Shown piece after piece: positions 1 through 64,000 of a stretch of 64,000 nucleotides of DNA. The stretch spans positions 1 to 64,000 of the forward strand of contig NZ_AUFC01000013.1 of the NCBI RefSeq assembly GCF_000426305.1. The letters are read 5' to 3'. This DNA is from Anaerovorax odorimutans DSM 5092 (lineage in GTDB: Bacteria > Bacillota > Clostridia > Peptostreptococcales > Anaerovoracaceae). Within the stretch, counting starts at the first letter, position 1; each line of letters begins with the position of its first letter. The position numbers were made by a program, and so were the translations under genes. Under the pieces are notes generated by a model. The model had not been told where the DNA came from, did no database searches, and was given only the letters and a program-made list of their open reading frames with translations.

Positions 1-11
1 TTCTTTGCCAT
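1..11 (-). CDS. Start of an unidentified gene running off the left edge
   Basis: An ATG on the minus strand at position 11 is preceded by a good AGGAGG ribosome site (about 20-26). Only M-A-K can be read before the window ends. It lies immediately downstream of the orphan RHS tip, which is where an immunity gene would be expected, but nothing in three codons can show that. Confidence 0.4.
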
Positions 12-131
12 AAAAATAGCCTCCTATAATAATTTGATTTTATCATAGAAAGCTATATAGTTTTAATATTTTACAGACTTTTTTTCACAGTCTCTTTTTC
101 ATATAGAATCTATCTCCTTTAATTTTATTTT

Positions 132-170
132 AAACCAATCCATAAAATAATTCCTTTTATGGATTGGTTT
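132..170 (-). terminator. Perfect 16-bp hairpin after the orphan RHS tip
   Basis: Two perfectly complementary 16-base arms (132-147 and 155-170) are separated by 7 bases, just past the stop codon at 181 on the minus strand. The following minus-strand bases are A/T-rich rather than a pure T run, so termination is likely but not classical. Confidence 0.6.
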
Positions 171-180
171 ATTATTATTC

Positions 181-945
181 TTAATCTAAGCCAAAGATTA
201 TATCTGCACCTACTCCAAAGTGAACTCCTGATTTAAATTTCCCATCTTTATAATAATATCCTCCACCAAAAGAAAGAAAATCAATCTCTCCTCCTACGAC
301 TAGTTTATGATCAGTTATTGGTAACGGAATTTTTACCGCTCCGTTTGCTTTTGCTGTGCTTATTTTTCCATAAACACCCATAGATTTTTCGTTTTCGCTA
401 TATACAATTCCTACATTTCCTTGTGCAGATTGTCCAGTTAATCCCCATTGTCCATATTTATAATCTCCGTTTACATTTACAAGTCCAGCTTCTCCTCCAA
501 CTAATTGCAATGCAACTTCTTTTTTATTAATACTTGCTCTAGGTCCATTACCAGACGTGTAAAATGATTCCGCTTTCACTTTTGGATGTCTAGCGTTCCA
601 CACTTCATCATTAGTATAAGCATTTCCATATTGATCAACAAAAAATGCTTTTGAATTAATCTGATTTAATGCCCATTTACGTTCTCCTTCACTACCATGA
701 TTTGCCTGCCAATACAAATAGTTATATTGATCATTACTCCATTTTGTAGTTTTAGCTGAATGACCACTAGGATCAGTATATAAGATTGGATTGTTTTTGC
801 AATATGTATACAAATTCAAACTTAATGGATCTTCGCTCTTTCCATTAAAACTGTCTTCTGTAATAAATCGTCCTATACTTGGATCATAATACCTAGCTCT
901 TAGATAGACACTTCCAGTTTATGTATCAAAATACTCCCCGCAGTA
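181..945 (-). pseudogene. Orphan RHS C-terminal toxin tip (no start of its own)
   Basis: Reading leftward this encodes the end of an RHS core (RYYDPSIGRFITEDSF, then DPSGHS) followed by about 190 aa of variable tip. The frame is broken by a TAA at 919-921 inside a conserved core segment, and RHS similarity stops at about 945, so there is no promoter-proximal part and no credible start codon. The tip begins with about 60 aa resembling the start of the main RHS tip (KWS..QYNY, VD..G..YTN..VW). It ends in a Gly-rich repeat-like region (GGEAGLVNVNGDYKYGQWG, then GGEIDFLSFGGGYYY) of a type common in polymorphic toxin tips. It is best read as a displaced, silent RHS cassette that could recombine into the full-length gene. 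Confidence 0.8.
760..834. repeat. 75-bp direct repeat, copy 1 (second copy 2897-2971)
   Basis: Base-for-base identical to 2897-2971 by eye. It covers the end of the RHS core through the DPSGHS boundary in both the orphan tip and the full-length gene. Similarity continues with mismatches for about 100 bp more. Such identity at the core/tip border is the substrate expected for tip exchange. Confidence 0.85.
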
Positions 946-991
946 CTTGTCATAAAGAAGTGGGGATATATACTTGCGATTTCGGTGTAGG

Positions 992-1152
992 TCAGGCTAC
1001 AGATTGCTCGACCGCACCGACAAATTGGTAATAAATCGTCACATCAATAATTTTCTCGCCGTTCTCAATTCGGGCCTCGCCCACGGTGATTTTTTCAATC
1101 AGCTCGCTAAGCACAATGAGGTCGAGTCGAGTGCCTGCAAATCGGCGTAGTG
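992..1152 (-). pseudogene. C-terminal remnant of a large serine recombinase
   Basis: The minus strand reads RRFAGTRLDLIVLSELIEK, then ITVGEARIENGEKIIDVTIY, then YQFVG and a stop at 992-994. This resembles the C-terminal tail of Tn4451/TnpX-type large serine recombinases (ELIDKI.V.EA...IDIYYNF.G). The stretch is visibly richer in G+C than the surrounding RHS DNA. No other part of a recombinase is present, so it is a scar of a transposon or conjugative element. Family assignment is from memory of the motif. Confidence 0.5.
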
Positions 1153-1476
1153 CTAATCTGAAAAAGCGCCGGACGAAGAAAAACAGTCTGTGCTGAGTTT
1201 TCTCAGCCGTTCAAAGTTCGCCCGGTTTTTCAGGAAACGCAAGTAGAGAGGCGGGGACGGTGGACGCAAAACGGAAGTTTGATATGCCAACACGTTTTTC
1301 TTATCGATCCAATCCTATTCGCCAATTTTTATGCACCTGTAAAGTGAGGAAGCAGCCGTGTTAATTAAGCATAAATGGCACGGCTATCTGCCCTGGTCAA
1401 GTGTCGAAATTAATGGCTTTGTCTCCCTTGACTGGGACAGAGGACTGTGATATCTGGTAGTCAAGCAGGATTAAGG
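1146..1476. other. Unassigned scar DNA within the RHS remnant
   Basis: About 330 bp of higher-G+C sequence lies between the recombinase remnant and the next RHS fragment. No open frame of useful length is visible on either strand. It is probably further debris of the same mobile element. Confidence 0.4.
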
Positions 1477-1600
1477 GCTGCATCGAAGGTATAGGTCTTG
1501 GTAATGGCATCGGTTACTTCGCTTTCTGCTTCCCTAGTTAATCTTCCTAAACCGTCATATTGATAGTTTGTTAATCTTCCTGTTTGGTCTGTCTTGGTCG
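1477..1600 (-). pseudogene. RHS core fragment
   Basis: The minus strand reads YDGLGRLTREAESEVTDAIT and then KTYTFDAA, nearly the same as an internal segment of the full RHS protein (YDGLGRLTKESES..DAITKTYTFDAA). It is about 40 codons long, with no continuation on either side. It shows that a second RHS copy once lay here and was disrupted, with the recombinase scar between its pieces. Confidence 0.75.
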
Positions 1601-1732
1601 ATTAATTAGCAAAATATACTGCTTCCATTTCTATAAATAAGGCCGTAATCGTCAAAGTGACACCTACGACCTTACTTACCTTTTTATGCCTTAGAATATG
1701 TCATTACTACCCTAAGCGCCTCAGCTTAAATT

Positions 1733-2308
1733 TTATGGTTGTACTAAGTATTCTCTTATTCTAGTTTGAAAATCATATTTTAAATCATTAGTTATTATTT
1801 TGCCATTTTCTTCTACGCTTATATTTATTACAATTCTTATTCTACTTTTTTTATTTAGCTTCATATCGTAGCTATTTATTGCATCAATGAGTATCATATC
1901 ACCGCTCTGTATCTCATTATTATCAAAAGCTACTTCTTGATTAATCTCTTTCTCGACTTTATTAAAGTATACATCTTGCATTTCATCTATAATCACATAA
2001 TTAATAACGATTTTATTATTATTTTTTTCTTTATATGATGCTAATTTTAATGAATAAGTGTAATATTTCTCATCATTACTTTTGGGTGTATTCTTTACCA
2101 TATAAGGAATAAATAAAGTTTTATTTATTTCATACTTATTTAAAATAGGTTCAGAAAAATCAAATCCTTCTTCCACATTTAATGTATCAGTATCTTTATT
2201 AATTAAATCAATAATCTGTGTAACTCCGCGGGATGTTACAACTGTAAGTATACCTATAGCAAGTATTATTATTACTAAAAGTATCATAAAAAGTTTAAAT
2301 AATTTCAT
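1733..2308 (-). CDS. Membrane-anchored small protein, candidate RHS immunity protein
   Basis: 191 aa with a single N-terminal membrane helix (residues about 6-27, LFMILLVIIILAIGILTVV) followed by a soluble Lys/Asn/Ile-rich domain with no motif I recognise. It starts 18 bp after the stop of the RHS toxin on the same strand with a GGAGG site, the position immunity genes occupy in polymorphic toxin loci. Immunity function is inferred from position only. A membrane-tethered immunity protein would fit a toxin acting at or crossing the membrane. Confidence 0.6.
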   Translation of the reverse strand: MKLFKLFMILLVIIILAIGILTVVTSRGVTQIIDLINKDTDTLNVEEGFDFSEPILNKYEINKTLFIPYMVKNTPKSNDEKYYTYSLKLASYKEKNNNKIVINYVIIDEMQDVYFNKVEKEINQEVAFDNNEIQSGDMILIDAINSYDMKLNKKSRIRIVINISVEENGKIITNDLKYDFQTRIREYLVQP

Positions 2309-2326
2309 TGTATGACCTCCAAGATT

Positions 2327-5300
2327 TTACTGGATTCTATCATTTTTATTATTTGTAAGATAGTATGGTAGCATATCTGTTACAAAATGCCCTGCTCCTT
2401 TTCCTGCAAACTTTGCCCAGCCTTTAATATCTGTGGCTTTCGAAGGTTTCGGTGCAGGGGTTACATAATTATAGGTTGCTTTATATTTAGAATCAGTTAT
2501 AGGTTTTAAAGTGTCTCCATCAAATACAGCCTCTCTACCATTAGGATTGATAAACTTTAATTCTGGTTTACCTTTCCCATTGTCATGATATACAGACATA
2601 TCTTGACTTAATAATATCCATCCTGAATTTCTTTTAGTTACTTCTTCATATGTCGGAGGGACGCCATTCAACTTATCCCTATTTTCAAAATGAAACTTTG
2701 TTGCTTTTATATATATACCATCTATAAAATTAGGGTGCTTATATTCCCAGACTTGTTTATTAGTATAAACATGTCCATCATTATCAACATATACATTATT
2801 TTCATCAATTTGTTTTTGAGCCCATTTATTTCCCTTAGAAGCTAAGTCTTTATAGTAATTATATTGATTCTGGCTCCATTTTGCATCAGCAATACTATGA
2901 CCACTAGGATCAGTATATAAGATTGGATTGTTTTTGCAATATGTATACAAATTCAAACTTAATGGATCTTCACTATTTCCCGTATAACTGTCTTCTGTAA
3001 TAAATCTCCCTATAACAGGATCATAATATCTAGCTCTTAGATAAACAGTTCCTGTTTCTGCATCAAAATACTCTCCGCTATACCTAAATGGGTTTGTATC
3101 ATTAGTATATATATTCTTTTCGTTTCCAAATGCATCATAGACATATTCTTTTGTTACATTTCCTGTGCTGTCAGTTAATTGTACCACATTTCCATGTCCA
3201 TTGAACAGATACCATCCGTTATTATCGCTATTTATTAATCCTATTCCTCTTATATAACGGTTAATTACTTCATCATTTTCATTCAATTCTAAGGTTATAT
3301 CCTGTCCTTCCCATACTTGGGTTGTTTTTTCGCCATTCACTGTCTTTGACAGTCTAAGTCCATCTGGTCTGTAAGTGTAAGAACTTCTGCCTTTACTATT
3401 TTGAACACCAGTCATTCGGTCAAAGCCATCGTAGCTGTACAGTTCTGCTCCTGTCATATCAAGAGAAATAGTAAGAGTTTCAGCGCCACTGATGGCACTT
3501 AAGGTTCCTGTGTTCTTTGCTATGGTATTTCCGTTATTGTCATAATAATAGTCCATAACTTCAGTTTTGTCACTTAATTGTTTTGTTTCTGTAGTCAGTC
3601 TATTATTCAAATCATACTGATAGCCTGTGGTATAATTCTCTGCTCCAGTCACTGTTATTGTAGCTCTATTTCCTGCTGCATCGAAGGTATAGGTCTTGGT
3701 AATGGCATCTGCTGTTCCGCTTTCTGATTCTTTAGTCAGCCTTCCAAGGCCATCATAAATATAACTGGTCTGTAGTCCATTATTATCAACTTTTGCTGCC
3801 TGATTTCCGTTTAAATAATATGTATAATCATAGCTTGAGATTGTTTCAGTTCCTTTTTTATTTTCAAGAGAAGTAACAAGGTTTGCCAAATTATATGCAT
3901 AATCTACACTGTTACCGTTTCCATAAATAAAGCGTCTTCTATTTCCATTTGCATCATAAATATACGTTGCTACTAAATTCCCGGCTTCATAAACTTCACT
4001 TAATCTGTCTTTTTTATCATATACATAAGACATTGTTTTCACTACTGCATCATTAACCTTTACAACCGAAGTCTTTACATTGCCGTTTGCATCATAAGTG
4101 TAATTCTTTTCTATTCCATTAGAATCTACCTCTGTGATGACTTTACCCTGTTCATCATAGGTATAACTTGTTTTCAGGTTTTCATTTTGGACATATGCTA
4201 TAGCTCCTGTTAAAGTGTATGCTTTTATTTCTTGCTGCTTAGTTCCCTCCTTGGTAATGCTTTGACTAAGATTTCTAGATAGTCCATCATAAGTATAGGC
4301 TGTAGTCAGACCATTCTTGTCGGTTTTGGAAATCATGTTGCCGTTGATATCATAGCTGTAGGTCTCTTTCTGCCCAAGTGGATCGGTTAATGTTTTTAAA
4401 TATCCAAAGCGGTCATATTCATAGGTTGTCCTTTGAGTACCGTTACCTGTTACCATGGTGGTCATATTTCCTGCAGTATCGTATTCATAATTTACTTCAT
4501 TTGCAACGTTACTACCATCATAACTTTTTACCTGTACCAGCTTGTTTTGATTGTTATATGTATATTCAATCTTTGTAAAGGCTGCATCTGCTCCTGGAAG
4601 GCTGTTTTCTATTTGTTTTTGAATTAGATTCCCATTTTTATCATAATAGTATTTTGTTACTGATGCTGCTCCTGCAGTAAATGGTGTTTCTTCTTTTATG
4701 AGTCTTCCAAGTGTATCATAGGTGTAAAGGGTACGATAGCTTCCTCCTGATGCATTGCTTTTAGCATCTGTTTGTGATATCTTTCTTCCTGCTGCATCAT
4801 AACCTGTGGTGATAAAATTTCCTAGGACATCATATTTTTTTATGACTTTTCCATCATGGGCATATTTATATTTCGTAGTAAAGTCCTCTGGATAACTTTC
4901 CTCATTAGCACGAGCAGAATTTTCTTTTATCACTTCTCCAAGGTAGTTATATACAAAAGTACTGAAAACTTCTTTTCCGTTATTACTTCTTCCTTGTTTT
5001 ATTAATCTGCCATACTTATCCATATATTCAGTAGTGACAATGGTCTTACTGTTTGCATCTCCTAAGATAGTCTTAATCACTTTATCATCATAATAGCTAT
5101 TGTTTTCCTGTGATAAAATCTGATTAGAGGCATTTACAGAGCTTTTTTTAAGAATACGATCAAGATAGTCGTAGCTATAAGTAGTTGCTCCTCCTCCTTC
5201 TGAAAGATTATTCTGGTATTTTATGAGCCTATACACCCTGTCATACTCGTTTGCTTTGAGTAAAGTAGCATTTCCTCCATCTATGCTGTAGACAGCAGTC

Positions 5301-8224
5301 AGGTTTCCTGCAGGATCATACTTATAACGAGTTGCGTATCCTCTTTCATCAGTTATAGTAGTTTCATTAGACACTGTATTATAATTATAAGTCTTTGTGC
5401 TATTATTTGGATACATAATTTTTATTACTCTTCCAAGGTCATCATAGGTATAGGTAGTCACATTTCCTTTGCCATCTGTTTCCGTTAGAATTCTTCCATA
5501 GATGTCATAGGTTGCTTGTCTTAAGATTCCCCCTAAATTGATTCCATCTGCATTTTTTACATTTTGCACTGCAATATTTGAGAGGTAGGTACCATTCATA
5601 TAGGTATGGTCTGTTTCAGTATATATCCCTGCTTGGAGGTCTGTATATTGTTTATTTTTTATTACGTTACCGTAAGTATCATAGCTAAGTTCGCTCTTTG
5701 CTTTTAAATTACCATTTTCATAAGTCAAAAACTGAGCAATACTTTTTTGATCTGCAGTCGGTACATACTTTTCATTAATTGTACTAGCCACATCTCTCTT
5801 ATAAGTCTTACCTGTTAAATAGTTATACTGATTATTATAAGTCATTGTTACCTTATACTCTGTATCAGAAGTGTTTCCTTCTGAAAGTGCCGGCCAATAG
5901 CTGATGACGTTCCCTTTATTGTCATAGTCATAGCAATCAATAGTCGTCAATGTTTGAACATTTGATGTATTATATCGGTTTGTTGTTACTTTGGATTTGG
6001 AAGGGTGAACAAACAAATTAAATGTATGATAATCAATAGTGTTTTTCTGGGTTAAACCGGAACCTACATAGATATCTTCTTCAACACAATTTCCTCTTCT
6101 ATAATCAAAAGTGTATTTTGTTGTAATATTTCTATTAAGATCTGTTTCTTTTACCCACCAATTCATCCAATCATCAAATGGGTTACTTTCTGAAAGTTCA
6201 TTGTGGTATCCATCAGCATTGTATAGGAAATTCGTTAATACACCATTTTTCTTATATCGATATGAATAATCATACTCTTTTTCATTATACAATGTTGTTC
6301 CCTGTTGATCATACCTCCTTTTTAGTGCAATATCCTCCATACTTCCATAGTCATACCAATTATTTCTTCTTTGATAATATTCATAGTTTACCATTAAACC
6401 TGTAGGATATATAATCTTTGTAAGCCCGGCATAATAGTTTGGATAATATGTATCTTCATCATCAAAAGGCTCCACACTTAGAAACTTATTACTACTAGTC
6501 AAGTGAAAGCGAGCAGCAAAATCTGAAGCACACTTTATATCAGAATAAGTATAAGATGTTGCTTCTCCTTCTTGGTTAATTGCTTTCATTAAGTTATATT
6601 CATTATGCTGTCCTGCAAAAGATTCATATTTATCAAAAGCATTTAAGGTTCTTGCAGTATTATGATTTAGTATATATGTGATTGTTTTTCCGTCAGGTAA
6701 CCTTAAAACCTTATTATATCCAGAGGCAGTCACTTCATTTTTTAGAGTTATAATTCTTCCAAGAGTATCAGTTATCTGCATCTCCAACATATTGTTAACA
6801 GTTGTATAGGTAAAAGAAATGGTATTCCCAAATCGATCTACAATTGCAATTAATCTGCCTGCAGAGTTAAAATATTCTTTTTTACCATCAGCATATGTAA
6901 CTGTATAAGATGAACTCTGTCCTGCTATTGTATTTGACTCTGTTGCAAAAATTACATCTTTATAAAGATAATACCCTAGATTATTTACCCAGTTTGAAGA
7001 TACTCCAAATTCTCTACCATCAGATAGATGTAATTTTATAAAGTCATAGTAGAATAAATCCGTATCTATATAAGAAAAATTAAATTTCCATCCTGCACCA
7101 AGCTGCCATAATTCTTCATTCCTTGTAATAGGATTTGATATCTGTTTAGCAAACATATTACTAGTAAGACTGGTGCTCATCGTATTTTTATATAAATGAG
7201 CAGAATAATAATCTCCTTTATCTTCTATTTGCTTCATATTATAAAGGCCTTTAAAGGCTCTTGACTCCATATAATCTTCACCTATGGCGTCATAGGAAGT
7301 AGCATCAATTTGTTCCCCCATTGTGTCATCTGCATTTTTTTCAAAATATTTTTCTCTTTCATATACATTCATATAAGAATATATTGGTTTCCCTCTAGAG
7401 CTTGTCCCATATGCCAGTTTGCCACTTATATCATAATAATTAGCCTGCTCAGTACTATATTGTCTTTGAATTACCAAATCTAATCCCCCAGCACCTGGTA
7501 ATATAACATCTGTTACAATATACTTCAATGTTCCTGAGCCTAAGTCAATCTGTTCATTTGCAGTATTATTATGATTAAATGGTGCTTCTAGTGTTTTCTC
7601 TTTATCATATTTAACATCTGAAAAAGGATCTTCATCTGTTGAAGATAGTCTTATAAGATTTTTTTGAGTTGAATTTAAGTGGCTTAATTGTTCTTGTTTT
7701 TTTGTAGATATTAACGCATCTCTTGTATCTTCTTGGATTGATTTTTCTATTTTTTCATCTGTCAATCCATATCCCAACATATTTGAATAAATAAGAATAG
7801 CTTTTTCTAAATTTTCACCTTTTTCTTCTGAATAATTAAAAAAGTTTTCGCTAATTCCAAAGAACTTACATAGTTTTAATTTGTTATCCTCTGTCAATTG
7901 GCTGTAAATTGAGCTTGACAGTGTGAGGATTTTTAGTATACCTATAGACTCAACAAGGAGTTCATCTTTTGTTCCTTGGTAATCTATCATAGTATAATAT
8001 AATTTACGAGCCAATTCTGTTGAAAGAGATGAGGTATCTAACTTATTAAATATCTTTTCTGCTACAAAATCCGGTAAACTATTATTTTCTGAACTTATAT
8101 TACTCTGTTTTTCTATATTCGTATTTATTTTATCTTCTTCTGCTGTACCTGTTTTGATTGTTCCTTTTGAGTTTTTATTATCTGGTTGTTCTTTTGTTCT
8201 TGTATCTTTTTTATTTTGTCCCAT
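2327..8224 (-). CDS. RHS/YD-repeat polymorphic toxin
   Basis: 1965 aa. Residues 1-60 are charged and low-complexity with no signal peptide. A domain of about 550 aa follows, then dozens of YD repeats (Y.YD..G....) up to the core-closing motif RARYYDPVIGRFITEDS and the cleavage-type boundary DPSGHS. In RHS proteins the core forms a shell enclosing the C-terminal toxin. The tip (about 1778-1965) starts with the pre-toxin segment shared with the orphan tip and ends with NGREAVFDGDTLKPITDSKY, TYNYV.P and HFVTDMLPYYL. From memory this pattern occurs in uncharacterised toxin tips of type VI effectors. The start ATG has a strong AAGGAGG site. The gene lies between a broken phage-like gene and a candidate immunity gene, probably in one operon. 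The target of the toxin is unknown. Confidence 0.9.
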   Translation of the reverse strand: MGQNKKDTRTKEQPDNKNSKGTIKTGTAEEDKINTNIEKQSNISSENNSLPDFVAEKIFNKLDTSSLSTELARKLYYTMIDYQGTKDELLVESIGILKILTLSSSIYSQLTEDNKLKLCKFFGISENFFNYSEEKGENLEKAILIYSNMLGYGLTDEKIEKSIQEDTRDALISTKKQEQLSHLNSTQKNLIRLSSTDEDPFSDVKYDKEKTLEAPFNHNNTANEQIDLGSGTLKYIVTDVILPGAGGLDLVIQRQYSTEQANYYDISGKLAYGTSSRGKPIYSYMNVYEREKYFEKNADDTMGEQIDATSYDAIGEDYMESRAFKGLYNMKQIEDKGDYYSAHLYKNTMSTSLTSNMFAKQISNPITRNEELWQLGAGWKFNFSYIDTDLFYYDFIKLHLSDGREFGVSSNWVNNLGYYLYKDVIFATESNTIAGQSSSYTVTYADGKKEYFNSAGRLIAIVDRFGNTISFTYTTVNNMLEMQITDTLGRIITLKNEVTASGYNKVLRLPDGKTITYILNHNTARTLNAFDKYESFAGQHNEYNLMKAINQEGEATSYTYSDIKCASDFAARFHLTSSNKFLSVEPFDDEDTYYPNYYAGLTKIIYPTGLMVNYEYYQRRNNWYDYGSMEDIALKRRYDQQGTTLYNEKEYDYSYRYKKNGVLTNFLYNADGYHNELSESNPFDDWMNWWVKETDLNRNITTKYTFDYRRGNCVEEDIYVGSGLTQKNTIDYHTFNLFVHPSKSKVTTNRYNTSNVQTLTTIDCYDYDNKGNVISYWPALSEGNTSDTEYKVTMTYNNQYNYLTGKTYKRDVASTINEKYVPTADQKSIAQFLTYENGNLKAKSELSYDTYGNVIKNKQYTDLQAGIYTETDHTYMNGTYLSNIAVQNVKNADGINLGGILRQATYDIYGRILTETDGKGNVTTYTYDDLGRVIKIMYPNNSTKTYNYNTVSNETTITDERGYATRYKYDPAGNLTAVYSIDGGNATLLKANEYDRVYRLIKYQNNLSEGGGATTYSYDYLDRILKKSSVNASNQILSQENNSYYDDKVIKTILGDANSKTIVTTEYMDKYGRLIKQGRSNNGKEVFSTFVYNYLGEVIKENSARANEESYPEDFTTKYKYAHDGKVIKKYDVLGNFITTGYDAAGRKISQTDAKSNASGGSYRTLYTYDTLGRLIKEETPFTAGAASVTKYYYDKNGNLIQKQIENSLPGADAAFTKIEYTYNNQNKLVQVKSYDGSNVANEVNYEYDTAGNMTTMVTGNGTQRTTYEYDRFGYLKTLTDPLGQKETYSYDINGNMISKTDKNGLTTAYTYDGLSRNLSQSITKEGTKQQEIKAYTLTGAIAYVQNENLKTSYTYDEQGKVITEVDSNGIEKNYTYDANGNVKTSVVKVNDAVVKTMSYVYDKKDRLSEVYEAGNLVATYIYDANGNRRRFIYGNGNSVDYAYNLANLVTSLENKKGTETISSYDYTYYLNGNQAAKVDNNGLQTSYIYDGLGRLTKESESGTADAITKTYTFDAAGNRATITVTGAENYTTGYQYDLNNRLTTETKQLSDKTEVMDYYYDNNGNTIAKNTGTLSAISGAETLTISLDMTGAELYSYDGFDRMTGVQNSKGRSSYTYRPDGLRLSKTVNGEKTTQVWEGQDITLELNENDEVINRYIRGIGLINSDNNGWYLFNGHGNVVQLTDSTGNVTKEYVYDAFGNEKNIYTNDTNPFRYSGEYFDAETGTVYLRARYYDPVIGRFITEDSYTGNSEDPLSLNLYTYCKNNPILYTDPSGHSIADAKWSQNQYNYYKDLASKGNKWAQKQIDENNVYVDNDGHVYTNKQVWEYKHPNFIDGIYIKATKFHFENRDKLNGVPPTYEEVTKRNSGWILLSQDMSVYHDNGKGKPELKFINPNGREAVFDGDTLKPITDSKYKATYNYVTPAPKPSKATDIKGWAKFAGKGAGHFVTDMLPYYLTNNKNDRIQ
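2897..2971. repeat. 75-bp direct repeat, copy 2 (first copy 760-834)
   Basis: Identical to 760-834 and located at the core/tip border of the full-length RHS gene. Recombination between the two copies would remove the present tip, the immunity candidate and the scar, and attach the orphan tip to the core. Confidence 0.85.
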
Positions 8225-8360
8225 TTCTGTTTAATCCTCCTTCTGAAGTTATCTTATTTGTATTTGTTTCATCTTTTTATGCTGTATCTGTTTTTATTGT
8301 TCGGGTTTATTAATGTTTATAAATATTATGTATCTATATTAGAAAAAGTTTTGAATAAAG

Positions 8361-8675
8361 TTAAAAATAATAATCTGTTTTCAATAAATCTTTAGGGCAT
8401 ATGGCATTAAAAAGAATATAGCCTGTATAGAAATTATTACTATTATCTGAATAGAAATTAGAAAATATAGATAAAATTGAATTTGTTTCTACAAAGAAAT
8501 TTTCTGCTATTTTATAAGGATAAATATATGTATATAATGTATCTTCTGGTTATATATTAATATTATTAACAAGAAAGTCAGATTCGTTATTGATTAATGC
8601 TTTAAGTAATAACTCATCTCCAATAAGCTTTGATGTAATAATATTTTTATAATCAGTAATTGTTTTACCAGCCAT
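8361..8675 (-). pseudogene. Broken small phage-like protein gene upstream of the RHS gene
   Basis: An ATG at 8675 behind an AGGAGGTG site starts MAGKTITDYKNIITSKLIGD and ELLLKAL, stopped by an in-frame TAA at codon 42 (8550-8552). The same frame then stays open for 62 more codons (YPYKIAENFFVETNSIL, then YTGYILFNAICPKDLL) to 8361. The layout (K..LTSKL..DE.LLKAL then IYPY....) reminds me of short proteins in clostridial phage structural clusters. The single nonsense codon suggests recent inactivation or an error. It lies 136 bp upstream of the RHS gene on the same strand. Confidence 0.55.
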
Positions 8676-9107
8676 TAAATACACCTCCTATATTTCATAG
8701 TTCTAAATAAAGAATATTTTCTCAAGTATATTCTTGTTGAATACGTAGTTTATATAATATAATAATTTGCAGTAAAATTTTGTGGATAAATATTCTAACT
8801 AGTCTAATTATAATAATCACCTCCTTTATGTATAAATTTTTTAATATAATCTAAATGTAATACTCCCTAATTAATATTTATATAATTTAAATTTATATAT
8901 TATATTAATGTTTCATTGGGAGATAATCTATGAACTTAGAACTATGATCCTTTCATATTAGAAAAATTGTTAATATGATTACAAACATTTAATTTTCAAT
9001 ATTTCCATAAATTTTTGAAGTTTGGATAATATCAAATATAAAATAAATGTAAAGTAAAAGATTTATTTTAAGATACATTTAGAGCGATTTTCCCTTTTAA
9101 ATTAAAA
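8676..9107. other. A/T-rich gap with no gene seen
   Basis: No open frame with a ribosome site, no hairpin and no clear promoter pair is visible. The minus-strand promoter of the RHS operon probably lies at its left end. Confidence 0.4.
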
Positions 9108-9130
9108 ACCAGCAACTTTAATGTGCTGGT
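9108..9130 (-). terminator. Terminator of the polymerase/zinc-ribbon operon
   Basis: On the minus strand ACCAGCA pairs with TGCTGGT across a 9-base loop, followed by TTTTTAATTT. It lies about 95 bp past the stop of the zinc-ribbon gene. Confidence 0.65.
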
Positions 9131-9224
9131 AATACATATTTATATCTTTCATATTAGATAGTTTGCTAATATATTAGTAAATATTTAAAATTCAATAACT
9201 ATATATTTTTTTAAAACTTGGAAG

Positions 9225-9980
9225 TTATTTATTTCTATTTCTTTTTTTACTATTCCTCCATAATTCTTTTTCTCTTTCTTTCCAGCAACTATTGCAATAT
9301 TGTTTTCTATTACTTGTTATTTTGAATCTATTTCCACATTTAATGCAATAACCAATTTTCTCGCCCTTCCACTTTAAATATTCATATACAAAATTTCTAA
9401 AGTCACTTAATATTATTACATTTTTGCTATTTTCATTTATGAAATTTACACAAATATTTGTATTATCAACTTTTTTTGCCGGACTAATTAAATTTGTTTG
9501 AAACAATTTATGTAAGGCCAATCTTTGATCTACAATTTTTAAAGTTAATTTTGCGTCACTAAATATATCTTTATCTTTACTGTTAGTCCAATTATTATTT
9601 TCGTTATTTATTTGATTAAATATTTTAGCATAAACTAATAATACAAATAATATCTTTTCTTGTTTAAGATTATTTAAATTACTAATAGTTACTAATTCAA
9701 TTTGAGTAATTTTTATGTTATTAATTACTAATAATTTATAACTATCATTTGCATATTTATTTATTAATTTATTAATAATATTATCCCATGTAATATTATT
9801 AAAAGATATATAATTTTTAGACATGAAGCTTTCAATTTCTATTTTTATATTTTTTTTATTGTAGCCTAAACTATAGTAATATTTGATTAATGCTTTAATA
9901 GTTATAGTGGGTTTTTTATGTATTATATTATATTTTAAAGCATTATTTACTATATCGTTTTCATTAATTATTATATTCAT
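9225..9980 (-). CDS. Zinc-ribbon protein coupled to the predicted RNA polymerase
   Basis: About 251 aa. I prefer the ATG at 9980 because GAGGAAA sits seven bases before it; an in-frame ATG at 9992 lacks a site. Most of the protein is helical, Asn/Lys/Ile-rich and unrecognised. The C-terminus is a four-cysteine ribbon, C-x2-C (CIKCGNRF) and C-x2-C (YCNSCWKE), followed by a basic tail. Such ribbons bind nucleic acid or dock on polymerases. Its start overlaps the end of the 920-aa polymerase-like gene by 17 bp, so the two are translated together and probably work together. It could be an accessory transcription factor; this is inference from the ribbon and the overlap. Confidence 0.6.
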   Translation of the reverse strand: MNIIINENDIVNNALKYNIIHKKPTITIKALIKYYYSLGYNKKNIKIEIESFMSKNYISFNNITWDNIINKLINKYANDSYKLLVINNIKITQIELVTISNLNNLKQEKILFVLLVYAKIFNQINNENNNWTNSKDKDIFSDAKLTLKIVDQRLALHKLFQTNLISPAKKVDNTNICVNFINENSKNVIILSDFRNFVYEYLKWKGEKIGYCIKCGNRFKITSNRKQYCNSCWKEREKELWRNSKKRNRNK

Positions 9981-12726
9981 AAATTTCCTCATAACTTGTA
10001 ATATATTTCTTTTTCATTATAAAACGCATTCCGCAAAATAATATATCTCCATTTTTATCTAAAGAAGGATAATTATAAGTATTATTATTTTTATTTAATA
10101 AATTTTCTATTATAATATTGCCAACAATATCCCACGCAAATTGTTTTGAATTATTGTTTTGATAACAAATATCAAGAATTATATCGCATAATTCAAATTT
10201 ATTATTACAGATTTCAAAAGATTTTTGCTTAAATGTATTTTTAAATAAACTCCTTTTAATTCTTTTCTCACTTTTATCAAGTCTATCTTTTTTAGCTAAT
10301 TTAGAAAATTGTTGCAGATTATATTTGTATTCTTCATATAGTTCATAAATTTTATTATATTTACTTTTTGAATATTTCACGTGTGATTTTAATAAATTAT
10401 AATCAAAGTTATTTATTTTGATTTTAGATTTTATACAGTCATCAAAGTAATATTCAATTTTCCAACATATTTTATTCATAATAGAATTGTTTATAAATAC
10501 AGGCATTAGCGTATAGTAGTAATCAAGAAAAGTTATTTCTTCATCCGATTTATTATCTTTTTCTATAAGATTATTTATGCTTAAACCAAATCTGCCTAAG
10601 GAATTTCTATTGGTTTGTTTAATGTAATTTTTATAGTTCTTCATTAGATCTGGATATATATAAATAAAAAAGTAAGGCTTTTTATCAGCAAGAATATTTA
10701 AATTAAATTCCTTTTCTTTTATTGTGTTTAATGTATCCTTTTCTAAAATTTTATTTGGTTTAAAATCATACCATTCTTTTGGCATGTCTTTACATATGAT
10801 TCCTTTGGTTTTATCTATTGAGTTTTGTTGATAATTTTGTCCGCAGGATATTCTATAAATTAATTCTTTATATTCTTTAGTATCTTTATTAAACTTTGAT
10901 AAAACATCAAACATAGAGGTGATTTTATTTGTAATAGTCCCAATTTCATTACCAAAATTATTTTTATTTGATTTAATTAGATCTTCCTCCTTAACAATAA
11001 TTTTTTCTGCTGATTTCTGCATACATACAATTGCAGGCATTTGAGTAATACCTTTCAATATTATAGGATTATTTGTTGTTAATATTGTATCTCCATCTTT
11101 ATCTAACCCATTTAAAGCGTATGCAGTTGCGTCCCAAGAATTAAAAATTGTTACAGTATTCATATATCTATACCAATATTCTGTATCAGTATTTTTTTTA
11201 AAATCAAGTATCCTGATATTATTGTGACATGTCATTGGAGCTCTAAAACAAGCTACTTTATTAACATTAAGTTTGTTCCAATAATTTGAATAAAATTCGC
11301 CTGATTTTAATAAACCTGTTACTTTTAAGTTAAATATACTTTGGCATAAACTGTAGGGATCTCCGGATACAGTTGAAAAGTTTCCATTAATTTTTAAAAC
11401 ACCTATTTTGGCATCGTTTATACGTTTTTTTATCATTTTATGTATGCTATTTTTAACAAATGGATCTTCAATAATTTTTTTATCAATCATTAATGCTTTT
11501 ATAAAATTATAATCTCCAATATCAACATTATTTTCATTAATATGATGTCCCCTTAGAAATAATATGCTTTTTCTGTAATCACCATATAAAACATCTTTAA
11601 TTTCATCAACTGTTGGTTTAATTAATTGCTCAATATCATTATCATTTAAATTTAGGGATTGAATAAACTGATAGTTTAAATTTCTTTCGTTTTCTAATTT
11701 TTCGGGCATTACTTTTGTTATACTGAAATTATATTTGTTTTTTTCACAATTACTTATGTAATGACTTAAATTTTCGTAGGAATCCCATAGTTTTAACATT
11801 GATGTTGTAAGAATTATATCTATTTCATTTATATTATATTTGTTTCCCCAGACATCAACTGCAATAATTTTTTTTGCAATTTTTCTGGCAAATTCTTTAA
11901 AATCAAAAGTAAATAGCATACCTTTACAAAAACTGTTTCTAATGCAATATCCAGAAGGTTCATATTTAAGACCCAAATATGAACTCCATTTTTTGCTAAA
12001 ATCAGGAGATATTAAGCCATATCCATCACTATCATTTAATTTAAGCTTTGCATTTTTTTCTAATTGCATAATAGGATATGTACCTTTGCCATCATCTATT
12101 TTAATAATATCTTCTGTAAAATCAGTGATACAATCATTAACTACTAATATATTTTTTGTATTTATCATTGGTATACTAGCACTACAAATTAAAGCTTGAT
12201 AAGCTTCTAATTTTCCAGGTATTAATTTTTTATTTAAGTTTCTACCGTTATCTATTCTTTCTTTAAGTTTATTATATATCTCTACTAATACATAGATTAT
12301 AGTTTTACTTTTAACACCTCCGGTAGATGCTAGTAGTCTTTGGAATTTTAATCCGTTTATAAAAAAACCTTTATTTGCTCTATCAAAGTCACTATTTTTA
12401 TCAATTATTATATTTACTATATCAGGAATGAATAAAATTTCATCTAGTTGCGAATATAACTTTTTTATATTATTAATATTATTCATATTTGTATCCAATA
12501 TTTTAATCTGCTTAATTTTATTTTTTATATTTTCAACTTTTTCTTCAGAAAAATTATAATTTTTAATATTATAAATAAATCTAATTAATTCATTATCTGA
12601 AATTGTTATTAATTCATCATTTTTTCTTGCTTCACTAAGTGTAATTTTTAAGTCCCAATTAGCATTTCTTAATCTAGATGAGTGTATTTTATAAACAAAT
12701 TTTAAACTTGTACTTTGTTTTATCAA
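9964..12726 (-). CDS. Predicted single-chain RNA polymerase (YonO/QDE-1-like two-barrel fold)
   Basis: 920 aa from a TTG at 12726 behind AAAGGGG. Key segment: GVLKINGNFSTVSGDPYSL (from about residue 442), then FRAPMTCHNNIRIL (R495), then GLDKDGDTILTTNNP with the triad D542-x-D544-G-D546. A D-x-D-G-D loop carrying the catalytic metal, preceded at 40-60 residues by an R-x-P strand and a Lys/Gly/Asn-rich barrel strand, is the signature of double-psi-barrel RNA polymerases (NADFDGD in RNAP beta-prime, DLDGD in eukaryotic RdRPs). The length is close to the 905 aa I recall for SPbeta YonO, a single-subunit DNA-dependent RNA polymerase that transcribes late prophage genes. It has no sigma-like or primase motifs. 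It is transcribed from a divergent promoter (12886-12914) and coupled to a zinc-ribbon gene. Fold assignment is inference; template and product are unknown. Confidence 0.65.
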   Translation of the reverse strand: MIKQSTSLKFVYKIHSSRLRNANWDLKITLSEARKNDELITISDNELIRFIYNIKNYNFSEEKVENIKNKIKQIKILDTNMNNINNIKKLYSQLDEILFIPDIVNIIIDKNSDFDRANKGFFINGLKFQRLLASTGGVKSKTIIYVLVEIYNKLKERIDNGRNLNKKLIPGKLEAYQALICSASIPMINTKNILVVNDCITDFTEDIIKIDDGKGTYPIMQLEKNAKLKLNDSDGYGLISPDFSKKWSSYLGLKYEPSGYCIRNSFCKGMLFTFDFKEFARKIAKKIIAVDVWGNKYNINEIDIILTTSMLKLWDSYENLSHYISNCEKNKYNFSITKVMPEKLENERNLNYQFIQSLNLNDNDIEQLIKPTVDEIKDVLYGDYRKSILFLRGHHINENNVDIGDYNFIKALMIDKKIIEDPFVKNSIHKMIKKRINDAKIGVLKINGNFSTVSGDPYSLCQSIFNLKVTGLLKSGEFYSNYWNKLNVNKVACFRAPMTCHNNIRILDFKKNTDTEYWYRYMNTVTIFNSWDATAYALNGLDKDGDTILTTNNPIILKGITQMPAIVCMQKSAEKIIVKEEDLIKSNKNNFGNEIGTITNKITSMFDVLSKFNKDTKEYKELIYRISCGQNYQQNSIDKTKGIICKDMPKEWYDFKPNKILEKDTLNTIKEKEFNLNILADKKPYFFIYIYPDLMKNYKNYIKQTNRNSLGRFGLSINNLIEKDNKSDEEITFLDYYYTLMPVFINNSIMNKICWKIEYYFDDCIKSKIKINNFDYNLLKSHVKYSKSKYNKIYELYEEYKYNLQQFSKLAKKDRLDKSEKRIKRSLFKNTFKQKSFEICNNKFELCDIILDICYQNNNSKQFAWDIVGNIIIENLLNKNNNTYNYPSLDKNGDILFCGMRFIMKKKYITSYEEIYEYNN

Positions 12727-12885
12727 TTTACTAGCAACCCCTTTATTATTTTTTATCTTGGATATTCTAAATATTTATTATATTGCTTTATTTTATATTG
12801 TTTTTAGATTCTTCCAATAATAGTGATTAAAATAATATTTTCATATTGTTTTAAACTTCAATAATGATATCAAAATATTATAAAC

Positions 12886-12914
12886 AATGTACCATAATAA
12901 AAAATATATGTCAA
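12886..12914 (-). promoter_or_regulatory. Sigma-A-type promoter for the polymerase operon
   Basis: Minus strand: -35 TTGACA (12914-12909), 17-bp spacer, -10 TACATT (12891-12886), about 160 bp before the gene start. A 15-base A-rich element (12928-12942) sits 13 bp upstream of the -35. Confidence 0.6.
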
Positions 12915-12927
12915 TTTATATAAATAT

Positions 12928-12942
12928 TTTTTATTTCTATTT
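12928..12942 (-). repeat. A-rich 15-base element, copy 1
   Basis: AAATAGAAATAAAAA on the minus strand, 13 bp upstream of a -35 box. The exact word recurs at 13879-13893 (plus), 3 bp upstream of another -35. The spacing difference is one helical turn. The word also occurs at 61390-61404 in the prophage, so composition bias must be considered. Confidence 0.45.
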
Positions 12943-13173
12943 ATTAAAATTGCGAAATAATAATGATTTAATAATTTTTTATTATTATTTTTCTAATTAT
13001 TTGATTTAAAACACATGATTTTTATAAATTAAAAGACTATTTAAGGCTACTTAACTTATCAATTAAAATATTAGTAACTAATATTTTGAAAAAGATATAA
13101 TAGTGACTTAAATAAAACTAATAATAACAAACAAAATATAATGATATTGATAATAATCGTTATTATTTTATAT

Positions 13174-13192
13174 AATAAAAATAAAAAATAAT
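13174..13192 (+). repeat. A-rich 19-base element, identical at 17181-17199
   Basis: AATAAAAATAAAAAATAAT, ten bases upstream of a TTGACA box. An identical 19-mer is at 17181-17199 and an 18/19 match at 13820-13838. It resembles the 15-base element (12928, 13879) with one G-to-A change. Confidence 0.45.
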
Positions 13193-13202
13193 AGTAATAA
13201 AT

Positions 13203-13231
13203 TTGACATGTAAAATTTTTCGTGTTAATAT
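13203..13231 (+). promoter_or_regulatory. Consensus promoter for the rightward island genes
   Basis: TTGACA (13203-13208), 17-bp spacer, TAATAT (13226-13231), giving a leader of about 155 bp before the ATG at 13396. It is divergent from the promoter at 12886-12914 and shares the A-rich upstream element, so both may answer to one regulator. Confidence 0.65.
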
Positions 13232-13395
13232 AAATTAAAATAAAAAATAAATTTTAATTTATATTTTATATCTATATCTTTTAATAAAATTTTAAAATTT
13301 ATTATTTTATTCGTCAATATATTAAGCTTTGACATAATTTTGTATTTTTCGACATAATTTTCATTTTTTTAATTATAATAATAAAGGAGATAAAT

Positions 13396-13803
13396 ATGTA
13401 TAAAAAAAATAGTACTAATAATATTGATTTTTCAATTAATAATCTTACTAATGAAAGTGATTTTAAAAAATTGCAATTAAAAATAGAAACAGAAGAAGAA
13501 TTACATAAATTACGTGATTATATAAATATAATGAAAGGTTTTTATGCTCCTAATTTAATTTTAAAGACTTTTATTAAATATAAGGATAATATTAATAAAA
13601 TTATAATGTTAGAATACAAATTAAGAGATTTAAATATAACTTCTTTAATAGATAGATTACATATAAGTACATTAAATGAACTGTTGAAAACTATAAATTC
13701 TGAGCAAGATTTAAAGCTATTTTATGAAATTTGGAATGAAAATAAAAACAAATATCATATGATTTATATAATACATTTATTTAAAGAAAGAAAGGCAACA
13801 TAG
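13396..13803 (+). CDS. Unknown small protein, first gene of the rightward island
   Basis: 135 aa, predicted all-helical, rich in Lys, Asn, Ile and Leu, with no motif I recognise. ATG with AAAGGAG at a good distance. It is separated by 149 bp, including its own promoter, from the next gene, so it is a separate transcription unit. Extreme A/T codon use matches the whole island. A regulator or antirepressor role would fit the position but cannot be shown. Confidence 0.65.
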   Translation: MYKKNSTNNIDFSINNLTNESDFKKLQLKIETEEELHKLRDYINIMKGFYAPNLILKTFIKYKDNINKIIMLEYKLRDLNITSLIDRLHISTLNELLKTINSEQDLKLFYEIWNENKNKYHMIYIIHLFKERKAT

Positions 13804-13819
13804 AGCCTTTAAAATATAG

Positions 13820-13838
13820 AATAAAAATAAAAAATAAA
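13820..13838 (+). repeat. A-rich element, near-identical copy
   Basis: Matches the 19-base element of 13174-13192 in 18 of 19 positions. It lies 17 bp past the stop of the 135-aa gene and 58 bp upstream of the next -35 box. Confidence 0.4.
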
Positions 13839-13878
13839 TACAAAAAAATAATAAAATAACACCTTTTAAGATTAAACT

Positions 13879-13925
13879 AAATAGAAATAAAAACTATTGA
13901 CTAAATAAATAATAAATAGTATATT
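13879..13925 (+). promoter_or_regulatory. Promoter with abutting A-rich element
   Basis: The 15-base element (13879-13893) is followed after 3 bases by TTGACT (13897-13902), a 17-bp spacer and TATATT (13920-13925). The start codon of the 443-aa gene is 28 bp past the -10, behind GGAGGTG. Confidence 0.7.
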
Positions 13926-13952
13926 ATTTATAAAAGCAATGGAGGTGTTAGA

Positions 13953-15284
13953 ATGTTAAAGGAGAGGTTCGAATTAGAGAAAAATCTTGATAGTATCATT
14001 ACAACATATAACGCAAATAAAAAAGTAGCCGATGCTGTTAAAAAAAATATGAATAAACATAATATTTTAACTGGAGAATTTCAAGAAATTTGGTTCAAAA
14101 ATACTCCGCTGGATACAATAGATGAAGTTACTTTGTATTTATTAACTAAATATTTATACGAAAAGACAAATGAACCTTCAATAAAAAAAGAAGATTATTT
14201 TACGGAAGTAGAAATAGATGATGGAAATAAATATAAAAAACAGATTATAGATAATACAATATCATATCCTATTATATTTAATAACGTTTTGAAAGGTAAA
14301 GATGATCAATATATTTTATATCTACCAATACAAAAAATTAAACAACTACAAGATAGCAGTATAATAACTTATAATTTTGAAACGCAAAGATCTCCTAAAC
14401 ATAAATTAAGCAAAGATGGAGATTTAATAAAAGTAGCAAACGTAAATAAACAATCAGTTTCAGAGATTGCTGATTTTTTTTTGGAAGGAAGATTTATTCC
14501 CAATACAATTACTTTAAATTTATTACAAGATGGAAATGACGAATTTGGATATAATGATAAAACAAATGAATTAGTTATAGCCTCGGGACAAATAAATATA
14601 ATAGATGGTTTTCATAGGTGTTTAGGTATAATAAAAGCTTTGGGAGAAAATCCAGATTTAGACTATATTATGGAGGTTCGTTTTACTAATTGGGATGTAC
14701 AAAAATGCAGGAACTTTATTCATCAGGAAAATATTAGAAATAAGATAAACTCAAAATATATACAATCAATTATAAATATTAATAAATGGGGGAATAAAGT
14801 CGTAAATAAAATTAATGATGGACAAGGTGATTTAAAAGGTAAGATTACTACTGATTTTACTTTGATTAGAATGAATAAAGCTTTTACAATGTTTGATATG
14901 ATGTCAAATACTATTGATATGTTATGGGAAATTAAAACTAATATGGAAGTAAACAATTTAGCTAATTATTTAACTAATTTTTTTGATTATGTAATAGGTT
15001 ATAAGGTTGAAGATTTTATTGATGATTTAAAGGGTTCTAAAAGTCAAAGTGTTGTTACTATGCCTGCAATGTTTGTAGGATATTTATGTGTAGCAAAAAA
15101 GTTACAACATGAGGAAGATTGGGAAAAAAGGTTAATTGATTTTTTAGATAATACTAACTTTGATATTAATAATCCAGAATGGGTGAAAATAGGTATTATA
15201 AATAAAAAATTAAATCCAACAATAAGTTTGACTAAATCAAATTTAAAAAATATTATTAGTTATTTCAATGAAATTATATATTGA
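13953..15284 (+). CDS. DGQHR/ParB-like fold protein (YopQ-like position)
   Basis: 443 aa. The recognisable core at about residues 206-265 reads NELVIASGQINIIDGFHRCL then GIIKALG, a variant of the I-D-G-Q-H-R box of DGQHR/DndB and ParB/sulfiredoxin-like proteins (Gln replaced by Phe). NFIHQENIRNKI follows, like the Q..N......L segment after such boxes. These proteins bind nucleotides or DNA ends; the role here is unknown. It lies 13 bp upstream of the dead-recombinase gene. In phage SPbeta a protein of similar size (YopQ, about 460 aa from memory) directly precedes YopR, so the pair may be homologous to yopQ-yopR. Own promoter with A-rich element upstream. Confidence 0.6.
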   Translation: MLKERFELEKNLDSIITTYNANKKVADAVKKNMNKHNILTGEFQEIWFKNTPLDTIDEVTLYLLTKYLYEKTNEPSIKKEDYFTEVEIDDGNKYKKQIIDNTISYPIIFNNVLKGKDDQYILYLPIQKIKQLQDSSIITYNFETQRSPKHKLSKDGDLIKVANVNKQSVSEIADFFLEGRFIPNTITLNLLQDGNDEFGYNDKTNELVIASGQINIIDGFHRCLGIIKALGENPDLDYIMEVRFTNWDVQKCRNFIHQENIRNKINSKYIQSIININKWGNKVVNKINDGQGDLKGKITTDFTLIRMNKAFTMFDMMSNTIDMLWEIKTNMEVNNLANYLTNFFDYVIGYKVEDFIDDLKGSKSQSVVTMPAMFVGYLCVAKKLQHEEDWEKRLIDFLDNTNFDINNPEWVKIGIINKKLNPTISLTKSNLKNIISYFNEIIY

Positions 15285-15297
15285 AAGGATATAACCT

Positions 15298-16293
15298 ATG
15301 TATAATGAATCATTAAAAAATAGATTTCTAAATATCTATTCCGATGATACAGCGAAAATCTATAAATATAGTTTGTTACAAATTAGTGAATCCGAAGAAT
15401 TTTATAAAAAAGATATATTTGATTTTAATTATGATCAATTAGATAATGCTTTTAAATCAATAAGATCAAAAACAATGTCTGGTGTTAGACGTAATGTTAG
15501 TCCTATTTTAGAATATATAAGATGGGCAAATAAAAATGGATTTGTTAAATCTAAAATTGATATAACTAATTTGTTTATGGGAGATAAATTAAAAGATTAT
15601 GTTTGGAAACATGCACATATTAATAGTTATATTTATAGAGAAGAAATGTATGTAATATGTGAGCAGCTAATAAATCCTATTGATAGAGCCATAATAGTTC
15701 TAGCTTTTGAGGGTATAGATGGTAAAGGTCATTTTGAAATGATTAATTTAAAATATAGTGATATAGATTTTCAGACAGGTAAAGTTCATGTTGCTAATGA
15801 AAAAGGAGATATAAGAGAGATAGTTATAACTTATAAAAAAAGTTTAGATATTTTAAAAGAAGCACAAAAACAAAATACATATTTGATAGGAAATGGTGAA
15901 GCAAATAGAAGTAAGAGAACAGAATTTGAATTAACTGACACACCTTACATTATAAGAAAAATAAATAGACCTAATACATCAAAGAATAATGAACTAGTAA
16001 GTTCAGGTTTTATTGCATCTAAAGCTACTAAATTTTTTAAAGGAAAAAGAGATGTTGTTACTGGTGAGTTTGTTGAAATACCATTTGTTGGAGATTGTGA
16101 ATTTTTAAATTTGCAAAATATATTTAAAAGTGGATATTTTGATTATTGTATGAATTTGGAGAATGAAAAGGGAGAGTTAAAGACTCAGGATTATAAAGAT
16201 ATATGTATTAGATTTGGTATAAATCCTAATAATATTCAAAGCTACAAAGCACAATATTTAGATTGGAAAAAAATATTAAGTGAGCGTGATTAA
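15298..16293 (+). CDS. Tyrosine-recombinase-fold protein lacking catalytic residues (MrpR/YopR-like)
   Basis: 331 aa. Residues 1-100 look like the SAM-like core-binding domain of phage integrases. Residues about 120-160 (LINPIDRAIIVLAFEGIDGK then HFEMINLKYSDIDF) match the start of the integrase catalytic domain, where active enzymes have T-G-L-R. Here the Arg is missing (DGKG), and no H-x-x-R box or C-terminal nucleophile Tyr follows. It should therefore bind DNA without cutting. SPbeta YopR (MrpR, 325 aa from memory) is a repressor of exactly this build that holds the prophage silent. ATG with GAAAGGA, 13 bp after the DGQHR-like gene. Likely the master repressor of the island, binding the A-rich elements; this is inference. 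Confidence 0.65.
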   Translation: MYNESLKNRFLNIYSDDTAKIYKYSLLQISESEEFYKKDIFDFNYDQLDNAFKSIRSKTMSGVRRNVSPILEYIRWANKNGFVKSKIDITNLFMGDKLKDYVWKHAHINSYIYREEMYVICEQLINPIDRAIIVLAFEGIDGKGHFEMINLKYSDIDFQTGKVHVANEKGDIREIVITYKKSLDILKEAQKQNTYLIGNGEANRSKRTEFELTDTPYIIRKINRPNTSKNNELVSSGFIASKATKFFKGKRDVVTGEFVEIPFVGDCEFLNLQNIFKSGYFDYCMNLENEKGELKTQDYKDICIRFGINPNNIQSYKAQYLDWKKILSERD

Positions 16294-16294
16294 T

Positions 16295-16726
16295 ATGATA
16301 GAGTATTTAAATATTAACGATCTAATTATTAACATGAATAGAAATAAAGATTTTTTATGCAATTACTTATATGAAGTTAATAAAATTGGATATACAAAAA
16401 ATGAAACTCTTTATATTAAATTACAAATTGAAATAATAGATGAAATTATAAAACAATTATCCTATAAGAGTCTATGTGATCTACTGATTAAATCTTCTAA
16501 TCGTCGATTAAAAAAAATAATTTCTGGAGAAGAATATTTAGCAAATATTTTAGAGTGCCCAGAAGATTATAATTTAGTAATTGATCTAGAAAATTTAAAT
16601 AATGTAGATGTAAGAAGAGCTTTAATTTTTATTGATTTAAGACAAAAATATTGTTATTTTCAACATAAAAATTTATGCAATATAGGATTAAATTATATTA
16701 ATGGGAAATGGCAATTGTTAAAATAG
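16295..16726 (+). CDS. Unknown protein in the repressor operon
   Basis: About 143 aa from the ATG at 16295, which directly follows the stop at 16293. An in-frame GTG at 16280 would overlap the upstream gene and has no clear site. Helical N-terminal part, then a short segment (CPEDYNLVIDLENLNNVDVR then RALIFIDLRQKYCYF) with no match I know. Spacing shows co-transcription with the MrpR-like gene and the XRE gene. Confidence 0.6.
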   Translation: MIEYLNINDLIINMNRNKDFLCNYLYEVNKIGYTKNETLYIKLQIEIIDEIIKQLSYKSLCDLLIKSSNRRLKKIISGEEYLANILECPEDYNLVIDLENLNNVDVRRALIFIDLRQKYCYFQHKNLCNIGLNYINGKWQLLK

Positions 16727-16735
16727 AGGTAAAAT

Positions 16736-17152
16736 ATGAATTTTGGAGAAAAAATCAAGTATTTAATGGTAAAAAATAATGTAAAATATGTTAATGAATT
16801 TGCTGAAAATGTAGGTCTTAGTCCAGACACAATTAACAAATACATGAAGAAAGATACTTTGGAAGGTATTGAAGCAGTTAAGGTTAAGAGAATTGCTGAT
16901 TACTTTGGTGTATCTATAGACTATTTTTTTAATATAATAGAAGATAAATATGATTTGGAAATTGCTAAATATGACTATTTTAAAGAAGATGAAATTAATA
17001 AAATTATAATTGAGGATTTTATTAAAGAAATAAAAAGCGTGTTAAATAATGCAGATATTTTTTTGTCAGATGGTAAAATTATTAATAGTGAAAGAAAGTA
17101 TATTATTGATAGTATTGATATTGGACTTAAAATTATGAAGCAGAATATATAG
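16736..17152 (+). CDS. XRE-family transcriptional regulator
   Basis: 138 aa. N-terminal helix-turn-helix (residues about 4-65: EKIKYLMVKNNV, FAENVGLSPDTINKYMK, IADYFGVSIDYFF) typical of Cro/CI proteins. The C-terminal half is acidic and helical, perhaps for dimerisation. It follows the preceding gene by 9 bp with an AGAGGT site and is the last gene before a gap with another A-rich element. Likely one of two DNA-binding proteins controlling the island. Confidence 0.8.
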   Translation: MNFGEKIKYLMVKNNVKYVNEFAENVGLSPDTINKYMKKDTLEGIEAVKVKRIADYFGVSIDYFFNIIEDKYDLEIAKYDYFKEDEINKIIIEDFIKEIKSVLNNADIFLSDGKIINSERKYIIDSIDIGLKIMKQNI

Positions 17153-17180
17153 AGACTGCTTCATAATTTTAAACCTAATA

Positions 17181-17199
17181 AATAAAAATAAAAAATAAT
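17181..17199 (+). repeat. A-rich 19-base element, last copy
   Basis: Identical to 13174-13192. It ends 26 bp before the start codon of the 85-aa gene. Confidence 0.45.
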
Positions 17200-17225
17200 T
17201 ATTAAAATAATAGAAGGGGTAATGT

Positions 17226-17483
17226 ATGAATGCCAATATTTATAAAATAGAAGTAGATAAAAATAGTAGATGTCCGTTTGGATTTATTAGATTGTTTTGG
17301 GATAAAGGTGATTTGTCAGGTCATTATGATCTATTATTAGGTGAAAGCTATTATGATAAAAATTCAGATAATTTTAAGCAAAAATTAATAGGAATGAGTG
17401 ATGAAATGGATAATGAAAATAATAAAAGTTTTTTAAAAGAATTATTAGATTCAATATTAATTAATATAAAAATTATTGACTAA
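17226..17483 (+). CDS. Unknown 85-aa protein at the island end
   Basis: 85 aa, start ATG behind GAAGGGG. Contains RCPFGFIRLFWDKGDLSGHY and is otherwise acidic; I recognise no family. Its own A-rich element lies just upstream and two hairpins follow, so it may be a separately controlled unit. Confidence 0.55.
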   Translation: MNANIYKIEVDKNSRCPFGFIRLFWDKGDLSGHYDLLLGESYYDKNSDNFKQKLIGMSDEMDNENNKSFLKELLDSILINIKIID

Positions 17484-17511
17484 CATATTTTAGGAATTAT
17501 AAAAAACTATC

Positions 17512-17582
17512 TACATTTTAATTACATAAAATGTAAAGACTTATTAATTATGTAAAATTTATATAATTGATAAGCCTTTTTT
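17512..17582 (+). terminator. Tandem hairpins closing the island
   Basis: The first stem is ACATTTTA/TAAAATGT (17512-17533). The second is a stem of about 19 bp with G-U pairs (17538-17576) followed by TTTTTT. The second is a good intrinsic terminator and marks the border between the A/T-rich island and spoIVA. Confidence 0.7.
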
Positions 17583-17706
17583 GTTTCAATATATATTAAA
17601 AATTAATTTCAAATGCAATTATGATACTTTTATAGTCATAAACATGGCCTGCCTATAATATATTGTACAGACATAAGTGGAACGAATATTAGAGGAGGTT
17701 AGAAAA

Positions 17707-19185
17707 TTGGAAAACCTAAACATATATGAAAGTATATCCGAGCGGACGCAAGGCGACATATATATCGGCGTAGTAGGTCCCGTTCGTACTGGTAAATCCA
17801 CATTCATAAAACGTTTTATGGATTTATTAGTCATTCCAAATGTGAAAAATTCTTATGTAAAAGAAAGAATTACAGATGAATTGCCACAAAGTGGCTCAGG
17901 AAGAACAATTACAACAACTGAACCAAAATTTATACCGGCAGATGCAGTACCTTTAGAATTACAAGGTAATACGAAATTTAAAGTAAAAATGGTAGATTGC
18001 GTAGGGTATATGGTTAACTCTGCTATTGGCCATATGGAAAATAATAAGATGAGAATGGTAAATACACCTTGGCAGGAAGATAAAATTCCTTTTGAAGATG
18101 CCGCAGAAATAGGAACAAGAAAAGTTATAACAGATCATTCAACTATTGGTGTTGTAGTTACTACTGATGGGACAATAGGAGAAATTGAAAGAGAAAACTA
18201 TGTTCCGGCAGAAGAAAGAGTTGTAAGAGAACTAAAAGAATTAAAAAAACCTTTTGTTATAATATTAAATTCTGTAGAGCCTGAGGAAGAAGCAGCACAG
18301 GATTTAAGATGCAGTCTGGAAACAAAATATCAAGTTCCAGTAATAGCAACAAATTGTGCAAGAATGAATGTAAATACTTTAAATCATATACTCAGCGATA
18401 CGCTTTATGAATTCCCAGCTACCCAGATAAGTTTTCATTTACCTGGATTTATTGAAGGTCTTGGAAGTGACCATTGGATTAAAGCTACAATTATAAATAA
18501 CATTAAAGAATGGAGCAAGACTTTTGATAACGTAAAAGATATAAGAGACAGTATTAATACTTTAGAAGATGGTCAAATTATACAAGGAATTTCTATAAGT
18601 AATATGGATTTGGGAACAGGAAATATTGAAGTAGAAGTAGAAGCTGTAAAAGGATTATTCTATAAAGTACTGGAAGAAATCATGGATGAAGAAGTTAAAA
18701 ATGATTATCATTTCTTTAAGTTAATTAAAGAATTTTCGCAAGCGAAAAAATCTTATGACAAACTGAAATCCGCAATGGAACAAGTTGAAGACAGCGGATA
18801 TGGTATTGTGCAGCCTAAACTTACAGAAATGGTACTTGAAGAACCCGAAATTTTTAAACAAGGTAATAAATTCGGAGTTCGTCTTAAAGCGAAAGCACCG
18901 TCATTACATATTATAAAGACGGACATTACAACAGAAGTATCCCCTGTAGTCGGGTCAGAAAAACAGTCGGAAGATTTAATAAAATATCTGCTTACCGAAT
19001 TTGAAAATGATCCGTCTAAAATTTGGGATACAAATATATTTGGAAAATCCTTATATGAAATGGTTACAGAACAGATGGAAAATAAATTATCTAATGTTCC
19101 CGATCATATTAGAACTAAAGTTCAAAGATCATTGCAGAAAATTAGTGATGAAGGAAAGGACTATTTCATTTGTATCGTATTATAA
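17707..19185 (+). CDS. spoIVA: Stage IV sporulation protein A (spore coat ATPase)
   Basis: 492 aa from the TTG at 17707, which has GAGGAGG eight bases upstream; this gives exactly the length I recall for B. subtilis SpoIVA. The in-frame start at 17677 would put the ribosome site inside the gene. Walker A is GPVRTGKSTF near residue 25. Conserved blocks DELPQS, TTTEPKF, MINTPW-like (MVNTPWQED), AAEIGTRKVI, HSTIGVVVTTDGTIG, GYGIV.P and KFGVRLKAKAPS..II are all present. SpoIVA hydrolyses ATP to polymerise into the basement layer of the spore coat on the forespore surface. It is expected to be sigma-E dependent; a TCATAAA about 70 bp upstream could be part of such a promoter but is not convincing. 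Confidence 0.95.
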   Translation: MENLNIYESISERTQGDIYIGVVGPVRTGKSTFIKRFMDLLVIPNVKNSYVKERITDELPQSGSGRTITTTEPKFIPADAVPLELQGNTKFKVKMVDCVGYMVNSAIGHMENNKMRMVNTPWQEDKIPFEDAAEIGTRKVITDHSTIGVVVTTDGTIGEIERENYVPAEERVVRELKELKKPFVIILNSVEPEEEAAQDLRCSLETKYQVPVIATNCARMNVNTLNHILSDTLYEFPATQISFHLPGFIEGLGSDHWIKATIINNIKEWSKTFDNVKDIRDSINTLEDGQIIQGISISNMDLGTGNIEVEVEAVKGLFYKVLEEIMDEEVKNDYHFFKLIKEFSQAKKSYDKLKSAMEQVEDSGYGIVQPKLTEMVLEEPEIFKQGNKFGVRLKAKAPSLHIIKTDITTEVSPVVGSEKQSEDLIKYLLTEFENDPSKIWDTNIFGKSLYEMVTEQMENKLSNVPDHIRTKVQRSLQKISDEGKDYFICIVL

Positions 19186-19453
19186 ATATTGTAAATCAGT
19201 AAATAAATATATAAATATAAAAAAGCTTCAACAAACCTCTTGAAAACTACAGCAATTTGTGTAGAAACAGGAGGTTTTCCTTGTGTTATAATAAAAATTA
19301 AAGTAAAGTTAGATATAAGATTCAAAATACCTTACAAAGATTATTAAAATTTTAAATTTGTTATATAATATTAATTGAATACACTGTTAAATAATTTCTA
19401 TAAATATATAATATACGTTAAAAGTAGTAAAATTTAGGATTGAGAGGTTTAAA

Positions 19454-20839
19454 ATGTCGGAGAATAATAAGGCGTATGAATTTGAGAAAGAATTAGATAA
19501 TATATTATCTGCAATCCATGATGATATTTTAATTACTGACGGAAAAGGTATCGTAATTAATGTAAGTCCTACTTTTGAAAGTGTATACGGTGTCAGCAGA
19601 GAAGATGCAATTGGTCAGAGCGTTTATGATATGGAAAGACAAGGAGTATTCAAACCATCTATAATTGCTATCGTTTTGAAAACCGGACAAAAGGTTACAA
19701 TGACACAAATAAACAATAAGAACAGAGATATCATAGTTACAGCAACGCCGGTTAAAAATACACAAGGCGAAATAACCAGAGTGATCAGCTATTCAAGAGA
19801 TATTACAGAATTTAAAAATTTGCAGCAGCAGCATGAATTACTTGAAAATAAATTCGAAAAATATGCTGAAGAGTTGGAGCTTTTGAGAAGCGAAAGCTTG
19901 GAAATAGCAGGTGTTGTCTCAAAATCAATCGTGTCACAGAATGTAATAAAAACAATAAATAAAGTGGCAAAATTTGATGTTAATGTTTTACTAACAGGAG
20001 AATCCGGTGTAGGAAAAACGATGTTTGCAAAATTGATTCATAATAAAAGTAATCGGGCAGAGGGCCCTTTTATAGAAATAAATTGTGGCGCTATTCCGGA
20101 AAATCTTCTTGAATCCGAACTGTTTGGTTATGAAAAAGGGTCATTTACAGGAGCAAATAAAGAAGGGAAAATAGGTCTTATTGAACTAACTGAAAATGGA
20201 ACATTATTTTTAGATGAAGTAAGTGAAATACCGCCTAGCTTACAAGTAAAACTTTTAAAAGTAATTCAAGACAAAACAATAATCAGAGTCGGAGGAACAA
20301 AAGAAATCCAAGTGGATTTTCGCTTAATAGCAGCCTCTAACAAGGACTTTAAAGCCTTGATTAGAGATAATCTCTTTCGTGAAGACTTATATTACAGATT
20401 AAATGTAATAACCATAGATATACCACCTTTGAGAGAAAGAAGAGAAGATTTAATCCATCTTATTAAATTATTCTTAGAAAGATTTAATGAATCCTACAAA
20501 TTAAAAAAGAAACTGTCACAAGGCGCATTTGATTTATTATGTGAATATAAATGGCCAGGTAATATAAGAGAATTGGAAAATGCCCTAGAACGTTTAGTTT
20601 TAACATCTGAATCAGACTTTATACTGCCTTCACATTTACCCAAATATATTAACAAAAATATTACTATGTATGAATTGGATAATAATGTATCATTAAGACA
20701 GAGGTTGGAAAAGTATGAGAGGGAAATTGTTTGCGAAGCATATAATAAATGCGGCTCAACTATAGGAGTTGCTAAAATACTGGGCATAAGTCAGCCTTCT
20801 GCGGTGAGAAAGATACAAAAATATGTAAAGAAAATATAA
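19454..20839 (+). CDS. Sigma-54-dependent activator with PAS sensor
   Basis: 461 aa. PAS domain at about 12-120 (ILITDGKGIVINVSPTFE, then ITRVISYSRDITE), a coiled-coil linker, then an AAA+ domain from about 150: Walker A TGESGVGKT, sigma-54 contact loop GSFTGA (usual form GAFTGA), Walker B GTLFLDEVSE, arginine finger region FREDLYYRLNV. C-terminal Fis-type helix-turn-helix about 425-461 (GSTIGVAKILGISQPSAVRK). No receiver domain, so the PAS domain or a small ligand is the input. The permease-cyclase operon next door has a perfect sigma-54 promoter and is the obvious target. Confidence 0.93.
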   Translation: MSENNKAYEFEKELDNILSAIHDDILITDGKGIVINVSPTFESVYGVSREDAIGQSVYDMERQGVFKPSIIAIVLKTGQKVTMTQINNKNRDIIVTATPVKNTQGEITRVISYSRDITEFKNLQQQHELLENKFEKYAEELELLRSESLEIAGVVSKSIVSQNVIKTINKVAKFDVNVLLTGESGVGKTMFAKLIHNKSNRAEGPFIEINCGAIPENLLESELFGYEKGSFTGANKEGKIGLIELTENGTLFLDEVSEIPPSLQVKLLKVIQDKTIIRVGGTKEIQVDFRLIAASNKDFKALIRDNLFREDLYYRLNVITIDIPPLRERREDLIHLIKLFLERFNESYKLKKKLSQGAFDLLCEYKWPGNIRELENALERLVLTSESDFILPSHLPKYINKNITMYELDNNVSLRQRLEKYEREIVCEAYNKCGSTIGVAKILGISQPSAVRKIQKYVKKI

Positions 20840-20848
20840 GAAAGAAAT

Positions 20849-20880
20849 AAAGGATATTCAAAAATGAATATCCTTTATTT
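20849..20880 (+). terminator. Terminator of the sigma-54 activator gene
   Basis: A 12-bp perfect stem AAAGGATATTCA/TGAATATCCTTT with a 4-base loop, followed by ATTTGTTTTTG. Confidence 0.85.
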
Positions 20881-20981
20881 GTTTTTGAATAATTAAATAT
20901 ATTTTGCAATATTGCGATATGTTTGATTTTTCAGTTAATTAAAAAATTTAAAAGGAAAATTAAAAATAAATTTATTAAGTA

Positions 20982-20999
20982 TTATTCAATAATGAATAA
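20982..20999. promoter_or_regulatory. Candidate upstream activator site
   Basis: Perfect inverted repeat TTATTCA-N4-TGAATAA, 72 bp upstream of the -24 element. Sigma-54 activators bind such sites at 70-150 bp. A second palindrome (TTGAAATTTCAA, 21048-21059) sits nearer the promoter. Confidence 0.4.
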
Positions 21000-21070
21000 A
21001 TTAATGATTAATAAATGTTAATTAAACCCATCAATATAGTTAAATTGTTGAAATTTCAATAAAATTATCT

Positions 21071-21086
21071 TGGCATTGGTCTTGCA
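21071..21086 (+). promoter_or_regulatory. Sigma-54 (-24/-12) promoter of the permease-cyclase operon
   Basis: TGGCATTGGTCTTGCA: GG at 21072-21073 and GC at 21084-21085 with exactly 10 bp between, matching TGGCAC-N5-TTGCW. It lies about 55 bp upstream of the permease start. Confidence 0.85.
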
Positions 21087-21139
21087 TATTTAAAAATTAA
21101 GCAATAGGTTTTTAAAAATGATAAAGGGAGGATCTTTAC

Positions 21140-22468
21140 ATGAAAGAAAATCAAAATTCAGAGGCCTATCAAGATGATGTAATGCCTATAGCACTGGAAA
21201 ACAGAACTTTGTCAGGAGTTTCAAACTTCGCTATATGGTTTGCATGCAACTTAGTTGTTACAACTATGTTGACGGGTATGTACATGGTTCCGGACTTGAC
21301 TTTTGGAACAGCATTAAAAGTAGTCTTTATTGGGTCCATTATTGGTGTAATACCTTTAGCTTTAATTGGTGTAATGGGAACAAAGACAGGACTTGTTACA
21401 ATGGTATTAAGCAGAGCAGTTTTCGGAGAAAAAGGCTCTTTGCTGCCATCATCTGTTAATATCTTTATTTTAGTAGCTTGGTCATGGGCACAAGCCGGTC
21501 TTGGCGGTTTAGCGTTAAATTATGCAGTAAACTATTACACAGGATTTAGCAGCCCGGCACTGTTTACTATTATTACTGAAATTTTAGTTGTAGTTATTTC
21601 TTTATATGCAATTAAAGGTATAGCGCTTTATGAAAAAATTGCAATGATTCTTATTATAGTAATTACAGGAAGCGTTATTGTAAAGGCTTTTACCTCAATT
21701 GGAATGGATCTAATTCTTTCTGTGCCATCAGATAATGTAAGTGGATTGACTGCAATGGCAGCTTTTGATATTGTAGTTGCTACGGCTTTATCTTGGACTC
21801 CTATGGCAGCAGACTATAACCGAAATTGTAAGACAATAAAAGGTGCCGCAATTGGATGCGGAGCAGGATGGGCTTTAGGCACGACTCTTTCAATGGGTGT
21901 TGGTGCACTAATGATAGGTATGATTTTGGCAGGTAACATGAATTTAACTTATGAACCATCTCAAGTGTTTGGAGAAATTGGATTTGGTCTTGCAGGTTCT
22001 GTAGTAATCTTTATGTCAGTAATTGCTGCAAATGTAATGTGTGTATACAGTGCAACAATGTCATTTTTAAACGTGTACCCAAAACCAGGGTTTAAAAAAA
22101 CTGCAATTGTAATTGGTGTAATTTGTGTTATCGGAGCTTTATTCAGCGGTATTTTAGATGCCTTCTTGAGCTTTGTAAACATAATTGGAGTTTTATTTAT
22201 GCCTATATTCTCAATAATGATTGCAGACTTTTTTGTTATTAAAAAATGCAAATATAATGTAGAAGCTATAGTGAATCCCCAAAAATATAAAGACTATCGT
22301 TATAATAACGGTGTGAATATTATTTCTATGATTGTTTTTGTGATTTCGGCAGTAATAGCTTACTATCTGAGTATGATTCATACTGTTGCAATAGGAGCGA
22401 CCCTTCCTACTTTCTTTATTGCATTTTTCTTATATATTATTGCAATGAAGCTATTTGGAAAGAAATAA
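21140..22468 (+). CDS. NCS1-family purine/pyrimidine-type permease
   Basis: 442 aa, about 12 membrane helices. The N-terminal motif ENRTLSGVSNFAIWFACNL and segments such as AWSWAQAGLGGLALNYAV and WTPMAADYNRNC are typical of the nucleobase:cation symporter-1 family (cytosine, purine, allantoin, hydantoin uptake). Start ATG behind GGGAGG. First gene of the operon transcribed from the sigma-54 promoter; a cyclase-family hydrolase follows 61 bp later. The substrate is not identifiable; the hydrolase suggests a compound opened by amide or lactam hydrolysis. Confidence 0.85.
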   Translation: MKENQNSEAYQDDVMPIALENRTLSGVSNFAIWFACNLVVTTMLTGMYMVPDLTFGTALKVVFIGSIIGVIPLALIGVMGTKTGLVTMVLSRAVFGEKGSLLPSSVNIFILVAWSWAQAGLGGLALNYAVNYYTGFSSPALFTIITEILVVVISLYAIKGIALYEKIAMILIIVITGSVIVKAFTSIGMDLILSVPSDNVSGLTAMAAFDIVVATALSWTPMAADYNRNCKTIKGAAIGCGAGWALGTTLSMGVGALMIGMILAGNMNLTYEPSQVFGEIGFGLAGSVVIFMSVIAANVMCVYSATMSFLNVYPKPGFKKTAIVIGVICVIGALFSGILDAFLSFVNIIGVLFMPIFSIMIADFFVIKKCKYNVEAIVNPQKYKDYRYNNGVNIISMIVFVISAVIAYYLSMIHTVAIGATLPTFFIAFFLYIIAMKLFGKK

Positions 22469-22529
22469 ATAATCAATTTGTTTGTAAATATGAACTGCAG
22501 TGCAGTAGAAAAGAAAGTGAGAGATAAAA

Positions 22530-23183
22530 ATGTTTAAAGTAAAGAAATTTGTAGATTTAACTTGGGATTTAACAGAAAATACTCCTATTTATCCTGGAGA
22601 TCCTGAACCTAAAATTGAAGTCGCAACTACATTGGAAAATGAGGGGTATAATCTTTCAGGTGTATATGTAGGAACACAAACAGGGACACATGTAGATGCA
22701 CCTTATCACTTTAGTAATGAAGGAGCAACAATTGAACAGATGGAATTAGATTTCTTTTTCGGAGAAGCTGTTATTATAAGAGTAACTGATAAAAAAGCAA
22801 AAGAAGAAATTACAATGGAAGATTTAAAACCATATAGAGATAAGATTACAAAAGGGAAAATTGTACTTTTTAATACTAATTGGTATAAAAAAGTAGGTAC
22901 AGAAGAGTTTTTTGATCATCCTTATGTTTCTGCTGAAGTTGCACATTTTCTTGTAAACCAAGGTATTAGATTTATTTGTATTGATACAATCAATGCGGAC
23001 AACACAGGCGGAACAGAATTCCCTGTTCATGATCTTTTTTCTGAGAAGAGACTTATGATTGGTGAAAACATGGCTTATTTTGATCATATAGATTTTGATA
23101 ATGTGGTAGTTGCAGCTTTTCCAATGAAAATAGTAGGAACAGATGGTTCTCCGGTAAGAGCGGTGGCTATGGAAATAGAATAA
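22530..23183 (+). CDS. Cyclase-family metal-dependent hydrolase
   Basis: 217 aa, the usual length for the kynurenine-formamidase/isatin-hydrolase-like family. The metal motif reads TQTGTHVDAPYHF (the family is usually H-x-G-T-H-x-D-x-P-x-H; the first His is Gln here). Later motifs include DTINADN and PVHDLFSEKRLMIGENM. Such enzymes hydrolyse formamides or cyclic amides in the cytoplasm. Co-transcribed with the permease, so it probably acts on the imported compound. Start ATG after GAAAGTGAG. Confidence 0.85.
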   Translation: MFKVKKFVDLTWDLTENTPIYPGDPEPKIEVATTLENEGYNLSGVYVGTQTGTHVDAPYHFSNEGATIEQMELDFFFGEAVIIRVTDKKAKEEITMEDLKPYRDKITKGKIVLFNTNWYKKVGTEEFFDHPYVSAEVAHFLVNQGIRFICIDTINADNTGGTEFPVHDLFSEKRLMIGENMAYFDHIDFDNVVVAAFPMKIVGTDGSPVRAVAMEIE

Positions 23184-23265
23184 TTATAAGGTTGAAAAAA
23201 TTATAAGTCTTAAAGATAACCTGCTACTCAAATTAATAAAATATTGGCAATGTTTATAAAACAGA

Positions 23266-23300
23266 AAATATGAGTTTTTATTAACTCATATTTTTTGTTT
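23266..23300 (+). terminator. Terminator of the permease-cyclase operon
   Basis: An 11-bp perfect stem AAATATGAGTT/AACTCATATTT with a 6-base loop and a following T run. Confidence 0.85.
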
Positions 23301-23820
23301 TTGTGAATTATTAATGATAGAATAATTTTTATATAAAAATTAATGATAAAATTTAAATATTAAAAATCTCAGAGTAAAATATTTAAGAATTTACAAAGTA
23401 ATGTTAAGGAATCATTTTCCAAGTGCAATCCACTTTATCAATATTTTTAGTTAATATTTATTTTCTGATTTTTGCTTTTATTGTTAATACTATTATTATA
23501 ATTATCTCTATTCTTAGGATTTAAAATAAATTATAAATAATTTTTTACTTTGTTTTAGTTTGGATTTTATCTCTTAGATAGTTAATGAAAATGATATTTA
23601 TCATAGTAAATAGTTTTTAAAATATAATTTACAAATCATTAACTAAGGCACTTTATTTTATAAACTAACACATAAAATAAGTAGGAAATTTAAAAAATAG
23701 ACTAATTTAAAATTTTTTATAAACGCTTTAATAAAGTATGTATTGATAAATCAAACAATTTTAGATAAAATAAGATAGCTTAAAATACAAATATTATTAA
23801 TTATTCAATATATAGATTTA
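23301..23820. other. A/T-rich gap, nothing identified
   Basis: About 520 bp without a gene, hairpin or convincing promoter. It presumably contains the promoter of the CsoR-type gene at its right end. Confidence 0.4.
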
Positions 23821-23838
23821 AAAGGAGATAAGTTGATT

Positions 23839-24189
23839 ATGAAAGAAAATGGAGAATTCCATACCCATACGGCATCTGACGGAACAGAGTATTCACACAG
23901 TCACGATGAGATGCATGGTCATAAACATAGTCATAAGCATACGAAAGCAGTATTAAACCGCATATCTCGTGCAAGCGGTCACTTAGAATCAGTAAAGAGA
24001 ATGATAGAAGACGGAAGAGACTGCAGTGAAGTTTTGATTCAATTGTCAGCCGTAATAGCTGCTTTAAACAATACAGGCAAGCTGATATTAAAAGATCATA
24101 TTGAAAATTGCATAGTAGATGCTGTGGAATCAGGTGACAGAGAAGTTATAGATAATATGAATAAAGCCATAGATCGATTTATAAAATAA
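23839..24189 (+). CDS. CsoR/FrmR-type metal-sensing repressor with His-rich tail
   Basis: 116 aa from the ATG at 23839 (AAAGGAG 11 bases upstream; a TTG at 23833 is possible but close). The first 35 residues hold ten His (FHTHTAS, EYSHSHDEMHGHKHSHKHT). The rest is the all-helical CsoR core (VLNRISRASGHLESVKRMIEDGRDC). The metal-site residues are Cys (RDCSEVL), His and Cys (DHIENC), the Cys-His-Cys set of Cu(I)-sensing CsoR. These proteins leave the operator when metal binds. No exporter or chaperone gene is adjacent, so its target is elsewhere. The His tail suggests Ni, Zn or Co buffering or sensing. Confidence 0.85.
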   Translation: MKENGEFHTHTASDGTEYSHSHDEMHGHKHSHKHTKAVLNRISRASGHLESVKRMIEDGRDCSEVLIQLSAVIAALNNTGKLILKDHIENCIVDAVESGDREVIDNMNKAIDRFIK

Positions 24190-24224
24190 TTAATTTATAG
24201 TTTAAAATAGTATTAATAACCATA

Positions 24225-24257
24225 CCATATTGAAGTAAAATTCAATGTGGTTTTTTT
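24225..24257 (+). terminator. Terminator of the CsoR-type gene
   Basis: CCATATTGAA pairs with TTCAATGTGG (one G-U pair), 6-base loop, then seven T. Confidence 0.85.
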
Positions 24258-24586
24258 ATTATACGGACAATACGGTAATCTTTTTCAATCACTGCCTATT
24301 AATCATCCTTTAAAACGTGAACTATTTTCAAGATGTTTTAAATCAGTTATTTAATGATTATGAAAAAATGCAAATCATACAAATATTAAACCAATATAAC
24401 TATGAATATTTAGTTATATTGGTATTTTTGTATAAAAAATTTAATGAATTTAATTGTAATATTATTTAGAATTTTAACAAAAAAAGAAATTTAATTGTTG
24501 ACAATAATATTAAAATAGTTATAATGAGTTTTGTATAATTGTATTTAGTTTGTTTTTGTTTGTGAGGTCAGAGGGGTTTTATCAGT
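24258..24586. other. Gap with a second terminator-like hairpin (24391-24422)
   Basis: No gene is seen. A 12-bp perfect stem (24391-24402 with 24411-24422) followed by TATTTTTG looks like a terminator but no coding sequence precedes it. It could end a small RNA, back up the first terminator, or be part of the Crp-type gene leader. Confidence 0.45.
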
Positions 24587-25249
24587 ATGGATAAGGAAAT
24601 AAGTGTCATGTTACAATCAAAGCTATTTGAAGGTTTTAATGCTTCAGATTGCATGATTCTTTATTCTCTTTTAAAACCTACAATGAAAAGTTTAATAAAA
24701 GGTGAAGTTATTGTTCATGAAAAAGAAAAATTACAATATCTCGGAATTTTGTGTAAAGGTAAACTGACAAGTGTAAAATATGACTATGAAGGAAATATGC
24801 ATTTAATGCAAATTATAGAAAAAGGAAATTTTTTTGGTCTTGAAATTATGGCTACAAAGACATGTATAAGTCCTGTTACTATTATCAGCGTGGAAGATTC
24901 ATCAGTTTTGAAGTTTTCAAAAAATAAATTAATATTGCAAGAAATTTTACCTCCTAAATTTCAAATTAAATTATTATCTAATATGATTAGATTAATTGCA
25001 AATGAGGATATGAAAAAAATATATAAGATAGAGACCCTTTCCAGCAAATCTTTAAGAGGAAGGATTTTAACTTATTTATATTTAATTAAAAATAAAAGAG
25101 GCACATCAACATTTTCCATTGGCATGAACAGAGAACAGTTTGCTCAATACTTATGTGTAAATAGAAGTGCTTTATCTCATGAACTGAGTTTAATGAAGAA
25201 AGAAGGAATAATATCATTTAATAAAGATGTATTTACTTTTTATGACTAA
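24587..25249 (+). CDS. Crp/Fnr-family transcriptional regulator
   Basis: 220 aa. Cyclic-nucleotide-binding-type beta barrel (about 15-120: SLIKGEVIVHEKEKLQYLGI, GKLTSVKYDYEGN, EKGNFFGLEIM), dimer helix, then a winged helix with MNREQFAQYLCVNRSALSHE near the end, the Crp recognition helix pattern. No cysteine cluster for an Fe-S centre at the N-terminus, so it is not a classical oxygen-sensing Fnr. It lies directly upstream of the 18-kb surface/ECF cluster on the same strand and is the most likely local regulator. Start ATG after GAGGGG. Confidence 0.85.
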   Translation: MDKEISVMLQSKLFEGFNASDCMILYSLLKPTMKSLIKGEVIVHEKEKLQYLGILCKGKLTSVKYDYEGNMHLMQIIEKGNFFGLEIMATKTCISPVTIISVEDSSVLKFSKNKLILQEILPPKFQIKLLSNMIRLIANEDMKKIYKIETLSSKSLRGRILTYLYLIKNKRGTSTFSIGMNREQFAQYLCVNRSALSHELSLMKKEGIISFNKDVFTFYD

Positions 25250-25348
25250 TTAACGAAAAAATAAATAAGAATACTTAGAAAATTGCAAATATAGTATAAT
25301 ATGATAGAACTTTGTTAAAAAAGTGAAAAATATGTGAAATTTGTCAGA

Positions 25349-25380
25349 AGTATGTTGGCTTGCCAACATACTTTTTTTAT
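25349..25380 (+). terminator. Left-border terminator of the surface cluster
   Basis: AGTATGTTGGC/GCCAACATACT with TTTTTTT following, 100 bp past the Crp/Fnr gene. Nearly the same hairpin (AGTATGTTG..CAACATACT) closes the cluster at 43298-43326. Confidence 0.85.
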
Positions 25381-25546
25381 TTATTGTGATAAAACATATT
25401 GTGGAATATTAAAAAAATTATTAATTTAAAGTAAAAGTCAAAGGATAGGAGGACATTTTGGATTTAAGTAAATTCAGCTGAATTATTTATTTTTATTATA
25501 GGTGAAACAATAGGTTATAAAAACATAAACAGGAGGATTATTAAGA

Positions 25547-26203
25547 ATGGGTTTTTCATCATCCATAAGTAATGCAATACATATTATCTCTTCTTCATTG
25601 AAGATTCCGGCAATTATTATATTACTTATATTTGTAGTAGTTGTGGTTTTTGAATTGGGAAGTCTGGCAGTAGAAATAATTTTTGAAAGAAGAAAAGAAA
25701 AAACTAAGGTATCAAAAATTTTAAATGAGATTCAAAATAAGAAGATAAATCAAATACAAGAAATCATAAGAGGCAGTAATCTTCTTAAACGTCAAAGATT
25801 GGCTTTAGATGAATTACTGCAAAATAATCAATTATCGCCGTCTTCAGGGCAGACATTGGCAAGAAGAATATTATCCACTGAAGATTTGCAGTATCAAAAG
25901 ACTATTTATCGAACGGATGTAATTGTAAGATTAGGACCTATGTTTGGATTAATGGCTACATTAATACCCTTAGGGCCGGGATTACTTGCCCTAGGACAAG
26001 GAGATACAAAAACTTTAGCGGATTCTTTGCTTACAGCGTTTGACGCTACAGTGGCAGGTTTGGCAACCGCAGGAGTAGCCTTTATTATATCTAAATTGCG
26101 TAAAAGGTGGTATGAGGACGATATGATTTCAACAGAGGCAATAATGGAAGGAATTTTAGAGGAGATGTATGGTAATGAAAGCAGGATTAAGGAACAACAG
26201 TAG
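25547..26203 (+). CDS. MotA/TolQ/ExbB proton-channel protein
   Basis: 218 aa. Membrane helix near residues 20-45 (IPAIIILLIFVVVVVFEL), a cytoplasmic helical stretch, then two helices containing the family signature (VIVRLGPMFGLMATLIPLGP, ADSLLTAFDATVAGLATAGV). These proteins form pentameric ion channels around an ExbD/MotB-type partner and turn proton flow into mechanical work. The next gene overlaps and looks like such a partner. The host appears to have no outer membrane, so a TonB-like role would have to act on the wall or S-layer. Start ATG after CAGGAGG. Confidence 0.85.
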   Translation: MGFSSSISNAIHIISSSLKIPAIIILLIFVVVVVFELGSLAVEIIFERRKEKTKVSKILNEIQNKKINQIQEIIRGSNLLKRQRLALDELLQNNQLSPSSGQTLARRILSTEDLQYQKTIYRTDVIVRLGPMFGLMATLIPLGPGLLALGQGDTKTLADSLLTAFDATVAGLATAGVAFIISKLRKRWYEDDMISTEAIMEGILEEMYGNESRIKEQQ

Positions 26204-26498
26204 CTTATACCGCAGAAAAGTATATGAGGAAGAAATAAATCCTTTAGACGGTGTGGTAAATATAGTAGATGCAATGTTGGTTTTTGCTTGCGGATTAATG
26301 TTATCCTTAGTAATTTACTGGAATGTTGATTTAGAAGGAAGCAAAATGGTTCAAATTGACAAAGGGACCGACGTAACACAAGTGGAAGAGATACAAGATA
26401 AAGTAGAAGAAAGTAAAAATGGAGGAGACAGTTATGAAAAATTAGGTACAGTATACAAAGATCCCGTAACTGGGAAAATGTATATGTTGGAAGAATGA
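26175..26498 (+). CDS. DUF2149-like ExbD-type partner of the proton channel
   Basis: 107 aa from the ATG at 26175 (AGAGGAG ten bases upstream), overlapping the channel gene by 29 bp. Near the N-terminus is INPLDGVVNIVDAMLVFACG, then LMLSLVIYWN, a single membrane helix with a conserved Asp before it as in ExbD/TolR. A short extracytoplasmic tail (YEKLGTVYKDPVTGKMYMLE) follows. From memory DUF2149 proteins accompany TolQ/ExbB homologues in methanogens and Clostridia. Likely the force-transmitting subunit. Confidence 0.7.
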   Translation: MKAGLRNNSSLYRRKVYEEEINPLDGVVNIVDAMLVFACGLMLSLVIYWNVDLEGSKMVQIDKGTDVTQVEEIQDKVEESKNGGDSYEKLGTVYKDPVTGKMYMLEE

Positions 26499-26533
26499 AT
26501 ATAAGAAAACAGAAAGCAAAGAGGTGAATTTAA

Positions 26534-28231
26534 ATGAAAAAGTCAAATCTAATAAAAGTACTGATTTGCGTAATGGTAATCATAAGTATGATATCTATAA
26601 TTCCCGGGAATTTTACATATGCTGATACTGAATTTAATGACGATGATATAGTTTTGACTATTTCCGGAGATGGCGTAGAAAAAACCGTGGACATTACTTT
26701 GGCTGAGCTTAAAGCATTGCCGCAGGTTACTTACACATATTCAGGATATAATCATTGGCCGTCTCTTCAGGTTTTTAAAGATACGACAGGACCAACACTT
26801 CAATCTATTTTGGCTGTGGCAAGATTAAAGGATAATGCTACTATAATTAAATTTGAAACAGCAAGCGGAGGATATGCAGATTATACTGTAAAAGAATTAT
26901 TAAAAGATGAAAGGTATTATTATCCTGATGGTACTACGGGAGATTTGGTGGAATGGCCTCCTAAACGTACAGAAGAAGGAAAAAAGATTGTTCCCACTAT
27001 ATTAGGACTTAGCTATAAAGATCAAAATGAGAAAGAGATTACTTTGGAGGATGGCAAGCTTTGCTACGGACAAAGATCTCCATTAGAACCAACAGCCTGT
27101 AAGAGTGAACAGATGAATGGGCTGCTCGGCGCTAAAATTAAAGTTATGACCCAGACTCCTAAAAAATGGGATGCTCCACATGCTTCTATTGAGTCTGGAA
27201 CTGTTGTGCCGGGTACAAAGGTGAAGCTGCAGCATGGAGACGGAACACCCTATGGTGCTTTAGTGTATTACACGTTAGATGGAAGTGAACCAACTGTGAA
27301 GAGTAATATAGCGAATATCAGTTATCCTTATTTTCAGCCTGCGCTAAATGCTCCAATCCCAATTACTGAAGATGTGACTATTAAGACTAGGACTATAGGT
27401 CTTGGAAAGTTGGATAGTGATGTAGCGACCTATGAATATAATTTAGGAGAATTGGCATGTACTATCGAAGGAGAGGGATTGATTGATACTACTAAATATG
27501 CTTTGGAAACTTTGAAACAAATGACTCCTGAAACAGGCACTTATAAAACTTTAGAATCGGAAAAAATCGTTGAATTAAATGGAAAAGGAGTATTTTTAGA
27601 GACACTTCTCAATAAATTTTCAGTTTCTGACAGATGGAAGGTGAAATATATAAGCACAGACGGAAAAGAATATGACGGAGGAACAGTAGCGGAAGTGAAG
27701 AATCACAAGTGTTTATTGGCATATGAAGTTAACGGTGCTGCAGTGGAAGATGAAGCAGGAGAGGCAACCTCATATATTCAGATATTGCGAAATTACAGTA
27801 ACAGTATTTCAGAAGATAACAGGTTAAAAAATATTACAACTATAAAGTTGGTAAGCGTTGATGATGAAATTACGATAAACAGTGTCAGGTTAATAAATAA
27901 AGCAGGTAATAATATTTCTTCAGTAGCAGCCGGCGGATGTTATCGTATCGAAGCAATGTTTGCTAACAATGTAGACTATGTAAAGGATGCATTATTAATA
28001 TTTCAGGTACGAAACGGAGATGAGGCAACAGCACTTAACGGAGGTAAGACCATAGGATATGTTGCTATGCAGACAAAGGTACCTGTAAATGGAGGTAAAG
28101 CTTTGGCTGAATTCACCATGCCGTCAGGATTAAGTGGAAATGTATATGTGGATGTTCTTGTCTGGAATAATGCAGTAGATGGAAAAAGCCTTGGTAAAGC
28201 CAGTCATGACCTTAGCTTTAACATAGAATAA
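26534..28231 (+). CDS. Exported protein with two molybdopterin-oxidoreductase-like domains
   Basis: 565 aa. Signal peptide 1-30 (cut after TYA). Domain 1 (about 38-215) has VLTISGDGVEKTVDITLAEL and KALPQ, then YTYSGYNHWP, RYYYPDG and LCYGQRSP, a sulfite-oxidase-like (Oxidored_molyb) layout without the cofactor cysteine. Next is a chitobiase-C-like segment (about 217-303, VYYTLDGSEPTV.S) and a second related domain (about 305-455). Last is a beta-sandwich (about 460-565, VRNGDEATALNGGKTIG, then YVDVLVWN) that recurs in two later proteins. No SLH or sortase signal. Very similar to the 488-aa SLH protein at 37645. Probably a wall-side binding protein of the cluster. Confidence 0.75.
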   Translation: MKKSNLIKVLICVMVIISMISIIPGNFTYADTEFNDDDIVLTISGDGVEKTVDITLAELKALPQVTYTYSGYNHWPSLQVFKDTTGPTLQSILAVARLKDNATIIKFETASGGYADYTVKELLKDERYYYPDGTTGDLVEWPPKRTEEGKKIVPTILGLSYKDQNEKEITLEDGKLCYGQRSPLEPTACKSEQMNGLLGAKIKVMTQTPKKWDAPHASIESGTVVPGTKVKLQHGDGTPYGALVYYTLDGSEPTVKSNIANISYPYFQPALNAPIPITEDVTIKTRTIGLGKLDSDVATYEYNLGELACTIEGEGLIDTTKYALETLKQMTPETGTYKTLESEKIVELNGKGVFLETLLNKFSVSDRWKVKYISTDGKEYDGGTVAEVKNHKCLLAYEVNGAAVEDEAGEATSYIQILRNYSNSISEDNRLKNITTIKLVSVDDEITINSVRLINKAGNNISSVAAGGCYRIEAMFANNVDYVKDALLIFQVRNGDEATALNGGKTIGYVAMQTKVPVNGGKALAEFTMPSGLSGNVYVDVLVWNNAVDGKSLGKASHDLSFNIE

Positions 28232-28263
28232 ATTTTACTTCTTTGAAAGGAAAGGAGAAAGAA

Positions 28264-31029
28264 ATGAACCTTTTAAAGTTCAAGAATAATAAGATTTTAT
28301 ATATTATTTTGATTTTAGTGACCTTATTTTCAATGACGGGAATAAACTATGCTGATACTGCTATAAATGTAATTCTGAGTAATCCTACTGTTAATCAAGT
28401 ATACAAACCCGGTGATACAATTGAAATAAGCGGCGAAGCATCTGGATTAAGTGAAGTTGCTTTGAAGGTTAAAAATACTAAGAATGAATTAGTATTTGCA
28501 GCACAGCCTAAGGTAAAAAGCGGAAGCTTTAGTGAGAAATTTACTCTTGATTCAAATGCAGATGAAGGTAAGTATACACTTATTGTAGGCAGTATTGGTT
28601 TATATGATTCTAAAAGAAATTTTATTGTAAGTAGCTCAACAGAAGCTTATCTCAGCATTGATGATAACGTAGCAAGCAAAGAATATAAGCCGGGAGAGGA
28701 AGTAGAAATAACCGGTATAGCAGCAAATGTTGATTCTTTTACCCTTTGTGTTCGTAATAGTGAAGGTGGCAGAATTTTTGTGGATCAGCCATCTATTGAG
28801 AATGGAGCATTTACAACAAAGTTCAGCTTGCCTGATAATACAGTTTCAGGGCAATGTAAAATAAATCTCAATGCTTACGGTATGACAAGCATTACAAAAG
28901 ATATTTTTAAAGTAGATTCATCAGGAAGCGGTGATTCGGGAAATCCTGGTGACTCAGGTGATTCGGGAAATCCTGGAAATCCAGATGATCCCACTGGTCC
29001 TACTGTCTTAACTATTAAAGGAAATGGTGTAAAAAATGAAGTTTCTTTTTCATTGAGTCAGCTTGAAGCAATGAGTCAGGAAAAAACTGTTTTCTCAGTA
29101 ACAAGCGATTTACCGGAGGACTTAAAAGTAGCAGCTAAAGGAGTTTTGCTTACCGATTTATTGGACAAGGCTGGATTAAAAAGTCAAGCAAAAATGATTT
29201 CTTTTAAAGCAACTGATGGATATACTGCTGATTTTACGGTGGATGAATTGTTAAATCAAAGTCGCTATGTCTTTCCCGGTAAAGAAAGAGTAGGAGCATT
29301 AGTTGCATTGGAAAGGGCGGAGAGAACTTCAAATTTCAATAATTTGTCAACTGATGAAACGCCGGTTTTATGTTTTGGACAGCGGGCAGAAACAGATCAG
29401 ACACTATTTTCTTTTGTAAAGTATTTAAAAACTATTACCGTAACCACGGATAGCCCAAAGCAATGGGACGAGCCTACAGCAAAAATAACAACCAAAGATT
29501 CAGAAACAAAAGTTGAAACAAAGGGAGGTCAGGTGGAAAGCCAATCTAAAGTTTATCTTGAATGTGATTCAGGTGGAAAAATTTATTATACCACAGATGG
29601 CAGCACTCCCGATCTTAACAGCACAATTTTCAATCCTCATGGATGTGGAGCAGACGTTGGGAAATACGATCCTATCGTTACAAATAATAATACTACTGTA
29701 AAAGCAATGGTAGTAGGAAGAGGCAAAACAAACAGTGATGTGATTACATATGAATTTACAGTACCGGGTTCAACTGATAAAACTCCAATACCTGAAAAGA
29801 AAGTTGATGAATCAAATATTAAAAGAGAATCTTCAAATTTGGGTAACGGTCGCAGTGAGGAAAAAATTACTTTACTTACCGGTGTTGTGAATGATATTAC
29901 TAATGCGAAGAAGGGAAGCCGATTGGCAATTGCTTCAGATAGTAGTGCAGATAAAGTGAGGTTAGAGATTTCTTCTTCCAACATTAAAAAAGCTAAAGAA
30001 AAAGAATTATTCATAGGATTGGATAGTCAAAATGGTGGCTATACATTACCATTAAGTACTATAGATATAGATAAAATAGCAGCTGAATTAGGTGTTAAAT
30101 CTGATGATTTAAAATTAAATATAGTAATTTCTAAAGAAGATGCAGAAGTCAAAAACAAACTTGCAGCTAAAGTGAAAAATGGACAGCAAATGTTGACTGA
30201 CCCTATAGAGTTTAGTGTAGAAATATGGGATTCTCAAAGTAAAAAGAAAGAACTCAGCTACTTTAACGGTAATTATGTGGAAAGATATATTTTGTTAAGT
30301 AGTGATGTAAACATCAATAGGGCTATAGGTGTACGTTGGAATGAAGAAAAAGGCAGCTTTACACCTGTTCCAACCAGATTTGAAACTAAAAACAATAAAA
30401 AGCATGCTGTAATATTAAGCAGAAGCAACAGCTTATATACAGTTTTACAATCTGATAAATCTTTTGAAGATATTAAAAATAACTGGGCAAAAGAAGATAT
30501 AGAATTGCTGGCATCCAAAATGCTTATAACAGGTAAGAGTGATACCTCATATGCACCGAAAAGCAATGTGACAAGAGCAGAATTTGCAGCCCTTCTTGCA
30601 CGAGCTTTAGGTTTAGAGGAAGTAACATTAAAAGAAGGTCAATATAAAGATGTGGCTGTTGATGCATGGTATGCAGGAAGTGTTGCTGCAGCTGCAAAAG
30701 AAAATATTATTACAGGTTATTCCAAGGATGAATTTAAACCTAACAAAAATATTACAAGGGAAGAAATGACAGTTATGATTGCACGTGCGGCAGTTGTGGC
30801 AGGTCAAAGTACAACTTTATCGGAGAGTGAACAGGCAAAGATTCTTAAAGATCTCAAAGATAATACAAATATTTCATCTTGGGCTAAGGAAGATGTGGCA
30901 TTAGCTATAAATGCAGGAATCATAAAAGGAATGGCGGCGGATAGTTTTTCTCCGAAGTCTTATGCAGACAGAGCGCAAAGTGCAGCCATTTTAAAGAGAT
31001 TTCTTATATATATTGATTTTATGAGTTAA
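28264..31029 (+). CDS. S-layer (SLH) protein with Ig-like and molybdopterin-like domains
   Basis: 921 aa from the ATG at 28264, which has AAAGGAG; an upstream TTG at 28243 would place that site inside the gene. Signal peptide to about residue 26 (NYADT). Two Ig-like domains (VYKPGDTIEISGEASGL, EYKPGEEVEITGIAANV) and a Gly/Asp/Asn/Pro linker follow. Then the cluster-specific domain with LPEDLKVAAKG, RYVFPGKE and VLCFGQRAE, a chitobiase-C-like segment (IYYTTDGSTPDLNS), a stalk of about 250 aa, and three SLH repeats (FEDIKNNWAKEDIELLASK, YKDVAVDAWYAGSVAAAAK, ISSWAKEDVALAINAG). SLH repeats bind pyruvylated wall polymer, so this is fixed in the S-layer. Confidence 0.85.
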   Translation: MNLLKFKNNKILYIILILVTLFSMTGINYADTAINVILSNPTVNQVYKPGDTIEISGEASGLSEVALKVKNTKNELVFAAQPKVKSGSFSEKFTLDSNADEGKYTLIVGSIGLYDSKRNFIVSSSTEAYLSIDDNVASKEYKPGEEVEITGIAANVDSFTLCVRNSEGGRIFVDQPSIENGAFTTKFSLPDNTVSGQCKINLNAYGMTSITKDIFKVDSSGSGDSGNPGDSGDSGNPGNPDDPTGPTVLTIKGNGVKNEVSFSLSQLEAMSQEKTVFSVTSDLPEDLKVAAKGVLLTDLLDKAGLKSQAKMISFKATDGYTADFTVDELLNQSRYVFPGKERVGALVALERAERTSNFNNLSTDETPVLCFGQRAETDQTLFSFVKYLKTITVTTDSPKQWDEPTAKITTKDSETKVETKGGQVESQSKVYLECDSGGKIYYTTDGSTPDLNSTIFNPHGCGADVGKYDPIVTNNNTTVKAMVVGRGKTNSDVITYEFTVPGSTDKTPIPEKKVDESNIKRESSNLGNGRSEEKITLLTGVVNDITNAKKGSRLAIASDSSADKVRLEISSSNIKKAKEKELFIGLDSQNGGYTLPLSTIDIDKIAAELGVKSDDLKLNIVISKEDAEVKNKLAAKVKNGQQMLTDPIEFSVEIWDSQSKKKELSYFNGNYVERYILLSSDVNINRAIGVRWNEEKGSFTPVPTRFETKNNKKHAVILSRSNSLYTVLQSDKSFEDIKNNWAKEDIELLASKMLITGKSDTSYAPKSNVTRAEFAALLARALGLEEVTLKEGQYKDVAVDAWYAGSVAAAAKENIITGYSKDEFKPNKNITREEMTVMIARAAVVAGQSTTLSESEQAKILKDLKDNTNISSWAKEDVALAINAGIIKGMAADSFSPKSYADRAQSAAILKRFLIYIDFMS

Positions 31030-31041
31030 AAGTAAAATGTC

Positions 31042-31054
31042 TTGGGTCGCAGCA
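31042..31054. repeat. 13-bp inverted repeat, left copy
   Basis: TTGGGTCGCAGCA; its exact reverse complement is at 31720-31732. The pair brackets the 197-aa exported protein gene and is G+C-rich against its surroundings. Confidence 0.7.
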
Positions 31055-31084
31055 GGACGAAAGGAATTTTAGGAGGTACTTAAA

Positions 31085-31678
31085 ATGGGATTAAAAAATA
31101 ATAAATTACTGAGAATGTTAGTTGTAATGGTATTAGTTGTGGGGATGTTCAGCATAACAGCTTTTGCTGATACAGATTCAGTTGCAATTTACGTGCATGA
31201 TATAAGTGCTGATACCGATACTTTGGTAGCAACATATGACCTTACAGATTTGAATGATACAAGCGAGTTTACAACAATTGCAAAACATAATTATTCATCT
31301 ATTACATGCCATAATACTTATCAGTATTATACTGCAAAGGGTCCTGAACTTCAGGAGATTTTTACTAAAGCTTTATCTGGTTCAGGTGTATCACTAAATG
31401 ATGTTGAAGATGTGGAAATCATTGCTTCTGATACATCAATTGAAATTTCAAAAGATGATTTGTTAGCATCAAGATCTTGGTATAACACTGATCATAGTTT
31501 TGGTGGTACAACAAAAGCTATACTTGCTACAAGCTATACGTCAGGATTAAACGCAGCTGACAATACATTAAGTACAAGTAATACTCTTAGAGATTTTTAT
31601 GGACAGACTAGCTTTACTGATTATGTAATTGCGAATTTTATTAAGAACACAGCAACAATTACATTATATGTTCAGTAA
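31085..31678 (+). CDS. Small exported protein of the molybdopterin-like family
   Basis: 197 aa. Signal peptide 1-28 (cut after TAFA). A single domain follows with YYTAKGPELQEIFTKAL, a reduced version of the G..L..IL..AGL segment of the cluster family, and RDFYGQTSFTDYV where the others have C-F-G-Q-R. No anchor. It stands between perfect 13-bp inverted repeats, start ATG behind AGGAGG. Possibly a diffusible ligand-binding component. Confidence 0.65.
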   Translation: MGLKNNKLLRMLVVMVLVVGMFSITAFADTDSVAIYVHDISADTDTLVATYDLTDLNDTSEFTTIAKHNYSSITCHNTYQYYTAKGPELQEIFTKALSGSGVSLNDVEDVEIIASDTSIEISKDDLLASRSWYNTDHSFGGTTKAILATSYTSGLNAADNTLSTSNTLRDFYGQTSFTDYVIANFIKNTATITLYVQ

Positions 31679-31719
31679 GATAAAAAGAACAAAGAGTATA
31701 GAGTAAATTAATTCAAATT

Positions 31720-31732
31720 TGCTGCGACCCAA
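31720..31732. repeat. 13-bp inverted repeat, right copy
   Basis: TGCTGCGACCCAA, exact reverse complement of 31042-31054, 42 bp past the stop of the bracketed gene. Confidence 0.7.
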
Positions 31733-31857
31733 TATTTATTAATAAATTTAAGACAAGTAAAAATCAGCAGCTTGCCTGCGTAATACATAGATAAAATATA
31801 ATATTAATTATAATATTTGAAAATCAATAATGAAATAAGAAAAGGGAGGTTAATTAC

Positions 31858-34800
31858 GTGAAAAAAATAATATCATATATTATTTGCTTTACCATGTTTC
31901 TAACTTGTATACCCATGAACCAAGCTTGGGCAGATGATACTGCCCTGCCGCAGACTCCGGAAGCATATGCACAAAGTGATTATGCTAAGTACAGAGCAAG
32001 GATGACTGCAGGTGAAAATCATATGGCAGCTGTAAAGGCAGATGGAACAGTAGTGGCATGGGGGGGAGACAATATATATAAACAGGCAGATGTACCGGAA
32101 GGTTTGTCAGATGTAAAAGCAATAGCAGCAGGAACGTATAATACGCTAGCGTTAAAAGAAGACGGGACAATTGTAGGCTGGGGAAGTGTATTAAATGAAA
32201 GTGGAGAGACTGTTACTTATACAATTCCGGAAGAATTGAAGAACGTAGAATTTAAATCAATAGCTGCAGGGAATTCAATGTCTGCTGCCGTTAAAAAAGA
32301 TGGTTCAGTTGTTGTTTGGGGATCTAACCATTCTGGCGATTACGGACTAGAAAATGTACCAGACTTATCTGATGTTGTAACCGTGGAAATTAACGATTTT
32401 CAGGTAGCAGCATTAGATACATCAGGGAAAGTTACATGCTGGGGAGAAAGCAACAGAATAAATGGTGCACCCACCGGCGAAGGTTTTGTTGATATAACTT
32501 CAGGAGGCAATATTTGGCTAGCATTAAAAAAAGATGGAACAGTAGCAATATGGGGTGTACTTAAGTCTAAAGAAAAGAAAATTATAAATGAATCAAATGT
32601 AAAAGCTATAGCAGCGGGACATAGATTAGCATTGGCATTGTTTGAGGATAGATCGATTGAAGAGTTTACAAATTATAGAAGTTCAATACCGAGTGATTTA
32701 AATAAAAATAAATTAAATGAGGCTGAAAATGTGGCAGCAATTTTTGTAACAACGGAATATCTACAAACATGTAATGCACTAATAATGCAAACTAATGGTA
32801 AGGTAGTTGCTTATAGCAGTGAAGATACTCTGTTAAAGAATATTCCGGAAGGTTTGAATTTATTGTCAAATTCAACGCCGCAGTCAAGCGATGCTGATTT
32901 AAGTGATCTTGCTGCTTTAGACTATAACCTAAGTCCTAAATTTGACAAAGGAGTTACACAATATGCAATTAGCCTGCCTAATAATGTCTCTCAAGTAGCA
33001 GTAACGGCAACAACTTCAAGTGTAAAAGCTGCATTGACGGTAAACGAAGAAATAGCGGAAAGCGGCACTGCATACACAGTTAAAGACCTTAAGGTGGGAG
33101 ATAATAATATAACTGTAAAAGTCACAGCAGAAGACGGAACCGTAAAAACGTATACAATAAAAGCTGTAAGAGCAGGCGACGGCACAGAAAAGAGCAATGA
33201 TGCTGATTTAAGTGGTCTTGATGTTGAAAGCTATGAACTAAGTCCTGAATTTGACAAAGGAGTTACACAATATGCAATTAGCCTGCCTAATAATGTCTCT
33301 CAAGTAGCAGTAACGGCAACAACTTCAAGTGTAAAAGCCGCATTGACGGTAAACGAAGAAACAGCGGAAAGCGGCACTGCATACACAGTTAAAGACCTTA
33401 AGGTGGGAGATAATAATATAACTGTGAAAGTTACAGCGGAAGACGGAACTGTAAAAACGTATACAATAAAAGCTGTAAGGGCAGGCGACGGCACAGAAAA
33501 GAGTAATGATGCTGATTTAAGCGGTCTTTCTGTGGAAGGTTATGACTTGAACTCGGATTTTACTTCCGAAGTGATCAATTATGAATTTAATGAAGTTCTG
33601 CCTAATAATGTTACTCAAGTAGCAGTAACGGCAACAACTTCAAGTGTAAAAGCATCAATGACGATAAATGATGAAGAAGGGGAGAACGGTACAGCATACA
33701 ATGTAAGCCTTTACGTTGGAGCTAATGATATTGATATAAAAGTTACAGCAGAAAACGGAGATGTTAAAACTTACACTATAACTGTCAATGTGGAAGAATA
33801 TGACGGACCATCACCGGGAATACCTCAATCTATAAAAGCTTACAATGACAGTGAATATGCCCATGCTTTAGATAAAGTTGTTGGTGAGGGAAACTTTATT
33901 TTTATAAATCAAGATGGTTCCGTTACAAGATACAAAAATTTGGGCAGATATCCAGTAGCTATGGGGCAGTACGATTTGCCTGATAATCTAAATCATGTAA
34001 AGAAAGTAATAGAAACACTTAACAATCTTGTGGCGTTAAAGGATGACGGTACGGTGGTTGCATGGGGAAGCCCTGATACCGGTCTATGTAATGTACCAGA
34101 AGGCTTAAAAGGAGTGACAAATATAGAGACAGGTTTTAGTTCTGATTTCTGTATTGCATTAAAGGAAGATAGCACGGTGGTAGTTTGGGGAAAGAATGAT
34201 AAGAGTCAGTGTACTGTACCGGAAGGATTAAGCGGAGTTAGACAAATATTAGGAGGCTATAATTGCTGTTTAGTTTTAAAAGAAGACGGCACTGTAAAAG
34301 CATGGGGATCAAATTATTATGGTCTTTGTGATGTACCGGAAGGTTTAAACGGAGTTACAGATATAGCAATAGATTCAGATGGTAAATTTGCTCTTGCGCT
34401 AAAAGAAGATGGTACAGTGGCAGCATGGGGATCAAATGAGCATGGTGAGTGTAATGTACCTTCGGATTTAAATAATGTAGCATATATCAGAGCAGAAATC
34501 TGGAATGCAATTGCCGTTAAAAAAGATGGTTCAGTTGTAATTTGGGGTGACAATGATTATGGTCTTTGTGATGTACCGGAAGGTTTAAGAAATGTAGTTT
34601 CAATTTCTAATGTTGTTACTGGATGTATTGCTGTATTAAAAGCTGACGGTACAGTTGCAGCATGGGGCAATGATAGCAGCGTGGTAAAGAATATGCCTGC
34701 AGGACTTCATGATATAGTAGCAGTAAGAGTTTATAGTGCCAGTGCCAGTGGCACAAAGCGTATTCATGCTCTGAAGAAAGATGGTACAGTATCAATATGG

Positions 34801-35349
34801 GGTTCCAATTGGGAAAAAAAGGAAGTATACTTGAGTCAAGCAAAAGATGTGGTATACATAGGAGATAGATTTGTCATTTACCGAGGCGGTGACTTGGATT
34901 GTTACTATAGAGCTTCTCTTAATTCTACTGAGTTTGCAGAGTTGCAGGAAATTGCAGGAAAAGTAAATGTCTTATCAGGTCACTATTTTTCAGCACATGA
35001 TGTAGAATTGAACGATTCAGAAGGAAAAAGTGCAACTTCGGTAACCGCCAATGGAACATATAAGATAAATGCAAAGATTGATAACTATTATTGTGAGGAT
35101 ACAAAATGCAATGTAATCATACAGGTACGAGGAGGCGAAGGTGCAGAAGCTTCCGGAGGGGGAAATGTGATAAGCTGCAGCGAACAGAACATTGATGTAC
35201 CCCTTGAAGGAAGTACAGTAAGTGCTGACTTTACCATGCCTGAAAACATAAGCGGACATGTTTATGTAGATGTATTTGCATGGGATAAAGGTGATAATCT
35301 GGCTCCGAGAGCTGAAGCTAATCAATCTCTAAAGATAAAGGTAGATTAA
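31858..35349 (+). CDS. Large exported RCC1-repeat protein with cadherin-like domains
   Basis: 1163 aa from a GTG behind AGGGAGG. Signal peptide 1-26 (cut after AWA). RCC1-type propeller repeats of about 50 aa (ALKEDGTIVGWGS, AVKKDGSVVVWGSN), then three cadherin-like beta-sandwich repeats of 103 aa, then a second RCC1 propeller (CNVPEGL, ALKEDGTVKAWGSN). The C-terminal beta-sandwich (VRGGEGAEASGGG, then GHVYVDVFAWDKG) is shared with two neighbours. No SLH or sortase motif. RCC1 propellers are interaction platforms; in a surface cluster it may be a scaffold or adhesin. Confidence 0.85.
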   Translation: MKKIISYIICFTMFLTCIPMNQAWADDTALPQTPEAYAQSDYAKYRARMTAGENHMAAVKADGTVVAWGGDNIYKQADVPEGLSDVKAIAAGTYNTLALKEDGTIVGWGSVLNESGETVTYTIPEELKNVEFKSIAAGNSMSAAVKKDGSVVVWGSNHSGDYGLENVPDLSDVVTVEINDFQVAALDTSGKVTCWGESNRINGAPTGEGFVDITSGGNIWLALKKDGTVAIWGVLKSKEKKIINESNVKAIAAGHRLALALFEDRSIEEFTNYRSSIPSDLNKNKLNEAENVAAIFVTTEYLQTCNALIMQTNGKVVAYSSEDTLLKNIPEGLNLLSNSTPQSSDADLSDLAALDYNLSPKFDKGVTQYAISLPNNVSQVAVTATTSSVKAALTVNEEIAESGTAYTVKDLKVGDNNITVKVTAEDGTVKTYTIKAVRAGDGTEKSNDADLSGLDVESYELSPEFDKGVTQYAISLPNNVSQVAVTATTSSVKAALTVNEETAESGTAYTVKDLKVGDNNITVKVTAEDGTVKTYTIKAVRAGDGTEKSNDADLSGLSVEGYDLNSDFTSEVINYEFNEVLPNNVTQVAVTATTSSVKASMTINDEEGENGTAYNVSLYVGANDIDIKVTAENGDVKTYTITVNVEEYDGPSPGIPQSIKAYNDSEYAHALDKVVGEGNFIFINQDGSVTRYKNLGRYPVAMGQYDLPDNLNHVKKVIETLNNLVALKDDGTVVAWGSPDTGLCNVPEGLKGVTNIETGFSSDFCIALKEDSTVVVWGKNDKSQCTVPEGLSGVRQILGGYNCCLVLKEDGTVKAWGSNYYGLCDVPEGLNGVTDIAIDSDGKFALALKEDGTVAAWGSNEHGECNVPSDLNNVAYIRAEIWNAIAVKKDGSVVIWGDNDYGLCDVPEGLRNVVSISNVVTGCIAVLKADGTVAAWGNDSSVVKNMPAGLHDIVAVRVYSASASGTKRIHALKKDGTVSIWGSNWEKKEVYLSQAKDVVYIGDRFVIYRGGDLDCYYRASLNSTEFAELQEIAGKVNVLSGHYFSAHDVELNDSEGKSATSVTANGTYKINAKIDNYYCEDTKCNVIIQVRGGEGAEASGGGNVISCSEQNIDVPLEGSTVSADFTMPENISGHVYVDVFAWDKGDNLAPRAEANQSLKIKVD
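32890..33790. repeat. Tandem 309-bp repeats inside the RCC1 protein gene
   Basis: Unit 1 (32890-33198) and unit 2 (33199-33507) are almost identical at DNA level. A third, diverged and shorter unit runs to about 33790. Each unit encodes one 103-aa cadherin-like domain (LPNNVSQVAVTATTSSVKAA). The near-identity points to recent duplication and possible copy-number change. Confidence 0.85.
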
Positions 35350-35380
35350 TAGAAGAAAATATTAAGGAGGAGAAATCCCT

Positions 35381-36994
35381 ATGAATAAGAAAAAAAGCCT
35401 GCTGAAAAGGCTCACCGCTGTTTCAATAGTATTTATCTTATTGATGGCTTTAAGCGGAATTACAGCAATGGCAGACAACACTTCTTTACCGGATCAAGTA
35501 GCTCTGTCTTGGACAGCCAGTCCACAGACAACGCAGACAGTATCGTGGAGGGCAAAGGCATCTGAAGGAAAAGTACAATATATGAAAGAAAGTGAAAAGA
35601 CTGATAATTTCAGCGGAGCCATGGAAAAAGCTGCCCAAAGCAGTACCTTATATGACGAATATTATCATTTTGAGGTACAGCTGGACAATTTGGAACCGAG
35701 AACTGCTTATGTTTATCGTGTTGGAAATGGAAGCTTATGGAGTAAAACTTTCAGTTTTGAAACAGAAGCTCTCTCCACAGAAAAATTCACATTTATGGAT
35801 TTGGGTGATGTTCAGGAAGGTGAGGATACCAGTGAATTTAAAAAACTATTGGAGCATGCTTATACCAATTACCCGGATATAAAATTTTCACTTGCTAACG
35901 GTGATTTAATAGATGATCCAACAAGTTCAAAACAATGGGAAAAATTTTATGAAGCAGCTGAGGGTACTTTTGATCATATTCCTCTATTTACCGCTTTTGG
36001 AAATCATGAATCAGAGGATAATGCACTTTACTACAAATCAATGGTACTTCCGCAAAACGGACCGGAGGGATATAAAGAGCAATTTTATTCCTTTGATTAT
36101 GGCAATGCTCATTTTGTAGTGTTGAACAGTAATGCTATGGGAAATTCAGTACAGTGTCAGCCTTTACTTGATTGGTTAAGCAGTGATCTTGAGCAAAGTA
36201 ATAAAAAATGGAAATTTGCTGTATTTCATCATCCCCCTTATGGTGTTAATTCGGGAAATTCCGGAGATAAAGAAAGAGCTGCTATGATTCAGGAAAAATG
36301 GCTGCCTATATTAGAAGATAACGGTGTTGATATGGTCTTTGTAGGTCACCAGCACATGTATATGCGTACTTATCCTATAAAGAATGGAAAGATACAAGAG
36401 AATCAAGCAGATGGTATTACATACGTAATGGAAAATTCAACAGATAAATATTATGTTAATCCTGAAACACATGATTATATTCAAAAGGTATATTATGGAT
36501 CGGAGGAAGGTACTAACATTTACGGAATCATAAGTATTGATGGTGATATGCTTAAGCTGACAAGTTTAAACTCGGATGGTGTAATTAAAGATGAATATGT
36601 GATTAATAAAGGCAAGACTATGGATTCAAGAGTGGCAGTCAGCAGTGTGAAGCTTTTAGACAACTCTTTTAATGAAATTAATTCTGTAGCCTCAAAAGGG
36701 AATTTTAAGATAAAGGTTCATCTTAATAATAACAGCAGCAGCTCGCAGAAGGTGCAGACTGTTGTTCAGGTTCGCTGCGGAGATGGTGCATCATCAACAT
36801 GCGGCGGTAAAATTTTGGGAGTTGTAAGTGTGAATGCAGATGTTCCTACAGATGGTGCTGATGCATATGCACAGTTTACATTGCCGGATATTTCTGAAGG
36901 TACAGCCTTTGTGGATGTCTTTGTATTAGATGAGGGAAATGTGCCTATTGATATGCCATATCATAAATTCAACTTTACAGTATCAGGTGATTAA
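35381..36994 (+). CDS. Exported metallophosphoesterase (purple-acid-phosphatase-like)
   Basis: 537 aa. Signal peptide 1-31 (TAMA). Fibronectin-like N-terminal domain (about 35-130, VALSWTASPQTTQTVSWRA), then a calcineurin-type phosphoesterase with its metal motifs in order: MDLGDVQ, ANGDLIDD, FGNHES, FHHPPYG and GHQHMYMRT. This is the arrangement of purple-acid-phosphatase-like enzymes. The C-terminal beta-sandwich (VRCGDGASSTCGGK, then AFVDVFVLD) is shared with the RCC1 protein and the 565-aa protein, tying the enzyme to the same surface assembly. It probably removes phosphate from an external ligand before uptake, which is inference. Confidence 0.85.
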   Translation: MNKKKSLLKRLTAVSIVFILLMALSGITAMADNTSLPDQVALSWTASPQTTQTVSWRAKASEGKVQYMKESEKTDNFSGAMEKAAQSSTLYDEYYHFEVQLDNLEPRTAYVYRVGNGSLWSKTFSFETEALSTEKFTFMDLGDVQEGEDTSEFKKLLEHAYTNYPDIKFSLANGDLIDDPTSSKQWEKFYEAAEGTFDHIPLFTAFGNHESEDNALYYKSMVLPQNGPEGYKEQFYSFDYGNAHFVVLNSNAMGNSVQCQPLLDWLSSDLEQSNKKWKFAVFHHPPYGVNSGNSGDKERAAMIQEKWLPILEDNGVDMVFVGHQHMYMRTYPIKNGKIQENQADGITYVMENSTDKYYVNPETHDYIQKVYYGSEEGTNIYGIISIDGDMLKLTSLNSDGVIKDEYVINKGKTMDSRVAVSSVKLLDNSFNEINSVASKGNFKIKVHLNNNSSSSQKVQTVVQVRCGDGASSTCGGKILGVVSVNADVPTDGADAYAQFTLPDISEGTAFVDVFVLDEGNVPIDMPYHKFNFTVSGD

Positions 36995-37045
36995 ATATAT
37001 TTATTGAAGATTTAAGATAGGTTTTCAATAAGAAAAGAAGAGGTA

Positions 37046-37630
37046 ATGAATTTCATGGAATATACTGATAAAGTTAAAAAGGGTGGAAAATCAGCAAAGA
37101 AACTGATTTTAATAATAGTTGTTCTTATTCTTATAGTTGTAGTTTCATGGTATTTCAGCAGTAATAATGATGATTTTAAAGAAGGTACAATTGTCATAAA
37201 AGCAGGGGATATTGTAATTGGCAGATTGACATTGGATGATATTGAAAAACTGCCAAGCTCTGAAATAGAAATGAAGGTTTTTACAAGCTGTAATAATGGA
37301 TGTAAAAGCAGCAGCAAGGATGACAGCAAAAAAGATGGAAGTGAAGACCATGTTTATACAGGTACACCTCTAAATGAAGTGCTTAACAGCATTGATCCCA
37401 ATTTAACATTAAAATATAAAAAAATAATTACAAAAGGGGTAGATTATTATAGTCAAGTTATGGATATGGAAGATGTGCAAAAGCCTGACAATATATATAT
37501 AGTTTACAAAGACTATGGCAAGCTGCTAACGACAAAAGATAATAAAGAGGGTGGTATGCAGGTGATTGTTACAGGAGATAAATACGGGCAGAGATTTACA
37601 AAATGGCTTGTAAGTCTTGAACTTCAGTAA
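37046..37630 (+). CDS. Membrane-anchored protein with one cluster-family domain
   Basis: 194 aa. Short cytoplasmic start, membrane helix at about 21-42 (LILIIVVLILIVVVSWYF), then an outside domain (IVIKAGDIVIGRLTLDDIEK, then LPSSE; GTPLNEVLNSIDPNL) that fits the same molybdopterin-like fold. Two cysteines in a Ser/Lys-rich loop (SCNNGCKSS) may form a disulfide. Tethered to the membrane, it could hand the ligand from the S-layer to the ECF transporter. Confidence 0.65.
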   Translation: MNFMEYTDKVKKGGKSAKKLILIIVVLILIVVVSWYFSSNNDDFKEGTIVIKAGDIVIGRLTLDDIEKLPSSEIEMKVFTSCNNGCKSSSKDDSKKDGSEDHVYTGTPLNEVLNSIDPNLTLKYKKIITKGVDYYSQVMDMEDVQKPDNIYIVYKDYGKLLTTKDNKEGGMQVIVTGDKYGQRFTKWLVSLELQ

Positions 37631-37644
37631 GGAGGATAAAAAAA

Positions 37645-39111
37645 GTGATAAGTACGGAAAATTTTAGGTTAAAAAAGCTCTTTATTTGCTTAATTATAAT
37701 TACAGTTACAATTGCATCATTATGGTCAATTACTCCACAAAATGTAAATGCAGCTGAACCTGTGGCGCTTACTGTAAAAGGAGATGGAGTTTTAAAGGAA
37801 GTAGAATTTACAATGTCAGATTTGAAAGCGCTTCCTCAGAAAAAGTATACATACTCAGGGTATAATCATTGGCCGGCTCTTAGAGTTTTTAATGAAGAAG
37901 GCCCTACACTTAAAAGTATTTTGGATGTTGCTGGTTTGAAGGATAGTGCCACATTATTGAAATTTAAACCAAATGGCGGTAAGTATGTTCATGTGGATTT
38001 TACAGTAAGTCAGCTTCTTGAAGAACAGAGATATTATTTCCCTGATGGCGAACAACCGGGGGATGTTGTTAGCTGGCCTCCTGCTCGGAGTGAAAAAGGA
38101 AAAGTACCTGTTGAAACTATTATTGGTTTAGATGATTCCAACGGCAGAATATGTTTTGGACAAAGAGCCCCAAATGAACCTACAGGGGGGGATTGTGTAA
38201 TGATACAGGAAATAGTCAACAATGGTGTTCTTGAAGTAACAACTGAGCAGCCGGATAAATGGGAGGCTCCTACACCTGACATAGCTCCGGGCAAGGTTGA
38301 ACCGGGAACAAAAGTTTCTTTAATAAAAAAAGAAGATGTTCCTGATAACGTTATGATGTATTATACAGTAGATGGCAGTGATCCGGATTATGGAAGCAGT
38401 ATTTTTAATATAAGCTATCCTACATTTCAGCCGGCGTTAAATGCTCCAATACCAATTAATGAAAATACTACTATCAAAGCAAGGACTATAGGTTTTGGAA
38501 AATTAGACAGTGATATTGTAACCTTCCAGTATAATACTGACACATTTTTCTCCGATGTGGACAATCATTGGGCAAAAGATGATATAAATTATCTGGCAGG
38601 TAAAGGTATAATTGAAGGCACTCAAGATATGAAATTCAGACCAAACGATCAAATAACAAGGGCTGAATTGGCAGAAATGTTAGTAAATGCTTTAAATCTA
38701 AAAAAGGATGAAGATGAAGAACTTTCTTTTAAAGATGTCCCTAAAGATTCTAAGTATTATGATGATATAGTAATAGTCAATAAACAAGGATTGATAACAG
38801 GATACAGAGATACTAGTTTTGCACCTGATGATAAACTTCAAAGGGAACAATTGGCTACAATTGTGGCAAGAACTCTAAAAATGAGTGCAGGTACAGTTGT
38901 ATCGGAGAGTATTACAAATCAAGTTTTGCAAAAGTTTAATGATCAAGATAATATTTCGTCATGGGCAAAGGAAAGCGTTGCACTTGTTGTTAATCGTAAG
39001 ATGATGAATGGAACCAATGAAAATACATTTAGTCCTAAAACAGTGTTAACACGTGCACAGGCTGCTTCTGTTATGGCACGTCTATATAAACATATTAATC
39101 AGGAAACATAA
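37645..39111 (+). CDS. SLH protein with molybdopterin-like domain
   Basis: 488 aa from a GTG behind AAGGAGG. Signal peptide to about 35 (NVNAAEP). The domain (about 37-210) with KYTYSGYNHWPALRVF, RYYFPDGEQPG and ICFGQRAPNEPTGG is close to domain 1 of the 565-aa protein. Then a chitobiase-C-like segment (MYYTVDGSDPDYGSS) and three SLH repeats (FSDVDNHWAKDDINYLAGK, FKDVPKDSKYYDDIVIVNK, ISSWAKESVALVVNRKM). A wall-fixed paralogue of the soluble 565-aa protein. The ECF genes start 84 bp later. Confidence 0.8.
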   Translation: MISTENFRLKKLFICLIIITVTIASLWSITPQNVNAAEPVALTVKGDGVLKEVEFTMSDLKALPQKKYTYSGYNHWPALRVFNEEGPTLKSILDVAGLKDSATLLKFKPNGGKYVHVDFTVSQLLEEQRYYFPDGEQPGDVVSWPPARSEKGKVPVETIIGLDDSNGRICFGQRAPNEPTGGDCVMIQEIVNNGVLEVTTEQPDKWEAPTPDIAPGKVEPGTKVSLIKKEDVPDNVMMYYTVDGSDPDYGSSIFNISYPTFQPALNAPIPINENTTIKARTIGFGKLDSDIVTFQYNTDTFFSDVDNHWAKDDINYLAGKGIIEGTQDMKFRPNDQITRAELAEMLVNALNLKKDEDEELSFKDVPKDSKYYDDIVIVNKQGLITGYRDTSFAPDDKLQREQLATIVARTLKMSAGTVVSESITNQVLQKFNDQDNISSWAKESVALVVNRKMMNGTNENTFSPKTVLTRAQAASVMARLYKHINQET

Positions 39112-39195
39112 ATCAAGAAGCAGAAAGAGTAAGAATTTATATAGAAAATTCTCATGTAAATGCGTATATAAGGTTAAAGGGGTGTAATTAATAAA

Positions 39196-39768
39196 ATGAG
39201 TTTTTGGCAGAGTAATTTGAACAGATTTAATATTTTTGATTTAATTGTTATCGCCATGTTATCATCTCTTGGAATCGCAATAAAACCTATTATTGCACCT
39301 TTGAGTCATATTCTTATAGGACCTCTTCCAATACCTCCCGGTGCGGTTACGGGCGGTATTTATATGTTGTGGCTGGTGTTGGGATTTGGTATAACTAAAA
39401 AAAGAGGCACAATGACACTTATGGGATTGGTTCAAGGTATTTTGGTCATGTCTGTGGGTTTATTCGGATCACAAGGAGCGTTAAGCATAATAACTTATAC
39501 CATGCCGGGACTTGTGGCAGATATTGTAATGCTGCTTATTGGGCACAGAGCTTGCTGCATGATGTGTTCGTTTACAGCAGGAATGACTTGTAATGTTGTG
39601 GGAACGTTAATGGTCAATTTAACTAATTATCGATTCCCTTTATTCCCTTTGTTATTGAGTTTAGGTCTTGCAGCTTTATCAGGCGGTATTGGAGGTATAA
39701 TAGCGTATAAAATAATAGAGCAGATATCTAAATTAAAAGAACAAGGCTGGGAAATGAATGAAGAGTGA
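39196..39768 (+). CDS. ECF transporter substrate-binding (S) component
   Basis: 190 aa, about six membrane helices (FDLIVIAMLSSLGIAIKPI, PIPPGAVTGGIYMLWLVLGF, ALSGGIGGIIAYKII). The S component binds the substrate in the membrane and decides specificity. I cannot match it to a named vitamin family. It overlaps the first ATPase gene by 11 bp and heads a four-gene ECF set, start ATG after AAGGGGTG. Genes in front encode surface proteins, suggesting a ligand passed from wall to membrane. Confidence 0.75.
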   Translation: MSFWQSNLNRFNIFDLIVIAMLSSLGIAIKPIIAPLSHILIGPLPIPPGAVTGGIYMLWLVLGFGITKKRGTMTLMGLVQGILVMSVGLFGSQGALSIITYTMPGLVADIVMLLIGHRACCMMCSFTAGMTCNVVGTLMVNLTNYRFPLFPLLLSLGLAALSGGIGGIIAYKIIEQISKLKEQGWEMNEE

Positions 39769-40486
39769 GACAAAAAACAATGCTGTAGTAATCAGGGGAC
39801 TTACATATCAGTATAGAATAAATGGTTCTATTGTTTTAAAAAATATAGAATTTTGTATACCAAAAGGAGAATTTACATTAGTTACGGGTCTTAGCGGCTG
39901 CGGAAAAAGTACCCTTTGCCTTTGTATCAGTGGAGCAGATGAACTTATGAATCCGGATGGTATATTAACAGGAGAAGTTATCATAAACGGAAAAGATATA
40001 CATAAGATAAATGCAGCAGAACGTGCTTTGGAAGTTGGGATTGTATTTCAAAATATGGATACACAGCTTTTTTCATTTACAGTTGAAGATGAGATTGCAT
40101 TTGCTCCTGAAAATCTTTGCCTGCCTCCTGAAAAAATCAAAGAAAGGGTAGATTATTTATTAAATCTTTTAGGAATTGAATATCTAAGAGAATCGCATCC
40201 TCACAGGCTTTCAGGGGGAGAGAAAAGCTTAGTGGTACTAGCGGCGGTTCTGGCACTTGATCCTCCTGTAGTAATTATGGATGAAGTTATGTCACAGTTA
40301 GATAAAAAGAGTAAAATGAGGGTTATTGATGTAATCAGGATGCTTTGTGATATGGGTAAAACTATTATCGCTGTTGAGCATGACATTAAAGCAATTGAAT
40401 CTGTACATCATATTATGGTATTACAAGATGGTAAACTGAAATCTTTCAGGGATCTAAACGGAGAGGATAATACGTGTCATATATAG
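39758..40486 (+). CDS. ECF transporter ATPase 1
   Basis: 242 aa. Walker A GLSGCGKST, ABC signature LSGGEKS, Walker B VVIMDEVM, switch His in VEHDIKAIE. It couples ATP hydrolysis to toppling of the S component. Overlaps the S gene by 11 bp and the second ATPase gene by 13 bp, so the four proteins are made in fixed ratio. Confidence 0.92.
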   Translation: MKSETKNNAVVIRGLTYQYRINGSIVLKNIEFCIPKGEFTLVTGLSGCGKSTLCLCISGADELMNPDGILTGEVIINGKDIHKINAAERALEVGIVFQNMDTQLFSFTVEDEIAFAPENLCLPPEKIKERVDYLLNLLGIEYLRESHPHRLSGGEKSLVVLAAVLALDPPVVIMDEVMSQLDKKSKMRVIDVIRMLCDMGKTIIAVEHDIKAIESVHHIMVLQDGKLKSFRDLNGEDNTCHI

Positions 40487-41166
40487 AATTAAAAGATGTA
40501 AGTTATTTTTATCCCCATGAAGAAAAGATAGTTTTATCTGAAATTAATTTAAAAATTAAAAAAGATGGAATAACAGCACTCATTGGTTCTAATGGAAGTG
40601 GGAAAACTACTCTTACAAAGGTTATAATGGGGATTATTAAGCCGTGCAATGGAGAAATATTCCTAGATGGACAAGCTGTAACTGATTATACACTGGCACA
40701 GGTGGGTCAGCATATTGGATATGTTTTTCAAAATCCTGAAGTCCAGTTGTTTTGCAGTTCAGTAGGTGAAGAAGTGGGTTTTTCTTTAAGGAATCGGGGT
40801 TATCAACCTGAACTTGTAAAGGAAAAGGTTGACTTTTATTTGGACTATTTTGATCTGAAAAAATATAGGAATACTTTCCCTCTGCATTTAAGCCAGGGAG
40901 AAAAACAACGGATCGCCATAGCTGCTGTTCTGGCTAATGATTCGGATTTTTTAATACTTGATGAGCCTACTACCGGTCTTGATGGTTTACGTAAAAAAAA
41001 GCTGGAAGAATATCTTAAAAAAGCAGCGCTACTTGGCAAGGGTGTTTTATTGGTCAGTCATGATGAAAATTTTGTAGGAGATCTAGCACAAAGGATTGTG
41101 ACCATGGAAAAAGGAAAGATTACAAGTGACGTTATATTGAAAGGGGTTTTAGGCAATGAAGCTTGA
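40474..41166 (+). CDS. ECF transporter ATPase 2
   Basis: 230 aa. Walker A GSNGSGKTT, signature LSQGEKQR, Walker B FLILDEPTTGLD, switch VSHDENF. Second half of the ATPase heterodimer. Overlaps both neighbours (13 and 11 bp). Confidence 0.92.
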   Translation: MSYIELKDVSYFYPHEEKIVLSEINLKIKKDGITALIGSNGSGKTTLTKVIMGIIKPCNGEIFLDGQAVTDYTLAQVGQHIGYVFQNPEVQLFCSSVGEEVGFSLRNRGYQPELVKEKVDFYLDYFDLKKYRNTFPLHLSQGEKQRIAIAAVLANDSDFLILDEPTTGLDGLRKKKLEEYLKKAALLGKGVLLVSHDENFVGDLAQRIVTMEKGKITSDVILKGVLGNEA

Positions 41167-41890
41167 TCCTCGTACAAAAATGGTTATAGCAGTTTGTATC
41201 TCCTCATTAGCTGTTATTTATAATACGCCAGACAAGCTTTTTTTCCTGCTTTTACTAACTATGTTATTGCTGCTTGTTTTTCGTATTAATTTAAAATCAG
41301 TATGGGGCAGCCTAAAACCCTTTTTATTTATGGTTTTTAGTCTTTTTTTTATCCAATGTGTATTTATACGAAGTGGCAGTTCACTTTTAACTATTGGAAA
41401 TGTAACGATTTTAACAAGTGGTGGATTATTACAAGGAGTGGGAGTTGCTTTAAGAATAATGATACTTGTCGCAGTGGTACTATTACTTACAACTTTCAGT
41501 TCAAGGGAATTTATTTTGGGACTGACACAATGTAAACTTCCTTATGAACTGGTTTTTATGGTCTCTTTAGCTATTCGTTTCCTGCCGCTTTTTAGGGATG
41601 AAGCAGTAAATACATTTACTGCACTACAGCTAAGAGGAGTTGAATTGAAAAAGATAAAATGGGGAAGAAAAATAGAAATTTATATTCATTTGCTTCTTCC
41701 TTTAATCTATGGAGTATTGATTAAAGCTAGACAAATGGCTGTTTCAATGGAAAGTCGAGGATTTAGAGTATATCCAAAACGTACCTATATGAAAAAATTG
41801 ATATTATCCTCTTTAGATATTTCAGTAATGCTCTTATCTTTTTCAGTTACGCTTATACTTATTGTTATTTATATAAAAGAAAGCTTTTAG
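41156..41890 (+). CDS. ecfT: ECF transporter transmembrane (T) component
   Basis: 244 aa, about five membrane helices. Starts MKLDPRTKMVIAVC, characteristic of CbiQ/EcfT. Two Ala/Ser-Arg-Gly coupling motifs (LQLRGVELKKI and MESRGFRVYPKR) mark the helices that sit on the two ATPases. Overlaps ATPase 2 by 11 bp. Confidence 0.9.
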   Translation: MKLDPRTKMVIAVCISSLAVIYNTPDKLFFLLLLTMLLLLVFRINLKSVWGSLKPFLFMVFSLFFIQCVFIRSGSSLLTIGNVTILTSGGLLQGVGVALRIMILVAVVLLLTTFSSREFILGLTQCKLPYELVFMVSLAIRFLPLFRDEAVNTFTALQLRGVELKKIKWGRKIEIYIHLLLPLIYGVLIKARQMAVSMESRGFRVYPKRTYMKKLILSSLDISVMLLSFSVTLILIVIYIKESF

Positions 41891-41918
41891 GATAGATTAG
41901 GTCATAAGGAGAAATATT

Positions 41919-43256
41919 ATGAAATCACTCATTTTTGTATGTAAGAAGCTAGGCTTTTTTAACTTATCATATATACGAAAATTTTTTGCTGCTTTTATGG
42001 CTGTGACTTTACTTGTTGCCTTACTGTGGTCAGCAGATATAAATGAAGTAAGAGCAGTTTGCGGAAGTACAGGTCTTCCTTCAGATACGTTGACTATAAA
42101 GGTAGGCTATTTTGGTGGTCCTTATTATACAAAAAAGGTATATACAATTACAGATTTTGATAAACTTCCGCAGGTACAGCAAGCTTATACTTACATTGAT
42201 AATTTGCCAGCTATCTGCGTTGATTCGGCAGAAGGTGTAAAGCTGTCAGATTTATTGGAAGATGCGGGAATTGATATAAATTCAATACAGAAATTATATT
42301 TTTATTCCACGGATATAGAAAATGGATGGTATCAGTGTCTTGATAAAACTTATTTGTTTGATACACCACGTTACTATTATCCTAACCTTCCGTCAAAATG
42401 GAATTATGATACTCAGTCTGCTCCGCCGGAAGCAATAGCCGGTGCAGTGCAGGTAGATACAATAATGGCTTATAAAGATAATTGGCAAAGGTATGCCGAT
42501 ACTCCGGATTTTAGCAACTTTGACACTTCAACAAGATTTAGGCTGCTTTTTGGTCAAGTGGGCACAAATGAACATAATGCATCTATGTCGGCTAAATGGG
42601 TACATTCAATTGAAGTAATGCTTGGTGGTATGCCGCCTTCAAATATTTCTTTAGATCAAAATAATATAAATCTCAAAGTAGGCAGCACGTTGCAACTAAC
42701 TGCAACGGTAGCTCCCGACGATGCCACAGAAAAAAGTGTTAATTGGAGCAGCAGTGATACAGATGTGGCTACAGTTGATAAAAATGGTGTTGTTTCAGTA
42801 GTTGGAGATGGTACTGCCACCATTACGGTAAGTACAGTAGTCGGTGATATAGCAGCAACTTGTATTATAAATGGTCCGAAGAATAGTTCTAAAGCAGGCA
42901 TTACAACTGCCGGTACTGATGGCTCAAAAAAAGATGCCCAAGAGGTTAGTGGTGAACAGCTTAAACTTATAGAAAAGATAGATTCACCAAAAAAGGATGA
43001 TAATTCATCAAGCAAAGAAGAAAAGAAAGATTTATCAGAAAGTAAATTGCTCACTGCTGTTAATTCTACTAAGATTTCATCCGATAAGCAAGGAGGTATT
43101 CAGCCTTGGCGTATTTATGAGATGTCAGCAGATGCAGTACCTTTACAGAAGCAGAAAGAATCGAAAATTCCAAGCATTTGCATAGCCGCAATATTTATAA
43201 TGCTGTTTACAGCAGGAGCAGTAAAGAAATATTTGATTTATTTAAGGGAAAACTAA
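41919..43256 (+). CDS. Exported, doubly anchored protein with cluster-family and Ig-like domains
   Basis: 445 aa. N-terminal membrane segment (about 20-40), then a molybdopterin-like domain (TKKVYTITDFDKLPQVQQAY, RYYYPNLPSKW, LLFGQVGTNEH). Next is a BIG2 Ig-like domain (about 233-325, ISLDQNNINLKVGSTLQLTA, WSSSDTDVATVD), a Ser/Lys-rich linker and a C-terminal membrane helix (ICIAAIFIMLFTAGAV) with a basic end. It is thus held at the membrane beside the transporter. It starts 28 bp after the T component and is the last gene of the cluster. Confidence 0.75.
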   Translation: MKSLIFVCKKLGFFNLSYIRKFFAAFMAVTLLVALLWSADINEVRAVCGSTGLPSDTLTIKVGYFGGPYYTKKVYTITDFDKLPQVQQAYTYIDNLPAICVDSAEGVKLSDLLEDAGIDINSIQKLYFYSTDIENGWYQCLDKTYLFDTPRYYYPNLPSKWNYDTQSAPPEAIAGAVQVDTIMAYKDNWQRYADTPDFSNFDTSTRFRLLFGQVGTNEHNASMSAKWVHSIEVMLGGMPPSNISLDQNNINLKVGSTLQLTATVAPDDATEKSVNWSSSDTDVATVDKNGVVSVVGDGTATITVSTVVGDIAATCIINGPKNSSKAGITTAGTDGSKKDAQEVSGEQLKLIEKIDSPKKDDNSSSKEEKKDLSESKLLTAVNSTKISSDKQGGIQPWRIYEMSADAVPLQKQKESKIPSICIAAIFIMLFTAGAVKKYLIYLREN

Positions 43257-43297
43257 TAAATTTTATAAAAAAGTATAGATTATGCAAATTTTTTATA

Positions 43298-43328
43298 AGT
43301 ATGTTGTCATGGCAACATACTTTTTTAT
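43298..43328 (+). terminator. Right-border terminator of the surface cluster
   Basis: AGTATGTTG...CAACATACT followed by TTTTTTATATTT, 45 bp past the last gene. The arms match the hairpin at 25349-25380. Confidence 0.85.
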
Positions 43329-43858
43329 ATTTATATGTTAAATTATAAAAAAACTATTAGTTCCTGATAAAAAGTTTAGCAGCAAAAGGAAATAATAAAT
43401 AATGAAAAATTGCCGTATTATAATATAATTCTTATAATTTCATTATGTATCCTTACTAATGATTTTGCAGCATTAAGTATGTAACCTTCAAAATTAATAT
43501 AGCCGAAAACCTTAAAAATACAATAATTAATATCAGTCAGTTTTTTATCAAAGCCTCAAATACGGCAAATTTTTTCATCATTAGATGAGATCTATACTAT
43601 CAAAGAAGAAAAGATGCAGCTTTTCATTTAGTTACATTTTCCAGAGTAAATAGTAAATAAATTTACTAAATTATTAAAGCAAAACAGTTAGATAAATTTT
43701 GGGAAAGACATATAAAAGATACTATGATATTATAATGCTGTAATCATAGTAATTGAATTAATTTACAAAATGCTTATAGAATTTTTGTAAGAATAACGAT
43801 ATAGAGATAATTAACGATATAAATTAAACTTGGAGAATAAGAAATTAGGTAAAACTTT
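43329..43858. other. A/T-rich gap, nothing identified
   Basis: About 530 bp with no frame, hairpin or clear promoter. It must contain the promoter of the P-loop NTPase gene. Confidence 0.4.
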
Positions 43859-44389
43859 ATGCATATTTTTTTATCAGGTATCCCTGGTGTGGGAAAATCT
43901 ACAATAATAACAAGTATAACAGAAAAACTGCCAATAGAAATTAATGGTTTTTGTACACTGGCAGAGAAATTTGAAAAATGCAGTTCCTCATATGTTTATA
44001 TGTACAATATTATTAAAGGCAATAAAGACAGCAGAGTTGCTGTAGCGTACAGATATGGTGATGGACGTTTTAAAGGTTACAAAGAAGCTTTTGACGATTT
44101 TGGGAGCAAAACTCTTTCAAATTTAGAAGGGTCAGACCTTATTATAATGGATGAACTGGGATTTATGGAAAATGAAGCAAAAATATTTCAAGAAAAGGTT
44201 ATAAGCGTTTTAAATGGAAACATTCCGGTATTAGGTGTAATTAAACCAATGAATACTGAATTTCTAAATCGCATAAGAAACCATAAAAAAGTAAAAGTAT
44301 TTGATGTAAATGTTGAAAATAGAAATAATTTAAAGGAAGAAGTCTCAAAATATCTTTATGAAAGCCTTAATGGAAAAAATATATTATAA
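43859..44389 (+). CDS. THEP1-like nucleoside-triphosphatase
   Basis: 176 aa. Walker A SGIPGVGKST at the very start, Walker B LIIMDELGFME, then ENEAKIFQEKVISVLNGNIP and VLGVIKP, the pattern of the THEP1/NTPase_1 family that hydrolyses NTPs in the cytoplasm. Physiological role unknown in general. The ribosome site is weak (GGTAAAA), so expression is probably low. Confidence 0.75.
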   Translation: MHIFLSGIPGVGKSTIITSITEKLPIEINGFCTLAEKFEKCSSSYVYMYNIIKGNKDSRVAVAYRYGDGRFKGYKEAFDDFGSKTLSNLEGSDLIIMDELGFMENEAKIFQEKVISVLNGNIPVLGVIKPMNTEFLNRIRNHKKVKVFDVNVENRNNLKEEVSKYLYESLNGKNIL

Positions 44390-44418
44390 TCTACATCTTA
44401 AGAAAATTTGGCTTAAAA

Positions 44419-45123
44419 TTATTTAAAAGGACCAATTATAAAAATTCCAAATTTCCTTGTTTTAGGAAGGTAATAATAACCTTCTTTTTTTATTAAATTT
44501 TTATTTAGATACTCTTTAGCATAATTTCTATCAGATATATTATAATAATGACTTATAAAATTAAAAGCGTCTTCAATTTTATCAAAGGGTTGCCCAAATT
44601 CGATTTCATCTTTCATAAGTTTAAAAGGTATTTTTTTCTCTGTTAAAAATTCTGTTACATTATCAACTGTTTCTCGGTTATATGTAGCTAAATCTTCATT
44701 TGATACTTTGTCTTTTCGGTAGGTTTGAGGTAAAATAGCTATTATATATTTAGAGGCAATTGATTTAAGTAAAGACCAATCGTTTAATATTGCACCAAAA
44801 TAGCTTAAAATTACCACATCAAATACCTTTTCTTTACAAAGCTTCCTCCAATCTCCGCATGAAGTATTTATATTTTTTATTGAATTTTTTTCTAAATATG
44901 TATTCATAAAGTCAATGGCTTCCGGACTTATATCAATGGAGAGAACTTCTTTAGCTTTTTTTGCAAGCTCCATAGAAAGGAAGCCTAAGCCACATGCAAT
45001 TTCACAAATTCTATCACTTTTTTCTATATATTCTAAAATCGGAATACTTAATTTTGAAAAATATTGTGTCTTTTTATTTGCATTCATATACCATTCAATA
45101 GTTTGATCTTTCCAAATCAGCAT
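44419..45123 (-). CDS. Class I SAM-dependent methyltransferase
   Basis: 234 aa. SAM-binding motif I EIACGLGFLS, acidic end of beta-2 VLSIDISPEA, motif IV region DVVILSYFGAIL. Substrate unknown. The ATG at 45123 has a poor ribosome site. A much better site (GGAAGGAGAG) lies about 55 bp upstream, but the frame behind it (TTG or GTG) is different and stops 1 bp before this ATG, so a short coupled leader peptide or an early frameshift is possible. Confidence 0.8.
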   Translation of the reverse strand: MLIWKDQTIEWYMNANKKTQYFSKLSIPILEYIEKSDRICEIACGLGFLSMELAKKAKEVLSIDISPEAIDFMNTYLEKNSIKNINTSCGDWRKLCKEKVFDVVILSYFGAILNDWSLLKSIASKYIIAILPQTYRKDKVSNEDLATYNRETVDNVTEFLTEKKIPFKLMKDEIEFGQPFDKIEDAFNFISHYYNISDRNYAKEYLNKNLIKKEGYYYLPKTRKFGIFIIGPFK

Positions 45124-45304
45124 TTTAATAATTGTACGATGTATTTAAAACCAAATACACCAATACTCTCCTTCCATTTCAATTATAATTAATCTGTAAT
45201 TTTAATTTTTAAATATTTTAAATGATTTCTTCCCTTTATAATTATTATATATTTTTTATTACTTTTATATCTGATTCTGTTAATAATTATTACAAGAGTA
45301 TAAT

Positions 45305-45331
45305 TTTAATTAAAAACCAGTTGGTTTTAAT
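45305..45331 (-). terminator. Inverted repeat between the MFS and methyltransferase genes
   Basis: An almost perfect 11-bp inverted repeat (TAATTAAAACC/GGTTTTAATTA), lying about 80 bp past the MFS stop on the minus strand. Weak T run. Terminator most likely; an operator for the methyltransferase gene is the alternative. Confidence 0.4.
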
Positions 45332-45412
45332 TAGTTATAATTATAAATAATTAGTCAATATTTGTAAAGTATAAAAATTAAATATTATACCTTGAAAATA
45401 TAGGTCAAAATA

Positions 45413-46828
45413 TTAATTGGTATTTTTACGCTTTAAAGATATAAAGATTCCAACGGTACATACACAGGTAAATACTATAAAAGAAATATGCATTGTGGAA
45501 ATAAGCATTTCAGGAGTGGCTTTTGCAAGAGGTATAGCATCCATTTTTAAAGCTACAATAAATGTTACTACTGCCATGCTAGATGTATGACCAATAGAAC
45601 GCATAGTTGCTAAAATAGAGGATGCAACTCCATAATTTTCTTTCTCCACACAAGCCATAACTGCATTGGTATTTGGTGAAGAGAAAAAGGCAAAACCAAC
45701 ACCCATAACAATTAAGTTAACTATGATAAGCCAAAGAGGATAATCTTTTGATATGAATATAAATGAAAACAGTCCTAAGGCACATAATGCCATACCAAAT
45801 GATGCCAGCTTAAAAGGTGAAATCTTATCTGACAATTTCCCGGCATACGGGGATAAAACTGCCATAAGAAGTGGTTGACTAATTAAAATTAATCCTGAAA
45901 TTTGTGAATCAAAGCCCATAATCAATTGAAGATAAATAGACAGTAAATATCCCAGTGCAAAGGTTGCTCCATAATTTAAAAGAGCTGCTATATTTGAAAA
46001 AGTATAGCTTATATTATGGGCAAATAATCGAACTTCAATAATAGGATATTTTGTTTTCAGTTCATGCATTACAAATAAAATAAAAAGTACTACACCTGAT
46101 ATTATTAAATATTTTGCAAACCATACAGATGTAAATGAGGAAAAACCGTACATAATTGTTACAATCATTGTCATGTAAAGAATATTTCCTAAAAAGTCTA
46201 TACCTTGACCACTTGCATCTTTAATTGATTTTGGAAGATATTTTATGGCGATTATAAATACTGTTATACTTATTAAAAATGTAACTGTAAATATAGAACG
46301 CCAGCCGAAGTGATGATTAAGCATACCACCAATAACAGGACCGGCGGAAAGACCTATATAAGTGGAAGCTATAGAATATCCTAAAACTTTACCTCTTTTT
46401 TCTGAAGGGAAAGCACTTATTAGAACAGCGGTATTTGTACTGAAAATCATAGCTGCACCAATACCTTGAACAATTCTGAACAGAAGAAGGATTTTAATAG
46501 ACCATGCGAAAGCAGCAGCACATGAACAAAGTGCAAATATTAATATCCCAATAACTAGAATTCTTTTACGATTAGTTAAGTCAGAAATTCTGCCAAATGG
46601 TACAGACAAAGTTGCAGATGCCAGCATATAACCTGTTATTATCCAGCCAATAAAACTGGCACTTGCATGAAATTCAGTGCCAATAGTGGGAATCGATAAA
46701 TTTAAAGCGCTTCCTGTAAATGTTGTAATAAATGATGTAATAATTACAACAAATAAGGTCGCCAGTTGATGGTTAGTGGGAGAATTATTAATCTCTAAAT
46801 TATTTTTATTTTCATTTGTTTGTTTCAT
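45413..46828 (-). CDS. MFS drug-efflux-type transporter (DHA2-like, 14 helices)
   Basis: 471 aa, about 14 membrane helices. Motif A GRISDLTNRKRIL between helices 2 and 3, motif C-like GLSAGPVIGGMLNHHFGWRS in helix 5. This is the EmrB/QacA layout for proton-driven multidrug export. Start ATG after AAAGGA. No neighbouring TetR or MarR gene, so regulation is not evident. Confidence 0.88.
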   Translation of the reverse strand: MKQTNENKNNLEINNSPTNHQLATLFVVIITSFITTFTGSALNLSIPTIGTEFHASASFIGWIITGYMLASATLSVPFGRISDLTNRKRILVIGILIFALCSCAAAFAWSIKILLLFRIVQGIGAAMIFSTNTAVLISAFPSEKRGKVLGYSIASTYIGLSAGPVIGGMLNHHFGWRSIFTVTFLISITVFIIAIKYLPKSIKDASGQGIDFLGNILYMTMIVTIMYGFSSFTSVWFAKYLIISGVVLFILFVMHELKTKYPIIEVRLFAHNISYTFSNIAALLNYGATFALGYLLSIYLQLIMGFDSQISGLILISQPLLMAVLSPYAGKLSDKISPFKLASFGMALCALGLFSFIFISKDYPLWLIIVNLIVMGVGFAFFSSPNTNAVMACVEKENYGVASSILATMRSIGHTSSMAVVTFIVALKMDAIPLAKATPEMLISTMHISFIVFTCVCTVGIFISLKRKNTN

Positions 46829-47023
46829 ATAAGCTAAAATCCTTTTATAAAATAGTATAATGTATAGTATGTGAATATTTTAGTAAATAAATCAATAAAA
46901 ATTTTTATACTTTATGACATGGTAAATAAATACTGTTATAATTATATAATAAAACAATAATAAATGTAATTATTTAGATATATTTTAATTTTAATATACT
47001 TACTAAAGAGAAAGGAATAGAAG

Positions 47024-47329
47024 ATGAAAAGAAAAATAGTATTTATGTTTGTAAACGGAAGTATCGAAGAGCCTCAAAGAACGGTTATGCAAGTTGGAGA
47101 AAATGGAGAAATGATTACTGTAGGAGTAGCAAATTATGACATGGCTTGCGTAGAGGCAAAAAAACTTGTAGATGAAGGAGCTTTAGTAATAGAACTTTGC
47201 GGAGGATTTGGAACGATAGGTCATGCTAAAGTTACGGAAGCAGTTGAAGGAAAGTTACAAGTAGGAGTAGTAAGATTTGACAATCATCCCGGTTACGATG
47301 GAGCTTCAGGTGATTCAAAGTGGATGTAA
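47024..47329 (+). CDS. DUF6506-like small protein
   Basis: 101 aa. Compact alpha/beta protein with VANYDMACVEAKKLVDEGAL and IELCGGFG, then HPGYDGASGDSKWM at the end. It resembles the conserved DUF6506 proteins of anaerobes as I remember them; no function known. Start ATG after GAAAGGA. Monocistronic, followed by the T-box leader. Confidence 0.65.
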   Translation: MKRKIVFMFVNGSIEEPQRTVMQVGENGEMITVGVANYDMACVEAKKLVDEGALVIELCGGFGTIGHAKVTEAVEGKLQVGVVRFDNHPGYDGASGDSKWM

Positions 47330-47417
47330 AATATTTTAAATTTATTTAATAATATGATTTTTAATTAGTTAGAATATAATATTTTCAGATAATTAGGTAG
47401 ATGTCAATATTTTTAGA

Positions 47418-47446
47418 TTGACAAAATGAATATGCAATGCTAACAT
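47418..47446 (+). promoter_or_regulatory. Promoter of the T-box transcript
   Basis: TTGACA (47418-47423), 17-bp spacer, TAACAT (47441-47446); transcription should begin near 47453, at the base of T-box stem I. Confidence 0.75.
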
Positions 47447-47457
47447 ATTTATAAACT

Positions 47458-47712
47458 GTTGACGAGGGAGTTAAACTGTAAAACGATCTAACAGCGAATT
47501 CGGATTGGTGGAAGCCGAACAGATGACGATACAGCAAGTGGGCCTCTGAGGGTGAAGCGAAAGGGTTTATCTTAGTAGCGGAGACGCTGGCCAGCGTTAT
47601 AGGGCTGAGGGTGTGATGGCACTCTGCAAAGAGGATATGCAAAAGTATATCAAACAAGGTGGTACCGCAGGTTAACACTTGTCCTTGAATATGGGATAAG
47701 TGTTTTTTTATT
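47458..47712 (+). promoter_or_regulatory. T-box riboswitch, tryptophan specifier
   Basis: Stem I with distal GGTGGAAGCC-type loop (about 47508-47520). The specifier strand CAAGTGGG lies between TACAG (pairs CTGTA) and CCTC (pairs GAGG), so the codon read is TGG followed by a purine. The T-box AAGGTGGTACCGC is at 47656-47668, then the terminator AACACTT..AAGTGTT and T7 (47674-47708). Uncharged tRNA-Trp pairs with TGG and with the T-box bulge, forming the antiterminator. The downstream trpXYZ genes fit this specificity. Confidence 0.9.
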
Positions 47713-47966
47713 TGAATTATTTTTTACCATATTGATGGGATATCAAAGAAAATACATTAATAATTAACAGGACTTAAAGTATTAAGCTGTCAATATATGC
47801 AAATTGAAATCTTGTTTGGCATTGATTTTATTGACTGGACAGTATTATTAAAGTGATATCTATATTATACTAAATGCAGAGAAAACCCTTTTCATTTATT
47901 TTTTATTAAATTACATATAATATGTTTTGTGCAAACAAAAATAAACAAACAAAAAAGGAGAAAAAA

Positions 47967-48971
47967 ATGAAAAAGATAGCAGTATTATTAATGGCAGTTA
48001 TGCTAATGACAGTTGTATTTACAGGATGTGGAGGAGAAGATGTCCCAAATACAGATAATAAAGATAAGGTAGCTTCAGATCTTCCTACTATAGGTATTGT
48101 TCAGATTGTTGAACATCCATCATTAGATACAATTCGTGAAAATATTATAAAACAACTTGTAGATGAAGGCTTTATTGATGGGGAAACAGTAAAAATTGAT
48201 TATAAAAATGCTCAGAATGATACAAATAATTTAAAGACTATATGTCAATCATTTACAGCAAATAATTATGATTTGATTATTGCCATTGCAACACCATCAG
48301 CTCAAGCAGCCCTTGGTGAAACTACAGAAATTCCAATCGTTTTTTCAGCTGTAACTGACCCTGTAGGAGCAAAACTTGTAGACAGCATGGAAAATCCGGG
48401 AGGAAATATAACAGGTACTTCTGATGCGGTGTCAGCTTCTAAAATTATGGATTTAGCTTTACAGATAACACCTGATATTAAAAAAATAGGTGCCATATAT
48501 AGTACAGGCGAAGTAAATTCTGTATCGGTTATAAATGAACTTAAACAATATGCCAAAACAAAGGACATTGAAGTTGTTGAAGCAACTATTATGAACAGCA
48601 GTGAAATTCAACAGGCTGCACAATCTTTAATTGGTAACGTTGATGCAGTATTTTCTCCGATAGACAATACAGTTGCTTCATCTATGCCTACTATTGTAGA
48701 CGTTTTAAATAAAGCAAAAATTCCTTATTATGTTGCAGCCGATTCAATGGTGGCAGATGGAGGTTTAGCAACAGATGGTGTTAATTATGTGGCACTTGGA
48801 AAAGCAACAGGCAGTATGGCGGCAGAAGTATTAAACGGAGCTGATACAGCAACTATGCCGGTACAAGTTATGTCAGATACACAAATTTATATTAATAAGA
48901 AAACAGCAGATGATATTGGTATTAAAATTCCAAAAGAAATTTTAGAAAAAGCCACAGATTTATCAGAATAA
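47967..48971 (+). CDS. trpX: Tryptophan ABC transporter substrate-binding lipoprotein
   Basis: 334 aa from the ATG at 47967 behind AAAAGGAG; the frame is open from 47922 but has no site there. Lipoprotein signal with lipobox VVFTGC near residue 20. The mature part has IGIVQIVEHPSLDTIRENI, the start typical of the TrpX/ABC_sub_bind family, and PIVFSAVTDPVGAKLV, IDNTVASSMP, then the C-terminal YINKKTADDIGIKIP. Trp specificity comes from the T-box, not from the protein. First gene of trpXYZ, 255 bp after the leader terminator; a weak second promoter (TTGACT at 47831) may add basal expression. Confidence 0.88.
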   Translation: MKKIAVLLMAVMLMTVVFTGCGGEDVPNTDNKDKVASDLPTIGIVQIVEHPSLDTIRENIIKQLVDEGFIDGETVKIDYKNAQNDTNNLKTICQSFTANNYDLIIAIATPSAQAALGETTEIPIVFSAVTDPVGAKLVDSMENPGGNITGTSDAVSASKIMDLALQITPDIKKIGAIYSTGEVNSVSVINELKQYAKTKDIEVVEATIMNSSEIQQAAQSLIGNVDAVFSPIDNTVASSMPTIVDVLNKAKIPYYVAADSMVADGGLATDGVNYVALGKATGSMAAEVLNGADTATMPVQVMSDTQIYINKKTADDIGIKIPKEILEKATDLSE

Positions 48972-49015
48972 TTTATATTTAAATTATCTGATGCTAGATA
49001 AACTTGGAGGAAATT

Positions 49016-49921
49016 ATGTTATTAACCTTTGCAGCGTTCATGGGTTCTTTGGAACAGGGAATGATTTATGCAATATTAGCTTTGGGAGTATTTCTCTCAT
49101 TCAGAACATTAAATTTACCGGATTTAACAGTAGACGGCAGCATCGTAACAGGTGCTGCTGCTTCTGCTGTAATATGTAGTATTGGCGGCAATCCTTTGTT
49201 AGGATTGCTTTTAGCATTTATATGCGGTCTTTTGGCAGGTACTGTAACGGCATTATTGAATACAAAATTAAAGATTCAGCCTCTTTTAGCGGGCATACTT
49301 GTAATGTTTGGACTATATTCGATTAATTTGAGAATTATGGGAAGCAGACCTAATATACCCCTAACAAGAAGTGATACTTTATATAAATGGGCAGAAAATT
49401 CATTACATATAGAATATCCAAAATTGATTATGGGTGTTGTTATATTGGCAATTATTATTATCTTATTTTTTTTCTTCTTAAAAACACGAATTGGCTTTGC
49501 ACTTCGTGCTACTGGAGACAACGAAGATATGGTGAGAGCTTATGCAATTAACAGTGATGGAATGAAAGTATTGGGACTAGCACTTTCAAATGGATTTGTT
49601 GCACTTGCAGGAGGAATGCTGGCACAATATCAGTCTTTTGCAGATGTAACTATGGGAACAGGTATGGTTGTAATCGGATTGGCTTCAGTAATATTAGGCG
49701 AAGCTATTTTTGGCACAAAATCATTATTAAGAAGGTTAATTGCTGTTTCTTTAGGTGCAGTAGTATATAGATTAATAATAGCGCAGGCATTTAAATTAGG
49801 TCTTCCAACTAGTGATTTAAAGTTAGTGTCGGCTGCAATTATAACGATAGCATTGGCTGTTGGAGCATTCGGTGGAAACTTCTCCTTGAACTCGTTATTT
49901 GCAAAAAAGGAGGCAAAATAA
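49016..49921 (+). CDS. trpY: Tryptophan ABC transporter permease
   Basis: 301 aa from the ATG at 49016 (TTGGAGG just upstream; the open frame from 49004 includes that site). About eight membrane helices, with LAFICGLLAGTVTALLNTKL, RATGDNEDMVRAYAINSDG and ALSNGFVALAGGMLAQYQS, the branched-chain-type (LivH-like) permease signature. Between trpX and trpZ. Confidence 0.88.
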   Translation: MLLTFAAFMGSLEQGMIYAILALGVFLSFRTLNLPDLTVDGSIVTGAAASAVICSIGGNPLLGLLLAFICGLLAGTVTALLNTKLKIQPLLAGILVMFGLYSINLRIMGSRPNIPLTRSDTLYKWAENSLHIEYPKLIMGVVILAIIIILFFFFLKTRIGFALRATGDNEDMVRAYAINSDGMKVLGLALSNGFVALAGGMLAQYQSFADVTMGTGMVVIGLASVILGEAIFGTKSLLRRLIAVSLGAVVYRLIIAQAFKLGLPTSDLKLVSAAIITIALAVGAFGGNFSLNSLFAKKEAK

Positions 49922-49922
49922 T

Positions 49923-50696
49923 ATGCTTAAAATAGAAAAAATGCATAAGACCTTCGGCAAAGGCACAATAAATGAAAAAGTTGCAATAGATAATATTGAT
50001 TTTAATTTGAGACCGGGAGATTTTGTTACTATAATAGGAAGCAACGGTGCGGGTAAATCAACTCTTTTAAATTGTATATCGGGAGTATTTCCCATAGATA
50101 AGGGCAAAATTATTTTAGATGGTAAGAATATAACAAGACAGCCGGAATTTAAGAGGTCAAAATTCATAGGAAGAGTTTTTCAAGATCCTTTGAAGGGCAC
50201 AGCTTTTGATATGACAATTGAAGAAAACTTATCTATTGCATATAATAAAAATAGTTTTCGAGGACTTCAATCCGGAATAAATAGGAAACAAAAAGAAGTT
50301 TTCAGGGAGAAATTAGCTTTACTTGGCATGGGTCTTGAAGATAGGATGAAACAGAAAGCAAAACTTTTATCAGGAGGTCAAAGACAAGCACTTACCTTAT
50401 TTATGGCAGTTATCTCTAAACCAAAGCTTTTACTTTTGGATGAACATACGGCTGCACTTGATCCGGGAGCAGCTAAAAAAGTTCTTGAATTAACAAATAG
50501 ATTTTCGAAAGAACCAGGTCTTTCTACTATGATGATTACACATAATATGAAAGATGCCCTTCAGTATGGAAACAGAACTATACTAATGAAGGAAGGTAAG
50601 ATTGTTATGGATATTTCAGGTGATGAAAGAGCAGATATGACAGTAGAAAAACTTATTGAACAATTTGAAATTGACAATGACAGAATGTTATTATAA
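49923..50696 (+). CDS. trpZ: Tryptophan ABC transporter ATPase
   Basis: 257 aa from the ATG at 49923, with AAGGAGG inside the end of trpY. Walker A GSNGAGKST, signature LSGGQRQA, Walker B LLLLDEHTAALD (His replaces the usual Pro), switch ITHNM. Last gene of the T-box operon. Confidence 0.9.
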   Translation: MLKIEKMHKTFGKGTINEKVAIDNIDFNLRPGDFVTIIGSNGAGKSTLLNCISGVFPIDKGKIILDGKNITRQPEFKRSKFIGRVFQDPLKGTAFDMTIEENLSIAYNKNSFRGLQSGINRKQKEVFREKLALLGMGLEDRMKQKAKLLSGGQRQALTLFMAVISKPKLLLLDEHTAALDPGAAKKVLELTNRFSKEPGLSTMMITHNMKDALQYGNRTILMKEGKIVMDISGDERADMTVEKLIEQFEIDNDRMLL

Positions 50697-50886
50697 TGGT
50701 ATAATTGAAAAAAATTAAACATAATTTATTTGAAGACGATTAATCTTCTGAGGTGGATTGGTTTAATTGATCATTATTAAATATATTATAAATTAAATTT
50801 TATCATAATAGGTTTAATAATATCAGATTGAGGTATAATTATTATATATAAATTGGAATTATAGTTACATTTGGAGGTAAGAAAAG

Positions 50887-51210
50887 ATGGAAAATATGAT
50901 TAAATTAACTAATGATAATTTTGAACAAGAAGTAATGAATTCTGAAGTTCCGGTAATCGTTGATTTTTATGCTGATTGGTGTGGACCTTGTAAAATGGTA
51001 GGGCCTGTTCTTGCTGATTTAGCCGCAAAATATGAAGGCAAAGCAAAAGTTTGCAAGATCAATATTGATGAAGAACGTAAGCTCGCAATAGAACATAAGG
51101 TAATGAGTATTCCTACTTTGTTTTTTATTAAGAACGGAGAAATAAAGGAAAGAATTACAGGTGCATTACCACAAAGAGATTTGGAAGAAAAAATAAAAGC
51201 ATTAGTATAA
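50887..51210 (+). CDS. trxA: Thioredoxin
   Basis: 107 aa, full length. Active site DWCGPCK in the standard place, cis-Pro in SIPTLFF. Reduces disulfides in the cytoplasm. Start ATG after TTGGAGG. Monocistronic. Confidence 0.95.
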   Translation: MENMIKLTNDNFEQEVMNSEVPVIVDFYADWCGPCKMVGPVLADLAAKYEGKAKVCKINIDEERKLAIEHKVMSIPTLFFIKNGEIKERITGALPQRDLEEKIKALV

Positions 51211-51254
51211 TATTAAATCTCCTTAGTTTAATAAGGAGTTAAGGGGGATTTCTA

Positions 51255-52715
51255 ATGTTTTCGTTTGGATTTTTCAATATGCCTAATCTTATAACAGTTC
51301 TTTTTATTGTAAATATTGTAATTGCTTTAACAATTATTTTTCTTGAAAGAAAGAACCCTTCGGCAACCCTTGCTTGGATTATGATTTTATTTCTTCTTCC
51401 TATAGTAGGGATTGTCTTTTATTTTTTGTTTTCGCAAAATATTGCCAGAAAGAAAATTTTTAAATTAACTAAATATGAAGCTGAAGTATTAGGAGGGTCT
51501 CTCCATGAACAGACTAATAGTATGATTAATGGAAGTTTTGAATTTACAAATAAAGAGTCAAAAAAATGGTATGATATGATCAGACTCAATCAAACAAATG
51601 CTTTAGCTTATTTCACACAAAATAACAGCATTTCCATTATTACTGATGGAAAGCACATGTTTAATAGTTTACTAGAAGACATTAAAAATGCAAAGGAAAC
51701 TATAAATATTACATATTATATTGTAAAATATGATAGTGTGGGAAGAACTTTAATTGATGCTCTTATTGAAAAGGCAAAAGAAGGAGTTGAAGTAAGACTT
51801 CTTTTAGATGCCATGGGGAGCAGGCAGATAAATGAGAAAAGATTACAGGATTTTATTAATGCAGGTGGTAAAGCTGCATTTTTTTTCCCACCTAAATTTA
51901 AATGTTTGAATATGAAATTAAATTACAGAAATCATAGAAAATTAGTTGTAATAGATGATGAAGTTGGCTATTTAGGTGGATTTAATATTGCCAATGAATA
52001 TTTAGGTAAGGTAAAGAAGTTTGGATATTGGCGTGATACTCATTTGAAGTTAACAGGAGGCTGCGTTCAGGACATGAATGCCAGATTTATTTTAGACTGG
52101 CGTTTTGCATCTAAAGAAAAGTTGGTAATGGCGCAAGCTTATTATAACGAACCTAAAGAAGTGGGAATTACAGGTATTCAAATTGTGGCTTCAGGCCCGG
52201 ATTCCCCAAGAGAAGAAGTTAAACAGGGCTATCTAAAAATGATTTCTTCTGCAAAGAAGAATATATATATTCAAAGTCCTTATTTTGTTCCTGATGCCAG
52301 TATTATGGAAGCTCTGAAAACAGCTGTATTATGTGGAGTAGATGTAAGAATTATGATACCTTGTATGCCGGATCATATGTTTGTATATTGGGCAACGTAT
52401 TCTTATGTAGGTATTTTAGCCAACTTAGGGGCAAAAATTTATATTTATGATAATGGATTTTTACATGCTAAGACTATGGCAGTGGATGGCGAAGTCGGGT
52501 CAATAGGGTCTGCAAATTTTGATATCAGAAGTTTTCGTTTGAATTTTGAAGCTAATGCTTTTATTTATGATGCTGAAGAAGTCTATAAATTAGAATCTAT
52601 TTTTGAAGAAGATATGATAAAGTCCCATGAACTTACAAGATCGCTATACAGAAACAGGCCACTTATAGTAAAATTTAAAGAATCTGTCTCAAGGCTTTTA
52701 TCTGATTTATTGTAA
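51255..52715 (+). CDS. cls: Cardiolipin synthase
   Basis: 486 aa. Two N-terminal membrane helices (LITVLFIVNIVIALTIIFL, ATLAWIMILFLLPIVGIVFY) and two phospholipase-D motifs, HRKLVVID at about 222 and HAKTMAVD at about 400, each followed by G..GS/G.N. Joins two phosphatidylglycerols into cardiolipin at the inner face of the membrane. Start ATG after AGGGGG, 45 bp after trxA. Confidence 0.93.
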   Translation: MFSFGFFNMPNLITVLFIVNIVIALTIIFLERKNPSATLAWIMILFLLPIVGIVFYFLFSQNIARKKIFKLTKYEAEVLGGSLHEQTNSMINGSFEFTNKESKKWYDMIRLNQTNALAYFTQNNSISIITDGKHMFNSLLEDIKNAKETINITYYIVKYDSVGRTLIDALIEKAKEGVEVRLLLDAMGSRQINEKRLQDFINAGGKAAFFFPPKFKCLNMKLNYRNHRKLVVIDDEVGYLGGFNIANEYLGKVKKFGYWRDTHLKLTGGCVQDMNARFILDWRFASKEKLVMAQAYYNEPKEVGITGIQIVASGPDSPREEVKQGYLKMISSAKKNIYIQSPYFVPDASIMEALKTAVLCGVDVRIMIPCMPDHMFVYWATYSYVGILANLGAKIYIYDNGFLHAKTMAVDGEVGSIGSANFDIRSFRLNFEANAFIYDAEEVYKLESIFEEDMIKSHELTRSLYRNRPLIVKFKESVSRLLSDLL

Positions 52716-52789
52716 AACAATTATTATTATAATTTGTGTTATATTTTTTTATTGTAATTTAATTGAATGAGTAAAATTTTGATAATAAC

Positions 52790-52818
52790 TTGATTACACT
52801 ACAAAATTTTTATATAAT
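52790..52818 (+). promoter_or_regulatory. Promoter of glyA
   Basis: TTGATT, 17-bp spacer, TATAAT (52813-52818), 37 bp before the start codon. Confidence 0.7.
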
Positions 52819-52854
52819 ATTCACATTATTACTTGGGTGAAAGGAGAAGTAGAA

Positions 52855-54099
52855 ATGTATTTCAATAATATGGACAAGGTTGATCCTGAAATAAGTGCCG
52901 CTATAAAAAGAGAAATGGGCAGACAGGAAAACAAAATCGAATTAATAGCATCAGAAAACTTTACAAGTGCTGCGGTAATGGAGGCGTGCGGAAGCGCTCT
53001 TACAAATAAATATGCCGAAGGGTATCCGGGGAAGAGATACTATGGCGGCTGCGAATATGTGGATGAAGCTGAAACTTTAGCAATTGAGAGACTTAAAAAG
53101 CTGTTTAATGCAGAATATGCAAATGTGCAGCCACATTCTGGGGCAAGTGCAAATATTGCCGTATATTTTGCACTATTGGAACCAGGTGATACTGTGCTTG
53201 GACTGGACCTTTCAAATGGAGGACATTTAACCCATGGAAGCCCAGTAAATCTATCTGGAAAATATTTTAATTTTATACCATATAGAGTGGATAGTGAAAC
53301 TGAAGTTATTGATTTTGATGAGGTAAGAAAACTTGCAAAAGAACACAAACCAAAGATGATTGTTGCAGGAGCTAGTGCTTATCCTAGAACTATTGAAACT
53401 GATAAATTCAGAGAAATTGCAGACGAAGTAGGAGCTCTTTTAATGGTAGACATGGCGCATATTGCAGGTTTGGTAGCAGCAGGACTTCATCCAAATCCAA
53501 TGGATCATGCACATATTGTTACAACTACTACTCATAAAACTTTAAGAGGACCAAGAGGCGGAGCTATTCTTGCTAAAGAAGAGTTTGGAGCTAAAATAAA
53601 TAAAGCTATATTTCCTGGAATTCAGGGAGGACCTTTAATGCATATTATTGCAGGTAAGGCAGTTTGCTTCAAGGAAGCTTCTACTCCGGAATTTGTTGAA
53701 TATCAGAAACAAGTAATTGCAAATGCTCAGGCTTTAGCAAATGAACTTATGGCAAGAGGATTTAAGCTGGTATCTGGAGGAACAGATAATCATTTAATTC
53801 TTGTAAACTTAACAAATAAAAATATAACTGGTAAGGAAGCTGAAAAACTTTTAGATGATGCATTTATTACTACAAATAAAAATACTATTCCTGAAGATCC
53901 AAATGGTCCGTTTGTAACTAGCGGAATTAGACTTGGTACACCTGCAATGACTACAAGAGGCTTTAAGGAAGCTGAATTTGCAAAGGTTGCAGAAGCAATT
54001 GCACTTGTAATTGATAATCCTGGTGATAAAGCTTCAGCGGATAAAGCAAGAGCTATTGTAAAAGAATTATGTGAAGCATTTCCTTTATATAACAAATAA
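52855..54099 (+). CDS. glyA: Serine hydroxymethyltransferase
   Basis: 414 aa from the ATG at 52855 (AAGGAG upstream; the frame open from 52837 contains the site). PLP-lysine motif [14 protein letters not shown], substrate motifs [21 protein letters not shown] and [12 protein letters not shown]. Interconverts serine and glycine and feeds one-carbon units to tetrahydrofolate. Confidence 0.97.
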
Positions 54100-54149
54100 A
54101 TTTAATTAAAATATCGTGCATTAAAAAATGTTTAGATATGGATTTAACA

Positions 54150-54181
54150 TTAGCATCAGTTTACTGATGCTAAGTTTATTT
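54150..54181 (+). terminator. Terminator of glyA
   Basis: A 10-bp perfect stem TTAGCATCAG/CTGATGCTAA with a TTTA loop, then GTTTATTTT. Confidence 0.85.
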
Positions 54182-54224
54182 TGGTAAAGAATAAATAATT
54201 AAAGTGTAGGAGATTTCGATTTAA

Positions 54225-54635
54225 ATGGATATTAAGTTTGAAAGTACAGTACCTAAGAAAGAAGATTTTTATCAATTATATGAAACAACAGGATGGAATG
54301 GAAGAGTAGGTATATATTCAAAAGAAGATTTATACAATGCCATAGGTAACAGTTGGTATCTTATAGCTGCATACAACGAAGACAAATTTATAGGATTTGG
54401 ACGTGTTATATCTGATGGTGTATATCAAACATTTATCACAGATGTTATAATTCATCCTGATTTTCAAAGAAAGGGAATTGGCAGTGAAATTGTAAAGCTT
54501 CTTATGAAGAGGTGTAAATCAAAAGGTCTGCAATGGATTCAATTGTCTGCAGCAAAGGGGAAGAAAAAATTTTATGAGAAGTTAGGATTTGAGGAAAGAG
54601 ACTCTGATGCACCTGGGATGCAAATTAGGATATAG
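54225..54635 (+). CDS. GNAT-family N-acetyltransferase
   Basis: 136 aa. Acetyl-CoA motif VIHPDFQRKGIGSEIVKLL, then AAKGKKKFYEKLGFEER at the end. Substrate unknown. ATG after TAGGAG. Confidence 0.88.
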   Translation: MDIKFESTVPKKEDFYQLYETTGWNGRVGIYSKEDLYNAIGNSWYLIAAYNEDKFIGFGRVISDGVYQTFITDVIIHPDFQRKGIGSEIVKLLMKRCKSKGLQWIQLSAAKGKKKFYEKLGFEERDSDAPGMQIRI

Positions 54636-54730
54636 TAATTGAACTGGAGAGGAGGCTATGTACAAGCCAGCTCTCATTAGCTTATCTTGAACACAAATAA
54701 AATTTGTCTTTAATTATATTTGTAAGAATT

Positions 54731-55630
54731 TTAATAAATGCTTTTTCCAAGAAGTGATAAAATAAGCTCGCAGGCTAATTCTCCTGTTCTGTTATTATTA
54801 TCGAGAATTGGATTTAGTTCCACCATATCAAGTGATAAGATTTTGCCGCTTTCAGCGAGCATTTCAGCAGCTAAAAAAGATTCTCTTACTGTTAAGCCAT
54901 TATAAACTAAAGTTCCTACTCCCGGTGCTTCTTCTGGTGTAATGGAATCTAAATCAAAACTTACATGAATTCCTACGGTATCTGTTCCTGTAACTTCAAT
55001 AGCTTTTTTAACTATTTCTGCCATACCGAGTTTATCCACATCATGTATTGTAAAAATATTTACACCTGTTTCAACAAGACGTTTTCCTTCCAATTTATCA
55101 ATATCTCTGCATCCGATTATTGCTACTTTTTTTGGATCTACAAAACAATGTTCTCCGCCAAAATCAACCATGTCGCTGGGCCCTTGCCCGCATACTGCTG
55201 AAAGGGGCATTCCGTGCATGTTGCCACTTGGAGAGCTGCTTTCATCATTATAATCTCCGTGAGCATCTATCCATATTACTCCGATATTTTTAAAATACCT
55301 GCTGATTGCTGTGACGCTTCCTGCGGATATGCTGTGGTCACCTCCGATGATGACAGGGAAAGCACCGGTCTTTAAGGTATCTGTTACTTTTTCATAAAGT
55401 TTTTTATTTGCATCAAAGATTGGTTTAAAGTTTTTTCTCTTTGGATCTTCTGTTTGAGGATCACCGGGAACAATATCACCTTTGTCAATAACATTAAAGC
55501 CCATGTTGGTAAGTTTCCCTCCTAGATCCGTATATCTTATGGCTGAGGGACCCATATTAACGCCGCGTTTAGAAGCGCCTAAATCCATTTGCGTGCCGAT
55601 GATATGTATATTATTAGTTTTTTGTTTCAT
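54731..55630 (-). CDS. rocF: Arginase
   Basis: 299 aa, usual length. Manganese motifs GGDHS, WIDAHGDYND and SFDLDSITPEEAPGVGT (the second aspartate pair is intact; the usual third Asp of DLD..DP is Thr). Substrate motif SSPSGNMHGMPL. Hydrolyses arginine to ornithine and urea. ATG after CGGAGG. Divergent from nfo across a 420-bp gap. Confidence 0.94.
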   Translation of the reverse strand: MKQKTNNIHIIGTQMDLGASKRGVNMGPSAIRYTDLGGKLTNMGFNVIDKGDIVPGDPQTEDPKRKNFKPIFDANKKLYEKVTDTLKTGAFPVIIGGDHSISAGSVTAISRYFKNIGVIWIDAHGDYNDESSSPSGNMHGMPLSAVCGQGPSDMVDFGGEHCFVDPKKVAIIGCRDIDKLEGKRLVETGVNIFTIHDVDKLGMAEIVKKAIEVTGTDTVGIHVSFDLDSITPEEAPGVGTLVYNGLTVRESFLAAEMLAESGKILSLDMVELNPILDNNNRTGELACELILSLLGKSIY

Positions 55631-56050
55631 TGATTCCTCCGTTTAAATTAATAAAAAGATTGATATATAAAATGTTGAATTTAACGTAATCAGTTTATCA
55701 TATTCTGTTATAAACAACAATATTTACTAAAGCTCACTATTTAGTTTATATTGTATAGTGTATATAAAAATATGTAAGCAAACACTACCATATAAACGGC
55801 TAGTATGATATCTTTATTAAGATGGATTATTACAATCTTCATGGATAAAGTTTTGCTTAGGATAAAGTGTAATATAAAAATTAAAAATATTTTAATTTTG
55901 CAATTAAGCATTAAATTATCAAAATGTACTAATGAAAATCTTTGATTCTGTAAATTTTACATTTTTAGTTTATAATTGTATAAAAGGGTAAAAGAATATA
56001 TAGAGTAATATATATTTTGTTTGTTATAAGAATTTTGAAAGGATAATGAT
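55631..56050. other. Divergent gap between rocF and nfo
   Basis: 420 bp, A/T-rich, containing both promoters. A TATAAT at about 55970 is likely the nfo -10 box, without a good -35. No hairpin or gene seen. Confidence 0.4.
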
Positions 56051-56947
56051 ATGATAAAATTAGGTTCTCATGTAAAAATGAGAGGAAAAGATATGTTTTT
56101 AGGATCAGCAAAAGAGGCAGCTTCTTATGGTGCAAATACATTTATGGTATATACAGGAGCGCCGCAAAATACAAGGCGTAAAAATATTTCTGAGCTTAAG
56201 ATAGATGAAGGCTGGGATTTTATGAAGGAAAATGGAATAGATGAAATTGTTGTACATGCTCCATATATTATTAATCTTGGCAATGCAGTAAAGCCTGAGA
56301 CTTTTAAGTTGGCTACAGATTTTTTAACATTGGAATTAGACAGGGCAGAAGCCATGAAAAGCAAAGTTCTAATTGTTCATCCCGGGGCTCATGTGGGAGA
56401 AGGTAAAGATGTAGGTGTAAAGCAGATCATAAAAGGTATTAATGAAGTTTTGACTAAAGATACAAATGTTTTTATTACATTAGAAACTATGGCAGGTAAA
56501 GGCTCTGAATTAGGTAATTTTGAAGAACTTGCTAAAATTTATGATGGAGTTTCGCATAATGATAAATTAAGAGTTTGTGTTGATACATGTCACTTAAATG
56601 ACAATGGGTACGATATAGTAAATGATTTTGACGGTGTTATGACAGAATTTGATAAATTGATTGGAAAGGACCAAATAGCTGTTTTTCATATTAATGACAG
56701 TAAAAACAAATTAGGAGCTAAAAAAGACAGACATGAAAATATTGGTCTTGGACATATTGGCTTTGAAGCAATTAATTATATTGTGCATCATAAAGATTTT
56801 GAATCTGTACCTAAGATTTTGGAAACTCCTTATGTTGCAGCATCTGATGGTAAAACTTTTTTTGCACCATATAAATATGAAATTGAGATGTTAAAAAACG
56901 GTAAATTTAATGATCATTTATTAAATGATATTTTAGAGCAAAAGTAA
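56051..56947 (+). CDS. nfo: Endonuclease IV (AP endonuclease)
   Basis: 298 aa. Zinc-site motifs in order: [33 protein letters not shown] and [13 protein letters not shown], and PKILETP. Cuts DNA 5-prime to abasic sites in base excision repair. ATG after GAAAGGA. Confidence 0.95.
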
Positions 56948-56984
56948 GATATATATAAAGTAGTAATTATATGAGGAGAAATTA

Positions 56985-57593
56985 ATGTTATATTTTTTGC
57001 AGGGGCTGACTTTAGGGTTAGCCTATGTAGCACCTATTGGAGTTCAGAACCTATTTATTATTAATTCATCTATAATGAGATCCAGAGTAAAGGCATATCA
57101 AACTGCTTTTATCGTAATATTCTTTGATATTACCTTGGCAATGGCTTGTTTCTTTGGAATTGGATTTCTTATGGATCGTTTCTACTTATTAAAGATGATT
57201 ATTTTATTAATTGGATGTATTGTTGTAATTATAATGGGAATTAAACTTATAACAGAAAAAACCGATTTAGATAATAGTAGGGATGTTAATATCTCCATGG
57301 TAAAAGTAATAGGAATGGCTTGTGTTGTGACTTGGTTTAATCCCCAAGCACTTATTGATGGCTCACTTTTATTAGGTGCTTTTAGGGCAACACTTCCTAT
57401 AGAATCATCCACTAGGTTTATTTTAGGAGTAGCTTGTGCTTCTTGTCTTTGGTTTTTAACTTTGACTACAGTAACTATACTGTTTAGAAAGAAATTCAGC
57501 AGCAAGGTTCTTAGATACATAAACATATTATGCGGTATAATAATTTTTGCATATGGATTAAAATTAGGGTGGTCATTTTATAAAATGTTATAA
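56985..57593 (+). CDS. LysE/ArgO-family amino acid exporter
   Basis: 202 aa, six membrane helices. The N-terminal GLTLGLAYVAPIGVQNLFII and the mid-region TWFNPQALIDG match LysE/ArgO. Probably exports lysine or arginine. It lies 37 bp after nfo with its own GAGGAG site. Confidence 0.88.
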   Translation: MLYFLQGLTLGLAYVAPIGVQNLFIINSSIMRSRVKAYQTAFIVIFFDITLAMACFFGIGFLMDRFYLLKMIILLIGCIVVIIMGIKLITEKTDLDNSRDVNISMVKVIGMACVVTWFNPQALIDGSLLLGAFRATLPIESSTRFILGVACASCLWFLTLTTVTILFRKKFSSKVLRYINILCGIIIFAYGLKLGWSFYKML

Positions 57594-57700
57594 TTAATAT
57601 TACCTTGCTGAAAATAGAAAAAGGATATAAATATACATGGCCATTCTACAAAAGTTATAAGATAAAAAGTTTTAATTACCAATTACTTTTGTGAATTGAT

Positions 57701-57750
57701 CCTCTCATAAGTTAGACCTAAAAATCTAATTTATGGGAGGTTATTTTTTT
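57701..57750 (+). terminator. Terminator after the LysE-type gene
   Basis: A 16-bp stem (57701-57716 with 57725-57740, one mismatch and one G-U pair) and a long T run. Confidence 0.85.
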
Positions 57751-58210
57751 ATTATGTGGAAAGTAACATTTTTGATTTAAAATAATTATACTTTTTCTAT
57801 ATAGTCATATAGAAACAATATACAAAAATAGTCACATTAGCATTTAATAAATTGTATTTTGCATTATTATAGTATTAAAAATTTACATTTGCAAATAGGG
57901 ATTTTCAATTTAATTTTACTTTAAGAGATATTTTTTATTACATAGATATTTCATAAAAAGCTTGAAAATACAAATGGAAAAAGGAGTATTGCCTTTATTA
58001 TACAATATCAAAATTTTAAATAATGTTATGTTATATTAAAAACTAAACTATGAGTAAATGATAGAATTTATAAGTAAATATTTTTAAAAAAATCTTAATC
58101 AGCATGTTATTTTTTCTGTAACTTATAACTTATTAATTAAAATCTACATTATGCATATTTTTTTATTCCCTGCACCAAATGAAAGGTATTTCATAGAATA
58201 ATACTGATAA
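57751..58210. other. Gap upstream of the cotJ operon
   Basis: About 460 bp, A/T-rich, no gene. The cotJ promoter must lie at its end; a CATAGAATA near 58191 could be a sigma-E -10 but the -35 is not clear. Confidence 0.35.
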
Positions 58211-58229
58211 AATGAAAGGAGAGAATATA

Positions 58230-58493
58230 TTGGAAAAGAATGAATTACTAAACAATTTCTTAAACGAAGAACCTTATATTGGTATGCCAATTGAAGGACT
58301 TCGTGTTGACAGACCTGATGATATTGCTGCTTTGGCAAACAATTACTGCCCTCAGGTTGATTCATGTCAAATAGCAATGGCTTATGTTCCTTGGCAGACG
58401 TGGAATACTGTATATAGCCCCGAGCTTGCATTAAGTCAGGGTACACTGTTCCCAGAGCTTGACTTACCATTTTTAGGGGGAGGTAATCGTTAA
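58230..58493 (+). CDS. cotJA: Spore coat-associated protein CotJA
   Basis: About 87 aa from a TTG at 58230 with AAAGGAG nine bases upstream; an ATG at 58212 in the same frame would put that site inside the gene. Family motif AYVPWQTWNTVYSPELAL, then GTLFPELDLPF. CotJA, CotJB and CotJC are made in the mother cell and sit in the inner coat. cotJB starts directly after the stop. Confidence 0.92.
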   Translation: MEKNELLNNFLNEEPYIGMPIEGLRVDRPDDIAALANNYCPQVDSCQIAMAYVPWQTWNTVYSPELALSQGTLFPELDLPFLGGGNR

Positions 58494-58748
58494 ATGGATT
58501 ATTCTAGAATGGAAATGCTAAAAAAAATTCAGATGTTATCGTTAGTTTTACTTGATACAAATTTATTCCTTGATACACATCCGATGGATACAGCTGCTTT
58601 GAATTTTTATGATAAATACAGAGCATTGTTGGAAAAAACAAGGGATGAATATACATCTATGTATGGACCATTAACACCAGCTTCAGTAAATACATCTGAT
58701 GGATGGACTTGGATTGATAAGCCATGGCCATGGGAAATGGAGGCGTAG
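58494..58748 (+). CDS. cotJB: Spore coat protein CotJB
   Basis: 84 aa. Motifs LLDTNLFLDTHPMDTAAL and YGPLTP, and the end WTWIDKPWPWEME, characteristic of CotJB. Immediately behind cotJA and four bp before the cotJC fragment. Confidence 0.93.
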   Translation: MDYSRMEMLKKIQMLSLVLLDTNLFLDTHPMDTAALNFYDKYRALLEKTRDEYTSMYGPLTPASVNTSDGWTWIDKPWPWEMEA

Positions 58749-58751
58749 ATT

Positions 58752-58865
58752 ATGTGGATGTATGAAAAAAAATTACAGTATCCTATTAAAATTAAAAATC
58801 CTAATCCAGCATTGGCTAAATTTATTATTACTCAGTATGGTGGTCCGGATAGCAATAAAGTATAA
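58752..58865 (+). pseudogene. cotJC: CotJC, 5-prime part cut by prophage insertion
   Basis: 37 codons: MWMYEKKLQYPIKIKNPNPA, then LAKFIITQYGGPD, the exact start of CotJC (a manganese-catalase-like coat protein of about 190 aa), then SNKV and a stop. The normal continuation after GGPD is GELAASLRYLSQR. The next base on is the stop codon of the large serine recombinase on the other strand. The attachment core should be around GGTGGTCCGGAT. The missing 3-prime part is not in the window, so it should lie at the right end of the element. Confidence 0.9.
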
Positions 58866-58866
58866 T
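58835..58866. other. Predicted prophage attachment junction (attL) in cotJC
   Basis: Homology to CotJC ends within this stretch and element DNA begins. Large serine recombinases use short cores inside genes and their gene usually lies at one end of the element, as here. The precise core cannot be set without the right junction. Confidence 0.7.
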
Positions 58867-60299
58867 TATAGGTAAATAAAGATTCTTATCTTTTCTTCTG
58901 GCCTGTAAAAGGCTATTTTCTCTACTATTTCATGTAATGTAGAGTTTTTTTCAGCTATAGAAGCATCACTGATTAATACAGCTCTGACTGATTGAATTTT
59001 CTTTTTTAATTGAGATTGGTCTATGGCAGGTTCTTTTAGTTTGGCAATTTTAGAATTTTTTACACTAATCTCCATTTGTAATTTTCTCTTATTTTCTTCA
59101 TATTCTTCTAAAGTATCTATACCAGCTAGGAAAGCTTGTTTTGCCCTATCAAGCATTTTTTCTAACACAGAGATTTCCTTTAATAGTATTTTTTTTTCTT
59201 CAGCAAAATTAGAAATACTTTTTACATTTTCAATATATACTCCGGGATCTGCTAAATGATCTAATTCTTTTAATATTGCTTTTTCAATTTTGTCTGCCCT
59301 GACATAATGGCTTGGTTTACATGTTCCGCGGGTATATTTTATACATTGAAATCCATTATTGGTGTGAGAATATGTTAAGGACGAATCACAGCTTCCGCAT
59401 TTTAAAATTCCGGATAGATAATGTTTTTTAGTTTCAGCAGGTCTTTCACCTACTTTCCTGCGAGCTTTATCAGCTTTCAATTTTTCATTAACTTTTTTAA
59501 AAAGCTCTTCATTAATTATTGGTTTATGATCTGATTTTTTTATAATGGTATTTGGATTATCATAAATACGTTTACCAACGGTTTTACCGGTAGGGGTCCA
59601 TCTTACATATCCTATATAGATTGGGTTATTTAACATATACTCTACAGTTCTGTTTTCAAATTTATTTCCTCTTTTAGTCTTGATACCGAAAGAATTTAAT
59701 TTACTGGCTATAGTAAAACAGCCTATTCCTGATAAATATTGTTCAAAAGCATAGCGAACATACTTTGCTTCTTCTTCATTAATTTCAAGAGGTTTATCTG
59801 TTAATTTTTTATAGCCAAAAGGAGGAGCACTTTGAAATTCACCACGGCTTGCTTTTTCTGTCATACCCTTTTTTACTTCTTCAGCTAGATTGATACTGTA
59901 ATATTCGTCCATTGCTTCAATAAGAGCTTCAATGAGTACTGACATTTTATCATCACCAATATTTTCAGTGATGGAAATCACGTCGATCCCAAGTTGTTTT
60001 CTCAGCATGGATTTATACACTATACTATCTTCACGATTTCTTGCAAATCTTGAAAATTTCCACAAAAGAATTACATCAAAAGGTTTTGGTTTAGTCTTAG
60101 CTATTCCAATCATTTTATTGAAGCTTATTCTTTTTTTTGTAGCTTTACCGCTAATACCTTCGTCAATATAGATATGATTATCTTGAATTATCATATCATT
60201 TTTCTTAGCATATTCTTTTATTGCCTTTAATTGAGCATCCGGTGAGTACTCGGTTTGATCGTCTGTTGAAACACGTATGTATACAGCTGCAGCTTTCAT
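58866..60299 (-). CDS. Large serine recombinase (prophage integrase/excisionase)
   Basis: 477 aa. Resolvase domain with nucleophile Ser in YIRVSTDDQ, helix E region WKFSRFARNREDSIVYKS, Recombinase domain (PPFGYKKL, YMLNNPIYIGYVRWTP), zinc ribbon (GILKCGSCDSSL .. CIKYTRGTC), then a coiled coil and a C-terminal domain. Same class as SpoIVCA of the B. subtilis skin element. It ends at the base after the broken cotJC. Probably inserts and removes the element; removal would restore cotJC. Transcribed away from the operator region with the repressor gene. Confidence 0.93.
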   Translation of the reverse strand: MKAAAVYIRVSTDDQTEYSPDAQLKAIKEYAKKNDMIIQDNHIYIDEGISGKATKKRISFNKMIGIAKTKPKPFDVILLWKFSRFARNREDSIVYKSMLRKQLGIDVISITENIGDDKMSVLIEALIEAMDEYYSINLAEEVKKGMTEKASRGEFQSAPPFGYKKLTDKPLEINEEEAKYVRYAFEQYLSGIGCFTIASKLNSFGIKTKRGNKFENRTVEYMLNNPIYIGYVRWTPTGKTVGKRIYDNPNTIIKKSDHKPIINEELFKKVNEKLKADKARRKVGERPAETKKHYLSGILKCGSCDSSLTYSHTNNGFQCIKYTRGTCKPSHYVRADKIEKAILKELDHLADPGVYIENVKSISNFAEEKKILLKEISVLEKMLDRAKQAFLAGIDTLEEYEENKRKLQMEISVKNSKIAKLKEPAIDQSQLKKKIQSVRAVLISDASIAEKNSTLHEIVEKIAFYRPEEKIRIFIYL

Positions 60300-60317
60300 A
60301 TATATACCTCTTTTTTA

Positions 60318-60956
60318 TTAAAAATCTCTGCGTAGTCTTTTTACAACACCTAGTATTTTAATATCCTTTGAAGGGTAGGTTTTTGGCTGCCATTCAGGAT
60401 TTCTTGGTTTTAAAGTAATATAATCGCCATCTTTTATAACTGTTTTTAAAGTAGCATTATCATATCCATTTATGAAGACAATACAGTCTTGATTATTTTC
60501 ACAGTCATTTTGCAGCTTGATTATAACTATATCTCCGTCTTCGTATTTGGGATACATACTATTGCCGGCGATTTTTAGTGCGATATATTCGTTACCTTCT
60601 GATACCCAATTTTTTGGTATTGTTTCTTTATCAATTGCATTTTGTAATGATTTTATATGGGTATTCGCTGGAATTTTATCATAAATATCAATTGTTACAG
60701 TCTCTTCTTCTGCATTAGTTAGATATTTTGGTACCTCATACCCCATTAGCCATGTTGGGTTTACATGAAAATATCTGGCAAGAGCTTCTATTGTAGTAAT
60801 TTTAGGAGACATAGCTCCGGTTACATATCGGGATATTGTAGCACCGGAAAGATGTACAACATCACCTAAGGATCTGGATGTCTCGTTATTTAAATCCATT
60901 AATTCTTTTAAACGGTTTTGAAATTTCATTTTATGAAAATTAGTATTTGTAACCAT
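60318..60956 (-). CDS. Prophage repressor, XRE plus S24 (LexA-like) peptidase
   Basis: 212 aa from the ATG at 60956 behind AGAGGTG; the frame stays open to 61052 across the operators, which is not coding. N-terminal helix-turn-helix (SLGDVVHLSGATISRYVTG), C-terminal self-cleavage domain with catalytic Ser in AGNSMYPKYEDGD and Lys in ATLKTV. Keeps the prophage silent and is destroyed on RecA activation. It binds the TTGCGTTACG-type sites in front of both divergent genes. The recombinase gene follows 18 bp later. Confidence 0.9.
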   Translation of the reverse strand: MVTNTNFHKMKFQNRLKELMDLNNETSRSLGDVVHLSGATISRYVTGAMSPKITTIEALARYFHVNPTWLMGYEVPKYLTNAEEETVTIDIYDKIPANTHIKSLQNAIDKETIPKNWVSEGNEYIALKIAGNSMYPKYEDGDIVIIKLQNDCENNQDCIVFINGYDNATLKTVIKDGDYITLKPRNPEWQPKTYPSKDIKILGVVKRLRRDF

Positions 60957-60975
60957 TAAATCACCTCTTGAAATT

Positions 60976-61098
60976 ATTATAATATATTGCGTTACGACTT
61001 GCAATAACAATACAAAAAAATATGAAAATATTGTTGCGTTACGTATTGACAAAGGAAATTTTAAGTAATATTATGTTTATGATACGAAACGTAACAAG
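60976..61098. promoter_or_regulatory. Divergent prophage promoters with three operators
   Basis: Leftward promoter TTGCAA-17-TATAAT (61004-60976) and rightward promoter TTGACA-17-TATTAT (61046-61074). Operators: O1 ATTGCGTTACGACTTGCAAT (60986-61005) covers the leftward promoter, O2 GTTGCGTTACGTATTGAC (61033-61050) overlaps the rightward -35, O3 GATACGAAACGTAACAAG (61081-61098, inverse orientation) lies at the rightward start. This is a compact lysogeny switch of lambda type. Confidence 0.8.
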
Positions 61099-61140
61099 AT
61101 GCAAAATAACACAACATAATAAATTAGGAGGTATTACATA

Positions 61141-61389
61141 ATGAAAATGAGATTGTATCCTGAATTAAAGGCGTTAAAAGGTAAAATAAGAGAGGAAGGA
61201 GAATCATACAGAAGTCTTTCTATTAAAATTCCAATGGGGAGTAATACTTTATCGGATAAAATAAATGGTTTTGCTTTATTTAATTCTGATGAGATATACA
61301 GGGTTTCTGAACTGTTAAATATTCAACCTGAAGAAATTATAAGATATTTTTTTCCTAGCATGATACGAAACGCAACTAAAATAAGCTGA
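61141..61389 (+). CDS. Cro-like small HTH protein
   Basis: 82 aa. Helix-turn-helix with SYRSLSIKIPMGSNTLSDKI and VSELLNIQPEEIIRYFF. First rightward gene after the operators, start ATG after AGGAGG. Likely the antirepressor (Cro) partner of the repressor. Confidence 0.85.
   Translation: MKMRLYPELKALKGKIREEGESYRSLSIKIPMGSNTLSDKINGFALFNSDEIYRVSELLNIQPEEIIRYFFPSMIRNATKIS
61362..61378. promoter_or_regulatory. Fourth operator-like site inside the cro-like gene
   Basis: GATACGAAACGCAACTA, matching O3 in 15 of 17 positions, located in the last codons of the cro-like gene. Could serve DNA looping or repression of the next genes. Confidence 0.55.
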
Positions 61390-61459
61390 AAATAGAAATA
61401 AAAATAGAATATAAGCAAGCTATTAAAACATACGATCTAATGAAAGGAGTGCGAAGGGT

Positions 61460-61645
61460 ATGGCAAAGAGGAAAGAGATAACCGCAGAAGTAATAATAGT
61501 TGGCTTTGAAGATGGAAAAAGAATAGAAAGAAACTGGGATGACATACCTGAAGAAGAGCAAAAAGTAATATCTAAAAATATTACAGAGCGTTTTATGGCT
61601 GCGGCAGGTTATCGTCCGGCAACAAAAGAAGAAATAAGAACATAA
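61460..61645 (+). CDS. Small unknown prophage protein
   Basis: 61 aa, start ATG with GAAAGGAG. Sequence AEVIIVGFEDGKRIERNWDD and RFMAAAGYRPATKEE; resembles short early proteins in clostridial phages, function unknown. Confidence 0.7.
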   Translation: MAKRKEITAEVIIVGFEDGKRIERNWDDIPEEEQKVISKNITERFMAAAGYRPATKEEIRT

Positions 61646-61731
61646 GCCATATATAAATATTAATTTATTAGCTTTGCTTAAAATTTCAGTAATATTAGTA
61701 AGAAAATATTAAGAGAGCATAAGGTGGTGCA

Positions 61732-62451
61732 ATGCTTTTAGAAAAAGGATTTATAAAGGTTTGGAGATCATTAATTAAATGGGAATGGTACTCTGATATA
61801 AATACTACAAGATTGTTTATTCATCTTCTATTAACTGTTAATTATGAGACTTCTAAATGGCAAGGAAATGTTATAAAAAGAGGGGAAAGAATAACTACCA
61901 TTGCTAATTTATCACAAGAAACAGGTTTAACACAAAAGCAAATCAGAGGTAGTTTGGACAAGCTAAAAAAGACAGGAGAAATAACAAGTAAAGGGACAAA
62001 CAAGTTTACTTTAATAACTGTTGAAAATTACAGTCGTTATCAGGATGTATATGAACAGGATGGCGAGCAAAAGGCAAACAAAAGCAAAAGAAAAGGCCAG
62101 CAAGGGTTTAATCAAAGGCAACAAATAAAGAAAGAAAAAGAAATAAAAAAAGATAGAGAAGAGATGTATAACAATTTAGATAAAAGACTTCGAAAGCCAT
62201 TAAATGATTTTATTGAAATGAGAGAAGATATAAAAAAACCTTTGAATGACAGAGCTATTCAAATGATATTAGATAAATTGCATACCTTATCTAATGGTGA
62301 TATTAACACTTCGGTTAAAATCTTGCAACAATCAACAATTAATTGTTGGCAGGGAATATTTCCAATAAAGGAGGAATCAAAAAAAGAAAAAGATGGACAA
62401 GCAGATAATGACAAAGGACTTATTTATGACTATAACAAGTTCTTTGATTGA
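61732..62451 (+). CDS. Phage replication initiator (replisome-organizer type)
   Basis: 239 aa. N-terminal winged helix (GFIKVWRSLIKWEWYSDINT, LSQETGLTQKQIRGSLDKL) as in phage replisome organisers, a charged linker, and a C-terminal DnaD-like helical part (NDRAIQMILDKLHTLSNGDI). Expected to bind the phage origin and recruit the helicase loader encoded next. ATG after AAGGTGG. Confidence 0.8.
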   Translation: MLLEKGFIKVWRSLIKWEWYSDINTTRLFIHLLLTVNYETSKWQGNVIKRGERITTIANLSQETGLTQKQIRGSLDKLKKTGEITSKGTNKFTLITVENYSRYQDVYEQDGEQKANKSKRKGQQGFNQRQQIKKEKEIKKDREEMYNNLDKRLRKPLNDFIEMREDIKKPLNDRAIQMILDKLHTLSNGDINTSVKILQQSTINCWQGIFPIKEESKKEKDGQADNDKGLIYDYNKFFD

Positions 62452-63160
62452 AAAAAGGGATAAAAAAGAAATAACACAAAATGAATTTAAAGAAACATAT
62501 GAAAAACTGAGAAAAGAACGGGATAAAGAAGAACTTTTAGAAATGGAAATAGAATGGAAGGCTGAACGTTTAAAACGATTGTTAAAAAACAGCGATTTAG
62601 GAAGTAGATTTCAAACAAGAACTTTTAAGAATTTTAAAACAGACAAGCATAATGAGAGTATTTATGAAAAGTGTTTTCAATTTGCCAAGCATTTTGAAGA
62701 AATAAAAACTACTGGAAAGGGTCTTTTATTCATTGGAAACGTAGGAACAGGAAAAACACATTTAGCAGCTGCAATTGCAAATTACATAATAAAAGAATAT
62801 ATATTACTCGTTAAATTTGGAAGTGTTACTTCACTATTAAACGAAATTAAAAATACTTATGAGAGTAGTTCTGAAGAAACAGAACTGCAAGTAATAAAAG
62901 AATTATCAAATGTAGATCTATTGGTAATTGATGATCTAGGTAAAGAAAAAGCAAGTGAATGGAGTAATAGTGTCATCTATACGATTATAAACAACAGATA
63001 CGAGGGATATAAGCCTTTAATTGTAACTACAAATTTAAAAATAGAGGAGTTAGAAAAAAAATTAGGTGAAGCTGTAGTTTCTAGGCTGATAGAAATGTGT
63101 GATGGCATAAAAATGGATGGAATAGATTACAGGAAAGTCAAATTAATAAAGGAAGTATAA
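62393..63160 (+). CDS. DnaC/IstB-like helicase loader ATPase
   Basis: 255 aa. Walker A GNVGTGKTHLA, Walker B LLVIDDLGKE, sensor VTTNL, arginine SRLIEMC. Loads the replicative helicase at the phage origin. Its start lies 59 bp inside the initiator gene (an ATG at 62408 is the alternative), so the two are coupled. Confidence 0.9.
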   Translation: MDKQIMTKDLFMTITSSLIEKRDKKEITQNEFKETYEKLRKERDKEELLEMEIEWKAERLKRLLKNSDLGSRFQTRTFKNFKTDKHNESIYEKCFQFAKHFEEIKTTGKGLLFIGNVGTGKTHLAAAIANYIIKEYILLVKFGSVTSLLNEIKNTYESSSEETELQVIKELSNVDLLVIDDLGKEKASEWSNSVIYTIINNRYEGYKPLIVTTNLKIEELEKKLGEAVVSRLIEMCDGIKMDGIDYRKVKLIKEV

Positions 63161-63195
63161 GTATTACTACTAATGTTGGATTGGAGTGATTTTTA

Positions 63196-63618
63196 ATGAT
63201 TAGCAAAACATATCAAGATTTAAAAAATGAAATTGATATATATAAAACTAGAATTAGACAATTGAAAGCAGAAAAAAAATGGTTACTGACAAAAGTTGGA
63301 TTACCTTCTGGATATAAAGGAAGCTATTTTGATATTGCAGGAATTAAATCTTCTAAATCGTTTTTATCTATAGAAGAAATCTATTTAAGAGTGCAGCAAA
63401 TAGATCAATTAATACAAGAACTTAATTTTATGGTGAATATATTGCAATCTCAATTAAAGGAAATAAATGAAATGTTATATAAGCTTGAGGGAAGAGCATA
63501 TAAAATATATTACCTTTACAAATGTAAGAATAAAAGTTTTATAGATATTGGAGAACAATTAGGTTTATCAGCTAAACAAGTAGGTAGGATATATAAGGAA
63601 ATCGTAAATGATAATTAG
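63196..63618 (+). CDS. Phage late-gene regulator, sigma-like HTH
   Basis: 140 aa. A coiled-coil first half (DLKNEIDIYKTRIRQLKAEK) and a C-terminal sigma-region-4-like helix-turn-helix (KSFIDIGEQLGLSAKQVGRI then YKEIV). Similar proteins (ArpU/RinA type) sit just before the terminase genes and switch on late genes. No terminase follows here. Confidence 0.75.
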   Translation: MISKTYQDLKNEIDIYKTRIRQLKAEKKWLLTKVGLPSGYKGSYFDIAGIKSSKSFLSIEEIYLRVQQIDQLIQELNFMVNILQSQLKEINEMLYKLEGRAYKIYYLYKCKNKSFIDIGEQLGLSAKQVGRIYKEIVNDN

Positions 63619-63861
63619 GTTATAATTATTATTTATAAAATTTTTAAAAAATGTCCTTGCAATGTCTCGGTAAGTAGTGTATTATGATATTGTCAATAAA
63701 TATAAAAAATTTAAAGGCTGCTGGATTACCAGCAGTCTTTTTGTGTTTCAAAAAAACTATGATTTAATTAATAAACAGTTAAATTATAGTTTTTTTATTT
63801 ACTGACATTTAGTTTAGAAAGGGTTATAGGTTACCTTTATCAACCTAAATAAATATATAAG
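63619..63861. other. Gap where phage head genes would be expected
   Basis: No gene seen. In intact phages small and large terminase, portal and capsid follow a regulator of this type. It contains the terminator at 63713-63742. Confidence 0.5.
63713..63742 (+). terminator. Terminator of the prophage early/middle genes
   Basis: GGCTGCTGG pairs with CCAGCAGTC (one G-U), ATTA loop, then TTTTTG. Confidence 0.8.
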
Positions 63862-63924
63862 GAGCTAGAGTTCGATGATTATTCTTTAAATGCAATTTAT
63901 AAAAAATTAGGAGTTGATAAATAG
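63862..63924 (+). pseudogene. Tail end of a lost phage structural gene
   Basis: In-frame ELEFDDYSLNAIYKKLGVDK and stop, with a stop codon shortly upstream and no start. Probably the C-terminus of a head/tail joining or tail protein left after deletion. Confidence 0.4.
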
Positions 63925-63948
63925 GGATTGATTATGGGAAGTGATTAA

Positions 63949-64000
63949 ATGGTTACATATAGGCAGATTATAAATGCAATTAATTTAAAAATTAAAACTA
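63949..64000 (+). CDS. Start of a phage tail-terminator-like gene (cut by window edge)
   Basis: MVTYRQIINAINLKIKT, the characteristic beginning of DUF6838-type tail-terminator proteins as I remember them, which lie just upstream of the tail sheath gene. ATG after GGGAAGTG. Shows that tail genes probably continue to the right. Confidence 0.5.
   Translation, partial: MVTYRQIINAINLKIKT

What the first reader, a model, noticed from the sequence alone, without database searches (positions are those of the whole stretch)
9225..12726. A single-chain YonO/QDE-1-like RNA polymerase with an overlapping zinc-ribbon partner
Seen: GLDKDGDTI (D542, D544, D546) preceded by FRAPMTCHNNIR and a GVLKINGNFSTVSGDPY strand in a 920-aa protein, with a four-cysteine ribbon protein overlapping by 17 bp. 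Known: a D-x-D-G-D metal loop downstream of an R-x-P strand is the core of double-psi-barrel RNA polymerases, and SPbeta YonO is a single-subunit member of about this length. Inference: this is an uncharacterised one-chain RNA polymerase with a dedicated small ribbon subunit, away from any visible virion genes. It could be a transcription system for the island, or a polymerase making RNA for another purpose such as defence.
Basis: partly seen in the sequence, partly recalled or inferred. Interest (0 to 1): 0.9.

Follow-up and report, generated by a model that had tools for sequence, protein, structure and literature searches.

The report
Two-chain YonO-type phage RNA polymerase module
This stretch of a bacterial chromosome is a leftover of an SPbeta-like virus that still carries an intact virus-type RNA polymerase gene and an overlapping partner gene, and comparison with relatives suggests the partner is a real part of the enzyme, probably helping it find where to start.

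Summary
On the minus strand, 9964-12726 encodes a 920-aa protein with the quoted motifs; 9225-9992 encodes an overlapping four-cysteine partner (17 bp overlap if it starts at Met5).

The 920-aa protein is a YonO-family RNA polymerase. It matches SPbeta YonO by sequence, and its confident model matches plant RDR2 and fungal QDE-1 best. The Asp triad is invariant in 72 of 72 aligned relatives.

The new part is the partner. Of 166 loci, 97 have a separate partner, 31 (SPbeta YonO among them) carry the same ribbon fused to the polymerase C-terminus, and none was seen with both. Three other polymerases carry the partner's winged-helix region fused instead. These fusions suggest that the partner works on the polymerase; promoter recognition or initiation is my best guess. 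No paper I found describes it.

Here the module sits beside yopQ- and mrpR-like genes and a broken virion gene. The portal found in 13 of 13 kin phage records was not found in this genome. So it is most likely a prophage remnant of a late-gene transcription module, not a defence system.

The parts
9964..12726 (-). YonO-family RNA polymerase, 920 aa, TTG start, intact frame
11089..11103 (-). catalytic metal loop D542-K-D544-G-D546; the three Asp are invariant in 72 of 72 aligned relatives
   Evidence: pLDDT 95 for residues 541-550
9225..9992 (-). partner protein, 255 aa from the first ATG (251 aa from the likelier Met5 at 9980): helical domain, predicted winged helix, C-terminal zinc ribbon
9408..9704 (-). 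predicted winged-helix region of the partner (residues about 97-195); the region fused to the polymerase in L105, L107 and L167
9285..9347 (-). four-cysteine ribbon of the partner (C216, C219, C233, C236), invariant in 68 of 68 aligned partners; a ribbon of the same kind is fused to the C-terminus of YonO
12727..13395 (.). very AT-rich divergent intergenic region between the polymerase operon and the lysogeny genes; no promoter shown
13396..13803 (+). 135-aa protein, no significant family match
13953..15284 (+). yopQ-like protein (DndB family, phrog_5732), 28.5% to SPbeta YopQ over 77% of its length
15298..16293 (+). MrpR/YopR-like protein (SPbeta master repressor family; recombinase fold; integrase activity not expected, untested)
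16280..16726 (+). 148-aa protein, no significant family match
16736..17152 (+). HTH phage-type regulator, 138 aa
8370..9200 (-). decayed phage late-gene fragment, 89.4% identical to a region of another contig (C13) where the virion gene is intact

Best explanation
The pair is the late-transcription module of an SPbeta/YonO-type phage, kept in a prophage remnant. The large protein is a DNA-dependent RNA polymerase of the YonO family (homology shown; activity inferred from YonO). The small overlapping protein is a dedicated subunit or factor of that polymerase: that it belongs to the polymerase is supported by gene fusions; that it acts in promoter recognition and initiation, using its winged helix and ribbon on DNA, is inferred. 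In an intact phage the host polymerase would transcribe the pair after induction, and the pair would then transcribe the virion and lysis genes downstream (inferred). In this genome those genes are broken or were not found, while the pair and the yopQ-mrpR-HTH genes remain.
For: Polymerase: tblastn to SPbeta YonO E=8e-19, to BUCT082 3e-130, to PMBT24 E printed as 0. The profile finds 7 PDB sequences of plant RDRs and QDE-1 at 1e-5 to 1.5e-3. Model pLDDT 92.6; all 24 Foldseek PDB matches at E<=0.001 are RDR2/QDE-1 chains (21) or the phage polymerases P32 gp64/P74 gp62 (3). YonO itself transcribes SPbeta late genes (PMC5467207, passages). Partner: 97 of 166 loci have it (96, L071 added), 31 have the ribbon fused, 0 both; the fused rows are one clade, 27 of 128 rows, support 100. 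Partner profile against fused C-termini: 97%, 1.1e-10, ribbon only; against split C-termini nothing. Winged helix fused in L105/L107/L167: 90%, 1.7e-6, score 45.9 against at most 24.5 in 30 shuffles and 13.5 reversed. Context: in PMBT24 the pair heads the virion-lysis block. Remnant: portal in 13 of 13 kin records, none found in this genome.
Against: No biochemistry exists for the two-chain form that I know of. CxxC...CxxC ribbons are common and occur in elongation and cleavage factors too (recalled). SPbeta YonO works in vitro without the partner's winged helix, so that domain is not needed for catalysis. No shared late-promoter motif was found. The partner has no PDB fold match at E<=0.001 (best 0.085), so 'winged helix' rests on predicted secondary structure and weak matches. 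27 of 166 loci have no partner by profile, among them 20 of a third clade whose neighbour could not be linked to it, and L127 with none seen. The window starts at a contig end, so part of the phage could be unassembled.
Confidence: 0.7

Rival explanations
1. The partner is an elongation, processivity or RNA-cleavage factor (RPA12/TFIIS-like use of the ribbon) and does not choose promoters.
For: YonO keeps only the ribbon and is highly processive (PMC5467207, abstract passage); the partner profile weakly touches the RPA12 and subunit P ribbons (E about 0.5).
Against: Those hits are not significant, and ribosomal and other ribbons score alike; a 250-residue protein with a predicted DNA-binding region is more than such a factor needs; another lineage kept the winged helix and no ribbon was seen there.
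Confidence: 0.2
2. The partner is an unrelated DNA-binding or replication protein that is merely co-transcribed with the polymerase.
For: Its weak structural neighbours include replication initiators.
Against: Two different regions of it are fused to the polymerase in two lineages, it is next to the polymerase in 97 of 166 loci, and it was not seen together with a fused ribbon.
Confidence: 0.08
3. It is an RNA-templated polymerase (as the database name 'RNA-dependent RNA polymerase' says) used for RNA silencing or defence.
For: Closest solved folds are eukaryotic RDR2 and QDE-1; several phage records carry that name.
Against: YonO, the characterised relative, is DNA-dependent and drives late genes; the pair or YonO stands ahead of late genes in phages; PADLOC gives nothing for the pair (0 of 2 proteins), and its matches for two neighbours are DndB on the yopQ-like protein, a phage family here, and weak mad1/TniQ on the HTH protein.
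Confidence: 0.04
4. The prophage is complete and alive but split over contigs or missing from the assembly.
For: The window starts at a contig end; contig C13 begins with phage late, tail-fibre-like, holin and endolysin genes.
Against: SPbeta-type portal and terminase were not found in a 98.5% complete assembly, though the portal family detects 13 of 13 kin records; the terminase alignment search had no positive control. The late fragment next to the pair is broken, and an RHS gene and spoIVA flank the island.
Confidence: 0.12
5. The remnant is domesticated: the host or a satellite keeps the polymerase plus repressor to interfere with, or hijack, related phages.
For: 920 codons open in DNA of about 20-25% GC with all 18 invariant residues kept, while the neighbouring virion gene is broken.
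Against: Recent decay explains the same facts; I did not search systematically for islands of this kind without a phage; among 98 related genomes only one had a match, a distant one, so there is no sign of long keeping.
Confidence: 0.1

Closest known systems
SPbeta YonO (single-peptide DNA-dependent RNA polymerase)
   Same: Polymerase core 24.7% identical over residues 115-607; same invariant residues in a five-row alignment; ribbon of the same kind; SPbeta also has yopQ and mrpR, in the same order
   Different: YonO carries the ribbon on its own C-terminus and no separate partner was seen; the window form has the ribbon on a second protein with a helical domain and a predicted winged helix; the window lacks the late genes
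RNA polymerase and next gene of Enterocloster phage PMBT24 and Bacillus phage BUCT082
   Same: Overlapping two-gene pair (39.5% and 32.9% to the polymerase) followed by an HU/histone-like gene and, further on, terminase and portal
   Different: Complete phages; PMBT24 is called virulent in its paper's title. The passages of that paper seen do not mention the pair
QDE-1 and plant RDR2 (eukaryotic RNA-dependent RNA polymerases)
   Same: Best fold matches over most of the length (E 2.5e-18 to 5.2e-14)
   Different: 10-14% identity; RNA silencing in eukaryotes and no overlapping ribbon partner (recalled)
Phage polymerases P32 gp64 and P74 gp62
   Same: Fold match E 2.3e-6 to 1.2e-5; phage-encoded
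   Different: Shorter chains (591-595 residues in the library), distant
MrpR (YopR), SPbeta master repressor
   Same: Window 15298-16293 matches YopR-type proteins over 88-94% at 23-28% identity
   Different: Whether the window protein binds an SPBRE-like element is unknown

Membership tests
YonO-like RNA polymerases | sequence homology to SPbeta YonO | tested here: met
   tblastn E=8e-19 over residues 115-607; joint alignments
YonO-like RNA polymerases | DxDxD metal loop and conserved basic residues | tested here: met
   D542, D544, D546, K268, K312, R495, K641 invariant in 72 of 72; that these basic residues are the functional ones is recalled/inferred
YonO-like RNA polymerases | both barrels in one chain with the two-barrel polymerase fold | tested here: met
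   One 920-aa chain whose model matches QDE-1/RDR2 over 770-1028 alignment columns in the top 21 hits; the barrels themselves were not traced
YonO-like RNA polymerases | DNA-dependent RNA synthesis of late genes | not testable with these tools
   Known for YonO (PMC5467207, passages)
single-peptide YonO form | ribbon on the polymerase chain, no separate partner | tested here: not met
   The ribbon lies on the separate overlapping partner
complete SPbeta-like prophage | portal and terminase of the SPbeta type | tested here: not met
   Not found; the portal control rings in 13 of 13 kin records; the assembly may be incomplete
complete SPbeta-like prophage | lysogeny genes mrpR and yopQ | tested here: met
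   core-gene status from a passage of PMC10516654
eukaryotic-type RNA-dependent RNA polymerase | fold | tested here: met
   the fold alone does not decide the template
eukaryotic-type RNA-dependent RNA polymerase | use of an RNA template | not testable with these tools
   No assay possible; neighbours are phage lysogeny and late genes, and no silencing genes were recognised in the families scanned
sigma/TFB-like initiation factor (partner) | physical association with the polymerase | tested here: inconclusive
   Gene fusions of the ribbon and of the winged-helix region to the polymerase; no binding data
sigma/TFB-like initiation factor (partner) | promoter-specific DNA binding | not testable with these tools
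   Winged helix predicted; no motif found

The most novel reading that the evidence does not exclude
YonO-type polymerases are at root two-component enzymes: a minimal two-barrel core plus a dedicated initiation factor (helical domain, winged helix, zinc ribbon) that arose independently of sigma and TFB. SPbeta YonO is a reduced form that kept only the ribbon, another lineage kept only the winged helix, and this may be the simplest core-plus-factor RNA polymerase known.
Probability: 0.4. Interest if true: 0.8.

Novelty: new variant of a known kind. Interest (0 to 1): 0.6.

Why it matters
How YonO recognises promoters, and whether it needs other host or phage factors, was left open by the paper that characterised it (PMC5467207, passage). 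A conserved partner whose regions are fused to the polymerase in two lineages is a concrete candidate. It is present in phages with known hosts (BUCT082 of Bacillus subtilis, PMBT24 of Enterocloster bolteae), so the question can be tested directly. It would also give a minimal model of how a two-barrel polymerase gained a specificity factor. The copy in the window itself is probably only a remnant.

Tried and rejected
Late-promoter motif: intergenic regions after the partner in 80 loci (58 non-redundant) gave only A-rich words, and the intergenic regions of the PMBT24 late block showed no repeated motif by eye. The promoter scan of the divergent region found 25 sites against 18.9 expected (sd 4.1), so it says little. 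Broken late fragment: its first 41-aa piece found nothing in phages by tblastn and only a weak PHROG match (0.034; the second piece none); the intact copy on C13 settled it. Partner fold: 0 PDB matches at E<=0.001; the 7 BFVD matches at that level are phage proteins with names I take to be automatic. Third clade of polymerases (Ruminococcus flavefaciens type): its adjacent about 280-aa protein compares with the partner profile at 5% probability, score 25.6 against at most 18.8 in 30 shuffles: inconclusive. Inserts in the polymerase gene: in 10 kin loci Rfam found no intron in them at gathering score. Contig C27: an ordinary siphophage by my reading of its ORFs (not compared with families), so not taken as the missing part. 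A cysteine pattern first labelled 25 of 128 rows as partner without ribbon; L008, L060 and L083 do have a ribbon with wider spacing, and L056 was a wrongly chosen ORF.

Selections and limits: the loci were found with the window family as bait, the viral scan kept 80 of 322 and the genome scan 80 of 168, so the shares of split and fused forms are not natural frequencies; near-copies are among them. All 31 fused loci come from the genome scan (30) and SPBc2 (1); 76 of the 96 partner loci come from the viral scan. One fused locus (L118) has only 205 bases downstream, so a partner there cannot be excluded. A4 is the window plus 71 of the 124 complete polymerases listed. A5 is the window plus 67 of 97 partner candidates: left out were 18 of the third clade, L109, L117, and 10 others (L056 and L060 among them). 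The partner profile was built from A5, so its hits to those 68 are by construction. Of the 166 loci, 8 polymerases run off the contig, 3 have too little sequence downstream, and 27 have no partner by profile: 20 of the third clade, 4 with the L109-type ribbonless partner (L003, L108, L109, L117; L003 and L109 read alike), L105 and L107 with the fused winged helix, and L127. The split control used 60 of 70 rows; the tree is a FastTree with long branches, built after cutting 55 residues from the fused rows.
Full report
What is there. On the minus strand, 9964-12726 encodes 920 aa and 9225-9992 encodes 255 aa. The quoted motifs are present. The overlap is 29 bp from the first ATG and 17 bp from the likelier Met5 start, which has a Shine-Dalgarno-like GAGGAAA. 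The polymerase belongs to PHROG families of unknown function (phrog_25339, 3.4e-191; phrog_8308, 1.4e-95; phrog_35857, 6.9e-84) and the partner to phrog_30716 (5e-35); Pfam has no match above its cut-offs for either.

The polymerase. Thirty-seven phage records encode a relative. The best are six Enterocloster phages (39.0-39.5%) and Bacillus phage BUCT082 (32.9% over 98%); SPbeta yonO matches at 24.7% over residues 115-607 (E 8e-19). In an alignment of 72 relatives 18 columns are invariant, among them D542, D544, D546, R495, P497, D456, D638 and K641. A profile of that alignment finds 7 PDB sequences of RDR-type polymerases and QDE-1 at E<=0.0015; its three further hits are weak and unrelated. 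The AlphaFold2 model has pLDDT 92.6 and pTM 0.88, with 95 for residues 541-550. All 24 Foldseek PDB matches with E<=0.001 are RDR2/QDE-1 chains (21) or the phage polymerases P32 gp64 and P74 gp62 (3). YonO is a processive DNA-dependent polymerase that drives the SPbeta late genes (PMC5467207, passages). That the window protein does the same is inference from homology.

The partner. I collected 80 viral and 80 genome loci with related polymerases plus six others, 166 in all. The downstream ORF was first picked by position only. In 82 of the 96 loci scored with a partner its first possible start overlaps or abuts the polymerase gene, in 32 of them by exactly 4 bases. Aligning 68 of these partners leaves the four cysteines and F116 invariant. 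Its model is very confident (pLDDT 95.5): a helical domain, then helices and strands in the order of a winged helix, then the ribbon and a long C-terminal helix. No PDB fold matches it at E<=0.001.

Fusions. Polymerases of the YonO type carry a ribbon of the same kind on their own C-terminus. Of 166 loci, 97 have a separate partner (96; L071, whose partner profile hit of 3.7e-88 fell outside the distance limit, added by hand), 31 a fused ribbon, and none both; for one fused locus, L118, the sequence ends too soon to tell. On a tree of 128 polymerases the fused rows form one clade, support 100. The partner profile hits YonO residues 771-837 (E 3.7e-7). A profile of fused C-termini matches the partner at 97% and 1.1e-10, with the convincing part in the ribbon, while split C-termini give nothing. 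Three polymerases of 1075-1104 aa (L105, L107, L167) carry instead the winged-helix part of the partner: 90%, 1.7e-6, score 45.9, against at most 24.5 in 30 shuffles and 13.5 reversed. The L109-type partner is homologous (96%, 1.4e-9) but reads without a ribbon. Such fusions are the usual sign of two proteins that work together. Which step the partner serves is not shown; a DNA-binding-like region plus a ribbon suggests initiation. Against a universal rule: 20 loci of a third clade have an overlapping neighbour that I could not link to the partner, and L127 has none that I saw.

Where it sits in phages. In PMBT24 the pair are the first two genes of a rightward block with histone-like, terminase, portal, capsid, tail, holin and lysin genes, opposite to the replication genes. 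Upstream of the pair lies TTGACA, 17 bases, TATAAT, 35 bases before the start codon, as for host polymerase. BUCT082, SPbeta and TR-TP1 show a like order: polymerase, then (not in SPbeta) a second gene, then an HU-like or DNA-binding gene and further on terminase (the second gene of TR-TP1 was not compared). In Perkons the polymerase is followed by HU; later genes were out of view and its ribbon was not checked.

Where it sits here. The island is AT-rich: GC 0.16-0.26 from 8 to 18 kb, against 0.28-0.39 in most of the flanks, with 0.24-0.28 again at 23-26 kb. It lies between an RHS gene and spoIVA. Divergent to the pair are a yopQ-like and an mrpR-like gene in SPbeta order and a regulator. mrpR and yopQ are named as core SPbeta-like genes likely active in lysogeny (PMC10516654, passage). 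Paenibacillus locus L140 shows the same divergent layout with a fused-type polymerase. Window 8370-9200 is 89.4% identical to C13:2524-3383, where an intact 165-aa virion-type protein (phrog_6123, 1.4e-9) precedes fibre-like, holin and endolysin genes. That family occurs in 8 of 13 YonO-type phage records, two of them weakly (E about 0.003). In the window its reading frame is broken. The SPbeta-type portal rings in 13 of 13 such records but not in this genome (where the B. subtilis control rings); the terminase searches are also empty (with a B. subtilis control, without). So a remnant is the likeliest reading. PADLOC gives nothing for the pair; the yopQ-like protein matches DndB at 1.3e-5 and the HTH protein weakly mad1 and TniQ.

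Literature. Searches for YonO (40 of 218 listed), YonO-like, YonO with RNA polymerase and phage since 2018, and barrel plus ribbon terms listed no paper on a partner protein by title or abstract start, and the passages seen of PMC5467207, PMC8270828, PMC7824862, PMC7481178 and PMC11035940 mention none. No paper was read whole. The library lacks most subscription papers and preprints, so this is no proof of absence.

Verdict. The polymerase is a new member of a known family; the two-chain form with its factor-like partner is a new variant. Confidence, my estimates: YonO family 0.95, partner belongs to the polymerase about 0.85, initiation role about 0.65, remnant about 0.85.

Noticed in passing
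L002, L065, L066, L069, L071, L074, L090, L096, L104: In nine kin loci examined (of 12 with a split polymerase ORF) the gene is interrupted; in eight the break falls at one of two invariant motifs (P0001 residues about 542-545 or 637-642), and in six of the nine the gap holds an ORF that looks GIY-YIG- or HNH-like by eye, as expected of homing introns. L065/L066 and L069/L071 are near-copies. Rfam called no intron there.
   Followed up: partly
window 8950-9026 and 9146-9222: Two 77-nt imperfect direct repeats (73%) with a CATATTA...TAATAT core just downstream of the partner; the only other places of the core pattern found in the genome are on C13 at 2552-2577 and 2754-2779, so they are part of the duplicated late fragment. 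Possibly regulatory.
   Followed up: partly
own genome C13:1-10100 (L178): Late region of a YonO-type phage with an intact virion-type gene, a 1145-aa fibre-like protein with repeated SHAEG motifs, holin and endolysin, followed by a recombinase fragment.
   Followed up: partly
own genome C27 (L189, L190): A prophage that looks like an ordinary siphophage; the terminase match there was flagged with two TGA inside the aligned stretch, although an open 438-aa ORF lies at 15767-17083.
   Followed up: no
L002 13896-17149: What looks like a phage terminase gene is interrupted by a group I intron, a TnpB-like ORF (by eye) and a RAGATH-18 RNA, i.e. an IStron-like element (element name recalled).
   Followed up: no
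L115-L164 (third clade): Twenty loci with polymerases of mostly about 1000 aa from Ruminococcus flavefaciens and kin; in 18 of them an overlapping or adjacent about 280-aa neighbour was aligned (A6); it has no simple ribbon and its relation to the partner is unresolved.
   Followed up: partly
L074 7164-7767: A full-length ROOL RNA lies about 1.4 kb downstream of the partner gene (partner at 4927-5724).
   Followed up: no
L102: A contig titled as a Woesearchaeota archaeon MAG carries a polymerase and partner pair closest to the BUCT082 kind; misbinning or an unusual host.
   Followed up: no
window 2327-8224: A 1965-aa RHS-repeat protein left of the island, near the contig end.
   Followed up: no
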